Shown here piece after piece: positions 1-64,000 of a DNA stretch of 64,000 bases. Within the stretch, counting starts at the first letter, position 1, and each line of letters opens with the position of its first letter. Source of the DNA: Comamonadaceae bacterium PBBC2 (GTDB lineage: Bacteria > Pseudomonadota > Gammaproteobacteria > Burkholderiales > Burkholderiaceae_C). Position numbers and translations under genes: made by a program. Location of the stretch: the NCBI GenBank assembly GCA_002255935.1, contig NKIO01000004.1, positions 1 through 64,000 on the forward strand. Direction: 5' to 3'. The notes below the pieces were generated by a model that worked only from the letters and a program-made list of their open reading frames with translations, did no database searches and was not told where the DNA came from.

Positions 1-1114
<1,114 letters not shown>

Positions 1115-1300
1115 GAGGGTCTTCTCTCAGATGGTGGATTTCGACCGGTCCGCCGACGACCTTCGATCGGAAGGTGGACGCCGGCAGGCTCTGGACACTG
1201 CAGCCTTGGACTGTATCATGCTGCAACGCACCAATACTGAGCCCTGCGTCTTACATCGACTTGACGCTGCGCGCTTGCCTTCAATCGGAAGTACACACAA

Positions 1301-2224
1301 ATGGCCAAAATATTCATCGATGGCGAAGCCGGCACCACAGGCCTGCAAATCCGTGAACGCCTGGCGCTCATGCCCCAAGTGCAGGTGCTGAGCATCGACC
1401 CCGCCCGCCGCAAAGACCCAGAGGCCAAACGCGAGTTGATGGCCGAAGCCGATCTGGTGGTGCTGTGCCTGCACGACGATGCCGCCATCGAGTCGGTCGC
1501 CATGATCGACAGCTTGCCCGGCCCAAAGCCCCGCATCGTGGATGCCTCCACCGCGCACCGCTGCAACCCTGACTGGGTTTACGGTTTCCCTGAATTGGCC
1601 GCAGGCCAGCGCGAAGCCGTGATCGCCGCCAGCCGCGTGGCCAACCCCGGCTGCTACGCCACCGGTGCCATTGCGCTGTTGCGCCCTCTGGTCGATGCCG
1701 GCTTGGTGCCTGCCCACTACCCGGTCTGCCTGCCGTCGGTGAGCGGGTATTCGGGCGGTGGCCGCACCATGATCGAAGACTACGAAGCAGGCAAAGCGCC
1801 TTTGTATGAGGCTTATGCGCTGGGCCTCCAGCACAAGCACATCCCTGAAATCATGCGTTTCACGGGCTTGAGCTGCCGGCCTTTGTTTGTGCCGGCGGTG
1901 GGCAATTTCCGCCAAGGCATGCTGGTGCAACTGCCCTTGCACCTGGACGCCCTGCCCGGCCAACCCAAGGCGGCGGACTTGCACGAAGCCCTGCGCGCCC
2001 ATTACGCCCCGAGCCAAGCGGCAGGCGGCTGGGTCAGCGTGGAGCCTGCGACCGACAACGGCAAGCTCGACGCCCTGGCCTTGAACGACACCAACAAGCT
2101 GGAACTGCGCGTGTTCGCCAACGAGGCAGCCCGCCACGCGGTGTTGATCGCCCGTCTGGACAACCTGGGCAAAGGCGCCAGCGGCGCCGCCGTGCAAAAC
2201 ATCCAGCTGATGCTGGGGCTGTGA
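1301..2224 (+). CDS. argC: N-acetyl-gamma-glutamyl-phosphate reductase (short type)
   Basis: [21 protein letters not shown]..., SNPGCYATG-like [10 protein letters not shown] catalytic motif. Confidence 0.93.
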
Positions 2225-2227
2225 AGC

Positions 2228-2731
2228 CTACAAATCGTCGTCGCTGCCTTGGATGACCCGGCGTACCACTTCGGCGCCGAAGCCGCGGGTGAGTAAAAAG
2301 CGCATTTGTTTGGCTTTTTGCGCGGCGTCTTCGGGGGGCTGTCCGAATTTCTTTCGCCAAACCTCCTGAGCTCGGCTCAGTTCGGTCTCGCGCAAGCCCG
2401 CCATGGCCTCGGCCACGGCTTCGCCAGACAGGCCTTTGGCCGCCAGTTCTTGCTTGATGCGGCCCGCGCCCAGCTTGCTTGCTCGCCGGTGCACCACCGA
2501 CTCGATGGCCCGGCCATCGTTGATGAAGTCACGGGCCTGCAATTCGTCGAGTGCCTTGGCCAGCTCGCCAGGCACTTCTTCGTGGGGTGCCAGTTTGCGC
2601 TCCAGCTCGGCCCGTGAATGCTCCCGCTGGCTCAAAAGCCGCAGTGCGCGGCCTTTGAGCGAGGGTTGCAAGTGCAAGCCCTTGCGGGCGGGCGATGCGC
2701 TGGGTTCATCGCGCATGCTGGCGGTCCTCAA
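2228..2731 (-). CDS. recX: Recombination regulatory protein RecX
   Basis: RecX-like sequence ([19 protein letters not shown]...), directly downstream of and overlapping recA by 4 bp. Confidence 0.9.
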
Positions 2732-3822
2732 GCGGCGATTTCGCCGGCGTCTTTGGCGCCTTTGGCCGCTTTGGTGGCCTTGGCCGGTGCAGCGGTGGTT
2801 TCACCCGCTGCGCCTGCCAGCAAAGGGATGCCCAGCGAATCACGCACCTTGTTTTCGATCTCGAAAGCCAGGTCGGGGTTTTCGCGCAGGAATTCGCGGG
2901 CGTTGTCACGGCCTTGGCCGATCTTCTCGCCCTGGTAGGCGTACCAGGCGCCGGATTTCTCGATGATCTTGGCTTCCACGCCCATGTCGATCACCTCGCC
3001 TTCGCGGCTGATGCCCTCGCCAAACAGGATGTCGAACTCGGCCGTCTTGAAGGGCGGTGCGACTTTGTTCTTGACCACTTTGACCTTGGTTTCGTTGCCG
3101 ATCGCGTCGTCACCCTTTTTGATGGTGCCGGTGCGGCGGATGTCCAAGCGGACCGATGCGTAGAACTTGAGCGCATTGCCGCCGGTGGTGGTTTCGGGGC
3201 TGCCGAACATCACACCGATCTTCATGCGGATCTGGTTGATGAAGATGACGGTGCAGTTGGTCTTCTTGATGGTGGCGGTCAGCTTGCGCAGGGCCTGGCT
3301 CATCAGACGCGCTTGCAGGCCGGGCAGGCTGTCGCCCATGTCGCCTTCGATTTCGGCTTTGGGGGTCAAGGCGGCCACCGAGTCGACCACGACCAGGTCC
3401 ACTGCGCCCGAGCGCACCAGGCTGTCGACGATTTCGAGGGCTTGCTCGCCGGTGTCGGGCTGGCTGATCAGCAGGTCTTGCAGGTTCACACCCAGGTTTT
3501 GGGCGTATTGCACATCCAGCGCATGCTCGGCGTCCACAAAGGCGCAGGTGCCACCCAGGCGTTGCATTTCGGAGATGACTTGCAAAGTCAAAGTGGTCTT
3601 GCCCGAGGATTCAGGGCCGTAGATTTCGATCACGCGGCCGCGGGGCAGACCACCGACGCCCAAGGCGATGTCCAGACCGAGCGAGCCGGTGGAGACGACC
3701 TGGATGTCTTCGATCACTTCGCCCTCGCCCAGGCGCATGATGGTGCCTTTGCCAAACTGCTTTTCGATCTGGGCCAGGGCGGCTTGCAGGGCTTTGGCTT
3801 TTTCGGTGTTCACTTCGCTCAT
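2728..3822 (-). CDS. recA: Recombinase RecA
   Basis: [32 protein letters not shown]..., Walker [13 protein letters not shown] extends to 3843 but the internal Met at 3822 is the canonical start. Confidence 0.98.
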
Positions 3823-3964
3823 GAAAATCTCCTTGAATATCAACGGGTTGGGGCATCCGCTCCCTTGAAAGCTTGTGCTTTACTGGATGCGTGAACAGTA
3901 CTGTAAACGAACTGTACAAACGAGTAAACGGTATTTTTGGTCAGTTTGCCTTATCATTTGCGGC

Positions 3965-4468
3965 ATGCGCAATCTGCCACCCATCACCCCTGCGGAGCCC
4001 CCCAAAGCCATGGAGGACCGATGGCGTCAAACCCATTTGGGGCGCTTGCTGGGCCACGCCATGCGGCGATTTGATGAACGCGTGTTGCACCTGATGGCGC
4101 ACAACGAAGGCGTTCCTTTGGCCTTGGCCAATCTGGCCTCGCGTGACCAAATCACGGCGGCGCATGTGCACATCACCCGCCACCTGGCCCTAGAAGGATC
4201 ACGCTTGACCGACCTAGCGCAGGCCGCCGGCATGAGCAAGCAAGCCATGGGCGATTTGGTGGACCAATGCACCGCTTGGGGTCTGGTGCAAAGGCAAGCC
4301 GACCAGAAGGACGCCCGTGCCAAGCGCGTGGTGTTCACGGCCGATGGCTTGGCCTGGCTGCAGGCCTTCAAAGACGCCGTGGCGCAGACCGAAGCCGAAT
4401 TCAAGGAGGCGGTCGGTCACGATGTGGCCACGGTGGTCGCCCTCGGATTGGAAGCCTACGCGCATTGA
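3965..4468 (+). CDS. MarR-family winged-helix transcriptional regulator
   Basis: LTDLAQAAGMSKQAMGDLVDQCTAWGLVQRQADQKDARAKRVVFTADG is a MarR-type wHTH pattern; longer ORF from 3875 possible. Confidence 0.8.
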   Translation: MRNLPPITPAEPPKAMEDRWRQTHLGRLLGHAMRRFDERVLHLMAHNEGVPLALANLASRDQITAAHVHITRHLALEGSRLTDLAQAAGMSKQAMGDLVDQCTAWGLVQRQADQKDARAKRVVFTADGLAWLQAFKDAVAQTEAEFKEAVGHDVATVVALGLEAYAH

Positions 4469-4557
4469 ATGGCCGAACAAGGCCAGAGCTGACACTAAAA
4501 TCAAGCCAGCGTCCGATAGATACCTCTTAAGCGTGACGCAGCCATAAGGAGACAGCC

Positions 4558-5232
4558 ATGCGAATTCTCATTGCCGAAGACGATCAGGTGCTTGCCGACG
4601 GTTTGTTGCGCACCCTGCGCAATGCGGGCGCGGCGGTGGACCACGTGGCCAGTGGCAGCGAGGCCGATGCGGCCTTGATGACCAACAACGAATTCGATTT
4701 GCTGATCCTGGACTTGGGCCTGCCCCGCATGCATGGCCTGGAGGTGCTCAAGCGCTTGCGCTCACGCGGTTCGGTCTTGCCGGTGCTGATCCTCACGGCC
4801 GCTGACAGCGTGGAAGAGCGCGTCAAAGGCTTGGACTACGGCGCCGACGACTACATGGCCAAGCCCTTCAGCCTGCAAGAATTGGAAGCCCGTGTGCGCG
4901 CCCTGACCCGCCGTGGCATGGGCGGCGCCACCTCGCAAATCAAACACGGTCCGCTGATCTATGACCAGTCCGGTCGCGTGGCCACCATCGACGGCAAGAT
5001 GGTCGAGCTGTCGGCACGTGAGCTGGGTTTGCTCGAAGTGTTGCTGCAACGCGCCGGTCGCTTGGTGAGCAAAGACCAATTGGTCGAACGCCTGTGCGAG
5101 TGGGGTGAAGAGGTCAGCAACAACGCGATCGAGGTGTACATCCACCGCCTGCGCAAGAAAATCGAAAAAGGCCCGATCCGCATCGCCACCGTGCGCGGCC
5201 TGGGCTACTGCCTCGAAAAAATCCCGGGTTGA
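4558..5232 (+). CDS. OmpR-family response regulator
   Basis: Receiver domain MRILIAEDDQVLADGLL...LLILDLGLPRMHGLEVL and C-terminal winged helix (VYIHRLRKKIEKGPIRIATVRGLGYCLE). Confidence 0.93.
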   Translation: MRILIAEDDQVLADGLLRTLRNAGAAVDHVASGSEADAALMTNNEFDLLILDLGLPRMHGLEVLKRLRSRGSVLPVLILTAADSVEERVKGLDYGADDYMAKPFSLQELEARVRALTRRGMGGATSQIKHGPLIYDQSGRVATIDGKMVELSARELGLLEVLLQRAGRLVSKDQLVERLCEWGEEVSNNAIEVYIHRLRKKIEKGPIRIATVRGLGYCLEKIPG

Positions 5233-5266
5233 CCGACGCCGGGATGCCCTCACCTGGGTCTGAGCC

Positions 5267-6730
5267 ATGAAATCCAAAGGTTGGGGCGTCAAGTTATTCA
5301 AACGCGAGCAGCGCTCGCTGTTCGGGGAAATCCTTGACTGGATGCTCACCCCCCTGCTGCTCTTGTGGCCCATCAGTCTGGCCCTGACCTGGCTGGTGGC
5401 ACAAGGGCTGGCCAACAAGCCCTTTGACCGCGCCATGGTCTACAACGTGCAGGCGCTGGCGCAGCAAGTCAGGCTGGGACCCGACAAAAAGGTGGAATTC
5501 AGCCTGCCGCAACCGGCCAGCGAACTCTTGCGTGCCGATGAAACCGACTTGGTTTATTACCAAGTGCGTGGCGCCAACAACGAGCACCTGAGCGGTGACC
5601 GCGATGTGCCCCTGCCATCGGACGAAGAAGAAAAAGGCAGCAGCTACGAAGTGCACATCCGCGACGACGAGATGCGCGGCATGGAAGTGCGCGTGGCCTA
5701 CACCTGGATACGCTTGGACGCCGATGGCAAACGGCCCGCACTGGTGCAGGTGGCCGAGACGCGCGAAAAACGCTCCGTGCTGGCCGCCGAAATCATCAAG
5801 GGGGTGATGCTGCCCCAGTTCGCTTTGCTGCCCTTGGCGGTGCTGTTGGTGTGGCTGGCGCTGGTGCGCGGCATCAAGCCCTTGTCGGAGCTGGAAGAGC
5901 GCATCCGAGCCCGCAAGCCCGACGACCTGAGCCCATTGGACGACAAAGCGGTGCCCATGGAAGTTGCGCCCCTGGTGCTCTCGGTCAACGACTTGCTGGA
6001 GCGCTTGAAAGACTCCATCGTCACGCAAAAACGCTTTTTGGCCGATGCGGCGCACCAGCTCAAAACACCGCTGGCCGGTTTGCGCATGCAGGCCGATTTG
6101 GCGCAGCGCTCAGGCTCGAGCGAAGAAGACCTCAAAAAATCGCTCCAGCAAATCGGCCGCGCCAGCGTGCAAGCCACGCACACCGTGAACCAGTTGCTGT
6201 CACTGGCCCGCGCTGAAGGCGGCGGTGCCAGCGTGCCCCAGCAAGCCTGTGACATGGCCCGCATGGTCAGCGATGTGCTGCAAGACTGCCTGCCCCGCGC
6301 CATGGACAAGGGGCTGGACCTGGGCTACGAAGGCGTGGACCCGGACACCCCTGGCGTCAAAGTGACGGGCAATCCGATCTTGCTCAAAGAGATGGTGCGC
6401 AACCTGGTGGAAAACGCCATGAACTACACACCCTCCACCGACGAACGCCCCGGCGTGATCACCGTGCGCGTGTTGGTGGACCCGTACAGCAAGGCCTTGG
6501 TGTTGCAAGTGGAAGACAACGGCCCGGGCATTCCCGTGCCTGAACGCGAGTTGGTGTTCCAGCCCTTCTACCGGGCTTTGGGCACCAATGTGGACGGCTC
6601 GGGCCTGGGCTTGCCCATCGTCAAAGAAATCGCCCAGCAGCACGGCGCCACGATCAGCATTGACGCCACCTTCGAGCACCAAACGCCACCGGGTGCATGC
6701 TTCACCCTGCGCTTTGCCCCACCCGCCTGA
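5267..6730 (+). CDS. Sensor histidine kinase (TctE/QseC-like)
   Basis: H-box AAHQLKTPLAGLRMQADLAQR, N-box LVENAMNYTP, G-box VEDNGPGIP; follows response regulator. Confidence 0.93.
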   Translation: MKSKGWGVKLFKREQRSLFGEILDWMLTPLLLLWPISLALTWLVAQGLANKPFDRAMVYNVQALAQQVRLGPDKKVEFSLPQPASELLRADETDLVYYQVRGANNEHLSGDRDVPLPSDEEEKGSSYEVHIRDDEMRGMEVRVAYTWIRLDADGKRPALVQVAETREKRSVLAAEIIKGVMLPQFALLPLAVLLVWLALVRGIKPLSELEERIRARKPDDLSPLDDKAVPMEVAPLVLSVNDLLERLKDSIVTQKRFLADAAHQLKTPLAGLRMQADLAQRSGSSEEDLKKSLQQIGRASVQATHTVNQLLSLARAEGGGASVPQQACDMARMVSDVLQDCLPRAMDKGLDLGYEGVDPDTPGVKVTGNPILLKEMVRNLVENAMNYTPSTDERPGVITVRVLVDPYSKALVLQVEDNGPGIPVPERELVFQPFYRALGTNVDGSGLGLPIVKEIAQQHGATISIDATFEHQTPPGACFTLRFAPPA

Positions 6731-6743
6731 GCTTTTGCAAACC

Positions 6744-6770
6744 ATCGCCCAACACAGTTGGGCTCCCACA
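6744..6770 (-). repeat. REP-like palindrome, single copy
   Basis: ATCGCCCAACACAGTTGGGCTCCCACA; reverse complement TGTGGGAGCCCAACTGTGTTGGGCGAT. Confidence 0.8.
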
Positions 6771-6802
6771 AGGGGTCACAGCCAGTTGCTTGGTCAGTTT
6801 TA

Positions 6803-6887
6803 GGGGTTGAACTGTGTTCGGCGATTCGCAGCCCACCCCAATCGCTCGAGCCTCACAGCCCATCGCCCAAGCAGCTGGGCTCCCACA
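6803..6887. repeat. BIME-like pair of opposed REP palindromes
   Basis: GGGGTTGAACTGTGTTCGGCGATT ... CATCGCCCAAGCAGCTGGGCTCCCACA, inverted halves around a short spacer. Confidence 0.8.
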
Positions 6888-6937
6888 ACAAGCCAGCGCA
6901 CCTGCCCCAACGATGGGTGCTGTGTGATTTGGGTCTC

Positions 6938-7027
6938 TGTGGGAGCTGAACTGTGTTCGGCGATTTGCAGCCCACTCCAATCACTCGAGCCTCACAACCC
7001 ATCGCCCAACAAAGTTGGGCACCTACA
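6938..7027. repeat. BIME-like pair, second tandem copy of the 6803-6887 unit
   Basis: TGTGGGAGCTGAACTGTGTTCGGCGATTTGCAGCCCACTCCAATCACTCGAGCCTCACAACCCATCGCCCAACAAAGTTGGGCACCTACA; spacer nearly the same as in the previous unit. Confidence 0.82.
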
Positions 7028-7068
7028 AGGCGACGGTCCATGACAACTCGTTGCGCTGCAAAGAACAA

Positions 7069-7728
7069 TCAGGCCGGTTTGCCCATGTTCAGTTGCAGAC
7101 GCTCGCGCTCGATCACGCGGGCCACGGCGGGCACGGCGGCGACTTTTTGCACAAAGGCCCACAGGTCGGGGTGCTCTTCGGGGGTGATGCCAGCGATCGT
7201 GCCCCAGCGGGTGAAGGTCAGGGCGTAAGCGTCGAGCACACCGAACTGCTCACCGGTCAGCCAAGCCTGGCCTTTGGCCGCAGCCGCTTGCACCAGCGCC
7301 TGCAGCTCGCCCAGTTGTTGGCGGAACACTTGGATGTTGTAGGGCTTGAGCGCCGCCTGCACTTCGGGCAGATCCGAAAATTTTTGCGGCATGAAGATGT
7401 GCGTGAAGGTCGGGTGCACCGTGTTGTTCATCCAAGCCAAGGTGGAGATGGCCTGCGCACGGGCGATCGGCTCGGTGGGCAAAAAGCCCGCCTGCGGGAA
7501 GATCTGGTCCAGGTGCAGTGCAATCGCCACGATCTGCGTGATCACCTGGCCGTTGTTGACCAGCACCGGCACTTGGCCGCGCGGGTTGATGGTCTTGTAC
7601 GCCTCGCTGTTTTGCTCGCCCTTGTGCAGCTTGACCATGCTGGGTTCGAACTCGGCGCCGCTCATCTCGAGCAGCACATGGGGCACAAAAGAACAAGCGC
7701 CAGGGGCGAAATACAGTTTCAGGCTCAT
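7069..7728 (-). CDS. Glutathione S-transferase family protein
   Basis: MSLKLYFAPGACSFVPHVLLEMSG... thioredoxin-like N-terminus, GST C-terminal helical region. Confidence 0.9.
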   Translation of the reverse strand: MSLKLYFAPGACSFVPHVLLEMSGAEFEPSMVKLHKGEQNSEAYKTINPRGQVPVLVNNGQVITQIVAIALHLDQIFPQAGFLPTEPIARAQAISTLAWMNNTVHPTFTHIFMPQKFSDLPEVQAALKPYNIQVFRQQLGELQALVQAAAAKGQAWLTGEQFGVLDAYALTFTRWGTIAGITPEEHPDLWAFVQKVAAVPAVARVIERERLQLNMGKPA

Positions 7729-7747
7729 CGGGCAATCTCCGGAAGAT

Positions 7748-8188
7748 TTATTTGGAAGCAGGTTTGGCGGGTGCCGAATTGGATGGGGCGACAGGTGACG
7801 CTGCCGTCACGGGTGCAGACGCGGTGGTGGCCGGTGCTGCAGCCGCAGGTTTGGCAGAGACCGCAGTGGTTTCAGGCGTTGCGGCCTTGCTGGCCGTTGG
7901 CGCAGGCACTGAGCCAGTCACTGAGGCAGGCTCTGAGCCAGGTACTGAAGCAGGCAGTGGGGCAGGCTCTGACGCAGGTTCAACAGCTGTGGTGGAAACA
8001 GCAGGCGCAGAAGCCGCTTGCCCCGGGATGCTGACCTTCAAGGCCTCGGGTTGGATTTGTTGCTGCAAGCGCTCGGGTTCGCGCTGCACGTTGGGGCCCC
8101 AGCCCCAGCGCGCAAAGGCATCCCATTGCCAAGCCAGGGCCACCAGGTTGAGCAAGAGCAAAACGCCAATCCACCCGCGCATCTTCAT
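7748..8188 (-). CDS. Small membrane-anchored Pro/Ala/Ser-rich protein, function unknown
   Basis: N-terminal hydrophobic helix MKMRGWIGVLLLLNLVALAW, then low-complexity PAS repeats; overlaps birA by 4 bp. Confidence 0.7.
   Translation of the reverse strand: MKMRGWIGVLLLLNLVALAWQWDAFARWGWGPNVQREPERLQQQIQPEALKVSIPGQAASAPAVSTTAVEPASEPAPLPASVPGSEPASVTGSVPAPTASKAATPETTAVSAKPAAAAPATTASAPVTAASPVAPSNSAPAKPASK
7908..7979. repeat. Imperfect 12-bp tandem repeat (6 units) inside the 7748-8188 CDS
   Basis: actgagccagtc / actgaggcaggc / tctgagccaggt / actgaagcaggc / agtggggcaggc / tctgacgcaggt. Confidence 0.85.
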
Positions 8189-8949
8189 GGTTTGTCCTCG
8201 GCAAAGGGTCTGACACTGACTTCGGAGCTGTGGATGTCCAGCACGCCCGCATCCGTCTGCAATCGTAGCGCACCACTGGCGCTGACACCCAGAGACATGC
8301 CCTGTGCGCCATCGCTGGTGTGCACGCGGCGGCCTTTGAGCACATCGCGTGCTTCAAAGCGTTGTTGCCAAGGCGCAAAGCCGGTGTGTTCAAAAGCCAA
8401 AACGGTTTGAATCAAAGGCGCCGCCACCAAGGCCAAGGCCGCGGGGGCGCTGATGTCGGGCAGCCACTCGGTCAATGCCGCAGGTGGTGTGTTCATGCCC
8501 TCGGCAGGGCGCGGGCGGATGTTGAGACCCACACCGATCACCACCTGGCTGCGCCCGCCCATGCTGGCCGCTTCCACCAAAATGCCGCCCAGCTTGCGCT
8601 CTTGCACCCACAAATCGTTGGGCCACTTCAGGCCCACTTGCGGGTGCAGGCTCTCGGCCAAGCTCAGGCCCACCGCCAGCGACAGGCCCGACCAGTCTTT
8701 GGGCGCGATCGGCAGGCTCAGTGAAAAGGTCAGCGAGTCTCCCGGCTGGCTTTGCCACACGCGGCCCATGCGGCCACGGCCTGCGGTCTGGCGCTCGGCC
8801 ACCAGCAGCGTGGGCTCGGTCTGGCCCGCGCGGGCGCGGCGCATGAGTTCGGTGTTGGTCGAGTCCACCTCGGGCAGGATCTCGACGGTGAAGTCGGGCA
8901 GCCAAGGGTAGACCTGCTCCCAGATGGCTTCAGCGGGCCAGGTGCTCAT
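8185..8949 (-). CDS. birA: Biotin--[acetyl-CoA-carboxylase] ligase
   Basis: EVDSTNTELMRRA...LLVAERQTAGRGRMGRVWQSQPGDSLTFSLSL, KWPNDLW motifs; start set at MSTWPAE because the longer ORF (to 9003) runs into a REP element. Confidence 0.92.
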   Translation of the reverse strand: MSTWPAEAIWEQVYPWLPDFTVEILPEVDSTNTELMRRARAGQTEPTLLVAERQTAGRGRMGRVWQSQPGDSLTFSLSLPIAPKDWSGLSLAVGLSLAESLHPQVGLKWPNDLWVQERKLGGILVEAASMGGRSQVVIGVGLNIRPRPAEGMNTPPAALTEWLPDISAPAALALVAAPLIQTVLAFEHTGFAPWQQRFEARDVLKGRRVHTSDGAQGMSLGVSASGALRLQTDAGVLDIHSSEVSVRPFAEDKP

Positions 8950-9000
8950 GTTTAGATGTTGAGGGCTGTGGCGCACATTCGGCGTGGGTGCTGTGCTGGC

Positions 9001-9027
9001 CATCGCCCAACAAGTTGGGCTCCCACG
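9001..9027 (-). repeat. REP-like palindrome, single copy
   Basis: CATCGCCCAACAAGTTGGGCTCCCACG. Confidence 0.78.
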
Positions 9028-9047
9028 GCAGCTTGGCCATGCAGCCC

Positions 9048-9728
9048 TCAGCCTTTCTTGGTGCTCTTCTTGCCCGACTTTTCGCCGGCTTTATCGCTGG
9101 CTTTTTTGCCGGCCTTGGCGTCAGCCTTGGGCTTTTTCTGGGCTCCGGCTTTCACTTTGGGCTTGGCGTCTGCTTTGCCCTTCGCTTTGGATTTGCCCTT
9201 GGCCTTTTTCTGGCCGGGGATCTTGGGTGTGTCTTCGCGGTCCTTGGGCGAGAGCAGCGTGCCTCGGCAGTTCTTGGCGCCGCACCAGCAGGGGTACTCG
9301 GCCAAGAGCTTCTTGGTGTAGGGCTCGTCGATGATCAGGCCGTAGTCGTAGTTCAGCTCTTCACCGGCCTTGATGTTGCGCAGCGCCTTGATGAAAACGC
9401 GCTCGTTGTCTTCGTCGGCTTCGCAGTTGGGGTCGCAGCTGTGGTTGATCCAGCGCGAGGAGTTGCCGCCGTGCAGCGCGTCGATCACCTTGTCCTCGTT
9501 CACATGGAAGTAGAAGGTGTGGTTCGGGTCCTTGGGGTCGTGCGGGTGGCGGTCTTGCGCCTCGTCCCAGCTGATGATCTCACCCACGTACTCGATCAGG
9601 GTCTCGCCCTCGGCGAGGTCTTGCAGGGCGAACACGCCCTTGCCGTGAACGCCGGAGCGGCGGACCTGGATGCGTCGCTTGGATGACGAGGCGGAAGTTG
9701 AAACAGGGGTTTTGGCCACGGCGTTCAA
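9048..9728 (-). CDS. SET-domain protein-lysine N-methyltransferase with Lys/Ala-rich C-terminal tail
   Basis: GVHGKGVFALQDLAEGETLIEYVGEII...SRWINHSCDPNCEAD...GEELNYDYG...CWCGAKNCRGTLL (SET plus post-SET Cys motif), followed by KKAKGKSKAKGKADAKPKVKAGAQKKPKADAKAGKKASDKAGEKSGKKSTKKG. Confidence 0.9.
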   Translation of the reverse strand: MNAVAKTPVSTSASSSKRRIQVRRSGVHGKGVFALQDLAEGETLIEYVGEIISWDEAQDRHPHDPKDPNHTFYFHVNEDKVIDALHGGNSSRWINHSCDPNCEADEDNERVFIKALRNIKAGEELNYDYGLIIDEPYTKKLLAEYPCWCGAKNCRGTLLSPKDREDTPKIPGQKKAKGKSKAKGKADAKPKVKAGAQKKPKADAKAGKKASDKAGEKSGKKSTKKG

Positions 9729-9827
9729 AAATTTGTTATGGTGAATTCATGTGGGCGTGCGCGTGAGCGCGCCCAGGCGTGCATGTGTGCGAGCGCGCGA
9801 GCGCACGCGAGACAAGGGATTGTAGAC

Positions 9828-12758
9828 ATGAAAACTTTGGTGATTGCAGAGAAGCCTTCGGTGGCTCAAGACATCGTGCGGGCCCTGACCCCTGTGGCGG
9901 GCAAGTTCGAAAAACACGAGGACCATTTTGAGAGCGACACCTATGTGGTGACGAGCGCGGTGGGCCACCTGGTGGAGATCCAGGCCCCCGAGCAATACGA
10001 TGTGAAACGCGGCAAGTGGAGCTTTGCCAACTTGCCCGTCATTCCGCCACACTTTGACTTGAAGCCGGTGGACAAGACCAAGAGCCGCTTGACGGCCGTG
10101 GTCAGGCAAGCCAAGCGCAAGGACGTGACAGCCATCATCAACGCCTGTGACGCGGGCCGCGAAGGGGAGTTGATCTTCCGCCTGATCGAGCAGTACGCCG
10201 GTGGTACCAAACCGCTGAACAAACCCGTCAAGCGCTTGTGGCTGCAGTCTATGACGCCGCAAGCGATCCGCGACGGCTTTGACAGCCTGCGCAGCGAACA
10301 GCAAATGCAGGGCCTGGCCGACGCCGCCCGCAGCCGCTCTGAGGCCGACTGGCTGGTGGGCATCAACGGCACCCGCGCCATGACCGCGTTCAACTCGCGC
10401 GATGGCGGCTTTTTCTTGACCACCGTGGGCCGGGTGCAAACGCCCACGCTGGCCGTGGTGGTCGAGCGCGAAGAACAAATCCGCAAGTTCATCAGCCGCG
10501 ATTACTGGGAGATCCACGCCGAGTTTGCTGCCGCCGCAGGCACCTACCCTGGCAAGTGGTTTGACCCCGCTTGGAAAAAAGAAGAAGACGCCGAAAAGAA
10601 AGCCGACCGCCAATGGACCGCTGCCGAGGCACAAGCCATCGTCAACGCCGTGCGCGGCCAAAAAGCCACCGTCACCGAAGAGGCCACGCCCACCACGCAA
10701 GCCAGCCCTGGCCTGTTTGACCTGACCAGTTTGCAGCGTGAGGCCAACGGCAAGTTCGGCTTCTCGGCCAAAACCACGCTGGCGCTGGCGCAAAGCCTGT
10801 ACGAACGCCACAAGGCCCTGACCTACCCGCGTACCGACTCGCGCCACCTGCCCGAAGACTATGTGCCCGTGGCCAAACAGACTTTCGAGATGCTGGCCGA
10901 CAGCGGCATGCGCCACCTGGCCCCCCACGCCCTGACGGCGCTCAACAACAACTACGTGCGCAAGATCCCGCGTGTGTTCGACAACAAAAAGGTGTCGGAC
11001 CACTTCGCCATCATCCCCACGCTTCAAGCGCCCAGCGGCTTGTCTGAGGCCGAGCAAAAGCTGTATGACCTGGTGGTGCGCCGCTTCATGGCGGTGTTCT
11101 TCCCCAGCGCCGAATACCAAGTCACCACCCGCATCAGCGTGGCCGCAGGCCACAGCTTCAAGACCGTGGGCAAGGTGTTGGTCAAGCCCGGTTGGCTCGC
11201 CATCTATGGCAAGGAAGCCGCCAATGAAGTTGAAGACGCCAAAGACGGTGACAAGGGCCAGAACCTGGTGCCGGTGCAGCCGGGCGAACAAGTCGGCGTC
11301 GAGTCGGTCGAAGCCAAGGGCCTCAAGACCCGCCCACCGGCACGCTACTCAGAAGCCACGCTGCTGGGCGCCATGGAAGGCGCGGGCAAGATGGTGGACG
11401 ACGACGAGCTGCGCGAAGCCATGCAAGAAAAAGGCTTGGGCACACCAGCCACCCGCGCCGCGACCATCGAAGGCCTGATCAACGAGAAGTACATGCTGCG
11501 CGAAGGCCGCGAGATGATCCCGACGGCCAAGGCCTTCCAACTCATGACGCTGTTGCGCGGCTTGCAGGTCGAAGAACTCTCCAAGCCTGAGCTCACCGGC
11601 GAATGGGAATACAAGCTCGCCCAGATGGAGCAAGGCAAACTCAGCCGCGCCACCTTCATGGCCGAGATCGCGGCCATGACCGAGCACATCGTCAAGAAAG
11701 CCAAAGAGTACGACCGCGACACCGTGCCCGGTGACTACGCCACCCTGAGCACGCCCTGCCCCAACTGCGGCGGCGTGGTCAAAGAAAACTACCGCCGCTA
11801 TACCTGCACCGGCGCCAACGGCGCATCCGAAGGCTGCGGCTTCTCGTTTGGCAAATCGCCCGCGGGCCGCACCTTTGAGCCGGTCGAAGTTGAGCAGTTC
11901 ATGCGCGACAAAAAGATCGGCCCGCTGGACGGCTTCCGCTCCAAGGCCGGCTGGCCCTTCGTGGCCGAGATGGCGCTCAAGTACAACGAAGAAGAAAAGA
12001 ACTGGAAGCTCGAGTTTGACTTCGGCGACGACAAGAAAAACGAAGACACCGGCGAGATCGTCGAGTTCACCGACGCCTCGCTGGGCGCCTGCCCCAAGTG
12101 CGGCAGCGCGGTACACGAGCACGGCAGCAACTACGTGTGCAGCAAAGCCGTGCCGACGAACGAACAGCCTACCCCCAGCTGCGACTTCAAGAGCGGCCAA
12201 ATCATCTTGCAGCAACCCATCGAGCGCGAGCAGTTCAGCAAATTGCTGAGCACCGGCAAGACCGACTTGCTCGACAAGTTCGTCAGCAACCGCACGCGCC
12301 GCAGTTTCAAGGCCATGCTGGCCTGGAACCCCGAAGAGGGCAAAGTCAGCTTCGAGTTCGAGCAGCGCGAAGGCGGCAAGAAATACCCGCCGCGCAAGAC
12401 AGCCGCCAAAAAGACCCCGTTTGGCAAAGTGGCCGTGAAGAAGGCCGCCACCAAAACCACTGCGGCCAAAACCCCCGCTGCCAAAAAAGCTGCCAAAACC
12501 GCCGCCCCCAAAGCGCCGCGCAAAGCCGCTGTGGGCACCTTGAAGCCCAGCGCCTCATTGGCCGCCGTGATCGGTGACGGCACCTACGCCCGCACCGAAG
12601 TGGTCAAGAAAATCTGGGACTACATCAAAGCCAACGGCCTGCAAGACCCAGCCGACAAACGCTCCATCAAAGCCGATGGCAAGCTGCAAGCCGTGTTCGG
12701 CAAAGACCAAGCCACCATGTTCGAGCTGGCCGGCATCATCGGCAAGCACTTGAGCTGA
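9828..12758 (+). CDS. topB: DNA topoisomerase III with C-terminal H1-like linker and SWIB domain
   Basis: MKTLVIAEKPSVAQDIVRAL...; ALTYPRTDSRHLPEDY active site region; CxxC zinc motifs (CPNCGG, CPKCGS); Lys/Ala linker, then VIGDGTYARTEVVKKIWDYIKANGLQDPADKRSIKADGKLQAVFGKDQATMFELAGIIGKHL (SWIB/MDM2 pattern). Confidence 0.94.
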   Translation: MKTLVIAEKPSVAQDIVRALTPVAGKFEKHEDHFESDTYVVTSAVGHLVEIQAPEQYDVKRGKWSFANLPVIPPHFDLKPVDKTKSRLTAVVRQAKRKDVTAIINACDAGREGELIFRLIEQYAGGTKPLNKPVKRLWLQSMTPQAIRDGFDSLRSEQQMQGLADAARSRSEADWLVGINGTRAMTAFNSRDGGFFLTTVGRVQTPTLAVVVEREEQIRKFISRDYWEIHAEFAAAAGTYPGKWFDPAWKKEEDAEKKADRQWTAAEAQAIVNAVRGQKATVTEEATPTTQASPGLFDLTSLQREANGKFGFSAKTTLALAQSLYERHKALTYPRTDSRHLPEDYVPVAKQTFEMLADSGMRHLAPHALTALNNNYVRKIPRVFDNKKVSDHFAIIPTLQAPSGLSEAEQKLYDLVVRRFMAVFFPSAEYQVTTRISVAAGHSFKTVGKVLVKPGWLAIYGKEAANEVEDAKDGDKGQNLVPVQPGEQVGVESVEAKGLKTRPPARYSEATLLGAMEGAGKMVDDDELREAMQEKGLGTPATRAATIEGLINEKYMLREGREMIPTAKAFQLMTLLRGLQVEELSKPELTGEWEYKLAQMEQGKLSRATFMAEIAAMTEHIVKKAKEYDRDTVPGDYATLSTPCPNCGGVVKENYRRYTCTGANGASEGCGFSFGKSPAGRTFEPVEVEQFMRDKKIGPLDGFRSKAGWPFVAEMALKYNEEEKNWKLEFDFGDDKKNEDTGEIVEFTDASLGACPKCGSAVHEHGSNYVCSKAVPTNEQPTPSCDFKSGQIILQQPIEREQFSKLLSTGKTDLLDKFVSNRTRRSFKAMLAWNPEEGKVSFEFEQREGGKKYPPRKTAAKKTPFGKVAVKKAATKTTAAKTPAAKKAAKTAAPKAPRKAAVGTLKPSASLAAVIGDGTYARTEVVKKIWDYIKANGLQDPADKRSIKADGKLQAVFGKDQATMFELAGIIGKHLS

Positions 12759-12823
12759 CCTCGACGCACGGAGGCTTGCCTTGGGCGCTGTTGCAGTTGT
12801 GACAGCTGTGGCTGCTGTCGGTA

Positions 12824-12900
12824 TGTGGGAGCCCAACTGTGTTGGGCGATTCCTGGCAAACCGCTGTGCATGCATCGCCCAGCAAAGCTGAGCTCCCACA
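12824..12900. repeat. BIME-like pair of opposed REP palindromes
   Basis: TGTGGGAGCCCAACTGTGTTGGGCGATT ... CATCGCCCAGCAAAGCTGAGCTCCCACA; degenerate third copy CGTAGGCGCTGAACTTCTTCGCCGATT at about 12912-12938. Confidence 0.82.
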
Positions 12901-13123
12901 AAAAGCCCCCTCGTAGGCGCTGAACTTCTTCGCCGATTGCGCGCAAACCACCCCATCTACCGAGGGCTTACCCTTGCTCCGATCTCCCAAGACCCCATTT
13001 CTGCCAATAAAATAACAATTTAAAACATACTCACATCAATTAATTAGAACTTTGCAAGCAATTTATGGCCAATTGTTTGTAAGAATGAACCCTTGTTCAT
13101 CAACCATAGTCGGGGGTTCTTAA

Positions 13124-15160
13124 ATGCTAAACGTCAACGTTATCAATGCCAAAAACACACAAAAATTAGAAGTTAAACCAGGCCAGCCGGTCAACCTGAA
13201 GGTCGATCCCAACACCCGTTTTGAACTGGTCGATCCAGCAAACGGTAAGGCACCTACGCAAATCAAGGCCCGACGGGTGGGCGACAACCTTGAAATCGTG
13301 ACGGACGAAAAAGCGCAGATTGAAGACGAGGCCGTCAGCAATGCACAGACGCCGGATTTGGTCTTGGAGAACTATTACAAGCAAGAAGATGTGAGCCTTT
13401 TCGCAGGTGAAGGTGAGCAGGCCGTGAGCTATGTTCCAGTGGACGGTGCTGCCTACAGTTCTTATGCAGCGATGAACACATCGGCGACGACAGGGGCAGC
13501 TGTTGCTGCGCTGCCTTTGTTGAGTCCTTGGGTGGGCGTGGCCGCAGGAGCAGGCTTGGCTGCGGCTGGTGGCGGAGGTGGCGGCAGCGGCAGCTCGCCT
13601 CAAGTGGCGAATAAGGCGCCTGTGGCGAAAGATGACGTGAAGTCGGTTACTGAAAATGGAACTCTCGAAGGCTCAGTTCCAAGCGCTACTGATCCTGATG
13701 GTGCCGTTGTACGCTATGAATTGGTTAGTAATGTGGCGAATTCAGATGGAATTTTGATTTTTAATTCAAACGGAACTTACAAGTTTAAACCCAGTAATTT
13801 TGATTATTTGGCTGAAGGTGAAAAGGCAACAGTTACATTCAAATATACTGCGGTAGATGGTTATGGCGCAAAGAGTGAGCCTAAAACAGTCACCATCACG
13901 GTTACTGGAACAAATGACAATCCTGAGATTGTTGCTATAAATTCCGGAAATCAGCCTGATATTTCCAATGTTATGCTAACTGAAAATGGTAAGGGGATTT
14001 CGACACATGGAACTTTAACTGTTCAAGATAAAGATATTTATGAGCCAGTGAGCTTCATTTTGAACGCTACAAAAGTCGACTTTGAAGGCACAACATTTAT
14101 GCATATTAATCCCGATGAAAGTCCGGAGATTGTTGATTTTGTGTTGCCTTTGTTAACACTAAAAAACACAATTGGAAAGCTGGTAACCGACCCACATAAT
14201 TTAACTTGGAATTTTGATTATTTGGATAGTGATGCATCATTCTTTAGTGCAATTCCAGAGGGTCAGACTTTGGTGATTAATTACACAATTGAAGTTATGG
14301 ATCCGCATGGGTCTGTAGCTACGAAAGTCATTACCGTTTCCATACTTGGAACCAATGACGCACCTGTTGTCAATGTTGATGCTGGCCACAATTCAGTTTT
14401 GGAGCTTGCTGAAACAAACGGAATTATTCAAGGAGGAGATGAATTGACCTTGATGGATCCTGATATTAATGACTATGTGACTTTTCATATTAGTAAAGTA
14501 TTGGCCAACGGATATTCCATAGATCCTGCTAACGATGAGCTTCAATTTTGGGACATGTTAAAGGTGTCTGTGGGAAAAGACATCAATGGAAATCCGCTCA
14601 CATTAAGTGATTCAAATAATATCCGTTGGGATTTCTCATCGGTTCACTCCTATGATTTTGATCCTTTGCAAAAAGATAGTGTTTTGAAATTGGAGTATAC
14701 AATTGAATTTACGGATAGTCATGGTGCGGTAAGTGAAAAAACAATCTCAGTAAATATAACGGGCACGAATGATGCGCCATTAATTTTCACGGATATAGAA
14801 ACTGATAGTGCAGATGAAAAAATTGACGGTAACTTTGATGCCCAAGGTACTTTTACGGTGATTGATGAAGATGTTCCACTGTCCTCAAAAGTATCAGTTG
14901 TAAAACTAAAAAATGACTTAAGCCCAGCAGGCCAGGAAATTGATATTTCCAACATCAATTTGGCAAGTCTATTGACAACCAGCGGTACATTTGTAGATAA
15001 AAACGAACTTCATAACTTAACTTGGAAATTTAATGGAGAAGCCACACTGGTTAAAGATTTGGGGCTTTCCACGGGTGCCTATACATTGGTATACGACATC
15101 GCCATCAGCGATCAGGCCTTAACAAGCCATCAAACCGTCAACATCCATTTTCAGGTTTGA
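13124..15160 (+). CDS. BapA-prefix-like / VCBS-repeat surface protein, apparently lacking a C-terminal RTX/secretion module
   Basis: N-terminal MLNVNVINAKNTQKLEVKPGQPVNLKVDPNTRFELVDP..., Gly-rich AAAGGGGGGSGS linker, repeated VTGTNDNPEI / ILGTNDAPVVN / ITGTNDAPLIF motifs typical of VCBS repeats; coding DNA is markedly AT-rich. Confidence 0.8.
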   Translation: MLNVNVINAKNTQKLEVKPGQPVNLKVDPNTRFELVDPANGKAPTQIKARRVGDNLEIVTDEKAQIEDEAVSNAQTPDLVLENYYKQEDVSLFAGEGEQAVSYVPVDGAAYSSYAAMNTSATTGAAVAALPLLSPWVGVAAGAGLAAAGGGGGGSGSSPQVANKAPVAKDDVKSVTENGTLEGSVPSATDPDGAVVRYELVSNVANSDGILIFNSNGTYKFKPSNFDYLAEGEKATVTFKYTAVDGYGAKSEPKTVTITVTGTNDNPEIVAINSGNQPDISNVMLTENGKGISTHGTLTVQDKDIYEPVSFILNATKVDFEGTTFMHINPDESPEIVDFVLPLLTLKNTIGKLVTDPHNLTWNFDYLDSDASFFSAIPEGQTLVINYTIEVMDPHGSVATKVITVSILGTNDAPVVNVDAGHNSVLELAETNGIIQGGDELTLMDPDINDYVTFHISKVLANGYSIDPANDELQFWDMLKVSVGKDINGNPLTLSDSNNIRWDFSSVHSYDFDPLQKDSVLKLEYTIEFTDSHGAVSEKTISVNITGTNDAPLIFTDIETDSADEKIDGNFDAQGTFTVIDEDVPLSSKVSVVKLKNDLSPAGQEIDISNINLASLLTTSGTFVDKNELHNLTWKFNGEATLVKDLGLSTGAYTLVYDIAISDQALTSHQTVNIHFQV

Positions 15161-15193
15161 TGCTCTTCGTTGAAGTGCGGGAATCTGTTCACC

Positions 15194-16123
15194 TCACCCA
15201 TTGAAATTCAACCCCAACCCCGCCACCGGCCAGTCATCCACTGCGATCAGCCGCCCTGTCGCAGACAGGGTGATGTAGGCGGTGCGGTGGCCGGGGCCGC
15301 CGAAGCAGATGTTGGTGGTGAAGGGGTCGGGCAGGGGCACGTGTTGCACTTGCTGGCCGTTGGGGCTGACGATGGAGATGCCGCCGTGCACCAAGGTGGC
15401 CACGCAGAGGTTGCCCTCGGCATCGACGGCCATCGAGTCAAAACGTTGGTAATGCCCGCCCGGTGATGCCGTCACCATGCGCGCGCCCTGGGGCGATGGC
15501 CAAGGGTCTTTGCGCACTTGGCCTGGGGCGGTGATGTCAAAGGCCCACACGCGGGCGCCTTCGGTCTCGGCGTAATAAAGCGTTTGGCCGTCGGGTGAGA
15601 GGGCAATGCCGTTGGGCGTCATCACCGGCTTGGCCACGGCGTGCACGCTTGAGCCGTTGGGCTGGGCATAGAACAGGCCGCCTCGGTCCATCTCGTGGTG
15701 GCGCACTTTGCCCAGGTCGGTGAAATAAAAACCGCCATGCGCGTCAAACACCAGGTCGTTGGGGCCGCGCAAGCCGATGCCGTCCACTTGTTCGTACAGG
15801 CGTTCAAATTTGCCGGTGTTCAGGTTCACCCGTTCGATGCGTCCGCCCGAGTAATCGTGCGCTTGCCCGATGGGGCGCAGGTAGTTGCCCGGGTCGCGCG
15901 TCCATTCAAAGCCACCGTTGTTGCAGATGTAGACCGCGCCGTCAGGCCCGATGGCCGCGCCGTTGGGGCCCGCGCCCAAGTCGGCCACCACCTGCACCCG
16001 CCCGTCGGCCGTCACGCGGGTGAGTGTGCCGCGTGCAATCTCGACCAACAGCACCGAGCCATCGTCCATGGCCACGGGCCCCTCGGGAAATTGCAGTCCT
16101 GTCGCCAGTTCTCTGATTTTCAT
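15194..16123 (-). CDS. SMP-30/gluconolactonase/LRE family protein
   Basis: MKIRELATGLQFPEGPVAMDDGSVLLVEIARGTLTRV..., GPNDLVFDAHGGFYFTDLG, PNGIALSPDGQTLYYAET. Confidence 0.9.
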   Translation of the reverse strand: MKIRELATGLQFPEGPVAMDDGSVLLVEIARGTLTRVTADGRVQVVADLGAGPNGAAIGPDGAVYICNNGGFEWTRDPGNYLRPIGQAHDYSGGRIERVNLNTGKFERLYEQVDGIGLRGPNDLVFDAHGGFYFTDLGKVRHHEMDRGGLFYAQPNGSSVHAVAKPVMTPNGIALSPDGQTLYYAETEGARVWAFDITAPGQVRKDPWPSPQGARMVTASPGGHYQRFDSMAVDAEGNLCVATLVHGGISIVSPNGQQVQHVPLPDPFTTNICFGGPGHRTAYITLSATGRLIAVDDWPVAGLGLNFNG

Positions 16124-16292
16124 GCCGGTCCTTGAGCGTTGATCCTTCCAATGTATGCCGCGCCTAGCCTGCAGCAAGCGGGGATTCCCTAGGCTGACTA
16201 CACCTTGTGGTCAGCAGCAACACACCCTTGGGCAGATGGTGCGCGCTGCCCTGTGCGGGCACAGTGGCGCTTCCATTGCACAAGGAGTGATC

Positions 16293-16766
16293 ATGAAACG
16301 TTTCGTTGGGGGCTGCTTGCTGGCCTTGTCTTTGAGTGGGGCTTTGGCTGCTACGGAAACCGGTGTGGGCTCGGGCTTGGGCGCGGGCACCACCAAGTTC
16401 ATCGCGCGCCAAGAGCAAAACATCCATGCCATGGCTCAGGCGCGCACGCAAGAAAAGTCGGTGGGCGCCACGCGCAGCCTGATCAAGACGCAGACCAAAC
16501 TGATCAAGCAAACGCGGGAGCAAATGTCGGCCCAAGACGCGATGATTTTGCGCACCCGTGAGCAGATCAAGGACCACGACAAGGACGCAGCCATTGTGAA
16601 AGAGCAGCTGCAAGCGCAAGAAAAAGCACAGATGCAAACGCTGGATCAGCTCAAGGACCAAGACAAGGCGCTGGGCAAAACGCTGGAGCACTTGCAGGCG
16701 CAAGAAAAAGCGCAAATCCAGCTGCACGACACGCTCAAGGCGCAACGCGCTGTCAAAACCTCTTGA
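16293..16766 (+). CDS. Secreted/periplasmic coiled-coil protein, function unknown
   Basis: Signal peptide MKRFVGGCLLALSLSGALAATE; Gln/Lys-rich helical body with repeated LQAQEKAQ and KDQDK/KDHDK segments. Confidence 0.65.
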   Translation: MKRFVGGCLLALSLSGALAATETGVGSGLGAGTTKFIARQEQNIHAMAQARTQEKSVGATRSLIKTQTKLIKQTREQMSAQDAMILRTREQIKDHDKDAAIVKEQLQAQEKAQMQTLDQLKDQDKALGKTLEHLQAQEKAQIQLHDTLKAQRAVKTS

Positions 16767-16772
16767 GGGCCA

Positions 16773-18662
16773 TCACTCGCCGCTGATCACCTGCACCTTG
16801 ACGGGCAGCGCCGCGATCAGGGCTTGCAGCTCGCGGTGCAAGTCGCCATCGCCATCGCGCTCTAGGCTCACGCTCACGGGCAGGTCGCCTTGCGCGGTCA
16901 CGCGGGGGCGCACGGCCTTGACCCCGTACACCTGATCGACCAAGGCTTGCACCACCGCCCCCGTGGCCAAGGTGCGCAGTTCGGGCTTGTAGATCTTGCC
17001 CACATTGGTCACCGGCATGCGTTCCAAAATGGTGATGCGTTTGGGCTTGGCGGGCGCTTCGTCCACGCGCTCGGCGGTGAAGGCCAGCAACTCTTGCTCG
17101 CTCACTTGGGCGCCGGGCTTGAGCGAGGCAAAAGCCACGGGCAGCTCACCGGCATAAGCATCGGGCGCGCCCACGGCGGCGCACAGCTCCACGGCGGGGT
17201 GTGCGCCCAGTGCGTCTTCGATCACCTTGGGGTCGATGTTGTGGCCGCCCCGAATGATCAGGTCTTTGGCGCGGCCGGTCAGGTGCAAGCGGCCTTGCGC
17301 GTCTACAAATCCCACGTCGCCTGTGATGAGCCAGCCATCGGGCGTGAAGCTGCGGGCGGTCTCGGCCGCGTCCAGATAGCCTGAGAACAAATTGGGCCCT
17401 TGGTACAGCACCATGCCTTTGTCGCCTGCGGGCAGGGTTTGGGCAGTGGCTTGGCCATCGCTGTTCAGGCCCACGATGCGCACACTGGCATGCGGCAGCG
17501 GCCAGCCCACGCAGCCCGCAGGTGCGCTCAGGCCCGGTGGGGCCACGGTGCTCAGGCCTGCGGTTTCGGTCATGCCCAGGCTTTCGTTGATCTGCAGGCC
17601 AAAGGCTTGTTCAAAGCGCAAGGCCAGCTCGGGCGGCAAGGGTGCAGCCCCCGTGCGCACCGCGCGCAGGCGTGAAATGTCGGCCCCGGCCAGCGGCACC
17701 GCCGCCAGCGCGGCCAGCACCGTGGGCACGCCCGACATGAGCGTGCAGCCGTGGTGCCCCACCAGCCGCCAGTAGTTGGCGATCACCTCGCGGTTGCGAA
17801 ACAGGCTGGGTGTGGGGATCAGGATGTGCATGCCCACCGCCAGCGAGCACAAGGCCCCCGGCAACACACCGGCCACATGGAACAGCGGGTAGCCGTTGAG
17901 GGTCACGTCGCTGGCCTGAAAGCCTTGCATCTGCGCATTGGCCCAGGCGGTGAAGACCTGTGCCCCATGGCTGTGGCGGGCCAGCTTGGGCGCACCGGTG
18001 GTGCCACCGGTGTGAAAGTAGGCCGCGATGTCAGTGGCCTGAAACACCCGCCCGCTGAGCAGCCGGTCGCTCGCTTGCAGGGCGCGTGCCGCATGGAAGT
18101 CCTGCACGCCTGCGGGCAGTGCATCGCTTGGCGGCAGCGGGCCACCCTCGGGGTTGACCAGCAAAATGGTTTTCAGGGCGGGGCATTGTCTTTGCAGGCG
18201 CAGCGCTTTGGCGCGCATTTGGCTGTCGTCGTCCACGCCATGGGCGATCAGCACTTGCGCACCACTGGCACGCAGCAAAGACAAGAGCTTGTCCTCGCTC
18301 AGCAGCGGGTTCAGCGGCTGCACAATGCCCGCCGCCTCGCCACCCCACAGCGCCAGGTGGTAGGCCAGCCCGCCGGGCAGCATGGCGGCAACGACATCGG
18401 TGGGCTGCAAGCCCAGCGAATGCAACAGGTTGGCCGTTTGGTGAATGCCTTGCAGCAGCTGGCCATAGGTCCAGGTGGTGGCAGGGCCGCCGACCACTCC
18501 GGTGGCCAAGAAGGTGAGCGCGGGCCGGTCGGCATGCACTTGCGCGCTGGCGCGGATTAAGTCGTAGGTGCTGGGCCAAGGCATGGCCTCGGCCAAGGGG
18601 GTGGCGGCCACGCGTTGCAGCTCAGCCAAGGATTGAACGGGGGAGGAGACGGTCAGGTGCAT
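16773..18662 (-). CDS. Acyl-CoA synthetase (AMP-dependent synthetase/ligase)
   Basis: YFHTGGTTGAPKLARHSH P-loop, GWLITGDVGFVDAQGRLHLTGRAKDLIIRGGHNIDP motif. Confidence 0.93.
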   Translation of the reverse strand: MHLTVSSPVQSLAELQRVAATPLAEAMPWPSTYDLIRASAQVHADRPALTFLATGVVGGPATTWTYGQLLQGIHQTANLLHSLGLQPTDVVAAMLPGGLAYHLALWGGEAAGIVQPLNPLLSEDKLLSLLRASGAQVLIAHGVDDDSQMRAKALRLQRQCPALKTILLVNPEGGPLPPSDALPAGVQDFHAARALQASDRLLSGRVFQATDIAAYFHTGGTTGAPKLARHSHGAQVFTAWANAQMQGFQASDVTLNGYPLFHVAGVLPGALCSLAVGMHILIPTPSLFRNREVIANYWRLVGHHGCTLMSGVPTVLAALAAVPLAGADISRLRAVRTGAAPLPPELALRFEQAFGLQINESLGMTETAGLSTVAPPGLSAPAGCVGWPLPHASVRIVGLNSDGQATAQTLPAGDKGMVLYQGPNLFSGYLDAAETARSFTPDGWLITGDVGFVDAQGRLHLTGRAKDLIIRGGHNIDPKVIEDALGAHPAVELCAAVGAPDAYAGELPVAFASLKPGAQVSEQELLAFTAERVDEAPAKPKRITILERMPVTNVGKIYKPELRTLATGAVVQALVDQVYGVKAVRPRVTAQGDLPVSVSLERDGDGDLHRELQALIAALPVKVQVISGE

Positions 18663-18819
18663 GCGTGATGGTAGCCACCGCCTGCGAGACGCTTTGTCAC
18701 GCAGGCGGCAAAGGTGGCAAAGGCTTGTGGGGCCGTGCAGGGCCTGTGCACAGGTGACAGGGGGCTGTGGCGCATGCTTTCAGAATGGGCATGCTTTTCC
18801 ACTGCACACAAGAGGCCAT

Positions 18820-19713
18820 ATGCAACACATCGGATTTGTCGGCGCTTCGGGATTGATGGGCCATGGCATGGCCAAAAACATCCGGGCCAAGGGTTTTGAT
18901 TTGTCGATTTCGGTGCATCAACGCAGCGCGCCGGTTCAAGACCTGTTGGCAGCCGGGGCCCAGCAAGTGGGCAGTTACGCCGACTTGGCCGCTTGCGACG
19001 TGGTGCTGGTGTGCGTGACCGGCTCACCCCAGGTCGAGGCCGTGGTGGCCGGGCCCGGCGGCATTTTGTCAAAGGCGCGTGCAGGCCTGGTCATCATCGA
19101 CACCTCCACCAGCGAGCCCGATTCCACCCGCCGCCTGGCCGCCCTGTGCGCCGAAAAAAACGTGGTGTACGTCGATGCGCCGCTGACCCGCACGCCCATC
19201 GAAGCCGAGGCCGGCAAGCTCAACTCCATGGTGGGCGCATCGCCCGAGGTGTTTGCGCAAATCGAGCCGGTCATTCGCGCGTACAGCGAAAACGTGTTCC
19301 ATGTGGGCGAGACGGGCTCGGGTCATGTCATCAAGCTGCTCAACAACTTTGTGGCGCAAGCCATTTGCACCGCCACGGCCGAGGCCTTTGCCGTGGGCGC
19401 CAAGGCCGGCGTCAAGCTTGAAAAACTTGTGGAGGTCATCTCGGCGGGCGGCGTCAATTCCGGCCTCTTCCAGTTGATGGCCAAGACCTTGCGAGGCGAC
19501 TACGCGGCCATGAAGTTCGAGCTGAACAACGCGACCAAGGACTTGCGTTACTACGCCCACTTGAGCGAGAGCATGAAAGTGCCCTCCATCATTGGCGGCA
19601 GCGTGCACCAAGCTTTGAGCACGGCGGTGGCCTTGGGCTACGGCAGCGAGATGGTGCCATCGCTGGTCAAGGCGCAGGCCCAGCTCAACCAGGTCAAGAT
19701 CGGTCAGTCTTGA
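18820..19713 (+). CDS. NAD(P)-dependent beta-hydroxyacid dehydrogenase (3-hydroxyisobutyrate dehydrogenase family)
   Basis: MQHIGFVGASGLMGHGMAKNI..., GSGHVIKLLNNFV catalytic region. Confidence 0.9.
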   Translation: MQHIGFVGASGLMGHGMAKNIRAKGFDLSISVHQRSAPVQDLLAAGAQQVGSYADLAACDVVLVCVTGSPQVEAVVAGPGGILSKARAGLVIIDTSTSEPDSTRRLAALCAEKNVVYVDAPLTRTPIEAEAGKLNSMVGASPEVFAQIEPVIRAYSENVFHVGETGSGHVIKLLNNFVAQAICTATAEAFAVGAKAGVKLEKLVEVISAGGVNSGLFQLMAKTLRGDYAAMKFELNNATKDLRYYAHLSESMKVPSIIGGSVHQALSTAVALGYGSEMVPSLVKAQAQLNQVKIGQS

Positions 19714-20639
19714 GCGACGCCATCCTGAGCCCTGCGCAAACGGCCAGGGCCTTGCCATTCTCTGCTTTGGCCCAAGAGATCGCGGCCTTGCTGCAAGACC
19801 CCACGGTGGCCGTGCCGCCGCGCATCGTGCAGCCGTTGGACGGCGGCGGCAGTTTGTTTGTCATGCCTGCGGCCGATGCCCGCGTGGCCATCACCAAGCT
19901 GATCAGTTTCATCCCTGGCAACGCCCAGCGTGGCCTGCCCACCATCCAGGGCGACATCGTGGTGTTTGACGTGCAGACCGGCCAGCGCGTGGCCTTGCTG
20001 GACGGCCCCACGGTCACGGCGCGTCGCACGGCGGCGGTGTCTTTGCTGGCTGCGCAACACCTGGCCACGCGCCGCGATGGCCCGATGCTCATCGTGGGGG
20101 CGGGCGTGCAAGGGCGTGCGCACCTGGAGGCCTTTCGTGAAGGCTTGGGGGTGCAAGAGGTCTGGGTGTCTTCGCGCAGCAGCGCCAGTGCCGATGCCCT
20201 GGTGGCGCATGCGCAGGCGCTGGGCATGCGGGCGCAGCGGGTGGATGACCCGAACGCCGCATTGGCCGACTGCCCGCTGGTGGTCAGCACCACGCCCGCG
20301 CAACAGGTGGTCTTAACCGCCCTGCCTCGCAGCGATGCCTTTGTGGTGGCCGTGGGGGCCTTTACGCCCCGCATGGTCGAGTGGTCGGCCGATGTTTGCC
20401 GCCATTTGGCGCAGACGGGGACGCTGGTGGTCGACACCCGCGATGCCGACCATGAAGCCGGTGATTTGCTGCAAGCGGGCATCGACGTGAGCGCCTTGTC
20501 CACTTTGGCCGATGTGGTGGGGCAAACGCAGGCTTGGCAAGACGCGAGCCGACCTGAAGGGGGCCCGGTGTTTTTCAAAAGCTGTGGCTGGGGTGGCTGG
20601 GATCTGGCGGCCGCCCGCTGCATCACACAGCAGGGCTGA
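19710..20639 (+). CDS. Ornithine cyclodeaminase / delta1-pyrroline-2-carboxylate reductase family
   Basis: GPTVTARRTAAVSLLAAQHLATRRDGPMLIVGAGVQGRAHLEAF; TTG start overlaps the preceding TGA. Confidence 0.88.
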   Translation: MSDAILSPAQTARALPFSALAQEIAALLQDPTVAVPPRIVQPLDGGGSLFVMPAADARVAITKLISFIPGNAQRGLPTIQGDIVVFDVQTGQRVALLDGPTVTARRTAAVSLLAAQHLATRRDGPMLIVGAGVQGRAHLEAFREGLGVQEVWVSSRSSASADALVAHAQALGMRAQRVDDPNAALADCPLVVSTTPAQQVVLTALPRSDAFVVAVGAFTPRMVEWSADVCRHLAQTGTLVVDTRDADHEAGDLLQAGIDVSALSTLADVVGQTQAWQDASRPEGGPVFFKSCGWGGWDLAAARCITQQG

Positions 20640-20683
20640 GCCGCTAACATGGCGGCTTTTTGAACACTCGCCAAGGAAACACC

Positions 20684-21031
20684 ATGGTTCAACGCATCGA
20701 CGTCGGCGCACGCATGTCAGAAGCCGCCATTCATAACGGCACCGTTTATTTGGCCGGCCAGATTGCCGAAGTGCCTGGCCAAGACATGGCGGGCCAGACC
20801 CGTCAGGTGTTGGCGGCCATCGACGCCCTGCTGGCCAAAGCCGGAACGGACAAATCAAAGATTCTGATGGCGCAGATTTTCATCACCGACCTGGCCGACT
20901 TTGCCGCCATGAACCGCGAGTGGGACGCCTGGGTCGTGCCCGGCCACACCCCACCCCGCGCCACCGTGCAAGCCGCATTGGCCAACCCCGATTGGAAAAT
21001 CGAGATCGTGGTGACAGCAGCTTTGTTATGA
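20684..21031 (+). CDS. RidA family (reactive intermediate deaminase-like) protein
   Basis: GTVYLAGQIAEVPGQDMAGQTRQVLAAIDALLAKAGTDKSKILMAQIFITDLADFAAMNREWDAWV...PPRATVQAAL. Confidence 0.92.
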   Translation: MVQRIDVGARMSEAAIHNGTVYLAGQIAEVPGQDMAGQTRQVLAAIDALLAKAGTDKSKILMAQIFITDLADFAAMNREWDAWVVPGHTPPRATVQAALANPDWKIEIVVTAALL

Positions 21032-21035
21032 ACGC

Positions 21036-21150
21036 ATCGCTCAACACAGTTGAGCTCCCACGCATGGTGGATGCGCCTAGATGGCCGGCAAGCTGTCTTT
21101 TGTAGGAGCCCAACTGCGTTGGGCGACCGACCGTCGCTCAACCACCGCAG
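21036..21150. repeat. BIME-like element, first copy of a tandem pair (about 147-bp period)
   Basis: ATCGCTCAACACAGTTGAGCTCCCACGCATGG ... TGTAGGAGCCCAACTGCGTTGGGCGA ... CGCTCAACCACCGCAGC. Confidence 0.85.
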
Positions 21151-21182
21151 CAGGCCATGCCGTGATCCGTGGATCATTCAGA

Positions 21183-21298
21183 ATCGCTCAACACAGTTGA
21201 GCTCCCACGCATGGATGGATGTGCCTAAATGGCGGGCAAGTTGGTATTTGTAGGAGCCCAACTTCGTTGGGCGATCGACCTTCGCTCAACCACCGCAG
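21183..21298. repeat. BIME-like element, second copy of the tandem pair
   Basis: ATCGCTCAACACAGTTGAGCTCCCACGCATGG ... TGTAGGAGCCCAACTTCGTTGGGCGATCGACCTTCGCTCAACCACCGCAGC. Confidence 0.85.
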
Positions 21299-21300
21299 CT

Positions 21301-21331
21301 GTAGGTCGGTACCTTCAGGTCCGACATGGCC
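21301..21331 (+). repeat. Second-family palindromic repeat, copy 1
   Basis: GTAGGTCGGTACCTTCAGGTCCGACATGGCC (stem GTCGG-T-ACCT-TC-AGGT-CCGAC). Confidence 0.6.
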
Positions 21332-21349
21332 TGCCCACAGTGGCCAGTC

Positions 21350-22426
<1,077 letters not shown>

Positions 22427-22701
22427 TTATTTGAAAAGCTGAAACTTTGTTACATCGGACGGGTTTGTCGGGGTTTGTTCTGGTTTTGTAACTGTTGCTT
22501 GGTCATGCCTTCAGCGGGGTCGGTGTGCAGGGCAACAGACGGCGGTGGCTTGCCGCCCAAGAATGCGCATGTGGACCAGGTGCACATGGTTCACGCACCC
22601 GTGTCTTCACCCTTATTGAAAGCGCTACCCATGTCATTCGAAAACAAAACACCCACCACGCCTATACCCTGCAAAGCCAGCGAACCAGAACCTTCCCCCA
22701 T

Positions 22702-22728
22702 AAAAAAAGCGCCCGAAGGCGCTTTTTT
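22702..22728. terminator. Bidirectional Rho-independent terminator between the gap paralogs
   Basis: AAAAAAAGCGCCCGAAGGCGCTTTTTT; on the minus strand the loop is UUCG. Confidence 0.88.
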
Positions 22729-22745
22729 CATGTGGGCGGTCAAGC

Positions 22746-23753
22746 TCACTTCTTCTTAGCCACCACCCGCACCATCTCCAGGCACTGCTTGGCGTAGCCC
22801 CATTCGTTGTCGTACCAGGCGACGATCTTGACGAAGCTTTTGTCGAGGGCAATGCCGGCGGTCGCGTCGAACACGCTGGCGCAGGGCTCGCCGCGGAAGT
22901 CGGTGGAGACGACTTTCTCGTCGGTGTAGCCCAGCACGCCTTTGAGGGCGCCTTCGCTTTGGGCTTTCATTTCGGCGCAGATTTCGGCGTAGCTGGCGTC
23001 GCTGTTCAGCTCCACCGTCAAGTCCACCACCGACACATCAGAGGTGGGCACGCGGAAGGCCATGCCGGTGATCTTGCCCTTGATCTCGGGGATCACCACG
23101 CCCACGGCCTTGGCCGCGCCGGTGCTGCTGGGGATGATGTTTTCGAGGATGCCTCGGCCACCGCGCCAGTCTTTGCGGGATGACCCGTCCACGGTCATTT
23201 GGCTGGCGGTGGCGGCGTGCACGGTGGTCATCAGGCCGCGCTTGATGCCCCATTTGTCATTCAACACCTTGACCACGGGGGCCAGGCAGTTGGTGGTGCA
23301 TGACGCGTTGGACACGATGGCTTCGCCGGCGTATTTCTTGTGGTTCACGCCATAGACGAACATGGGGATGCTGTCTTTGGACGGGGCCGAGATCACCACC
23401 TTTTTGGCGCCAGCGGCCAGGTGCATTTGGCTGGTGGGTTCGGTCAGGTAGTGGCCGGTGCACTCGAGCACGGTGTGCACGCCCATCTCGCCCCAGCGCA
23501 GGTTGTGCGCGTCGCGTTCGTGCGAGAGCTTGATCTTTTTGCCGTTGACGATCAGGGTGTCGTCGGTGAAGTCCACGGTGCCATCAAAGCGGCCATGCAC
23601 GCTGTCGTACTTGAGCATGTAGGCCAGGTAGTCGGCGGGCTTGGGGTCGTTGATGCCAACGATCTGGATGTCGTCGTAGCCGTGTTTGAGGGCGGCGCGA
23701 TGGGCCAGACGGCCGATGCGGCCGAATCCGTTGATGCCAAGCTTGATGGTCAT
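22746..23753 (-). CDS. gap: Type I glyceraldehyde-3-phosphate dehydrogenase, paralog 2
   Basis: [38 protein letters not shown]..., [12 protein letters not shown] active site. Confidence 0.95.
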
Positions 23754-23840
23754 GTGAATGCCTCAGGAGAAAGTTACTAAACCGTTACGTAACCGGATTT
23801 GAAACCAAGACCCTTTCAGGATCCTGATCCCCGAACGTGG

Positions 23841-23865
23841 CTTCAGCGCCTTGTGGGCGCTGAAG
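23841..23865. terminator. Strong stem-loop in the tkt/gap spacer (terminator or processing hairpin)
   Basis: CTTCAGCGCC-TTGTG-GGCGCTGAAG; no clear U-tract. Confidence 0.5.
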
Positions 23866-23889
23866 GGGTCCGGCCGGTCAGCGGCCTGA

Positions 23890-25917
23890 TCAGGCCTTGA
23901 GCAGTGCAGCGTGGACGGTGTCGGCCACGTTCTCGGCAGTGAAGCCGAAGTGTTTGAACAGCACGGGGGCTGGGGCCGACTCGCCGTAAGTGTCGATGCC
24001 GACCACGGCGGCGCAGCCGTACTTCCACCAGCCGTCGGTGGAGCCCATCTCGACCGCCACGCGGGTCAGGCCTGCTGGCAGCACGCTTTGTTTGTACTCG
24101 GTGTCTTGTCGGTCAAACACATTGGTGCTGGGCATGGAGACTACGCGCACACCGATCTTGCGTTCGGCCAACAGCTTTTGCGCGGCCAGGGCCAGTTGCA
24201 CTTCAGAGCCGGTGGCGATGATCACGCCGTGGGTCTTTTTGATGCCCACGTTGGCAGGCTCGGACAAGACATAGGCGCCACGGCTGATGTCGCCCAGATC
24301 GCTCTTGGGCGAGTAAGCCAGGTTTTGGCGGCTCAGCAACAGGGCCGAAGGACGGTGGGCGTTTTGCAGGGCCACAGCCCAGGCCACGGTGGTTTCGGCC
24401 GTGTCGGCGGGGCGCCACACGTCCAAGCCGGGGATCAGGCGCAGGCTGGCCGCGTGCTCGATGGACTGGTGGGTCGGGCCGTCTTCGCCCAAGCCAATGG
24501 AGTCATGGGTGAACACGTGCACCACGCGCTGCTTCATCAGCGCGGCCATGCGGATGGCGTTGCGCGAGTAGTCAGAGAAAGTGAGGAAGGTGCCGCCGTA
24601 GGGGATGTAACCGCCGTGTAACGCGACGCCGTTCATGATGGCGGCCATGCCGAATTCGCGCACACCGTAGTTGATGTGGCGGCCGATCTGGCCTTCTGTT
24701 TTGACCACGTCACCGGCCAAGTCCACGCGGAAGGCGGGGGTGCTCTTGGTGTTGGTGAGGTTAGAGCCCGTCAGGTCGGCCGAGCCGCCGAGCATTTCGG
24801 GCAGGGCGGCTGTGAAGGCTTCGAGCGCCAGTTGGCTGGCCTTGCGGCTGGCCACGGTTTCGCCCTTGGTGTGGGCGGCCACGACGGCGTCAAACGCCAC
24901 TTGGTTGAAGTTCTTGGGCAAGTCGCCCTTCATGCGGCGCACGAACTCTTTGGCTTGTGCAGGGAAAGCAGCTTTGTACGCGGCAAAGGCGGTGTTCCAG
25001 GCGGCTTCGCGGGCCTTGCCTGCGGCTTTGGCGTCCCAGTCGGCATAGACCTCTTTGGGGATCTTGAAGGGCTCGGCCGTCCAGCCCAGGGCTTCGCGGG
25101 TGAGCTTGATTTCTTCGGCGCCCAATGGCTCGCCGTGGGCTTTGGAAGTGCCTGCACGGTTGGGCGAGCCCTTGCCGATGGCGGTCTTGCAGACGATCAG
25201 GGTGGGTTTGTCCGCGCTGTGCTTGGCGGCAGCGATGGCCTTGGAGACCGCCGCTGCGTCGTGGCCGTCCACGGCGTCGATCACGTTCCAGCCGCAAGCG
25301 GCAAAGCGTTGGGGCGTGTTGTCGATGAACCAAGGGGCGACCTTGCCGTCGATGGAGATGCCGTTGTCGTCATACAGGGCGATCAGTTTGTTGAGCTTCC
25401 AGGCGCCGGCCAAGGCCACGGCTTCGTGGCTGATGCCTTCCATCAGGCAGCCGTCACCCATGAACACATACGTGTGGTGGTCCACGATCTTGTGGCCGTC
25501 TTGGTTGAACTCGGCAGCAAGCATCTTCTCGGCCAGGGCCATGCCCACGGCGTTGGTGATGCCTTGGCCCAGGGGGCCGGTGGTGGTTTCCACGCCGGGG
25601 GTCACGCCCACTTCGGGGTGGCCGGCGGTTTTGCTGTGCAGGGTGCGGAAGTTTTTCAGGTCATCGAGCGACAATTTGTAGCCGGTCAGATGGAGCACCG
25701 AATAGATCAGCATCGAGCCGTGGCCGTTGGATAGCACGAAGCGGTCGCGGTTGGCCCAGCCGGGGTTTTTGGGGTTGTGTTGCAGGTGATCGCCCCACAG
25801 CGCGACGGCCATGTCGGCCATGCCCATGGGGGCGCCGGGGTGACCGGAGTTGGCTTGTTGAACAGCGTCCATTGCAAGGGCGCGGATGGCGTTTGCCATT
25901 TGTTGTTGATTGGCCAT
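23890..25917 (-). CDS. tkt: Transketolase
   Basis: [41 protein letters not shown]..., [16 protein letters not shown] motif. Confidence 0.96.
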
Positions 25918-26051
25918 GGGGGCAACTCCGGGAAAAGTATTCTGGAAAACCCGAGATTTTAGCGGTTTGGGCCAGGCTTGATGTGCAAATGTGGCCGTCC
26001 AGTGCCCTTGGCGAGCGACAACCGGCGTACGGAACATGGCAACATCGCGGC

Positions 26052-26804
26052 ATGACCGCTATTGAAAAGACAAGCGCCAATGGTGCGCAGGCCATGGTGT
26101 TGGCCGCAGGCCGTGGCGAGCGCATGCGCCCCCTGACCGATGCCACCCCCAAGCCCATGCTGACGGTGCGCGGCCAACCCTTGATGCAGTGGCCCATGCA
26201 GGCCCTGGCCCGCGAGGGCTTCACGCGCCAGCTGATCAACACCGCTTGGCTGGGCGAGCAGATCCCCGCGCATTTTGGGCGGCAAGCTGTTTGGGCGGGG
26301 TTGCCGCCGGTGGATCTGAGCTACTCCCACGAGGGCGAGGACTTTGGCCATGCGCTGGAGACCGCAGGCGGCATTGTGCGTGCCCTGCCCCAATTGGCCG
26401 AGGTGTTTTGGGTGGTGGCCGGTGACGTGTTTGCGCCCGACTTTGTGTTTGCCGCCGAATCGGCCCGCCGTTTTGCCGCCAGCGACCAGCTGGCCCACCT
26501 GTGGCTGGTGCCCAACCCGCCGCACAACTTGGGCGGTGACTTTGGCCTCTCGCCCACCGGTGCGGTGCTGAACCTGCCCAAGGGCGCAGTGGCTTGTGAT
26601 TACACCTTCAGCACCATCGCTTTGTACAAACGGGCCTTCTTTGCCGACTGCGGCCTGCCAGCGGGCAACCCAGAGGGCGTGGCGCTGGCGCTGGCGCCTT
26701 TGCTGCGCGCCGCCATGGACCGGGGGCAGGTCAGCGGCGAGGTGTACAGCGGCCCCTGGACCGATGTGGGCACGCCCGAGCGCCTGGCGGCTTTGAATGC
26801 CTGA
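26052..26804 (+). CDS. murU: N-acetylmuramate alpha-1-phosphate uridylyltransferase-like nucleotidyltransferase
   Basis: [34 protein letters not shown]..., [17 protein letters not shown]. Confidence 0.82.
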
Positions 26805-26839
26805 ACGCCATAATGAATGCAACGAGTCCTTGAAACACC

Positions 26840-28231
26840 ATGATTGAACACGCATCCCTTTACGCCCAACGCCGCGCACGCGTGGCATCGCAGTTGGGCC
26901 ACGGCGGTCTGGCCATCATCCCCACCGCACCCGAGCGTCAGCGCAACCGCGACAGCGATTTTCTGTATCGGCACGACAGCTATTTTTATTACCTCACGGG
27001 TTTTACCGAGCCCAATGCCACGCTGGTGATCACGGCCGAAGGCGAAGCGACCTTGTTTTGCCAGCCCAAAGACATGGAGCGCGAAATCTGGGACGGCATC
27101 CGCTTGGGGCCTGACGCTGCACCGGCCTTTTTGGGCGTGAACAAGGCGTTTTCATCGGCCGATTTGGCCGTGCAGATGCCCAAGCTTTTAGAAAACCGCA
27201 GCACCGTTTGGTACCCCTTTGCCACCCACACTGGGCTGGAGGGTCGTGTGGACGGCTGGCTGCAATCGGTGCGTGCGCGTGTGCGTTTTGGCGCTTTGTG
27301 CCCCGACCTGCAACGCGACCTGTGCAGCGTGCTGGACGAGATGCGGCTGGTCAAAGACGCGCACGAGCAGGGCATCATGCGCCGCGCCTCGCAGATCAGT
27401 GCACACGCCCATGTGCGCGCCATGCAGCGCAGCGCCGCCATGCTGCGTGCCTGCCAAGATGTGCGTGAATACCATTTGGACGCAGAGCTCTTGCACGAGT
27501 TTCGCCAGCACGGCTCGCAGTACCCGGCCTATGGCTCGATCGTGGCCGCCGGGGCCAATGCTTGCGTTTTGCATTACCGCGCCGACGCCGGCCCCATCCG
27601 CGATGGCGAATTGGTCTTGATCGATGCCGGTTGCGAGCTTGACGGCTACGCCAGCGACATCACCCGCACCTTCCCGGCCAATGGCCGGTTCACCGGACCG
27701 CAACGCGCTTTGTACGATCTGGTGCTGGCGTCTCAAGACGCGGCCGTGGCCGCCACCAAGGCGGGTGCCCGCTTTGTGGACCCGCATGAGACCACCGTGG
27801 CGGTGTTGGCGCAGGGCTTGCTCGACTTGGGCTTGCTCGACAAGAACAAGGTCGGCAGCGCACACGACGTGATCGCCAACCGCAGCTATTTCCCGTTTTA
27901 CATGCACCGGACTGGCCATTGGCTGGGCATGGATGTGCACGACTGCGGCAGCTACGTGGAGCCCTCGCAGGTGGGCCAGGTCAGCGAGCGCAAAGACCCG
28001 CTGAGCGGCGAGACCATCAAAGACCGCCCCAGCCGCATCTTGCAGCCGGGCATGGTGCTGACCATCGAGCCGGGCTTGTATGTCCGCCCTGCCGAAGGCG
28101 TGCCAGAGCAGTTCTGGAACATTGGCATCCGCATCGAAGACGACGCCATCGTGACCGAGACCGGTTGCGAGCTGATCACGCGCGGTGTGCCGGTCAAAGC
28201 CGACGAGATCGAAGCCCTGATGAAAGCTTGA
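26840..28231 (+). CDS. pepP: Xaa-Pro aminopeptidase
   Basis: RDSDFLYRHDSYFYYLTGFTEPNA..., LVLIDAGCELDGYASDITRTFPANGRF, HRTGHWLGMDVHDCG metal ligands. Confidence 0.94.
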   Translation: MIEHASLYAQRRARVASQLGHGGLAIIPTAPERQRNRDSDFLYRHDSYFYYLTGFTEPNATLVITAEGEATLFCQPKDMEREIWDGIRLGPDAAPAFLGVNKAFSSADLAVQMPKLLENRSTVWYPFATHTGLEGRVDGWLQSVRARVRFGALCPDLQRDLCSVLDEMRLVKDAHEQGIMRRASQISAHAHVRAMQRSAAMLRACQDVREYHLDAELLHEFRQHGSQYPAYGSIVAAGANACVLHYRADAGPIRDGELVLIDAGCELDGYASDITRTFPANGRFTGPQRALYDLVLASQDAAVAATKAGARFVDPHETTVAVLAQGLLDLGLLDKNKVGSAHDVIANRSYFPFYMHRTGHWLGMDVHDCGSYVEPSQVGQVSERKDPLSGETIKDRPSRILQPGMVLTIEPGLYVRPAEGVPEQFWNIGIRIEDDAIVTETGCELITRGVPVKADEIEALMKA

Positions 28232-28812
28232 CTGTGAACGGTCGTGTGCGCTCCATCCAGACCGGCACAGTTCGGCCCCTGCGGGTGGGCGACCGCAAAC
28301 TGATGTCGGCCATCGGCAAAACATCGGTGCCCCAAGCGCAGGCTGGGCCGCTGGGCTTGGCGGGTGACGAGCAGTCGGATTTGAGCGTGCATGGCGGGCT
28401 GAGCAAAGCCATCTATGCCTTGCCCTTTGAGCACCTTTCGTGGTGGCAGGCGCAACGCCAAAAGCAAGGCGTGACCTTGTTCGACGAGCCTTTGGCCCCC
28501 GGTTATTTGGGCGAGAACCTGAGCTTGGAGGGCGTGCTCGAGGACCAGGTGTTCATCGGTGACCTCTTGCGCTTTGACGAGGTGGTGCTGCGTGTCACGC
28601 AGCCGCGCGAGCCCTGCGGCAAGTTCAACGCGGTGATGGGTTACGCCAAGGCCGCCAAAGACATGGTGCAAAGCGGGCGTTGCGGGTTTTATTTGGCCGT
28701 CGATGTGGGCGGCGCCATGCGCGCTGGCGAGTCGTTCACCCTAGAGCGGGGCCCGCAAGCGGTGTCGATCGCACAGGCCTTGGGCCACAAAGCTTGGAAG
28801 CATTTGCGCTGA
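28228..28812 (+). CDS. MOSC domain-containing protein
   Basis: GLAGDEQSDLSVHGGLSKAIYALPFEHLSWW..., LFDEPLAPGYLGENLSLEG, VTQPREPCGKFNAVMG; TTG start overlaps the pepP stop. Confidence 0.85.
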   Translation: MTVNGRVRSIQTGTVRPLRVGDRKLMSAIGKTSVPQAQAGPLGLAGDEQSDLSVHGGLSKAIYALPFEHLSWWQAQRQKQGVTLFDEPLAPGYLGENLSLEGVLEDQVFIGDLLRFDEVVLRVTQPREPCGKFNAVMGYAKAAKDMVQSGRCGFYLAVDVGGAMRAGESFTLERGPQAVSIAQALGHKAWKHLR

Positions 28813-28972
28813 TGCAAATCACAAGTCGCACCGCCATCTGTGCGTAAAAGTCAAAAGCCAACTCACTTTGTAAGCAGATTGACGCAGGGCTTGGCGTCAT
28901 GTGGGCGGACTACAATGGGAAAAACAATATCACCAGATGAAATTTCTGGTCGATGACACGATGGAGATCACC

Positions 28973-31276
28973 ATGAGCAACAAGCTCCAAGCCGAAGACA
29001 AACGCAACCAATTGCGCAAAGCCGCACTCGAATACCACGAGTTCCCCACCCCCGGCAAAATCGCCATCGCACCCACCAAGCAGCTGGTCAACCAGCACGA
29101 CTTGGCGCTGGCTTATTCACCCGGTGTGGCCGCCCCGTGCGAAGAAATCGTCAAGGACCCGGCCAACGCCTTCAAGTACACCAGCCGAGGCAACTTGGTG
29201 GGCGTGGTGACCAACGGCACCGCCGTGCTGGGCTTGGGCGACATCGGTCCCTTGGCCAGCAAACCGGTCATGGAAGGCAAGGGCGTCCTGTTCAAGAAGT
29301 TCTCGGGTATCGACTCGTTCGACATCGAGATCAACGAAAAAGACCCCGACAAACTGGTCGAAATCATCGCCTCGCTGGAGCCTACTTTCGGGGGCATCAA
29401 CCTCGAAGACATCAAGGCGCCGGATTGCTTCTACATCGAGCGCAAGCTGCGCGAGCGCATGAAGATCCCGGTCTTCCACGACGACCAGCACGGCACCGCC
29501 ATCGTGGTGGGCGCGGCCATCTTGAACGGCTTGAAAGTCGTGGGCAAAGACCCCAAGAAAGTCAAACTCGTCACCTCGGGCGCGGGCGCTGCGGCGCTGG
29601 CCTGCTTGGGACTCTTGGTCAAGCTGGGCATCCCCCGCGAAAACATCTGGGTCACCGACCTGGCCGGCGTGGTCTACGAAGGCCGCACCGAGCTGATGGA
29701 CGAAGACAAGATCCAGTTCGTGCAAAAGACCGACCAGCGCACGCTGGCCGAAGTGATTGACGGCGCGGACGTGTTTCTGGGCCTGTCGGCCGGTGGCGTG
29801 CTCAAGCAAGACATGGTGCGCAAGATGGCCGCCAAGCCGCTGATCTTTGCGCTGGCCAACCCCAATCCCGAGATCCTGCCCGAAGACGTCAAAGCCGTGC
29901 GCGATGACGCCATCATGGCCACGGGCCGCACCGACTACCCCAACCAGGTCAACAACGTCCTGTGCTTCCCCTACATCTTCCGAGGCGCTCTGGACAGCGG
30001 CGCGACCACCATCACGCTGGAGATGGAAATCGCGGCTGTGCACGCCATTGCCGAGCTGGCGCAGGCCGAGCAAAGCGAAGTGGTGGCCGCAGCCTATGCG
30101 GGCGAGCCTTTGGCCTTTGGCCCCGAGTACCTGATTCCCAAGCCTTTTGATCCGCGCTTGATGATGAAGATCGCGCCGGCCGTGGCCCAGGCCGCAGCCG
30201 ACAGCGGCGTGGCCCAGCGCCCGATTGCCGACTTGGACGCCTACCGCGAACGCCTGCAAGGCTTTGTGTACGCCTCGGGCACGATGATGAAGCCCATCTT
30301 CACCGCCGCCAAGCGCGCCTTGAAGAAACGCATTGCCTACAGCGAAGGCGAAGAAGAACGCGTCTTGCGCGCCGCCCAGATCGTGGTGGACGAGGGCATT
30401 GCCCGCCCCACCCTGATCGGTCGCCCCGCCGTGATCGCCGAGCGCATCGAGAAATTCGGCTTGCGCCTGAAAGAAGAGCTCGACTACGACGTGGTCAACG
30501 TCGAGATGGACCACCGCTACCGCGACTTCTGGCAGACCTACCACCGCATGACCGAGCGCAAAGGCATCACCCAGCAGATCGCCAAGATCGAGATGCGCCG
30601 CCGCCTGTCGCTGATCGGCGCCATGCTGCTGCACAAGGGCGATGTGGACGGCATGATTTGCGGCACGTGGGGCACCAACCCCATGCACTTGAGCTACATC
30701 GATCAGGTGGTGGGCAAGCGCAAGGGCGTGAACACCTTCGCCTGCATGAACGGTTTGATGCTGCCTGGCCGCCAGGTGTTCATGGTGGACACGCACGTCA
30801 ACTACGACCCGAGCGCCGAGCAACTGGCCGAAATCACCGTGATGGCCGCCGAAGAGATGCGCCGTTTTGGTCTCAAGCCCAAAGCGGCTTTGCTCTCGCA
30901 TTCCAACTTTGGCTCGTCCAACCAGCCCAGCGCGGTCAAGATGCGCCAGGTGCTGGAGCTGTTGCGCAGCAACGCGCCTTGGCTGGAAGTCGACGGCGAG
31001 ATGCACGGCGACGTGGCCTTGGACGCCGCGGCGCGTCAGGCCATCATGCCCAACAGCACCTTGGTAGGGGACGCCAATTTGTTGGTGCTGCCCAACATCG
31101 ACGCGGCCAACATCGCCTACAACCTGCTCAAGACCGCTGCCGGTGGCAACATTGCCGTCGGTCCGGTCTTGCTCGGCGCCTCCAAGCCGGTTCACATCCT
31201 CACGCCCAGCACCACGGTGCGACGCATTGTGAACATGACGGCCCTGACCGTGGCCGATGCCAACGTGGCACGGTAA
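28973..31276 (+). CDS. maeB: NADP-dependent malic enzyme (malic domain plus phosphotransacetylase-like domain)
   Basis: [52 protein letters not shown], and C-terminal PTA-like region. Confidence 0.95.
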
Positions 31277-31283
31277 AGGGTTT

Positions 31284-31313
31284 GACGCCAGCAAGTGCTA
31301 ACTTTCTGGCGTC
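31284..31313 (+). terminator. Stem-loop downstream of maeB
   Basis: GACGCCAG ... CTGGCGTC, 8-bp perfect arms; second hairpin TTGCTC-ATTAAAC-GAGCAA follows. Confidence 0.4.
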
Positions 31314-31429
31314 CTATCCCCTACGGGATTGCTCATTAAACGAGCAAGTACTTGCATTTTTGTGACAATTGCATCACACTAGCGCCTTCGAGTTTTCGGG
31401 TTAACCCGGAGCTCTTGAAAGGTGTTTTC

Positions 31430-31843
31430 ATGAAGGCAGTGCTTAAAAACCGCGGCTTGCAACGCTGGATCGCAGCGTTCGTTGCGGGGATGATGATGAC
31501 TTGCACCATATCGGTGCACGCCAAAACCACTGTCGAAGCGTCAACTTCACCAACGATGTTGGTGGCAGACCTGCCGCGAGAAGGCCAAGAAACTTACCAA
31601 CTCATCCGCAAGGGTGGTCCTTTTCCTTACGAAAAGGACGGGGTGGTTTTTGGCAATCGTGAACGTCAGTTGCCCCGGCAAGACCGTGGTTACTACCGTG
31701 AATACACCGTCAAGACCCCTGGGTCGCGTGACCGCGGCGCCCGACGCATCGTGTGTGGTGGACAAGAGCCTCGCAACCCGAAGGCCTGTTACTACACCCA
31801 GGACCACTACGCGAGTTTTCGCGAATTGGTCGACAAGAATTGA
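31430..31843 (+). CDS. Secreted barnase-like ribonuclease (N1/T1/Ba family)
   Basis: Signal-like N-terminus MKAVLKNRGLQRWIAAFVAGMMMTCTISVHA; GGPFPYEKDGVVFGNRERQLPRQDRGYYREYTVKTPGSRDRGARRIVCGG...YYTQDHYASFREL carries the Glu/Arg/His catalytic pattern. Confidence 0.9.
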   Translation: MKAVLKNRGLQRWIAAFVAGMMMTCTISVHAKTTVEASTSPTMLVADLPREGQETYQLIRKGGPFPYEKDGVVFGNRERQLPRQDRGYYREYTVKTPGSRDRGARRIVCGGQEPRNPKACYYTQDHYASFRELVDKN

Positions 31844-31872
31844 TTTTTGACTTGAGAGAAAGAAACCCGGAG

Positions 31873-32298
31873 ATGGACACGCCGATTCGTCATGACCAAG
31901 AGACGCCCCTGAAGGGCGTGCGGTCTAACATCGTGCAGTCGATCCGCGCTTACCGCGTGAGCGACTTGCAAGAGGCCGCCCAAGGCTTGGGCCACCACTT
32001 TTTGTATGCCAATCTGGCCGAAGCCCAGAGCAAACAAGACGTGTTGGACCTCATTGGTGCGCAATTCACACTGCCTTCGCACTTCGGCAAAAATTTTGAT
32101 GCCCTGTACGACTGCATGACCGACCCACTGCACAAGTCGGGCCCACAGCCTGGCTTCATCGTGGTGCTGGAGTCGATTCCTGCCAACTTGAAGTTCGACA
32201 AGGAAGCCCGCGAGCAATTGCTGGACATCTTCCGAGACACGGCCGATTACTGGGGAGACCGGAAGATACCCTTCCGATGCTTCTATTCTTTTCTGTAG
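31873..32298 (+). CDS. Barstar-family ribonuclease inhibitor
   Basis: DVLDLIGAQFTLPSHFGKNFDALYDCMTDPL ... FIVVLESI; immediately downstream of the RNase. Confidence 0.9.
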   Translation: MDTPIRHDQETPLKGVRSNIVQSIRAYRVSDLQEAAQGLGHHFLYANLAEAQSKQDVLDLIGAQFTLPSHFGKNFDALYDCMTDPLHKSGPQPGFIVVLESIPANLKFDKEAREQLLDIFRDTADYWGDRKIPFRCFYSFL

Positions 32299-32480
32299 CC
32301 CGTTCTGCGCAAAACAGCCAAGCAGGACGGGCGATTGAGGCACAAACCGAAGAAGCCGAAGTGGCCGAATCGATCGAAGAAGGCGAAAAAATGCCGACCG
32401 ACAAATTGGTCGACGTCTCGCCTTTGGCGCTGCGCATGAGCAGCCCATTCAACGCAGGATACTGGCTCGCAGCCGCCTGA
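32277..32480 (+). CDS. Small ORF overlapping the barstar 3' end; independent ORF or -1 frameshift extension
   Basis: MLLFFSVARSAQNSQAGRAIEAQTEEAEVAESIEEGEKMPTDKLVDVSPLALRMSSPFNAGYWLAAA; overlaps barstar by 22 bp, followed by a terminator. Confidence 0.4.
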   Translation: MLLFFSVARSAQNSQAGRAIEAQTEEAEVAESIEEGEKMPTDKLVDVSPLALRMSSPFNAGYWLAAA

Positions 32481-32511
32481 TCTGTGCGTTGAGCCACTCA
32501 AGGTGGCCATG

Positions 32512-32539
32512 AAAAAAGCCCGTCACTGACGGGCTTTTT
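32512..32539. terminator. Bidirectional Rho-independent terminator
   Basis: AAAAAAGCCCGTCACTGACGGGCTTTTT between barstar (+) and rsmA (-). Confidence 0.9.
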
Positions 32540-32555
32540 CGTTGGGCGGGCGGCT

Positions 32556-33338
32556 TCAGACCGCTTGCGCCAAGGCCACGAACTCGGCCACCGGCACTTC
32601 CTCGGCGCGGCGTTGCAGATCGAACTGGCCTGCAAAGCCCTTTTCATCGAGCCACTTGCCCAAGGTGTTGCGCAAGATCTTGCGGCGCTGGCTGAAGGCC
32701 ACTTGCACCAGGGTTTCGAGGGTTTTCACGTTCACAGCGGGCGGCTCGGCCAAAGGCACCATGCGCACCACGGCGCTGTCCACGCGCGGCGGGGGGTCAA
32801 AGCTTTCGGGCGGGACAAACAGCACGTTTTCCATGGCGTAACGCCACTGCAGCATGACCGACAGTCGGCGGTAGTCCTTGCCGCCCGGGCCGGCGACCAT
32901 GCGGTCGATCACCTCTTTTTGCAGCATGAAGTGTTGGTCTTCAATCACTGCAACGTGCTCGAGCAAATGGAACAAGATGGGTGTGGAGATGTTGTAGGGC
33001 AAGTTGCCCACCACGCGGATTTTGCTGGCTTTGACCGGCGCCGTTTGCGCGGCCAACATGGTGTTCGACAGCTCGGTGAAGTTGACCTTGAGCACATCGG
33101 ATTCGACCACCGTGAGCTGTTCATGCAGGCGCAAGCGCACGGCCAGATCGCGGTCGAGTTCCACCACCGTCAGGTGACCCAGGCGCTCCACCAGCGGTTG
33201 CGTGAGGGCGGCCAGGCCAGGCCCGATCTCGACCATGGGTTGGCCCGCTTGCGGGCCAATGGCGTCCACGATGGCATCGATGATGCCGCCGTCGGTCAGA
33301 AAATGCTGGCCGAATCGTTTGCGGGCGATGTGCTTCAT
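32556..33338 (-). CDS. rsmA: 16S rRNA (adenine(1518)-N6/adenine(1519)-N6)-dimethyltransferase
   Basis: [32 protein letters not shown]..., [18 protein letters not shown]. Confidence 0.95.
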
Positions 33339-34666
33339 TGGGGCGGCTCGCGCATCTCGACATAAGCGCGGCTGCGCACATCGTCGACCCAATTGTTGTA
33401 AGCCTCTTCGATTTTCTTTTCACGCAAGGCGCTGCGTGCCACGGCGCGTTGGTCTTGATCGGACAAAGGCGCATTGCGGCGCTCCATCACCTCGATCAGG
33501 TGCACGCCAAAGCGCGACACCAAAGGTTCCGCCACCTGCCCGGGACGCAGGCGATTCATGACCTGCTCGAACTCGGGCACAAACATGCCCGGGTTGGCCC
33601 AGCCCAGATCACCGCCTTGGGCGGCGCTGCCGTCTTGCGAAATTTGACGGGCCACCGCCGCAAAGTCGGACTTGCCAGTCAAGATGCTTTGGCGCAGCTC
33701 ATTCAAACGCGCCACCACCTGGGCCTGCGGCACTTGCGCGGTGGGACGCAACAAGATGTGGCGGGCGCGGGTTTGCGTCACCATCAAGGTGGCTTGGCCT
33801 TGGCGGCGATCGAGCACCTTGAGGATGTGAAAGCCGGCGCCCGAGCGCACCACCGCGGAGGTGGCACCCACGCGCACGTTGCGGGTGGCGTTCAAAAACA
33901 AATCGGGGTAACGGTCAGACGGGCGCAGACCCATCTCGCCACCGTTGGCGCCTTTGTCCATGGCTTGCGAAAACTTCTTGGCCAGCTCGGCAAAGTTCTC
34001 GCCGCTGCGGGCGCGTCGGGCCACGTCTTCGGCTTGATCTTGCAAGGCCTTGACCTGGGCTTCGGTGCTGGTTTCAGGCACCGCGATCAGGATCATGGCC
34101 AAGTTCAGCTCGGTGGAGGCTTGGCCGCCTTGCGCCTGGATTTGTTCTTGCAGGTATTGCTCAACTTCTTGGTCGCTCACGCGCACCCGACCTTCCACCT
34201 CGCGTTCACGCACACGGCTGAGCATCAATTGGTCCCGCAACTGGTCGCGAAAGGTTTTGACCGTGAGGCCTTCTTTGCCCAAGTTTTTGCGCAGCTCGTC
34301 ACGGGTGACTTGGTTGTTGGACGCCACATTCATTTCGGCCGAATCGATGGCTTCGTCTTCGATCTTGATGCCCGCATCGCGGGCTTGCTGCAACTGGGCT
34401 TTTTCGTTGATCAGCTGCTCCAGTGCTTTGCGGTTGAGCTCTGCAGGCGTGGCATCAGGGGCGGTGCGCCCATCGCGCGACAAGCGCAACTTCAAGGCCT
34501 GCACGTCCTGGTTGGTGATGGGCTCGGAGTTGACCACGGCAACGATGAAATCCGCTGAGCGGGGAATGCTGGACTGGGCCCCGACACCCGTGGTCCACAG
34601 CAAGCTGGCCAAACCCAAGGCGCAGGCCCATCCGAGCCAGCGTGTGGAGGAAAAATGATCATTCAT
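33335..34666 (-). CDS. surA: Periplasmic chaperone / peptidyl-prolyl isomerase SurA
   Basis: Signal peptide, two parvulin repeats ([12 protein letters not shown]..., [11 protein letters not shown]...), between lptD and rsmA as usual. Confidence 0.93.
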
Positions 34667-37157
34667 AAGACTGGAATCGGCTCGGTTGTTCGGTTTGGTC
34701 ACGCAGGAATTGGTAATTGGTGATGTTGTTGCGCAGGCTTTGCAAAGGGCTGGCGCCCACCCTGGCCAAGCCTGAAAACTCCAACTGGAACATCAATTGG
34801 GTGCTGGCGCTGCTCACTGTGCTTTGCAGGCGCTGCAAAACCACGCGCCCCAGCCAGCAGCCGGCATCGTATTCGAAGCCGATGATGGTGTCCACGAGGC
34901 GCTTTTCAGACAAGCTGAAGTTCATGCGGCCCACGCTGTACCAGCGGTCGGGCCCTAAGCCTTGGCCGCGTGTTCGGGTCCAGGCGGATTCGGTCTCGCG
35001 GTCACCGCCGCCCCACAAGTCGTTGATCGGCCACTGCCAGCCCATGTCCACTTGCTCGCTCACCCCTTGGTTGAGTCGGTAAGCGACGTTGAACACGCGG
35101 TAAGGCGTGGGGTTGTAACGGCTTTGCAAGGTGGTGCGGGTGACCGCATTGGTTTGTGAGTTGACCTGCACCGTAGAGTCCACCGTCCAGCGATCGGACC
35201 AGCGCACGCCAGCGCCCAGCAGCATGTCACTCAGGCCTGCAGAAATGGTGGACTGCCCTGGCAACACGACCTCTTGGCTGGCAAAGCGGATGCGCTGGGC
35301 CATGCCCAATTTCAACCGCTCCGCCCCAGATTGCGCATCGAAAAAGCGGGTCGTGACGCCCAAGGTCAATGAGTTGTTGTCCACCAAGCGGTCCTGGCCC
35401 ACATAGGGGTTCTCGCTGTAGATGGTGGACAGGTTGAAATCGGCAGCGCCGGTGTCATACATGGGCAGCAGACTTTGATCGCGGTAGGGCGTGCGGGCAT
35501 AAAAAGCCCGTGGCTCCAAGGTTTGCAAAATGTCTTTGCCAAACCAGTTGGTTTCACGCTCGAACACCAATCCCGAATCCACACTGAAGGTCGGCAGCAC
35601 CCGGTTGAAGGCGCTTTCGCCGGTGCTCAGGGCGTTGTCCAGCTGGTAGCGCGTGGCGTGCATTTGCAGCTTGGGCGTGACAAAGCCCCAAGGGCGAACC
35701 CAGGGACGGCTCACTTGCGCCTGCACAAAACTGCGCTCGCCGTTGCGCAAACTGGCCAAGGTGGCAGCGCTCACATTCGGGATGCGCGAAAAATCCGTCT
35801 CGAAACGAGTGGTATCACCCACCACCGACCAGTCCAAGCCTTCGGCATTCCACTGGCCATAGCGCATGGTGATTTGCGGGGCGCGGTCATAAGGCGGGGT
35901 GATGGCGGCCGTGTCAATTTGCAGGGTTTGCCAGCGCTGCACCTGGGCCGTCATGCTGAAGTTGCCGCGACCCCAGGACACCACACCGGTCGACGGCAGC
36001 AAGCGTTGTGTCAAAGCCAGTCCCGAACGGGGAAAGTCGCGCCAAAAATTGTCGTCGCTCACACGGTTGAGGGTCAGGCCTACACCGATTCGGCCCACTG
36101 CATCCAGGCCTGTGTCCAGGCTGCCATTGTGCTGAGTGGTCAGGCCCCAGCGCGACTGCTGGCGCAGGCTGTCGTTGGGCATGGCGATCAGGCGGGCCTG
36201 GCCTTTGTAGTCTTGCTCGAGGTAACGGAACTCGCTGTCCACCGAGGCGCCGCGTTTGCTCATCAAGTGGGTGGTGATGGTGGCGTCGCGGTTGGGGGCG
36301 ATGGCCAAGTAGTAAGGCGCTGACATGCTCAAGCCACTGACCGAATCGACGCCGATCAGCGAAGGCAAGAAGCCCGATTTGGGCTCGTCGGTCATGGCAA
36401 AGCTCACCGACGAAGCGCTCATCAGGGGCACGCCCTTGAAGCGCAACTGCAGATCTTCGGCCTGCACGGTGGACTCTTCTGTGTCCAGCGTCATGCTGGC
36501 GGCTTTGACAAACCACTCGGGCAACCACTCGGGGCCGGGGGTGCGGCGGCAGGTGGTGTACCGGGCATCACGCACGATCTGGCGCTTGTCGTCGATGAAT
36601 TCCACTTGCGAGGCATCGCCATAGCCGCCACTGCGGTACAGCTCGAACGTGGGCGTTTCAAACGTGCCCTGGAAGCTGTCAACTTGAAGTTTCAAGCGTG
36701 GGCCTTCGAACATGCTGCCGTCGCGGCTCAGGCGCACATGGCCTTCGGCGTTCACGATGTCCTGGCTTTGGTCGTAGAGGATGTGGTCGGCCTTGATGGC
36801 CAGGCCGGGGCGTCGCACCGTCGCTTGCCCATCGATGACCATGTCCATGTCTGGGCGGGCCGTGACTTGATCACCCCCCACAAAGATGGCGCCTTCGCTG
36901 CGCTGGCGCTCGGAAATCCGCTCTTCCAGCATGGGGCTGCTGCGCAGTGACAAGCCTGTGCCTTGGGCTTGTGCCTGGCTGCCCAGCGCACACAACATGG
37001 CCAGCACCAGCACCCGCAAAGCGGGTGGGGCAGCAGGTGTCAGTGGCAAACGGGACAAGGCGAGAGAGGTGTGCACAAATGGGGATGGAGGAGGGACAGA
37101 GGGCCGGCCTTGGTACCAAGGGACCAAACGCAGGCTTTGTAGAATGGGATTATCCAT
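34659..37157 (-). CDS. lptD: LPS assembly outer membrane protein LptD
   Basis: OstA-like N-terminus (GGDQVTARPDMDMVIDGQATVRRPGLAIKADHILYDQSQDIVNAEGHVRLSRDG) and beta-barrel; start uncertain (37157 or a downstream GTG). Confidence 0.92.
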   Translation of the reverse strand: MDNPILQSLRLVPWYQGRPSVPPPSPFVHTSLALSRLPLTPAAPPALRVLVLAMLCALGSQAQAQGTGLSLRSSPMLEERISERQRSEGAIFVGGDQVTARPDMDMVIDGQATVRRPGLAIKADHILYDQSQDIVNAEGHVRLSRDGSMFEGPRLKLQVDSFQGTFETPTFELYRSGGYGDASQVEFIDDKRQIVRDARYTTCRRTPGPEWLPEWFVKAASMTLDTEESTVQAEDLQLRFKGVPLMSASSVSFAMTDEPKSGFLPSLIGVDSVSGLSMSAPYYLAIAPNRDATITTHLMSKRGASVDSEFRYLEQDYKGQARLIAMPNDSLRQQSRWGLTTQHNGSLDTGLDAVGRIGVGLTLNRVSDDNFWRDFPRSGLALTQRLLPSTGVVSWGRGNFSMTAQVQRWQTLQIDTAAITPPYDRAPQITMRYGQWNAEGLDWSVVGDTTRFETDFSRIPNVSAATLASLRNGERSFVQAQVSRPWVRPWGFVTPKLQMHATRYQLDNALSTGESAFNRVLPTFSVDSGLVFERETNWFGKDILQTLEPRAFYARTPYRDQSLLPMYDTGAADFNLSTIYSENPYVGQDRLVDNNSLTLGVTTRFFDAQSGAERLKLGMAQRIRFASQEVVLPGQSTISAGLSDMLLGAGVRWSDRWTVDSTVQVNSQTNAVTRTTLQSRYNPTPYRVFNVAYRLNQGVSEQVDMGWQWPINDLWGGGDRETESAWTRTRGQGLGPDRWYSVGRMNFSLSEKRLVDTIIGFEYDAGCWLGRVVLQRLQSTVSSASTQLMFQLEFSGLARVGASPLQSLRNNITNYQFLRDQTEQPSRFQSYE

Positions 37158-38250
37158 GAGCCACCCTATTGCCTCCCCCACCGCGACTCCTGAAGTCAGC
37201 TGGGCCGATCCGGCCCGCCAAGTCCTGTTCAACGCCTGGATGGCCAGCATCGCGCCCGCCCAAGGGCTTTTGCCTGCAACGGTGCGCATCGCCTCGGCCG
37301 ATGCCAGCTTTCGCCGCTATCTGCGGGTAGACACGACCGCCGGCGACAGCCGCATCGTGATGGACGCGCCACCAGACAAAGAAAACGCCAAGCCCTTTGT
37401 GCAGATCGCCACCTTGATGAAGGATGCCGGCCTGCGCGCCCCTGAAGTGCTCGACTGGCACGAAGCCCATGGTTTCATGTTGCTGAACGACTTGGGCAGC
37501 GCCACCATGATGTCGGCCATCGATGCCGAACGCCCCCAGGCCAACCACGGCCTGTACATGCAGGCGGTGGACACCTTGGTCCAGTGGCAGCTGGCGTCGC
37601 GCCCCGGCGTCTTGCCTCCCTATGACGAGGCTTTGCTCCAGCGCGAGTTGAGCCTGTTCCCCGATTGGTATTTGGCCCAGCACAAAGGTGTGCAGCTGCA
37701 AGGCCAAGACAAGGCAACGTTTGACAAAGCCTTTGCCCTGATCGTGCAGCGCAACCTGGCCGCGCCCTCGGTGTACGTGCACCGCGACTTCATGCCCCGC
37801 AACCTGATGATGCCGCACCAAAGTGAGCAGCTGGGTGTGCTGGACTTCCAAGACGCGGTCTATGGCCCAGTGACCTATGACATCGCCAGCCTGATGCGCG
37901 ACGCCTTCCTGACTTGGGACGAAGACTTTGTGCTCGACATCACCATCCGCTATTGGGAAAAGGCCCGCAAGGCCGGTCTGATGGACTTTGAAGACTGGCA
38001 TAGCGACTTTGGCGCCTTCTACCGCGCCGTCGAATGGATGGGCCTGCAGCGGCACCTGAAGGTGGCGGGCATCTTTGCGCGCTTGACGCTGCGCGACGGC
38101 AAGCCCAAGTACCTGGCCGATGCGCCGCGCTTCATCCACTACATCCGCAAGGCTTGCGACCGTTACCGCGAACTGGGCCCCTTGCTCAAGGTGCTCGACG
38201 AGATCGAGGGCACCACGCCCCAGGTGGGTTTTGCCTACGGGCGCATGTGA
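37156..38250 (+). CDS. amgK: Aminoglycoside phosphotransferase family / N-acetylmuramate-N-acetylglucosamine kinase-like
   Basis: SADASFRRYLRVDT..., YVHRDFMPRNLMM, LGVLDFQDAVYGPVTYDIASLMRD; divergent from lptD. Confidence 0.85.
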   Translation: MSHPIASPTATPEVSWADPARQVLFNAWMASIAPAQGLLPATVRIASADASFRRYLRVDTTAGDSRIVMDAPPDKENAKPFVQIATLMKDAGLRAPEVLDWHEAHGFMLLNDLGSATMMSAIDAERPQANHGLYMQAVDTLVQWQLASRPGVLPPYDEALLQRELSLFPDWYLAQHKGVQLQGQDKATFDKAFALIVQRNLAAPSVYVHRDFMPRNLMMPHQSEQLGVLDFQDAVYGPVTYDIASLMRDAFLTWDEDFVLDITIRYWEKARKAGLMDFEDWHSDFGAFYRAVEWMGLQRHLKVAGIFARLTLRDGKPKYLADAPRFIHYIRKACDRYRELGPLLKVLDEIEGTTPQVGFAYGRM

Positions 38251-38252
38251 AC

Positions 38253-38975
38253 ATGCCGCGCTTTTTTTGCCCTGCCCCTTTGCAAACCGGCTTGGCGCTG
38301 AGCTTGCCGCCTGGGGCGGCCCGCCATGTGCAGGTCTTGCGCATGCAGCCGGGCGAGGTCATCACCTTGTTCAACGGTGAAGGCGGCGAGTTTGAAGCCA
38401 CCGTCGCCCGCATGGGCCGAAGCGACGTGGACGTGGAGGTGGGCACGCACCACGCCGTCGAACGTGAAGCGCCCTGTGCCGTGCATTTGCTGGCCGGCAT
38501 CACCGCGAACGAGCGCATGGATTGGTTGGTCGAAAAAGCCACCGAACTGGGGGCCGCCAGCATCACCCCCATCACCGCCGAGCGCAGTGTGCTCAAGCTC
38601 AAAGGCGAGCGGGCCGACAAAAAGCTGGCGCACTGGCAAGGCGTGGCCGTGGCCGCCGCCGAGCAGTGCGGCCGCAACCGCGTCACCCGCATCGACAGCG
38701 CTTGCACCGTGGCGCAGTGGGCAGCCCACCACCCTGCTGGCGCTGCCGACGGTGTGCGCCTGGTGCTGTCCCTGTCAGAAGGCACGCGCCCATTGCGCGA
38801 TGCCGTGCAAGGCCAGACCTCGGTCACCTTGCTCAGCGGCCCCGAAGGCGGCCTCACCCCCGCCGAAGAAGCCCGGGCCTTGGCGGCCGGTTTTGTGCCG
38901 GTCACCCTTGGCCCGCGCGTTTTGCGCGCTGAAACCGCACCTTTGGCGGTGTTGGCGGCACTGACTTTGCGTTGA
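38253..38975 (+). CDS. rsmE: 16S rRNA (uracil(1498)-N3)-methyltransferase
   Basis: MPRFFCPAPL..., KATELGAASITPITAERSV, LLSGPEGGLTPAEE, LGPRVLRAETAPLAVLAAL. Confidence 0.94.
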   Translation: MPRFFCPAPLQTGLALSLPPGAARHVQVLRMQPGEVITLFNGEGGEFEATVARMGRSDVDVEVGTHHAVEREAPCAVHLLAGITANERMDWLVEKATELGAASITPITAERSVLKLKGERADKKLAHWQGVAVAAAEQCGRNRVTRIDSACTVAQWAAHHPAGAADGVRLVLSLSEGTRPLRDAVQGQTSVTLLSGPEGGLTPAEEARALAAGFVPVTLGPRVLRAETAPLAVLAALTLR

Positions 38976-39029
38976 ATCATCCGCCCAAGGTGACAGGGGC
39001 TGTGCGCGCCCTTCGATACACTGCAGGGT

Positions 39030-40208
39030 ATGAATGCCAACCTCATCCTCCTGACCCTTTGCCAGGGTCTGTTCTTCACGAACAACGTCACCTTCATCGC
39101 CATCAACGGTTTGGTGGGCCTGTCCATGGCCCCGCTGGGCTGGATGGCGACTTTGCCCGTCATGGGCTATGTGGTGGGTGGGGCCTTGTCTACGGGCTTG
39201 GTGGCCAAGACCCAGTCGCGCTTTGGGCGGCGCATCTCGTTTCAGTTGGGCTTGTTGGTGGCGGTGTTCTCGGCTTTGCTGGCGGCCTATGCGGCTTGGA
39301 GCCACAACTTCTGGTTGCTGGTGTGCGCCACGGTGATCGCGGGGTACTACAGCGCCAACGGTCAGCTCTACCGCTTTGCGGCAGCGGAGTTGTCGGTCGA
39401 GAGCTTTCGCGAAAAAGCCGTCTCGCTGGTCATGGCCGGTGGCTTGATCGGGGCCATCGCGGGGCCCAATCTGGCGTCGCGCACCAAGGGGATTTTGGAG
39501 ACGCCTTTCATGGGCGCCTACCTGGCTTTGGCCGGTGTGGCTGTCTTGGGGCTGGTGGTGATCAGCTTCATCCGATTTCCGGCCGTGCCCCCCAAAAAAG
39601 CCGGCGATGCCGTGGGCCGACCTTTGGCAGACATCATGCGCCAGCCGATTTTCATCGTGGCGGCAGCCACAGCGGCCTTGAGCTACGGCGTGATGAACCT
39701 GCTCATGGCCGCCACGCCCTTGGCCATGCAGGTGTGTGGCTTTGGTTTCAGCGATGCCGCGCTGGTGCTCGAGTGGCACGTGATCGGCATGTTTGCACCC
39801 GGCTTTTTCACGGGCCACTTGATCAAGAAATTTGGCACCTTGACCATCATGTCGGTCGGCGTGTTGTTGAATTTTGTGTGCATCGCCGTGGCCTTGTCGG
39901 GCATCGAATTGCACCAGTTCATCGTCGCCCTGTTCTTGTTGGGCCTGGGCTGGAATTTCTTGTTCACCGGCAGCACCACTTTGGCCATGCGGGCCTGGCG
40001 ACCTGAAGAAAAAGACCGCGCTCAAGCGGCCATCAACTTCTTCGTGTTCGCCACCATGGCGGTCACCTCGTTTGCCTCGGGTGCCTTGGTCACCACGGGA
40101 GGCTGGACGTGGTTGAACGTGGGTTCTTTGGTGCCGGTGGCCCTGGCGGGTTTGGCGCTGGCCTGGTTGGGGCTCAAGCAGCGAAGCGATCGTCCAGCCA
40201 GCGCTTGA
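39030..40208 (+). CDS. MFS transporter
   Basis: About 12 hydrophobic segments, MNANLILLTLCQGLFFTNNVTFIAINGLVGLSMAPLGWMATLPVMGYV.... Confidence 0.88.
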   Translation: MNANLILLTLCQGLFFTNNVTFIAINGLVGLSMAPLGWMATLPVMGYVVGGALSTGLVAKTQSRFGRRISFQLGLLVAVFSALLAAYAAWSHNFWLLVCATVIAGYYSANGQLYRFAAAELSVESFREKAVSLVMAGGLIGAIAGPNLASRTKGILETPFMGAYLALAGVAVLGLVVISFIRFPAVPPKKAGDAVGRPLADIMRQPIFIVAAATAALSYGVMNLLMAATPLAMQVCGFGFSDAALVLEWHVIGMFAPGFFTGHLIKKFGTLTIMSVGVLLNFVCIAVALSGIELHQFIVALFLLGLGWNFLFTGSTTLAMRAWRPEEKDRAQAAINFFVFATMAVTSFASGALVTTGGWTWLNVGSLVPVALAGLALAWLGLKQRSDRPASA

Positions 40209-41016
40209 GCACCTTGAACACCAGCTGGCGCTGGGTGTCGTTGAAGATCTCGTGGTACATGGGCGCAAAGCAGTGCGAGTGGACCACCGAGGCCGGTGCC
40301 TTCGCGGCAAAGGCCGCATTCGCGTCGGGGTGCACCAGACGGTCTTGCCCAGCGTAAATCAGCAAACTGGGCACCTTCCACTCGGCCGCCAGTGCCACGG
40401 TCTTGGGGCCTTCGGTGTAGATCCAAGCCCCCAACCGGGTCGAGATGCGGTCGTGCACCAGCGGGTCCAGTGTATAGCGCTGCACGGTTTGCGCATCGCG
40501 GGCGATCAGCTTGGGGTTGAGCCCATTGCCCACACACAGGTGCGGCCAATGCTTGGGCAAGGTGGCCAGCAGCAGTTTTTGCAAAGGGTTGGCCCAGGTG
40601 CCCAAAGCCGGTGAGGACATGACCACGCCATCGACATAACGCAGCTGTTCGGCCACGGCGCGTGCTACCACCAAACCGCCCATGCTGTGGCCCAGCAAAA
40701 TCAAGGGCGCATCGCTGGCGCCGGGCTTGGCGCGTGTGTCGTCAATCACCGTGGCCAGGTCTTGCAAGAGGCCGTCTGGGGTGTGCAGTGTGCCGCGCAC
40801 GCCTTCGGAATGGCCGTGGCCTTGGTGGTCGTAGCCGCGCACCGCAAAGCCCCATTGGCGCAACTGATCGGCCACATGGCCATAGCGGCCGGTGTGTTCT
40901 CCCAGGCCATGCACCAACAGCACCGTGCCCCGGATGGGCCCCAAGGGCAAGGGCCAGTCGTACACGGCCAGTTGACCGGCCTGCCCTTGCAAGGTGCTGC
41001 GTTTGGCTTGTTTCAT
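40174..41016 (-). CDS. Alpha/beta hydrolase (monoacylglycerol lipase-like)
   Basis: VLLVHGLGEHTGRYGHVADQL, LLGHSMGGLVVARA nucleophile elbow, C-terminal His region. Confidence 0.9.
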   Translation of the reverse strand: MKQAKRSTLQGQAGQLAVYDWPLPLGPIRGTVLLVHGLGEHTGRYGHVADQLRQWGFAVRGYDHQGHGHSEGVRGTLHTPDGLLQDLATVIDDTRAKPGASDAPLILLGHSMGGLVVARAVAEQLRYVDGVVMSSPALGTWANPLQKLLLATLPKHWPHLCVGNGLNPKLIARDAQTVQRYTLDPLVHDRISTRLGAWIYTEGPKTVALAAEWKVPSLLIYAGQDRLVHPDANAAFAAKAPASVVHSHCFAPMYHEIFNDTQRQLVFKVLKRWLDDRFAA

Positions 41017-42494
41017 GGCATGCGGGCGATGACTTCGGCCACCGCAGCGGTGAGCTTCTTGGCATAGGGCACGTGCAAAAACTCGTTGGGCCCGTGCGCG
41101 TTGCTCTTGGGGCCCAGCACACCGCAGACCATCATTTGCGCTTTGGGAAAGCCCGCGCTCAGCATGTTCATCAGCGGGATGGTGCCGCCTTGCCCGATGT
41201 AGCCCACCGAGGCGCCAAAGTGCGATTGGCTGGCGTGGTTGAGCGCTTGCTCAAACCAAGGTTGGGTGTCGGGTGCGTTCCAGCCGGTGGCGCCGCCCCC
41301 GCTCTCAAACGTGACCTGGGCTTGGTAGGGTGCGTTGTCTTCCAGCAAGGTCTTGAGCTCTTGCACCGCGGTGGCGGCATCGACCAGCGGCGGCAAACGC
41401 AAGCTGAGTTTGAAGGCCGTGTAAGGCCGCAGCACATTGCCCGCGTCTTTGAGGGCCGGGAAACCATCGGCCCCGGTCACGCTCAAGGTGGGGGCCCAGG
41501 TGCGGTTGAGCAAGGCCTGCACCGGGTCGGTGGTGGTGGGCAGCGCAAAGCTGGTGGAGCCGCCGCAGTCGTAGTGCGCCCACGGGAAACGCTTGTAGAG
41601 TTCTTCGCCCAAAATCGCCGCCGTGGCCCGGGCCTGTGCCATGCGCTCGGCAGGCACTTCGCAATGAAAGCTCTGCGGCAACAAGCGGCCGGTGCTGCTG
41701 TCTTCCAGCCGGTCGAGGACCTGGCGCATGATGCGAAAGCTCGACGGCACCACACCCGAGGCATCGCCCGAATGGATGCCTTCGGTCAGGATCTGCACCT
41801 TGAGCGTGCCGCTGGCCATGCCGCGCAGGCTGGTGGTCAGCCACAGCTGGTCGTAGTTGCCCGCGCCACTGTCCAGGCAAATCACCAGGCCCACATCGCC
41901 CAGGCGCGATCGCAGCGCGTCCACATACGGCAGCAGGTCATACGAGCCCGATTCTTCGCAGGTCTCGATCAGGCCCACGATGCGCGGGTGTGGTGTCTTT
42001 TGGCTTTTGAGCGCCTGCAGCGCCGTGATGCTGGCGTACACCGCATAACCGTCGTCCGCGCCGCCACGGCCATAGAGCTTGCCGTCTTCGTAAGTGGGGG
42101 TCCAAGGGCCCAGGTCGTTGCGCCAGCCGGTGAACTCGGGTTGCTTGTCCAAGTGGCCGTACATCAGTACGGTTTGGCCCGAGCCCTCGCTGGCTGATCG
42201 GGTGGCGGCCACTTCAAAAAACAGCACCGGCGTGCGACCGGGCAGCTGGATGATCTCCAGCGTCAAGCCCTCGACCTTTTGCGCCGTCACCCAATCGGCG
42301 GCTTGGCGCACCACGGTGTCGATGTGGCCGTGCGCGGCCCAATCGGCATCGAAGGCCGGCGACTTGGCCGGCACCTCGATGTATTGCTTGAGCTCGGGCA
42401 GGATGGAAGCGTCCCAGGCCTGCGTCACTTCGCGCAAGGCTTGTGCGCTGTCCAGGTGGTGGGCGGGCATTTCTCGGTGCAAGGGGGCATTCAT
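41013..42494 (-). CDS. M20 family metallopeptidase
   Basis: VLMYGHLDKQPEFTGW, YGRGGADDGYAVYASI, IETCEESGS metal-ligand motifs. Confidence 0.93.
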   Translation of the reverse strand: MNAPLHREMPAHHLDSAQALREVTQAWDASILPELKQYIEVPAKSPAFDADWAAHGHIDTVVRQAADWVTAQKVEGLTLEIIQLPGRTPVLFFEVAATRSASEGSGQTVLMYGHLDKQPEFTGWRNDLGPWTPTYEDGKLYGRGGADDGYAVYASITALQALKSQKTPHPRIVGLIETCEESGSYDLLPYVDALRSRLGDVGLVICLDSGAGNYDQLWLTTSLRGMASGTLKVQILTEGIHSGDASGVVPSSFRIMRQVLDRLEDSSTGRLLPQSFHCEVPAERMAQARATAAILGEELYKRFPWAHYDCGGSTSFALPTTTDPVQALLNRTWAPTLSVTGADGFPALKDAGNVLRPYTAFKLSLRLPPLVDAATAVQELKTLLEDNAPYQAQVTFESGGGATGWNAPDTQPWFEQALNHASQSHFGASVGYIGQGGTIPLMNMLSAGFPKAQMMVCGVLGPKSNAHGPNEFLHVPYAKKLTAAVAEVIARMP

Positions 42495-42614
42495 CGCAAG
42501 ACTCCAAGGGGCGAAAGAGAAATCACTGTAACGGTTTTTGAGAGGCAAAACCGTGGGGGCACAATGCTTGGGGTGCCCCGCAATGGGCAAGGCAGCAAGA
42601 TGGAGCGCAGGTGC

Positions 42615-43277
42615 ATGAACGAAAACCACGCAAAGGCAGAAGGTCTGCCCTTCAAAGTGGCCGCGGTGATTTTGGCCGCTGGCTCGGCTTCGCGCATGGG
42701 TCTGCGGCCCAAATGTTTGCTCGAAATCGATGGTGTTTCGCTGCTGCGCCGCCAATGCTTGGCATTGTCGGGTGCGGGTGTGCAAGACGTGGTGGTGGTG
42801 CTGGGGCACTATGCCCAGCGCATTCACCAGTCGGCCCTTGATTTGCCGGTGCATTGGCTCACCAACCCAGATCCCGATGAAGGGCAAGAGTCCTCACTGC
42901 GCTTGGGCTTGCAAGCCATGGCACCCGATGCAGATGTTGCCCTTGTGCTCTTGGCCGATCAACCCTTGATCGATGCGCAAGACATCGCGGACCTGATCCA
43001 TGCGTATCACCAAAGGCCTGCCCCAACGCAATTGGTGCGCCCGGTGGTGGAGGGTTTGCCTGGCAACCCGGTCATGTTCAGCCGCGCAGTGGCCCAAGAC
43101 ATTTTGGAGGGGCCACCCAAAATGGGTGGACGACAGTGGCAGCAGCAGCACCCGCAGCAGGTGCACCGCTGGGTCAGTGCCAATGCCCATTACCGCGCCG
43201 ATGTGGACAGCCCCGAAGATGTACAAGCACTGGCCCAAAGGACCGGCCTTCACTTGCGCTGGCCTGCGGATCTTTGA
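42615..43277 (+). CDS. MocA-like nucleotidyltransferase (molybdenum cofactor cytidylyltransferase family)
   Basis: VAAVILAAGSASRMGLRPKCLLEIDGVSLLRR, LVLLADQPLIDAQDI, GLPGNPVMFSR. Confidence 0.82.
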   Translation: MNENHAKAEGLPFKVAAVILAAGSASRMGLRPKCLLEIDGVSLLRRQCLALSGAGVQDVVVVLGHYAQRIHQSALDLPVHWLTNPDPDEGQESSLRLGLQAMAPDADVALVLLADQPLIDAQDIADLIHAYHQRPAPTQLVRPVVEGLPGNPVMFSRAVAQDILEGPPKMGGRQWQQQHPQQVHRWVSANAHYRADVDSPEDVQALAQRTGLHLRWPADL

Positions 43278-43304
43278 TGTTTGCGTGCTGATTTCAGCAG
43301 TCAA

Positions 43305-43330
43305 ATCGCCGAACAAAGTTCAGCTCCCAC
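43305..43330. repeat. REP-like palindrome
   Basis: ATCGCCGAACAAAGTTCAGCTCCCAC. Confidence 0.7.
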
Positions 43331-43368
43331 AATGTTGTGCCTTCCAAAGAAGGTTCAGCGCCCAAGCA

Positions 43369-44202
43369 TTACAGGTAGCCGCGTGCCCAGCTCAGGCCGC
43401 GTGAGGTGCCGCCGGATGTGGGGTCGGCGGGGTTGTATTCGCAACCGATCCAGCCGTCCCAGCCGCAGGTGGCAGACACTTCGTCGATGGTCTTGAAGAT
43501 GTGGGCCCAGTTCACTTCGCCGGTGCCCGGTTCGTGGCGGTGCGGCACTTCGGCGATCTGGAAGTGACCCACGCGGCCCGTGGGCAGGTATTGGGCGATC
43601 TTGGTGCTCAGGTCGCCTTCGACGATTTGGCAGTGGAACAGGTCCATCTGCACTTTCACGTTGGCCGCGCCCACGGCCTGCACGATGCGGTGTGCGTGGT
43701 CTTGGCGGTTGAGGTGAAAGCCCGGCACGCTGCGGGTGTTGATGGGTTCGATCAACACATCGCGCCCGGCCTTGGCCGCCTCACGAGCGGCCCACTGCAA
43801 GTTGCTCACCAGCGTGGCGTCTGCGGCATCGGCACTGGCGCCTTCGCCGCGCAAGCCCACCATGGCGTGGATGCGCGGGCAGTTCAGCGCCTCGGCATAA
43901 ACCAGCGCTTGCGCAAAGCCGGTGCGAAACTCCGCCTCGCGCCCGGGCACGCTGGCCGTGCCACGGCTGCCGGCCTCCCAGGCCTTGGCAAAGCTGTCGG
44001 TGTCGGTCCCGCCCGAGGGCGTGTTGAACAAGACCTGCTGCAAGCCGTTGGCCTTCAAACGCGCGGCCAACTCTTGCGCGGGAAAGGCGTAGGGGAACAA
44101 ATACTCCACCGCCTTGAAACCGTCTTGGGCCGCCGCTTCAAAGCGGTCCAAAAACGGCAAGTCGGGGTACATCATCGAGAGGTTGGCGGCAAAGCGGGGC
44201 AT
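43369..44202 (-). CDS. otnI: Hydroxypyruvate isomerase family; probable 2-oxo-tetronate isomerase
   Basis: MPRFAANLSMMYPDLPFLDRFEAAAQDGFKAVEYLFPY..., LIEPINTRSVPGFHLNRQDHA; operon context with OtnC/OtnK. Confidence 0.87.
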   Translation of the reverse strand: MPRFAANLSMMYPDLPFLDRFEAAAQDGFKAVEYLFPYAFPAQELAARLKANGLQQVLFNTPSGGTDTDSFAKAWEAGSRGTASVPGREAEFRTGFAQALVYAEALNCPRIHAMVGLRGEGASADAADATLVSNLQWAAREAAKAGRDVLIEPINTRSVPGFHLNRQDHAHRIVQAVGAANVKVQMDLFHCQIVEGDLSTKIAQYLPTGRVGHFQIAEVPHRHEPGTGEVNWAHIFKTIDEVSATCGWDGWIGCEYNPADPTSGGTSRGLSWARGYL

Positions 44203-44253
44203 GGTGTTCTTTCAAAAATGCGGTTTCTGTGCAGGGCAATGACGTTGGTTTTT

Positions 44254-44331
44254 TGTAGGCGCTGAACACTGTTCGGCGATTCAATCGTTCGTGGTGTGCG
44301 TGCAATCGCCGAAGACAGTTCAGCGCCTACA
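44254..44331. repeat. BIME-like pair in the otnI/otnC spacer
   Basis: TGTAGGCGCTGAACACTGTTCGGCGATT ... AATCGCCGAAGACAGTTCAGCGCCTACA. Confidence 0.82.
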
Positions 44332-44342
44332 GAGTGATGGGC

Positions 44343-45002
44343 TCACCACCTCGCGCCAAAGGTCTGGCGCAAATCGTCCAGCTCGGTGGCCAGCAGGGGC
44401 GGTGTGTGGGGTTGCAGCAGCATGAGGCGGGCGGTTTCTTCCAGCTCTTCGAGCGAGGCCATGGCCGCTGCAGGCGTGTCGTGCCACACATTGGGCCCCA
44501 GGCGCGGCATCATCACGGCGCGGATCGGCGTGCCTTGCGCGGCGTGGCTGCGGATCAAGGCGGCCACTTCTTTGGCGGCATCGGGGCTGCCGGGGCGGTG
44601 GTAACGCACCAGCGGCACATGGCCAACTTTCATCACAAAGTAAGGCGTGATCGGTGGCAGCAATTCAGGGCCATGCGCGTTCAGGCTCAGCGCCACGCAA
44701 TGCGTGCTGTGGGTGTGGATCACGCAGCGCGTGTCAGCATCTTGCTCGCAAGCAGCGGCATAAATCTGGCGGTGCAAGGCGATGGTTTTGCTGCCTTTGT
44801 CGCCGCTGATTTGCTGGCCTTGCAGGTCCAGCTTGGCCAAACGCGCTGGGTCCAAAAAGCCCAAGCAGGCATCGGTGGGCGTGATCAAAAAACCATCGTC
44901 CAGTCGTACGCTGATGTTGCCCGCCGTGGCGTGCACATAGCCGCGCTCGAACAAGCTGCGGCCCACGCGGCAGATCTCTTCACGGGCTTGGGATTCGTTC
45001 AT
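44343..45002 (-). CDS. otnC: Class II aldolase/adducin family; probable 3-oxo-tetronate 4-phosphate decarboxylase
   Basis: TAGNISVRLDDGFLITPTDACLG, CVIHTHSTHCVALS zinc-binding His motif. Confidence 0.87.
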   Translation of the reverse strand: MNESQAREEICRVGRSLFERGYVHATAGNISVRLDDGFLITPTDACLGFLDPARLAKLDLQGQQISGDKGSKTIALHRQIYAAACEQDADTRCVIHTHSTHCVALSLNAHGPELLPPITPYFVMKVGHVPLVRYHRPGSPDAAKEVAALIRSHAAQGTPIRAVMMPRLGPNVWHDTPAAAMASLEELEETARLMLLQPHTPPLLATELDDLRQTFGARW

Positions 45003-45030
45003 GCATGGACTCCTGCAGGGGTATTTTGAT

Positions 45031-45054
45031 TGTAGGAGCTTGCCTGCAAGCGAT
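45031..45054 (+). repeat. REP-like palindrome (GCTTGC stem class) in the otnC/otnK spacer
   Basis: TGTAGGAGCTTGCCTGCAAGCGAT. Confidence 0.8.
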
Positions 45055-45116
45055 CAGCATGAAGACCTTGGGCCATTGAATCGTCAGCAGGGTTGGCGCC
45101 AGCATGGACGTGTTGT

Positions 45117-45170
45117 TGTCGGGGCTGAAGCCACCGACCTACGGGGTATGGGTTTTGGCCCCGACATGGC
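45117..45170. repeat. Second-family palindromic repeat pair
   Basis: Minus strand of 45118-45142 reads GTAGGTCGGTGGCTTCAGCCCCGAC; plus strand 45147-45170 has a degenerate opposed copy ending GGCCCCGACATGGCC; outer arms TGTCGGGGC/GCCCCGACA. Confidence 0.6.
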
Positions 45171-45193
45171 CGCTGGCCCGCCATGCATGCGTG

Positions 45194-46471
45194 TCACTGC
45201 AACACCCCAAAGGCCTTGCTGAAAAAGTCTTCAGTGCCAAAGTTGCCCGACTTGAGCGTGATGTGCACACCGCCTGTTGAAGACGGCGCGTGGCACCACG
45301 GCACGCCGGGGTCGATCTGCGGGCCGATTTGCAGCTGCGCAATGCCCCGCGCCTGCACACACGCGCCCGAGGTTTCGCCACCGGCCACCACCAACTGCTG
45401 CACGCCCAAGCCGACCAAGCCACGGGCCACGGCGGCCAGCGCGTGCTCGACCAAAGCACCCGCCTCGGCCACGCCCAACTGCGCTTGCACGGCTTTGACG
45501 GCCTCGGGCTCGGCGGTGGAATACACCAGCACCGGGCCATCCTTCAAAAGCGGCGCGGCCCAAGCCAAGACCTGCTGCACCACGGCATCGCTTTGGCCGT
45601 GCATCAGCGCCGCAGGGTTGATCGCCATCGCGGGCCGACCGGTGGCTTTGAAGTGCGCTACTTGCGCATTGGTGGCCAAAGAGCAGCTGCCCGACACCAC
45701 CGCTTGCAAGCCACGGGAGGCAGGCAACTGGCTGGCCTGCAGCGAGGGCTTGAGGCCAAAGTTGGCGGGCAGGCCAATGGCCACACCCGAGCCTGCGGTG
45801 ACCAGGGGCATGTCTTTCAAAGCCGGTCCCATGCGGTGCAGGTCTTCGTTGCTGGTCGCGTCCACCACGGCCACGCCCACGCCTTCGGCACGCAGAGCGC
45901 TGATGCGTTCGCGGATGGCCGCTTCGCCCAGGGCCACGGTTTTGTAGTCGATCAAGCCCACCTTGCGCTTGGTTTGCGCTTGCATGACGCGCACCAAATT
46001 CGCGTCGGTCATGGGCGTGAGCGGGTGGTTTTGCATGCCCGACTCGTTCAGCAGCACGTTGCCCGCAAACAGGTAGCCTTTGAACACGGTGCGGCCGTTG
46101 TCCGGAAAGGCCGGGGTCGCAATGGTGAAGTCCGTGTGCAACGCGTCCATCAGGGCCTCGGTCACCGGGCCGATGTTGCCTTCGGGCGTGCTGTCAAAGG
46201 TGGAGCAGTATTTGAAATAGATCTGCTGCGCCCCTTGCGCCTGCAACCACTGCAAGGCGTCGAGCGATTGGGCAATGGCTTCGGCTGCCGGGATGGTGCG
46301 CGACTTGAGCGCCACCACCACCGCTTCCACATCAGCGGCCAGTGGGGTTGTGGGCACGCCAATGGTCTGCACCACCCGCATGCCCGAGCGCACCAGGTTG
46401 TTGGCCAGGTCCGTGGCACCGGTGAAGTCGTCGGCAATACAACCGAGTTTCAAGCAAGAGTTATTCGGCAT
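45194..46471 (-). CDS. otnK: Four-carbon acid sugar kinase family; probable 3-oxo-tetronate kinase
   Basis: LGCIADDFTGATDLANNLVRSGMRVVQTIGVP..., VVAGGETSGACVQA. Confidence 0.9.
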   Translation of the reverse strand: MPNNSCLKLGCIADDFTGATDLANNLVRSGMRVVQTIGVPTTPLAADVEAVVVALKSRTIPAAEAIAQSLDALQWLQAQGAQQIYFKYCSTFDSTPEGNIGPVTEALMDALHTDFTIATPAFPDNGRTVFKGYLFAGNVLLNESGMQNHPLTPMTDANLVRVMQAQTKRKVGLIDYKTVALGEAAIRERISALRAEGVGVAVVDATSNEDLHRMGPALKDMPLVTAGSGVAIGLPANFGLKPSLQASQLPASRGLQAVVSGSCSLATNAQVAHFKATGRPAMAINPAALMHGQSDAVVQQVLAWAAPLLKDGPVLVYSTAEPEAVKAVQAQLGVAEAGALVEHALAAVARGLVGLGVQQLVVAGGETSGACVQARGIAQLQIGPQIDPGVPWCHAPSSTGGVHITLKSGNFGTEDFFSKAFGVLQ

Positions 46472-46518
46472 GTCCTGTCCTTGGCTGAGGGTGCAAACGA
46501 TGGAAAGAGGGGCTGATG

Positions 46519-46585
46519 TGTAGGAGCTTGCCTGCAAGCGATTTTCTGTGGACCGCAAGCCATCGCCAGCAGGCTGGCTCCTACA
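46519..46585. repeat. BIME-like pair in the otnK/ltnD spacer
   Basis: TGTAGGAGCTTGCCTGCAAGCGATT ... CCATCGCCAGCAGGCTGGCTCCTACA. Confidence 0.87.
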
Positions 46586-46591
46586 AACGAA

Positions 46592-47497
46592 TCAAGTTTT
46601 GGCAGAGCCTTTGGGCAACTCAATGCCCGGGAAAATCTTGATCACCGCGCTGTCGTCTTCTTTGGCAAAGCCCGCTGTGCTGGCTTGCATGAACATCTGG
46701 TGCGCGGTGCTCGACAGCGGCAGCGGGAACTTGCTCGCCCGTGCCATGTCGAGCACGATGCCCAAATCTTTCACAAAAATGTCCACGGCCGACAGTGGCG
46801 TGTAATCGGCCGCCAGCACATGCGCCATGCGGTTTTCAAACATCCAGCTGTTGCCGGCGCTGTTGGTGATGACTTCGTACAAGGCCGCGGCGTCCACACC
46901 TTCGCGCAGGCCCAGGGCCATGGCTTCGGCAGCGGCTGCAATGTGCACACCCGCCAGCAGTTGGTTGATGATCTTCACTTTGCTGCCCGCGCCTGCGCTG
47001 TCGCCCAGCTTGTAAACCTTGGCGGCCATCGCGTTCAAGAACGGCTCGGCCACGGCATAGGCGGCAGGCTTGGCGGCCGTCATCATGGTCATCTGGCCCG
47101 AGGCCGCTTTGGCCGCGCCGCCCGAGATGGGCGCGTCCACATACTGCAGGCCCATGCCCTCCAGGCGTGCTTCCAGTGCCACTGACCAGTTCGGGTCCAC
47201 GGTGGAGCACATCACGAACACGCTGCCGGGCTTCATGCTGGCGGCACAACCGGGGGTGGTGCCTTCGCCAAACAGCACGCTCTCGGTCTGCGCGGCATTG
47301 ACCACCACCGACACGACCACATCACACGCTGCGCCCAGCGAGGCCAGGCTGTCGTGCGCCACGCCGCCTTCTGCGGCAAATGCGGCGGCCACTTGCGGCC
47401 GCACATCGAACACCTGCACGTTGTGCCCAGCGCGGCGCAAGGACGCCGCCATGCCCGAGCCCATGGCCCCCAAACCGATCAAACCCACTGTTGTCAT
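46592..47497 (-). CDS. ltnD: NAD-dependent L-threonate dehydrogenase-like (beta-hydroxyacid dehydrogenase family)
   Basis: MTTVGLIGLGAMGSGMAASLRRAGHNVQVFDVRP..., GAGSKVKIINQLLAGVHIAAAAEAM; operon context. Confidence 0.85.
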   Translation of the reverse strand: MTTVGLIGLGAMGSGMAASLRRAGHNVQVFDVRPQVAAAFAAEGGVAHDSLASLGAACDVVVSVVVNAAQTESVLFGEGTTPGCAASMKPGSVFVMCSTVDPNWSVALEARLEGMGLQYVDAPISGGAAKAASGQMTMMTAAKPAAYAVAEPFLNAMAAKVYKLGDSAGAGSKVKIINQLLAGVHIAAAAEAMALGLREGVDAAALYEVITNSAGNSWMFENRMAHVLAADYTPLSAVDIFVKDLGIVLDMARASKFPLPLSSTAHQMFMQASTAGFAKEDDSAVIKIFPGIELPKGSAKT

Positions 47498-47540
47498 GTC
47501 ATCTACTCCGTGGCGCAGACCCAAGCCGCGCCGATTGTTG

Positions 47541-48509
47541 TTAATCCAGAGCAATCTTGGCGTAGGCCGCCACGCTCTTCCATTGCGCCGTGTCGGCCTG
47601 CATGAAGCTGGCCATGCTTGGCGCGTTCAGCCAAGTGGGCTCGGCCCCCGCTTTTTGAATCGCGGCTTTCACCTCGGGCTGTTGCGCCACGCGCTCCAGC
47701 GCTTGTTCGATTTTTTGCTGCACCGGTGCAGGCAAGCCTGCGGGTGCGGCCAGTCCAAACCATGCAAACACTTGGTAGCCCTTCAGGCCCGCTTCTTCCA
47801 TGGTCGGCACGCCCGGCAAAGCGCTGCTGCGCTGCGGCGTGGTCACGGCCAAGGCCTTGAGCTTGCCGCCGTTGATCAGGCCCAGCGCCGAGGGCAGGTT
47901 GTCAAACATCATGCTGACCTCCTCGGCCATCACGGCGGTCAGGCCAGCGGCTGCGCCCCGATAAGGGATGTGCGTCACAAACAAGCCCGCCTGGCTTTTG
48001 TACAGCTCGGCGCTCAGGTGCAGCGATGTGCCTTGCCCGTTGGACGCGTAATTGAGTTGGCCAGGCCGGGCTTTGATGCGTGCGCTCAGATCGGCCACGC
48101 TCTGGATGCCCGAGGCCGGGTTGACCACCAGCACATTGGGCACTCGGCCCAGCAAGCCCAGGGGCACGATGCTTTCAGGCTTGTAGGGCAGCTTGCTGTA
48201 CAGCGCGGGGTTGATGGTCAGGGGCGGCGAGGCCATCAGCAGCGTGTAGCCATCGGCCGTGGCGCGGGCCGCCTCTGCTGCACCCAGGTTGCCACCGGCA
48301 CCGGGCTTGTTGTCGACCACGATGGATTGACCCAGCTCTTGCCCCAGCTTGGGCGCAACGAGGCGTGCCATGTTGTCGATCAAACCGCCCGGCGGAAAGG
48401 GCACCACCAGCTTGATGGGACGGGCAGGCCAAGTCTGTGCCATGGCCGTGGCGTGCACCCAAGGCAAAGCGGCCATGGCCGCAGCACAAAGCCAAAATCG
48501 GCGATGCAT
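47541..48509 (-). CDS. Bug-family tripartite tricarboxylate transporter substrate-binding protein
   Basis: Signal peptide, WPARPIKLVVPFPPGGLIDNMARLVAPKLGQELGQSIVVDNKPGAGGNLGAAEAARATADGYT. Confidence 0.93.
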   Translation of the reverse strand: MHRRFWLCAAAMAALPWVHATAMAQTWPARPIKLVVPFPPGGLIDNMARLVAPKLGQELGQSIVVDNKPGAGGNLGAAEAARATADGYTLLMASPPLTINPALYSKLPYKPESIVPLGLLGRVPNVLVVNPASGIQSVADLSARIKARPGQLNYASNGQGTSLHLSAELYKSQAGLFVTHIPYRGAAAGLTAVMAEEVSMMFDNLPSALGLINGGKLKALAVTTPQRSSALPGVPTMEEAGLKGYQVFAWFGLAAPAGLPAPVQQKIEQALERVAQQPEVKAAIQKAGAEPTWLNAPSMASFMQADTAQWKSVAAYAKIALD

Positions 48510-48605
48510 GAGAGGTCTCCTGATGGATAGTTATCAGGTCATCATACAAATTCTGGCTGGAATTGACCATAGGGAGAACGCTCAGGCGTGCTGATGTGCT
48601 GAAGC

Positions 48606-48647
48606 CCACTGATCTTGGTATTTTGGGCCATTGATCTTTGTATTTTG
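48606..48647. repeat. Two tandem 20-bp repeats (22-bp period)
   Basis: CCACTGATCTTGGTATTTTG gg CCATTGATCTTTGTATTTTG. Confidence 0.6.
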
Positions 48648-49026
48648 TAGGTATGCAGGAGTGATCAGATATTCACCCTTCCTGCAATTTACTTATTGTG
48701 GGTTGTGCCTCAACTGCCGATCACCCCGCTGAGTGTCAGATTTTCATTTTTGACGGTCTGAAGAAGGCTGGTTGCAGTCACTCGCGGTAAGTGGACGTTA
48801 TTGTTGTGACGATCACTACCAGTCAATCAAGTGGGAGTAGCTCCTGTGAACGCTGTAATTACAATACCGGTCACTCGACATGCCTCGCATGGGATCCGCG
48901 CTTAAGCGAAGATGAACGACCGGTCTTGTTCTAGCTGTACAGACACTCCCGACTCAAAGCCGAATTCCCCCATAAATCAGCTACGGCAGTATGCAGTGAT
49001 TGCCGACTTACAGGTCTCATATTTGT

Positions 49027-49926
49027 CTATAACCTCTTGAGAGCGAAGTGCTGTATCCAGCCCACCAATTGCATCGCGGCGGGCGTCAGTGGCAAATCAT
49101 GCCGCCTGACGGTGCAAATCAAGGGGCTGGGCAAGGTATCTTCGATGGGCACGATGCACAGTTGGTCCTTAAAGGGACTGTTTTCAAACAAAATCCTAGG
49201 CATGGTTGTCACCCACTGGTCTGATGCTGCGACCACCGCAGGTAAAGCCAAGAAGGATTCGCACAGCATCGTGACCCGTGGCATCCCCAACCCATGGGTC
49301 TGAAAAGCTTCCTCTATGACAGCGCCCGGTCCGCGTGATGGGCTGGACAGCACCCAAGCGCAATCCTGCAGTTGCGCCAGTCGTACCGCCCGTGAAAGCG
49401 GGTGAGACACCCCGGAGACGATGACCACTTGGCTGGAGTACAAGGGCTCCGCCACCAAGTCACTCTCCAGATCCATCCGGTGAACCGGGGTCAACGCGAA
49501 ATCTAAAGTCCCATCCCGAATGACTGGGGCAATGCTGGGGTAAAGGCCATCGCGGCAATGCACCTTGACCTCAGGATGCTGCAGCGTGAATTGCCGCAAG
49601 GCCTGTGGCAAGAGGCCCAAACCGATGGCTGGAGATACCGCCAGCTTGATGGTGCCCTCCCAATGGCCACGCAGCTGCGCCATTTCGTCTTGTGCCCTGC
49701 GGCTCTGACCCACCATCAATTTGGCATGCCGCAAAAAGGCCTGCCCGAAGTGGGTGAAAGTGACGCCCTTTTTGCTGCGCACCAGCAATGGGGCTTTGAG
49801 TTCTGCTTCCAATTGCTGGATCGCGGCCGTCAGGGCCGGCTGCGTCAAGGCCATGCTTTGCGCGGCCGCCCGGATGCTGCCCAGCTCCTCGATCAGCACA
49901 AGTGCTTGCAGGGTCGGAAGTCTCAT
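49027..49926 (-). CDS. LysR-family transcriptional regulator
   Basis: MRLPTLQALVLIEELGSIRAAAQSMALTQPALTAAIQQLEAELKAPLLVRSKKGV HTH. Confidence 0.93.
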   Translation of the reverse strand: MRLPTLQALVLIEELGSIRAAAQSMALTQPALTAAIQQLEAELKAPLLVRSKKGVTFTHFGQAFLRHAKLMVGQSRRAQDEMAQLRGHWEGTIKLAVSPAIGLGLLPQALRQFTLQHPEVKVHCRDGLYPSIAPVIRDGTLDFALTPVHRMDLESDLVAEPLYSSQVVIVSGVSHPLSRAVRLAQLQDCAWVLSSPSRGPGAVIEEAFQTHGLGMPRVTMLCESFLALPAVVAASDQWVTTMPRILFENSPFKDQLCIVPIEDTLPSPLICTVRRHDLPLTPAAMQLVGWIQHFALKRL

Positions 49927-49939
49927 GGTTATCACCAAT

Positions 49940-49954
49940 ATAGAAGTTTTCTAT
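49940..49954. promoter_or_regulatory. Candidate LysR-type operator (T-N11-A palindrome)
   Basis: ATAGAAGTTTTCTAT, perfect 6-bp arms, in the LysR/vanA-like divergent spacer. Confidence 0.5.
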
Positions 49955-50054
49955 CAATCACATGAATTTTTGATTTTCTATTATGAGGTGACTTTTCTAA
50001 TATTTCGTCAAGTCAAGAAATTCACAAACGGGTTTACCAATCAAGGAGACACAC

Positions 50055-51098
50055 ATGTTCATCAGAAATTGTTGGTACGTTGCCGCCTGGGACACGGAAG
50101 TTCCACAAGACACCATGTTGCCCAGAACACTGCTCAACGAGCCGGTGCTGCTTTACAGGGACACACAGGGCCGTGCGGTTGCCCTCGAAAACCGTTGCTG
50201 CCATCGGGCAGCCCCCTTACATCTGGGCCGAAAAGAAGGGGACTGCGTGCGTTGCATGTACCACGGCCTTAAATTCGATCCGACTGGTGCCTGTGTAGAA
50301 ATTCCTGGACAGGACAAGATCCCGCCTAAGACGTGCGTTAAAAGCTACCCTGTGGCTGAGCGCAACCGCCTGATATGGGTGTGGATGGGCGACCCGGCAA
50401 AAGCCAATCCGGATGACATCGTGGATTACCACTGGCATGACTCCCCAGACTGGCGTATGAAGCCCGGCTACATCCACTACAAAGCGAACTACAAACTGAT
50501 CGTCGACAACCTGCTGGATTTCACCCATCTGGCGTGGGTGCACCCCACCACACTCGGTACCGACAGCGCTGCCGGCTTGAAACCAGAAATCGAACGCAAC
50601 ACCGATGGCAACGGCACACTGACCATCAGCCGCTGGTACATCAACGACGAGATGCCCAGTCTGCACAAGAAAGTGGCCAGCTTCGAGGGCAAAGTCGATC
50701 GCTGGCAAATCTACAAATGGTCGCCCCCTGCGTTATTGCGCATGGATGCAGGCTCAGCTCCCACAGGCACCGGCGCCCCAGAAGGCACCCGGGTGTCTCA
50801 GGCTGTGCAATTTCGTCACACCTCCATCCAGACACCGGAGACCGAAAGCACCAGCCATTACTGGTTCTGTCAGGCACGCAATTTCGAGCTGGACAACGAA
50901 CAAATGACGCAATCCATCTATGACTCTGTGGTTGAAGCCTTCGAAGAAGACCGCACCATGATCGAAGCACAACAAAAGATCATCGATATGGTCCCAGACC
51001 GGCCCATGTTACCGATTGCCGCAGATAGTGGCCTGAACCAAGCTCGTTGGCTCATTGATCGCCTGATCAAGGTTGAGGCAGCGCGGGGGGACGCATGA
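50055..51098 (+). CDS. Rieske aromatic ring-hydroxylating oxygenase alpha subunit, VanA-like O-demethylase (cluster A)
   Basis: MFIRNCWYVAAWDTEV..., Rieske CxH/CxxH (CCHRAAPLHLG..CMYHGLKF), DNLLDFTHLAWVH mononuclear iron region. Confidence 0.92.
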   Translation: MFIRNCWYVAAWDTEVPQDTMLPRTLLNEPVLLYRDTQGRAVALENRCCHRAAPLHLGRKEGDCVRCMYHGLKFDPTGACVEIPGQDKIPPKTCVKSYPVAERNRLIWVWMGDPAKANPDDIVDYHWHDSPDWRMKPGYIHYKANYKLIVDNLLDFTHLAWVHPTTLGTDSAAGLKPEIERNTDGNGTLTISRWYINDEMPSLHKKVASFEGKVDRWQIYKWSPPALLRMDAGSAPTGTGAPEGTRVSQAVQFRHTSIQTPETESTSHYWFCQARNFELDNEQMTQSIYDSVVEAFEEDRTMIEAQQKIIDMVPDRPMLPIAADSGLNQARWLIDRLIKVEAARGDA

Positions 51099-52042
51099 TC
51101 CAAGCGGTCATCACGCGTGTGCAGGCCATCGCCAGGGACATCGTACTGATCGAGCTCCAAGCGGCAGACCAGCAGCCGATGCCGGGCGCATCGCCCGGCT
51201 CACACATCGACCTGCATCTGCCCAACGGGCTAATTCGTCAATATTCCTTGACCAATGCTGAAGGTGCGGCAGAACAAGCGAGCTACCAAATCGCCGTGGC
51301 GCGTGACGCCAACAGCCGTGGTGGCTCCACATGGATTCACGACAAACTGCGCACAGGTACCAGCCTTGACATTAGCGCGCCTCGTAATCTGTTCGAGCTG
51401 GATACTCAGGTCCCGGGCAAATTCCTTTTCATTGGCGCAGGCATCGGCATCACCCCCATCTACGCCATGGTCAAGGCTGCACAACAACACGGTCTTGACT
51501 GGCAACTGGTGGCATGCGCTCGCTCGGCCAGTCGCATGGCATTTCACGAAGAGCTCTATGCCCTCTCCCCTCAAAGGGTCGACTTCCATTTCGACATGGA
51601 GCAAGCCACCGCGTTAAACCTGCAGGCTTTGCTGGGTGAATCGGCCTGGGATGCGGTTTACGCATGCGGTCCTGCAGGCCTGCTTGATGCCATCGAACAA
51701 ACCACCAGACACTGGCCCGCAGGGTCGGTGCGGATGGAGCGCTTCAAAGCGCATGCCCAAGACAACTCGACCCACACAGCTTTCCAGCTCGTGCTGGCCA
51801 AAAGCCAGCAAACGGTCGAAGTGGGTGCCAACGAAAGCCCCCTGGAAGCCTTGGAGCGAATCGGTATAGATCACCCCTACGCCTGCCGTGAGGGTCTGTG
51901 CGGCACCTGCGAAGTCCGTGTACTCGAAGGACAGCCAGACCACAAAGACAACGTGCTGAGTGAACAAGAACGCACAGCAGGTCAACGTTTTATCCCTTGT
52001 ATCTCCCGCTGCAACGGCCCCCAACTGGTCATCGAACTTTAA
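51095..52042 (+). CDS. PDR/VanB family oxidoreductase (FMN, NAD, plant-type ferredoxin; cluster A)
   Basis: GAGIGITPIYAMVKAA, C-terminal CREGLCGTCEVRVLEGQPDHKDNVL ferredoxin motif. Confidence 0.92.
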   Translation: MIQAVITRVQAIARDIVLIELQAADQQPMPGASPGSHIDLHLPNGLIRQYSLTNAEGAAEQASYQIAVARDANSRGGSTWIHDKLRTGTSLDISAPRNLFELDTQVPGKFLFIGAGIGITPIYAMVKAAQQHGLDWQLVACARSASRMAFHEELYALSPQRVDFHFDMEQATALNLQALLGESAWDAVYACGPAGLLDAIEQTTRHWPAGSVRMERFKAHAQDNSTHTAFQLVLAKSQQTVEVGANESPLEALERIGIDHPYACREGLCGTCEVRVLEGQPDHKDNVLSEQERTAGQRFIPCISRCNGPQLVIEL

Positions 52043-52050
52043 GAACCCCT

Positions 52051-52809
52051 ATGAACCTGAATCAAAAAATTGCCATCGTCACCGGCGGTGCGTCCGGATT
52101 TGGTGCCGCGATCGCGCAACGCATGGCTTTGGCTGGCGCCAGCGTGATGGTGGCCGACCTGAATGCAGAAGGTGCGCAACGCATCGCAGAAAGCATCCGC
52201 GCAGCCGGTGGCCAGGCCAGCAGTGTCGTCGCAGATGTGTCTGACCGCGCCTCGTTTGAAAACATGGTGGCCCGCACCCGAAAAGACCTGGGGGGCTTGG
52301 ATATCCTGGTCAACAACGCCGGCACCACCCACCGCAACAAACCCGCACTGCAAGTGACCGAGGAAGAGTTCGACCGCGTCTACAAAGTCAACGTCAAAAG
52401 TCTGTTCTGGGCTGCACAAACGGTGCTGCCAGGTTTTGTCAGTCAAGGCAGTGGGTGCATCGTCAACGTGGCATCCACCACCGGCGTGCGGCCTGGCCCG
52501 GGCCTGTCCTGGTACAGCGGTAGCAAAGCGGCCATGATTAACCTGACCAAGGGCCTGGCGCTGGAGTTTGCCAAGTCGGGGGTGCGCGTCAATGCCGTCA
52601 ATCCGATGATTGGTGAAACGGCCATGCTGGGGGATTTCATGGGCATGGAAGACACCCCCGAAAACCGCGAGCGTTTTTTGATGCGCATCCCGCTGGGACG
52701 ATTTACCCGTCCTGCCGATGTGGCATCCGCAGTCACCTTTCTGGCCAGCGATGAAGCCTCGTACCTCACCGGCGTTTGCTTGGATGTGGACGGAGGCCGC
52801 AACATATGA
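52051..52809 (+). CDS. SDR family oxidoreductase
   Basis: IAIVTGGASGFGAAIAQRMA, NNAGTTHRNKP, WYSGSKAAMINLTKGLALEF. Confidence 0.93.
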   Translation: MNLNQKIAIVTGGASGFGAAIAQRMALAGASVMVADLNAEGAQRIAESIRAAGGQASSVVADVSDRASFENMVARTRKDLGGLDILVNNAGTTHRNKPALQVTEEEFDRVYKVNVKSLFWAAQTVLPGFVSQGSGCIVNVASTTGVRPGPGLSWYSGSKAAMINLTKGLALEFAKSGVRVNAVNPMIGETAMLGDFMGMEDTPENRERFLMRIPLGRFTRPADVASAVTFLASDEASYLTGVCLDVDGGRNI

Positions 52810-54242
52810 GCGGCGAAAGCACATACCGGGCCCCCGAACTGCTCATCAATGGGCAGTGGCGCACAGGCCGTCACGCTATGACAGTGGCCATCGTCAACCC
52901 GGCCAGCGCTGAAACCTTAGACCGGCTTCACTTGGCCAACCACGACGACATCAACCAAGCCCTGCAGGCCACCCAGCAAGGTTTTGAAGCCTGGCGGCAA
53001 GTGCCCGCCTTCGAGCGTTGTGCCCGCCTCGAAAAAGGCGTGAACAAGATGCGTGAACAGATGGAGCACATCGCCACCTTGCTCACCCTGGAACAAGGCA
53101 AACCACTTGCCGAAGCCCGCGCCGAATGCGCCATGGCGGCCGACCTGATCAAGTGGTACGCCGAAGAAGCGCGGCGAACCTACGGCCGCATCATTCCCGC
53201 CCGACTGCCCAACAGCCGCATGCAGGTGCTCAAACAACCGGTCGGTCCTGTGGCCGCCTTTGCTCCCTGGAATTTCCCATTGGTGCTGTCCGCTCGCAAG
53301 ATCGGTGGCGCCCTGGCTGCAGGTTGCTCCATCATCCTCAAAGGCGCCGAAGAAACACCCGCCAGCGTCGCCGCCATGGTCGACTGCCTGGCCGCAGAGC
53401 TGCCGCCAGGCGCTTTGCAACTGGTGTATGGCGTGCCTGCCGAGGTGTCCGAACAGTTGATCGCCTCGCCCATCATCCGCAAGGTCACCTTCACAGGCTC
53501 GGTGCCCGTGGGGCGGCACCTGGCGCAAATGGCTGCCAAACACCTCAAGCGCATCACACTCGAACTCGGTGGTCATGCGCCGGTGATCGTTTGTGCAGAT
53601 GCCGACATCGACAAAACCGTGGCACAGATGGTGGTGCACAAATTCCGCAATGCAGGCCAAGCTTGCCTAGCCCCCACGCGCTTTTATGTGGACCGCACCA
53701 TCGAAGGCGATTTCCTGGACGCCTTCACCGCAGCCAGCCACAAGCTGGTCCTGGGCGACGGCATGGCCCCCGCCACGCAAATGGGGCCACTGGCCAGCGC
53801 ACGGCGACTGGCCGCTGTGCGTGATCTGATTGATCGGTCTGTGCAAGCGGGTGCCCAACTGCACCAAGGCACAGCCCCGACCACCGGGTTCTTCGCTCCC
53901 GTGAGCTTGCTCACGCACGTGAACCCGGAATCACCCGTCATCCAAGAAGAGCCTTTTGGCCCCGTGGTCACATTGACCCCTTTTGACAACATCGACCATG
54001 CCTTGCACTTGGCCAACCAATCCGCCTACGGTCTGGCCGGCTACCTGTTCACAGATTCAGCACGCGCCATCTTGAAGGTGTCGGACCAATTGGAAGTGGG
54101 CAGCCTGGCCATCAATGGCATGGGCGTCTCGGTCCCGGAAGCTCCTTTTGGCGGCCTCAAGGACAGCGGCTACGGCAGCGAATCCGGCATCGAAGGCATG
54201 GAAGCCTTCCTGGACACCAAGTTCACCCACCATTGCGCTTAA
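52806..54242 (+). CDS. NAD(P)-dependent aldehyde dehydrogenase (succinate-semialdehyde dehydrogenase-like)
   Basis: AFAPWNFPLVLSARKIGGALAAGCSIILKGAEETPAS, LELGGHAPVIV, FRNAGQACLAPTRFYV. Confidence 0.93.
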   Translation: MSGESTYRAPELLINGQWRTGRHAMTVAIVNPASAETLDRLHLANHDDINQALQATQQGFEAWRQVPAFERCARLEKGVNKMREQMEHIATLLTLEQGKPLAEARAECAMAADLIKWYAEEARRTYGRIIPARLPNSRMQVLKQPVGPVAAFAPWNFPLVLSARKIGGALAAGCSIILKGAEETPASVAAMVDCLAAELPPGALQLVYGVPAEVSEQLIASPIIRKVTFTGSVPVGRHLAQMAAKHLKRITLELGGHAPVIVCADADIDKTVAQMVVHKFRNAGQACLAPTRFYVDRTIEGDFLDAFTAASHKLVLGDGMAPATQMGPLASARRLAAVRDLIDRSVQAGAQLHQGTAPTTGFFAPVSLLTHVNPESPVIQEEPFGPVVTLTPFDNIDHALHLANQSAYGLAGYLFTDSARAILKVSDQLEVGSLAINGMGVSVPEAPFGGLKDSGYGSESGIEGMEAFLDTKFTHHCA

Positions 54243-54267
54243 ATCACACCACAACGGAGACAACACC

Positions 54268-55236
54268 ATGCAACGCAGAACCCTCATCACCTCCCTGGCC
54301 CTGGCCACGTCCCTGCTGGCCGCAGTGCCCGCATCCGCCCAAAGCGACAAAACACTGCGCGTGATCGTCGGCTTTCCTGCAGGTGTCTCGATCGATGTGG
54401 TCACCCGCATCGTGGCCGAAAAGATGAAAGACGAACTCAAGCGCCCGGTGATCGTGGACAACCGCCCAGGTGCAGGCGGCCGACTGGCGGCCGACTTGCT
54501 TAAATCTGCTGCGCCCGATGGCAACACCGTCATGGTCACGCCCATCGTGGTGCCGGTGCTGGCCCCCATGGTCTTCAACAAACTCAGCTACAACCCCGAA
54601 ACCGACTTTGCGCCTGTTGGCAAGGTTTGCGACTTCTCGTTTGCGCTGGCTGTTCCTGCCAATTCACCGGTCAAAAACCTCAAAGATTACGCGGCATGGC
54701 TCAAGGCCAATCCGCAGCAAGCCAACTTTGGATCCCCCGCCGCAGGCAGCTTGCCCCACTTCTTTGGCGTCATGATTGGAACGGCCCTGAAAGTCGACAT
54801 GGTTCATGTCCCCTTCAACGGCGGTGCGGCCCTGCAATCGGCGGTACTCGGAGGCCATGCCCCGGCCGGTATTGACGTGGTGATGGAGTGGCAACAAAAC
54901 GCCAAAGCAGGCAAAGTCACCGTGCTGGCGACTTCTGGCGCACAGCGCAGCAAAGTCATGCCGGACGTGCCGACCTTCAAGGAACAAGGCTTTCCCGAAG
55001 CCGTCGGCCAAGGCTGGTTTGCCATGTACGCCCCAGCCAAGACGCCCACAGCGGCCATCGACGACATCAACAAAGCCTTGAATAAAGCACTCGCAACACC
55101 CGAGGTGCGTGAAAGATTTGCCGGCTTGGGTCTCGACGTTGGCGGCGGCAGTGCAGCCGATCTGCAAAAAACCATGCAAGACGACGCCAAGCGCTGGGCG
55201 CCAATAGTCAGGAAATCTGGCTTTAAAGCGGATTGA
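54268..55236 (+). CDS. Bug-family substrate-binding protein (cluster A)
   Basis: MQRRTLITSLALATSLLAAVPASAQSDKTLRVIVGFPAGVSIDVVTRIVAEKMKDELKRPVIVDNRPGAGG. Confidence 0.92.
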   Translation: MQRRTLITSLALATSLLAAVPASAQSDKTLRVIVGFPAGVSIDVVTRIVAEKMKDELKRPVIVDNRPGAGGRLAADLLKSAAPDGNTVMVTPIVVPVLAPMVFNKLSYNPETDFAPVGKVCDFSFALAVPANSPVKNLKDYAAWLKANPQQANFGSPAAGSLPHFFGVMIGTALKVDMVHVPFNGGAALQSAVLGGHAPAGIDVVMEWQQNAKAGKVTVLATSGAQRSKVMPDVPTFKEQGFPEAVGQGWFAMYAPAKTPTAAIDDINKALNKALATPEVRERFAGLGLDVGGGSAADLQKTMQDDAKRWAPIVRKSGFKAD

Positions 55237-55266
55237 TCCTGGCGATTAACTGGGTCTATAAAACAT

Positions 55267-55296
55267 AGCACCAGCTTTCTAAAAGCTGGTGCTTTT
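55267..55296 (+). terminator. Rho-independent terminator downstream of cluster A
   Basis: AGCACCAGCTTTCTAAAAGCTGGTGCTTTT. Confidence 0.85.
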
Positions 55297-55531
55297 CAGA
55301 TTATTTCACCCACAAATTCTGGACATTCTGCAAGCAAAATGACCGAATTCGATGAGTTCGCTGCTTGAGATCATCAGGCCGCATTATTGTTACGCTGACA
55401 GAGTTAACTGGACATGGAGACAACCACCCCACTGGCAGTAACCAGTTGAAAGCGCTCCTGCCTTGCCCTTGCGGTGCCCAATCTGGTCGCTTGATACGCG
55501 CGACCGGCATGAAGGTCGATTGATCCCATCT

Positions 55532-56863
55532 ATGAAAACCCCACGCCCCAACATCATTTTCATCGTGGCCGATGACCTCGGCTTTGCGGATCTCGGCTGC
55601 TATGGCGGCCGCGACGCCAAGTTTGGCAAAGTCTCGCCCGTGCTCGACCGGCTGGCCGCAGGCGGCCTCAAGTTCACACAGGGTTACGCCAACTCGCCCG
55701 TGTGCTCGCCCACCCGCTTTGCACTGATGACTGCGCGCTACCAGTACCGCCTTCGCGGCGGTGCCGACGAGCCGATCAGCAGTAAGAGCAAAGGCAGCAC
55801 CGTGCTGGGCCTGCCGCCCGAGCACCCCACGCTGCCTTCCCTGCTCAAGGCCAGTGGCTACCGCACTGCCTTGATTGGCAAGTGGCATCTCGGTTACCCG
55901 CCACACTTCAGCCCGATCAAGTCCGGTTACGAAGAGTTCTTTGGTCCCATGTCAGGCGGGGTGGATTACTTCACCCACGCCAGCAACAACGGCACGCACG
56001 ACCTATACACCAACGAAGAAGAGAAACACGAAGACGGTTACCTGACCGACCTGATCTCGCACAAAGCGGTGGATTTTGTCGAGCGCATGGCCCCCGGCGC
56101 CGCGCAGGGCACGCCCTTCTTTTTGAGCCTGCACTACACAGCGCCACACTGGCCTTGGGAAACCCGCGAAGACCACGCCCTGGCGCAAGAGGTCAAGGAC
56201 AACCTGTTCCACCTGCACGGCGGCAACATCCACACTTACCATCGCATGATCCACCACATGGACGAAGGCATTGGGTGGTTGGTCGATGCGCTCAAAAAGA
56301 CGGCCCAACTCAACAACACCTTGATCGTTTTCACCAGCGACAACGGGGGCGAGCGGTTCTCTGACAACTGGCCTTTTGTCGGCGGCAAGATGGACCTGAC
56401 CGAAGGCGGCATTCGCGTACCCTGGATCGCGCACTGGCCTGCTGTGATTGCGCCCGGCGGCACATCGGCCCAGCACTGCATGACCATGGATTGGTCAGCC
56501 ACCATGGTCGAGTTGGCGGGTGCCAAGGCCCAAGACGACTTGCCCTTTGACGGTGTGTCCATGCTGCCCGTGCTGCGCGATGCCAGCCAACAGTTTGAGC
56601 GCCCGCTTTACTGGCGCATGAACCACCGGGGCCAGCGCGCCTTGCGAATGGGCGATTTCAAATACCTGCGTGTAGACGGCCACGACTATTTGTTCAACAT
56701 CCCGGCGGACGAACGCGAGCGGGCTAACTTGGCCAAGCACCAGCCCGAGAAACTTCAAGCTTTGCGTGCCGCTTGGGAAGCCTGGGACGCTACAGTGCCA
56801 GCCATCCCCGAAGACGCAGCGGTGAGCCTTGGCTACTCAAAAGCCGATATGCCGCAGAGATAA
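55532..56863 (+). CDS. Sulfatase family hydrolase
   Basis: PNIIFIVADDLGFADLGCYGG, formylglycine-type motif NSPVCSPTRFALMTARYQYR, GKWHLGYPPHFSP. Confidence 0.93.
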   Translation: MKTPRPNIIFIVADDLGFADLGCYGGRDAKFGKVSPVLDRLAAGGLKFTQGYANSPVCSPTRFALMTARYQYRLRGGADEPISSKSKGSTVLGLPPEHPTLPSLLKASGYRTALIGKWHLGYPPHFSPIKSGYEEFFGPMSGGVDYFTHASNNGTHDLYTNEEEKHEDGYLTDLISHKAVDFVERMAPGAAQGTPFFLSLHYTAPHWPWETREDHALAQEVKDNLFHLHGGNIHTYHRMIHHMDEGIGWLVDALKKTAQLNNTLIVFTSDNGGERFSDNWPFVGGKMDLTEGGIRVPWIAHWPAVIAPGGTSAQHCMTMDWSATMVELAGAKAQDDLPFDGVSMLPVLRDASQQFERPLYWRMNHRGQRALRMGDFKYLRVDGHDYLFNIPADERERANLAKHQPEKLQALRAAWEAWDATVPAIPEDAAVSLGYSKADMPQR

Positions 56864-56866
56864 GTC

Positions 56867-57226
56867 ATGTCGGACCCGTTGATGAGCGAAGAACATTTAG
56901 GCAAAGAGCCCGATTACCGTTTTTCTTTGGCCAATGAGCGAACCTTCTTGGCGTGGATACGCACTGCTTTGGCGTTGTTAGCCGGCGGTGTCTTGCTTTA
57001 CCAGTACGGCACCCGGATCGAGCCGATTGGACTTCGCCTTGGTTTGTGCTCTGGACTCATCATGATGTCAGGGGCACTGTCACTCGGAGCTTATCTGCAC
57101 TGGCGTCGATGTGACCATGCCATGCGGCACGACGCCCCGCTGCCTAAGTCCTTCTTGATTGTTTTGTTAGCGGCGGCAGTGGTGGTTTTAGCGATGATTA
57201 CTGCCGGATCTCTGGTGTTGCTGTGA
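56867..57226 (+). CDS. DUF202 (YidH-like) membrane protein
   Basis: YRFSLANERTFLAWIRTALALLAGGVLLYQYG; three hydrophobic segments. Confidence 0.88.
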   Translation: MSDPLMSEEHLGKEPDYRFSLANERTFLAWIRTALALLAGGVLLYQYGTRIEPIGLRLGLCSGLIMMSGALSLGAYLHWRRCDHAMRHDAPLPKSFLIVLLAAAVVVLAMITAGSLVLL

Positions 57227-57531
57227 ATCTCCCTCATGACGCCGGTTTACAAGCTGAAAGAACAGCTTTGGCTTGGAAAAGAACAGCCTTGGTCATGATG
57301 GCGACCGTTCTTATCGTTTTACGACTGGGAATACAAAAAGAGCAAGTGTCGTTGTTGTTAGCTTGTGCGCTTCTTTCGCTATTTGCCGGAGCTTTCGCGC
57401 TGCTCGCATTCCTTAGGTGGGAGCGTCTGATTGCAAAGCGGTGCAATTCAAACTCAGGCTTGGCTGTTGGTGTTGCAAGCTTTTTAACCACTGTGGCTGC
57501 TTTGTTTGGATCTTTCATCCTTTTGGTGTGA
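57223..57531 (+). CDS. DUF202 membrane protein, second tandem copy
   Basis: GLQAERTALAWKRTALVMMATVLIVLRLG; overlaps previous gene by 4 bp. Confidence 0.85.
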   Translation: MNLPHDAGLQAERTALAWKRTALVMMATVLIVLRLGIQKEQVSLLLACALLSLFAGAFALLAFLRWERLIAKRCNSNSGLAVGVASFLTTVAALFGSFILLV

Positions 57532-57736
57532 CTGCGTTGAATTGCGGTCATCGGATGAGAGGTATGACGGGCTCCAGGCGGCCAATTGACGTCATTGGTA
57601 TATCTATCGTGAAGATCTGCTCCAAGTTATAAGAAGTAATTTCGTCACGGCGTTGAGGATTAGATGCAAGATTCAACCCAAAGAGGCGTAGCCTTAAATC
57701 AAGCCAGGATAAACTGGAGTAGCCATTTGTTTTATC

Positions 57737-58717
57737 TCAAAGGTCTAAGACAAGACGTGAAGACTTCGCGCGTGAACAGCATGGCAGGAACTGGTCGTTG
57801 ATGGCCTTTTCTTCTGGTGTGAAGTACATGTCAAGGTGGTCGGGCTCTCCTTCAAGCACGCGAGTCACACAGGTGCCGCATACGCCTTGCTCACAAGAAG
57901 TCATGACCGACACGCCGTTTGCAGCCAGAGCTGCGATGACAGTTTGACCAGCATCCACCCTGATCACCTGCCCGGAACTGGCCAGCACCACCTCAAAACT
58001 GTTCGCCACTGCTGTGCTGACTGGCTCGGCCTTGAAGAATTCGTAATGCAACTGATCTTCTGGCCAACCCTGTTTTCGTGCAGTGGTGAGTACCGCATCC
58101 ATGAAGCCTTGCGGCCCACACACATACAGGTGGATACCCGGCTGAGGTAAGGCAAGCAGGGCAAGCATGTCCAGCTTTTGCTCGGCGAGACCATCATCAA
58201 AGTGAAAATGCACCTTGTCAGCAAAGTCCGAGGACTCAATGCGGTCCACGAAGGCCGCACGGGCGGCTGCGCGGGCGCAGTAGTGTAATGAAAATTCCTG
58301 ATTCGTCTGGCTCAACGTCTGGGCCATGCTCAGAAGTGGCGTGATGCCGATGCCGCCAGCCAGTAACAGACTGCGCTGTGCGCCTAGAGTCAGAGCGAAC
58401 TGGTTGCGGGGCGCGCTGATGCTGAGCTCGTCGCCAGCCTGAACGCCCTCATGCATGGATTGCGAGCCGCCGCGCCCAGCAGTTTCCTTGAGCACCGCGA
58501 TCTCATAGCGCTGCGCCTGATGAGGATTCCCGCACAGCGAGTATTGGCGGGTCTTGCCAGAAGGCGTGCCCACGTCAACATGTGCGCCTGCTTCAAAGGC
58601 GGGCAGCGGGCTACCATCTTCACTACTCAGCTCGAACAAGGCGATTTCTGGCGTCAGCAGCTCTTTCTTGCTCACACGTACCTTGAATGTTTTGCCTGCG
58701 TCCATGGTGGCACTCAT
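57737..58717 (-). CDS. PDR/VanB family oxidoreductase (cluster B)
   Basis: LLAGGIGITPLLSMAQTL, CEQGVCGTCVTRVLEGEPDHLDMYFTPEE. Confidence 0.92.
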   Translation of the reverse strand: MSATMDAGKTFKVRVSKKELLTPEIALFELSSEDGSPLPAFEAGAHVDVGTPSGKTRQYSLCGNPHQAQRYEIAVLKETAGRGGSQSMHEGVQAGDELSISAPRNQFALTLGAQRSLLLAGGIGITPLLSMAQTLSQTNQEFSLHYCARAAARAAFVDRIESSDFADKVHFHFDDGLAEQKLDMLALLALPQPGIHLYVCGPQGFMDAVLTTARKQGWPEDQLHYEFFKAEPVSTAVANSFEVVLASSGQVIRVDAGQTVIAALAANGVSVMTSCEQGVCGTCVTRVLEGEPDHLDMYFTPEEKAINDQFLPCCSRAKSSRLVLDL

Positions 58718-59838
58718 GTGGTGGGGGTTGTGAATTTCAAAATGGGCTTGACCGTAGCGCCCGACTTGGAGTCGGCAATGGCCTCATTGATCTGCTCGAA
58801 GGCGTACATGCGTACCAGCTTTTCCAGGGGAAAAAGGCCTTGCAGATGCATCTGGATCAGCGTGGGGATGAAGACGTCGGCATTGGCATCGCCTTCGACG
58901 ATGCCGCGCAGTGTCTTGCCCTGAATCATCATGTCGCGCACATCGACGGCCAGCTCAGCGCCTACCGCCGCCCCGCCCACAAAACCGCAGACACCTCTTG
59001 GACCCAGCGCATCTAGCGCTTGGCGAGTGACCGCTGGAATGCCTGTGGTGTCCAGGCTGAAGTGAGCACCATGTCCCGTGATGCGCTTGATCTGTGTAGC
59101 CACATCAGGCGTTTGAGAAACATCAATGGTGTGGGTGGCACCCAGCTCCCGCGCCAAAGCCAGGCGTTGAGGCACCTTATCCACAGCAATTAGGATGCCG
59201 ACGCCAATGGCCTTCGCAGCCATCACGCCAGCCAGACCCACAGCGCCCGCACCAAACACAACCAGCGACTGTCCCAACTGGGGTTTGAGCACATTGATGA
59301 CCGCCCCGGCACCGGTCTGGATGCCGCAGCCCAGAGGGCCCAACAGCTCAAAGGTCTGGTCGGAGACTTCGTCGGGTACCTTCACCACATTCTTTTCGGT
59401 GCACAGGCAGTGTGTGGCAAAGGATGACTGGCCGAAGAAGTTATGCCTGACAGATTGTCCGCCCAGCGACAAGGCCGCGCTGCCATCCTTGCGCAGTCCC
59501 ACAAAATTGGTGCCTGCAAAGTCATGGCAGTAGCTGGTGGCATGGTCATGGCAGCTGGGGCATTCACCGCAGAAGTTGTAGCTCATGACCACGCGATCAC
59601 CAGGCTTGACCTTGGTCACGCTGCGTCCTACCGATTCCACAATGCCCGCACCCTCGTGGCCGAGCACGATGGGCTTTTGCACCGGGAAGGGACGCCCAAT
59701 CATGGCGATGTCAGTGTGGCATACGCCAGTGGCGACAAGCCGTACACGGATCTCGTCGTCTCTGGGGGTTTCCAGAGCGAGCGTTTCTAGGGCGAGCGCG
59801 CCCTGAGGTGCATGAAGCACCGCGGCTTGAACTTGCAT
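58714..59838 (-). CDS. Zinc-dependent alcohol dehydrogenase (aryl-alcohol dehydrogenase-like)
   Basis: MQVQAAVLHAPQGAL..., GVCHTDIAMIGRPFPVQKPIVLGHEGAGIVESVG, CGECPSCHDHATSYC structural zinc. Confidence 0.92.
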   Translation of the reverse strand: MQVQAAVLHAPQGALALETLALETPRDDEIRVRLVATGVCHTDIAMIGRPFPVQKPIVLGHEGAGIVESVGRSVTKVKPGDRVVMSYNFCGECPSCHDHATSYCHDFAGTNFVGLRKDGSAALSLGGQSVRHNFFGQSSFATHCLCTEKNVVKVPDEVSDQTFELLGPLGCGIQTGAGAVINVLKPQLGQSLVVFGAGAVGLAGVMAAKAIGVGILIAVDKVPQRLALARELGATHTIDVSQTPDVATQIKRITGHGAHFSLDTTGIPAVTRQALDALGPRGVCGFVGGAAVGAELAVDVRDMMIQGKTLRGIVEGDANADVFIPTLIQMHLQGLFPLEKLVRMYAFEQINEAIADSKSGATVKPILKFTTPTT

Positions 59839-59849
59839 GGATCTACTTT

Positions 59850-61355
59850 CTAGAAGGGGTATTGGCGAGGCGCAGATGGCATGGTGATCCATCGCAGCTC
59901 TGTGAACGCGTCGATGCCGGCACGTCCGCCAAAGCGGCCATAGCCAGATGCCTTAACGCCACCAAAAGGCATCTGAGCTTCGTCATGCACAGTGGCGCCG
60001 TTGATGTGGCAGATGCCCGAGTCAATGCGTGAGGCCACACGCCAAGCGCGCTGAAAGTCACTGCTGAAGACTGAAGCCGAGAGACCAAACTCAGTGTCGT
60101 TGGCCACGGCAATGGCATGGTCTTCGCTACGCACACGAATGATGCCTTTGACCGGACCGAAGGATTCATCGTGATAGATGCTCATGGCATTGTTCACATG
60201 ATCCAAAACGGTGGCTTGCATGAGTGTGTTGTCGCTTCTGCCGCCGCACAGCAGCTTGGCTCCTTTGGCCAGTGCGTCGTCAATCAGTGCATTGCAACGG
60301 GCAACGGCAGATGGGTCTACCACCGAGCCAAGGACGAAGTTGCCTTCACGCGGATCGCCCAAAGGTAGGGCCTTCGCTCGCGCTGTCAGCTTGGTGGCAA
60401 ATTCGTCGGCGAGCGATTCATCCACGATGAGCCGCTCAGTGGACATGCAAATTTGGCCCGAGTTGTTGAAAGCACCAAAAGTGGCGGCAGCCACGGCAGC
60501 ATCCAAGTCGGCATCGTCCAAAACCAGGAGCGGCGCCTTACCGCCTAATTCCAGCACGGCGGGCTTGAGGTGTTCTGCGCAGGCACGGGCAATGAGACGC
60601 CCCACTTTGGTCGAGCCCGTGAAGTTGACGCGACGCACTGCAGGGTGAGCGATCAGGGCGTTCACCACGTCGGCAGCATCCTGGGGAGCATTGACGATGA
60701 AGTTCAACACGCCGGGCGGCAGGCCTGCTTCCTGCAGCACCTGCGCAATCAGGGCGTGTGTTCGCGGACAGGTTTCCGAGCCTTTGAGCACCACCGTATT
60801 ACCGCACACCAGCGGCACCGCAATGGCGCGCACCGCCAAAATGATGGGAGCGTTCCACGGAGCGATGCCAAGCACCACACCGGCGGGTTGACGCACCCCC
60901 ATAGACACCAGACCGGGTACGTCCGAGGGAATGATCTCGCCAGAGATCTGAGTGGCCAAGGCGGCTGCTTCGCGCAGGGTGCCTGCTGCATGACCGATGT
61001 TGCGTTGGGCCCAAAGTGCTGAAGCACCAATTTCAAGCGACATCGCAGCAGCAACGTCATGGGCACGTGTCGCCAGCAAGGCCGCGGCTTTGAGCAATAT
61101 ATCGCGGCGCTGGCCGGGTCCCGTAGCGGCCCAAGCAGGCAGGGCGGCAGCGGCGGCGTTGGCTGCTGCCTGTGCATCGGCCACACCGGCAGCGCTGGCC
61201 TCTGTGCTCAATTGGGGGTCGAGTGGACTAAAACGCTTGAAGGTCTTACCACCCTGGGCCATCTGCCACTGGCCGCCTATGAACAATTGCACAGGCAGGC
61301 TTGCCGCTTGGGCATTGACAGAAGTGCTCATCTTCGGCTCAAGGACTGCGCTCAC
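59850..61355 (-). CDS. Aldehyde dehydrogenase (aromatic/vanillin-type)
   Basis: GIAPWNAPIILAVRAIAVPLVCGNTVVLKGSETCPRTH, LELGGKAPLLVLDDADLDAA, FNNSGQICMSTERLIV; GTG start overlaps the upstream stop, alternative ATG at 61331. Confidence 0.93.
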   Translation of the reverse strand: MSAVLEPKMSTSVNAQAASLPVQLFIGGQWQMAQGGKTFKRFSPLDPQLSTEASAAGVADAQAAANAAAAALPAWAATGPGQRRDILLKAAALLATRAHDVAAAMSLEIGASALWAQRNIGHAAGTLREAAALATQISGEIIPSDVPGLVSMGVRQPAGVVLGIAPWNAPIILAVRAIAVPLVCGNTVVLKGSETCPRTHALIAQVLQEAGLPPGVLNFIVNAPQDAADVVNALIAHPAVRRVNFTGSTKVGRLIARACAEHLKPAVLELGGKAPLLVLDDADLDAAVAAATFGAFNNSGQICMSTERLIVDESLADEFATKLTARAKALPLGDPREGNFVLGSVVDPSAVARCNALIDDALAKGAKLLCGGRSDNTLMQATVLDHVNNAMSIYHDESFGPVKGIIRVRSEDHAIAVANDTEFGLSASVFSSDFQRAWRVASRIDSGICHINGATVHDEAQMPFGGVKASGYGRFGGRAGIDAFTELRWITMPSAPRQYPF

Positions 61356-62416
61356 GAAGTGACCCCTTGCTTGACCACTGGAATGACAGGGCGCGTAGCT
61401 ACCGCTTCCTTATTCACCAGTTGCTGGATCATGTTGCGCACTCGGTTGAGCGCCACATCCGAAACCAACCCTTTGGGCTTGACGTCCGGGAATTGGTCCA
61501 TCACCTGCTGCTGCTCTTCGATGATCCAGCGGTCTTCGGCAAAGGCCGTTTGAATGCCCTGGCCTACGGCATCGATCAAGGACGCATCGCCGTGTGGAAA
61601 GTCGCAGGGGTGAATCCAAAAGTAGTGTGTAGATTTCTCGGTCTCGGGCGTGAGCAGCGAGAAATGACGGAAGTGCAAGGCACCTGGACGCTCGTGCGGT
61701 GGGCCTTCGCCACCCGCGACGGCAGAGCCGGCCCAATTTTCGAAAACGCTGGGCAACCACCAGATCTGGCGATTCCAGAAATCCACGCGACCAGTGAAGC
61801 CACCTGCCATTTTGTGCAGCGGAGACGGGTCGCAATCAAGGATTTGACGTGTCAGCTTGATCCCGCGATCAAAAGGCTCGACTTCTGCGCGCGAGTTGGG
61901 AAAGCCGGCATTGGCCAGTGTGGTTTTATGAACAAAGGTCAAATGTGAAAAGTCCAGCAGGTTGTCTGCAATCAGCTGGTAGTTGGCCTTGTAATGAATG
62001 TAGCCACTTGCAGTTGGCCAACCTGGGGCGTTGTTCCAGTGGCAATCGACGATCAGATCCTCGTCCGCGAGGCTGGCGTCGCCCATCCAGATCCAAAGAA
62101 AGCCATGGCGCTCCACAAGGGGGAAATTGCGTACGCACATAGCGGCAGGAATCTCGGACTGGCCCGGAATTTCCACACATTTGCCCGAGGCGTCGAACTT
62201 CATGCCGTGATAACGACAGCGCAGACCGCCCTCTTCGATGTCACCGAGCGACAGTGGTGCCAAGCGATGGCAGCAACGGTCCTCCAGCGCTGAAACTTGC
62301 CCTTGCGGTGTGCGAAAAAGTACCACCTTTTCACCCAGAAGGGTGCGGCCAAGAGGGCGTTCGGCGCCCACTTCAGAGGCCGTGGCCGCTACGTACCATG
62401 CATTGCGAATGAACAT
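61352..62416 (-). CDS. Rieske aromatic ring-hydroxylating oxygenase, VanA-like (cluster B)
   Basis: MFIRNAWYVAATASEVGAERPLGRTLLGEKVVLFRT..., CCHRLAPLSLG..CRYHGMKF; strongly similar to the 50055 CDS. Confidence 0.92.
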   Translation of the reverse strand: MFIRNAWYVAATASEVGAERPLGRTLLGEKVVLFRTPQGQVSALEDRCCHRLAPLSLGDIEEGGLRCRYHGMKFDASGKCVEIPGQSEIPAAMCVRNFPLVERHGFLWIWMGDASLADEDLIVDCHWNNAPGWPTASGYIHYKANYQLIADNLLDFSHLTFVHKTTLANAGFPNSRAEVEPFDRGIKLTRQILDCDPSPLHKMAGGFTGRVDFWNRQIWWLPSVFENWAGSAVAGGEGPPHERPGALHFRHFSLLTPETEKSTHYFWIHPCDFPHGDASLIDAVGQGIQTAFAEDRWIIEEQQQVMDQFPDVKPKGLVSDVALNRVRNMIQQLVNKEAVATRPVIPVVKQGVTS

Positions 62417-62449
62417 GCTGATTCCTAAGGTTGAAAGACGGTCCAGAGC

Positions 62450-63439
62450 TCAGTCGGCCTTGAGTTGCAGATCGCGACCCAATTGAATCCAGCGCTCGCT
62501 TTCGCTGGCCATGACCTTGGTGATCTGATCCACGCTCATGGGTTCGACATCCCAGCCGTTGGAAATGAATTGATCGCGCAAAGCCGTGACGGCCAGGGCC
62601 TTGTTGAGTTCGGCGTTGAGCTTGTCGATGATGGCCCGAGGTGTGCCGGCCTTCACCGTCAAAGTTTCAAATGAACGAAACACAAACTTTGGGTAACCCA
62701 GTTCAGCCATGGTCGGCGTGTTGGGCAGCGCCGGCAGGCGCTTGGCCGAAGTCACAGCCAAGGCTCGCATCTTGCCGCCATTAATCTGTGGGATTGCGGC
62801 CACTGTGGTGAGAAACATGAAGTCGATCCGGCCACCCAAGAAGTCGTTCATGGCCATGGGCAGCTGTACATAGGGCACATGAGCGGTGTCGATATTGGCC
62901 ACGCGATTGAACGCTTCCCCAGCCATGTGTGCGGGCGTGCCGTTACCGGCTGAAGCAAAAGTCAGCTTGGCGGGTTCGGCCTTGGCCCGGGTCACGATGG
63001 ACTCCAGATTGTTCAGTTTCGAGTCGGTCGGTACCACCGCGGCGTTGTAGCTCCAGTGCATGTGCCCCACTGCGTTGAGATCTTTGGTGTATTCCAGACG
63101 GCGACTTGGGTAAATCACGGGCAGCACCATGGAAGCAGAAGACAGCACATAAGCGGTGTAGCCGTCTGCGGGTTGCTTGAGCAACTCTGTGTAGCCCAAG
63201 GTGCCCGAGGCGCCTGGACGGTTTTCGACCATGATGGGCTGCTTCATCGAAACGGACATGCGTTCGGCCACAGCACGGGCAGCCACGTCGGCAGGCAGAC
63301 CTGGGCTCCAGGGAACAATGATCTTGATGGGGCGCGAAGGATAGCTCGGATCGGCCAGTGCGGGCAGAGCTGCTGCACAAGCAAGCACAGTGGCGGCTTG
63401 GGTGGTGCGCTTGAGGAGTCGCGTGATGAAATGTTGCAA
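62450..63439 (-). CDS. Bug-family substrate-binding protein (cluster B), probable TTG start
   Basis: DPSYPSRPIKIIVPWSPGLPADVAARAVAERMSVSMKQPIMVENRPGASGTLG; TTG at 63437-63439 preceded by GGAG; ORF extends to 63553. Confidence 0.9.
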   Translation of the reverse strand: MQHFITRLLKRTTQAATVLACAAALPALADPSYPSRPIKIIVPWSPGLPADVAARAVAERMSVSMKQPIMVENRPGASGTLGYTELLKQPADGYTAYVLSSASMVLPVIYPSRRLEYTKDLNAVGHMHWSYNAAVVPTDSKLNNLESIVTRAKAEPAKLTFASAGNGTPAHMAGEAFNRVANIDTAHVPYVQLPMAMNDFLGGRIDFMFLTTVAAIPQINGGKMRALAVTSAKRLPALPNTPTMAELGYPKFVFRSFETLTVKAGTPRAIIDKLNAELNKALAVTALRDQFISNGWDVEPMSVDQITKVMASESERWIQLGRDLQLKAD

Positions 63440-63551
63440 AGTAGTCTCCGTTGGTTTTGTAAGGTGCACGGATGCTAAGCAAGATTGGATCGGACCTCCA
63501 ATGAAGTTTTTGCCCTTATGATCAGGAAAGTAAATCACCGGAAAAACCCGC

Positions 63552-64000
63552 ATGCGTATTCAGACCCTGCGTGCCTTGATTCATTTGCATCAGTTGGGCA
63601 GCGTTCGTGCGGCGGCCGAGCAGTTGCACATGTCACAGCCGGCCCTGACGCTGGCGATCCAGCAGCTTGAAAATGAGCTGGGCTGCCAACTGCTGGTTCG
63701 CACCAAGCGGGGCGTTAGCCTGACAGCCTATGGTGAGGCTCTGTTGCCCAGGGCCAATTTGATCGTTTCAGAATCAGTCCGAGCCCAAGAGGAAATGGCT
63801 CAGATCCGGGGTGATTTGGGCGGGCATGTCCGACTGGCTACCTCGCCAGCGGTGGCCCTGTCGGTGCTTCCTCAGGCGCTGCGCCCCTTTATGAACAAGT
63901 ATCCTCAAGTGCAGGTGCATTGCATTGAGGGCACATACCCTGCTATCGGCCCGCAGCTGCGCGATGGCCAGTTGGACTTTGCAGTCACGCCCTTCCATGC
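63552..64000 (+). CDS. LysR-family transcriptional regulator, 3' end cut by window
   Basis: MRIQTLRALIHLHQLGSVRAAAEQLHMSQPALTLAIQQLENELGCQLLVRTKRGV; divergent from cluster B. Confidence 0.92.
   Translation, partial: MRIQTLRALIHLHQLGSVRAAAEQLHMSQPALTLAIQQLENELGCQLLVRTKRGVSLTAYGEALLPRANLIVSESVRAQEEMAQIRGDLGGHVRLATSPAVALSVLPQALRPFMNKYPQVQVHCIEGTYPAIGPQLRDGQLDFAVTPFH

Follow-up and report, generated by a model that had tools for sequence, protein, structure and literature searches.

The window, by which we mean the whole 64,000-nucleotide stretch of DNA analysed, carries two divergently oriented genes separated by a 108 bp putative control region (9720..9827). The gene on the minus strand (9048..9719, 223 aa) encodes a SET-domain protein lysine methyltransferase, as indicated by the Pfam profile, its relatives, and the core of the AlphaFold model. 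The plus-strand gene (9828..12758, 976 aa) is topB, encoding DNA topoisomerase III with a C-terminal SWIB domain (Pfam and NCBIfam profiles). The profiles and coordinates thus confirmed the divergent placement of SET and topB-SWIB given in the preliminary description. The in-frame GTG at 9719 was taken as the SET start; it is kept in close relatives, whereas the TTG at 9728 chosen by the ORF caller is not conserved. For topB, the most likely start is the ATG at 9828, which gives the 976 aa product, rather than the ATG at 9738, the first of the open frame. Also on the minus strand, at 8185..9003, lies a gene for a biotin protein ligase of the BirA type (BPL; Pfam BPL_LplA_LipB, 69.1 bits).

The SET domain scored 88.8 bits against a Pfam cut-off of 22.4. 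Across 36 bacterial SET proteins, the GxG motif of the SAM site, the NHxCxPNC and ELxYDY motifs, and the post-SET Cys positions were invariant or nearly so, and no catalytic or zinc position was altered in the protein of the window. Its best PDB relative by sequence was the eukaryotic MLL1 (3.4e-26), which was also the closest by fold, with about 37% identity; the closest named relative, with a 98% identical SET, was a Limnohabitans lacus locus (L003), and the genome of the window is a Limnohabitans-like one of the Comamonadaceae. Judging by the profile, the motifs, and the MLL1 fold match, the protein is probably a genuine lysine methyltransferase, predicted to be active on a bacterial protein. 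The core of the AlphaFold model was confident, and pLDDT was about 45–57 over most of the Lys-rich C-terminal tail (9051..9236, minus strand, about 62 aa), which is predicted to be disordered and is lineage-specific. A second SET paralogue, 62% identical, is located near a glmS-like gene (G000:C61:116493-116798, L330); no SWIB, topB, or H1-like gene adjoined it within the stretch of that contig examined. The second SET of genome G223 also lies beside glmS, and that of G228 lies elsewhere.

TopB comprises a Topoisom_bac domain (370.8 bits), two Toprim_Crpt repeats, a Lys/Ala-rich linker (12396..12530, plus strand), and a SWIB domain (12540..12752, plus strand; 87.2 bits against a Pfam cut-off of 25), so that the C-terminal SWIB of the preliminary description was borne out. 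The protein exceeded the TIGR01056 topB cut-off and fell under that of topA_bact, which identifies it as topoisomerase III. The NCBIfam family PRK14724 / NF011313, defined by the TopB core, two Toprim_Crpt repeats, and a C-terminal SWIB, matched it over its whole length (1957.8 bits, cut-off 1088); SWIB-fused TopB is already catalogued there and hence is not new. The TopB C-terminus looks as though a stand-alone SWIB protein had been fused on, because both share the layout of an AAKK tail followed by SWIB. One such stand-alone protein (L334 5007-5507, G000:C8) has an N-terminal AAKKAP-repeat tail and then SWIB, and another is encoded on contig C101 of the same genome. The basic tail of TopB, often together with SWIB, probably tethers the enzyme to DNA; a Streptomyces TopA with C-terminal lysine repeats (Strzalka 2017, as cited in PMC12445093) reportedly provides a precedent for a DNA-clamping role.

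The family, a large group of bacteria from water and soil, was surveyed in 151 genomes from 126 genera, and SET was found in 142, SWIB in 151, and topB in 149 of them. According to the listed coordinates, SET and topB were divergently adjacent in 124 of the 129 genomes having both, and the gene order persists over more than 80 genera. Five genomes were exceptions (G189, G165, G208, G164, and G273). The locus sequence placed the two genes side by side after all in G189, and G165 was adjacent with a partly masked SET; in G208 the locus was cut by the contig end, and in G164 the topB partner was left without an assignment. G273 is the one apparently genuine exception, and its TopB groups with another family on the TopB tree. 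The pairing therefore reaches far beyond close relatives, to which the preliminary description had allowed that it might be confined, and adjacency is near-universal in the family. SWIB was rejected as the cause of the pairing, which is equally tight where TopB is without SWIB. In other families, neither BPL nor SET was found beside topB in any of 44 loci within a flank of 1–1.5 kb. A different arrangement occurs in family f6, with gyrB and SET in tandem and SET convergent with topB (L337 at 4318-7344, L338, and L339; SET directly follows gyrB in L337 and L339). A Limnohabitans-type SET-topB locus was also present in a record titled as an Akkermansia muciniphila MAG (L034, CALQKH020000010.1), which is probably a mislabelled or contaminated bin.

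The preliminary description had called the tails of both proteins histone-H1-like and had joined SET and TopB through them into one module. Their Lys-rich composition was upheld, and none of 595 neighbouring ORFs had at least 10 Lys in the last 40 aa, which places the SET tail above background. Homology to H1-like proteins was not: the TopB linker gave 19 bits with HC2 (cut-off 40) and 21 with hist_H1_lk_Burk (cut-off 80), and the SET tail matched neither profile, so that the likeness is compositional only. The SET tail was also rejected as a conserved feature. It is sporadic, occurring on 11 of the 91 SETs in the family sample, and changed state 8 times on the TopB tree (FastTree, with many open forks), on which SWIB and SET presence changed 4 times each. 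Lys-rich C-terminal tails were seen on SETs of other Burkholderiales families (L344, L347, L348, and L349), with an N-terminal one in L345, and the tails appear to have been gained repeatedly across these families. The Lys/Ala-rich tail of TopB was found in the family with and without SWIB, and across the order and other families with or without SET. Thus, the pair and the intact SET stood, whereas the tails as a link between the two proteins did not: that of SET comes and goes, that of TopB usually outlives SET loss, and the idea that SET modifies its neighbour's tail was rejected, tail and SET having been lost independently in most cases.

In a wider form, this proposal describes a nucleoid-modification module in which SET methylates Lys tails of TopB, of the stand-alone SWIB, or of an H1-like protein and so tunes DNA binding. 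A complete, KMT2-like SET, the conservation of the pair across the family, and the presence in the genome of an H1-like gene and of a separate SWIB protein bearing a long AAKK tail all agree with it, and in family f6 SET adjoins topB in another orientation beside gyrB; however, the TopB tails of f6 are Arg-rich, with SET adjacent nonetheless. One SET-less genus (L251 and L323) lost all Lys from its TopB tail, as the module would lead one to expect, but the Lys-rich tail was kept in the other five of the seven SET-less family genomes and occurs without SET in other families. Contrasts of SET presence with tail Lys count within families agreed with the module in f4 and f7 and disagreed in f9. 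The chlamydial evidence on SET methylating H1-like proteins is likewise conflicting (PMC6426960, PMC3980110): cpnSET of C. pneumoniae methylates Hc1 (Murata 2007, as cited in PMC3980110), whereas NUE of C. trachomatis did not. Taken together, we consider such a module quite improbable; methylation of TopB or other tails by SET is possible, though unsupported. An H1-like gene at G000:C61:54401-54931 (L335; 64 bits, cut-off 80) encodes a plausible alternative SET substrate.

BPL is the third member of the conserved order, and the arrangement BPL-, SET-, topB+ was found in 89 of 100 family loci. A gene with no obvious functional relation to SET or topB is therefore as conserved in its place as they are, and in six SET-less cases SET was cleanly missing, with BPL abutting topB. 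Both observations would be expected if the three genes were neighbours merely by ancestry, SET and TopB having no functional link. We regard this as unlikely, since the order has persisted over more than 80 genera, SET stands beside topB in f6 as well, there in convergent orientation, and the spacer is under structural constraint.

That constraint concerns a feature missed by the preliminary description, which links SET and topB through their shared spacer. At 9748..9809 the spacer contains an interrupted alternating purine-pyrimidine, and hence Z-DNA-prone, tract. It is interrupted in the window's own genus, and the relatives mostly have a perfect run of 15–53 nt. The longest alternating run of the SET-topB gap had a median of 25 nt and reached 53, compared with 12 for the remainder of these loci. 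The gap held the longest run of the locus in 79 of 91 cases, with a shuffle p of ≤0.01 in 76; fifteen of the 91 loci, including the deepest-branching pairs L259 and L269, were without a run of >13 nt. For the gap of the window, none of 1000 base shuffles reached the observed alternation, as against 16 of 1000 dinucleotide shuffles, which are a poor null because they retain alternation. Pattern searches, on which all the genome-wide counts rest, detected a perfect alternating 26-mer in 13 of 30 whole family genomes and none anywhere in the other 17. In 11 of the 13 the SET-topB gap was the sole site, and the remaining two contained an ACGCAC microsatellite. Three places in the window's genome matched a 28-mer at ≤2 mismatches, namely the SET-topB gap and two others, one of them in a plasmid-like replication region. 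A near-alternating tract at about 2220-2260 of L374 (G000:C49:13221) adjoins a TTATCCACA sequence resembling a DnaA box, and a plasmid Rep-like ORF follows downstream.

The tract remained upstream of topB in five of the seven SET-less genomes (L251, L264, where it is interrupted, L290, L319, and L323) and was missing from L253 and L325. Outside the family, a run of >15 nt was present in 1 of 47 topB upstream regions, a 24 nt run in L412 (G126, family f48). The element therefore goes with topB, because it is mostly kept after SET loss and absent from 46 of the 47 upstream regions outside the family. Among the open-access journal papers searched, we found none describing alternating DNA at topB or a SET gene as its neighbour.

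An alternation profile was anchored on the ATTGTA box, so that alternation itself was not used for alignment. The proportion of alternating steps was about 0.8–1.0 from -37 to -12 of the anchor and about 0.5 elsewhere. With the same anchor, the transition/transversion ratio was 2.3 in the tract and 0.8–0.9 in most flanking sequence; with the tract defined by its own run, the values were 3.1 and 1.0, the pairs compared not being phylogenetically independent in either case. The ratio was raised as well (1.9) in the block immediately upstream, a region into which the Limnohabitans tract reaches and which owes part of the increase to it. Changes that break alternation, namely transversions, are thus suppressed and transitions are not, i.e., alternation rather than the letters is under constraint.

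On the topB side, the tract is accompanied by a conserved TTGTAG box (9820..9825, plus strand), a possible -10 element. Of 76 loci, 67 had TTGTA no more than 45 nt from the tract, and 55 had it at 7–13 nt (1.6% in shuffles). On the SET side, a conserved block (9730..9749, minus strand) may be the -10 region of a SET promoter; by eye, it recurs across the family in three sequence classes. A scan for sigma-70 consensus promoters found none. Conserved flanking boxes would also suit a regulator binding site, and the observed pattern would be equally expected of a protein that reads alternating DNA; alternatively, the tract could lie within a structured leader RNA of topB, and the leader of the window folds to -39.9 kcal/mol (z -1.5). 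However, alternation alone is conserved and the letters are not, Rfam gave no match, and across 63 tracts hairpins were not clearly in excess of alternation-preserving shuffles (mean z -0.42). Hairpins are therefore not the feature kept, because such shuffles fold nearly as well on average, and a hairpin or RNA leader was rejected as without support across the family. Accounts of the tract by a regulator or leader, rather than by Z-DNA, thus seem to us of low probability.

The Z-DNA propensity of the tract was assessed with published B-Z energies (PMC3024258), by which no other site of the locus was as Z-prone as the gap in 80 of 91 cases. An alternating run of low B-Z energy is thus present family-wide and weakly in the window, where the interrupted tract ranks second among the Z-prone sites of the 64 kb. 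Our own simple two-state estimate, which took a domain size of 5 kb and assumed values for the helical and junction twist, predicted Z onset near a sigma of -0.040 in the gap and -0.046 elsewhere.

Our main reading, to which we assign a probability of roughly 0.5 from sequence evidence, is that the spacer is a control element which is prone to form Z-DNA and sensitive to torsion, and which topB shares with SET. The spacer would contain two back-to-back promoters, at the putative positions given above, with a conserved box flanking the tract on either side. It would be left under-wound when SET and topB are transcribed divergently or when negative supercoiling rises globally, and under this negative superhelical stress the tract may take up torsion in vivo as Z-DNA. 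DNA topology would then, through Z formation, determine how strongly topB, and probably SET too, is expressed, this being the presumed direction of regulation; SET would be coupled to local supercoiling by its position. TopB, as a DNA-tethered topoisomerase III, could close a feedback loop. The broader claim, that the whole family controls topB and SET via a dedicated Z-DNA torsion switch in the promoter region of both genes, with the DNA form and not the sequence being conserved, is put forward only tentatively.

The question whether selection has given Z-DNA a regulatory role in bacteria has long been open. The tract described here is near-unique in the genomes with its perfect form, retains alternation over >80 genera although its letters drift, and is located at the control region of a topoisomerase gene, and it thereby makes this question directly testable in culturable strains. 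It also offers a reason besides tail methylation for SET and topB staying together.

Among known systems, PRK14724 differs in nothing essential from the TopB of the window, which is an ordinary member of that catalogued family. The SET domain is closest to that of eukaryotic KMT2/MLL1 by sequence and fold; unlike KMT2/MLL1, the SET of the window lacks accessory domains, carries a Lys tail, and would act on a bacterial substrate. The Streptomyces TopA is likewise a type IA topoisomerase with a Lys-rich C-terminus, but it is a topoisomerase I from another phylum, whereas TopB is a topoisomerase III. A chromatin module of SET, SWIB, and topoisomerase has already been proposed for Chlamydiae (PMC6426960). 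As in the chlamydial set (TopA-SWIB, SWIB, and the SET proteins NUE/cpnSET), a topoisomerase-SWIB fusion, a stand-alone SWIB, SET, and an H1-like gene occur in one genome, and to this extent the chlamydial parallel drawn in the preliminary description stands; it fails for the topoisomerase I-SWIB fusion, in place of which the genome of the window has topoisomerase III. In addition, the host is free-living and the SET gene adjoins the topoisomerase gene. Supercoiling-sensitive topoisomerase promoters underlie topA/gyr homeostasis, and the control proposed here would likewise make a topoisomerase gene respond to DNA topology. Z-prone promoter sequences have also been described (PMC3024258). In contrast to both, the locus studied here has a dedicated alternating tract, conserved in its pattern across the family, in the divergent spacer of topB and SET.
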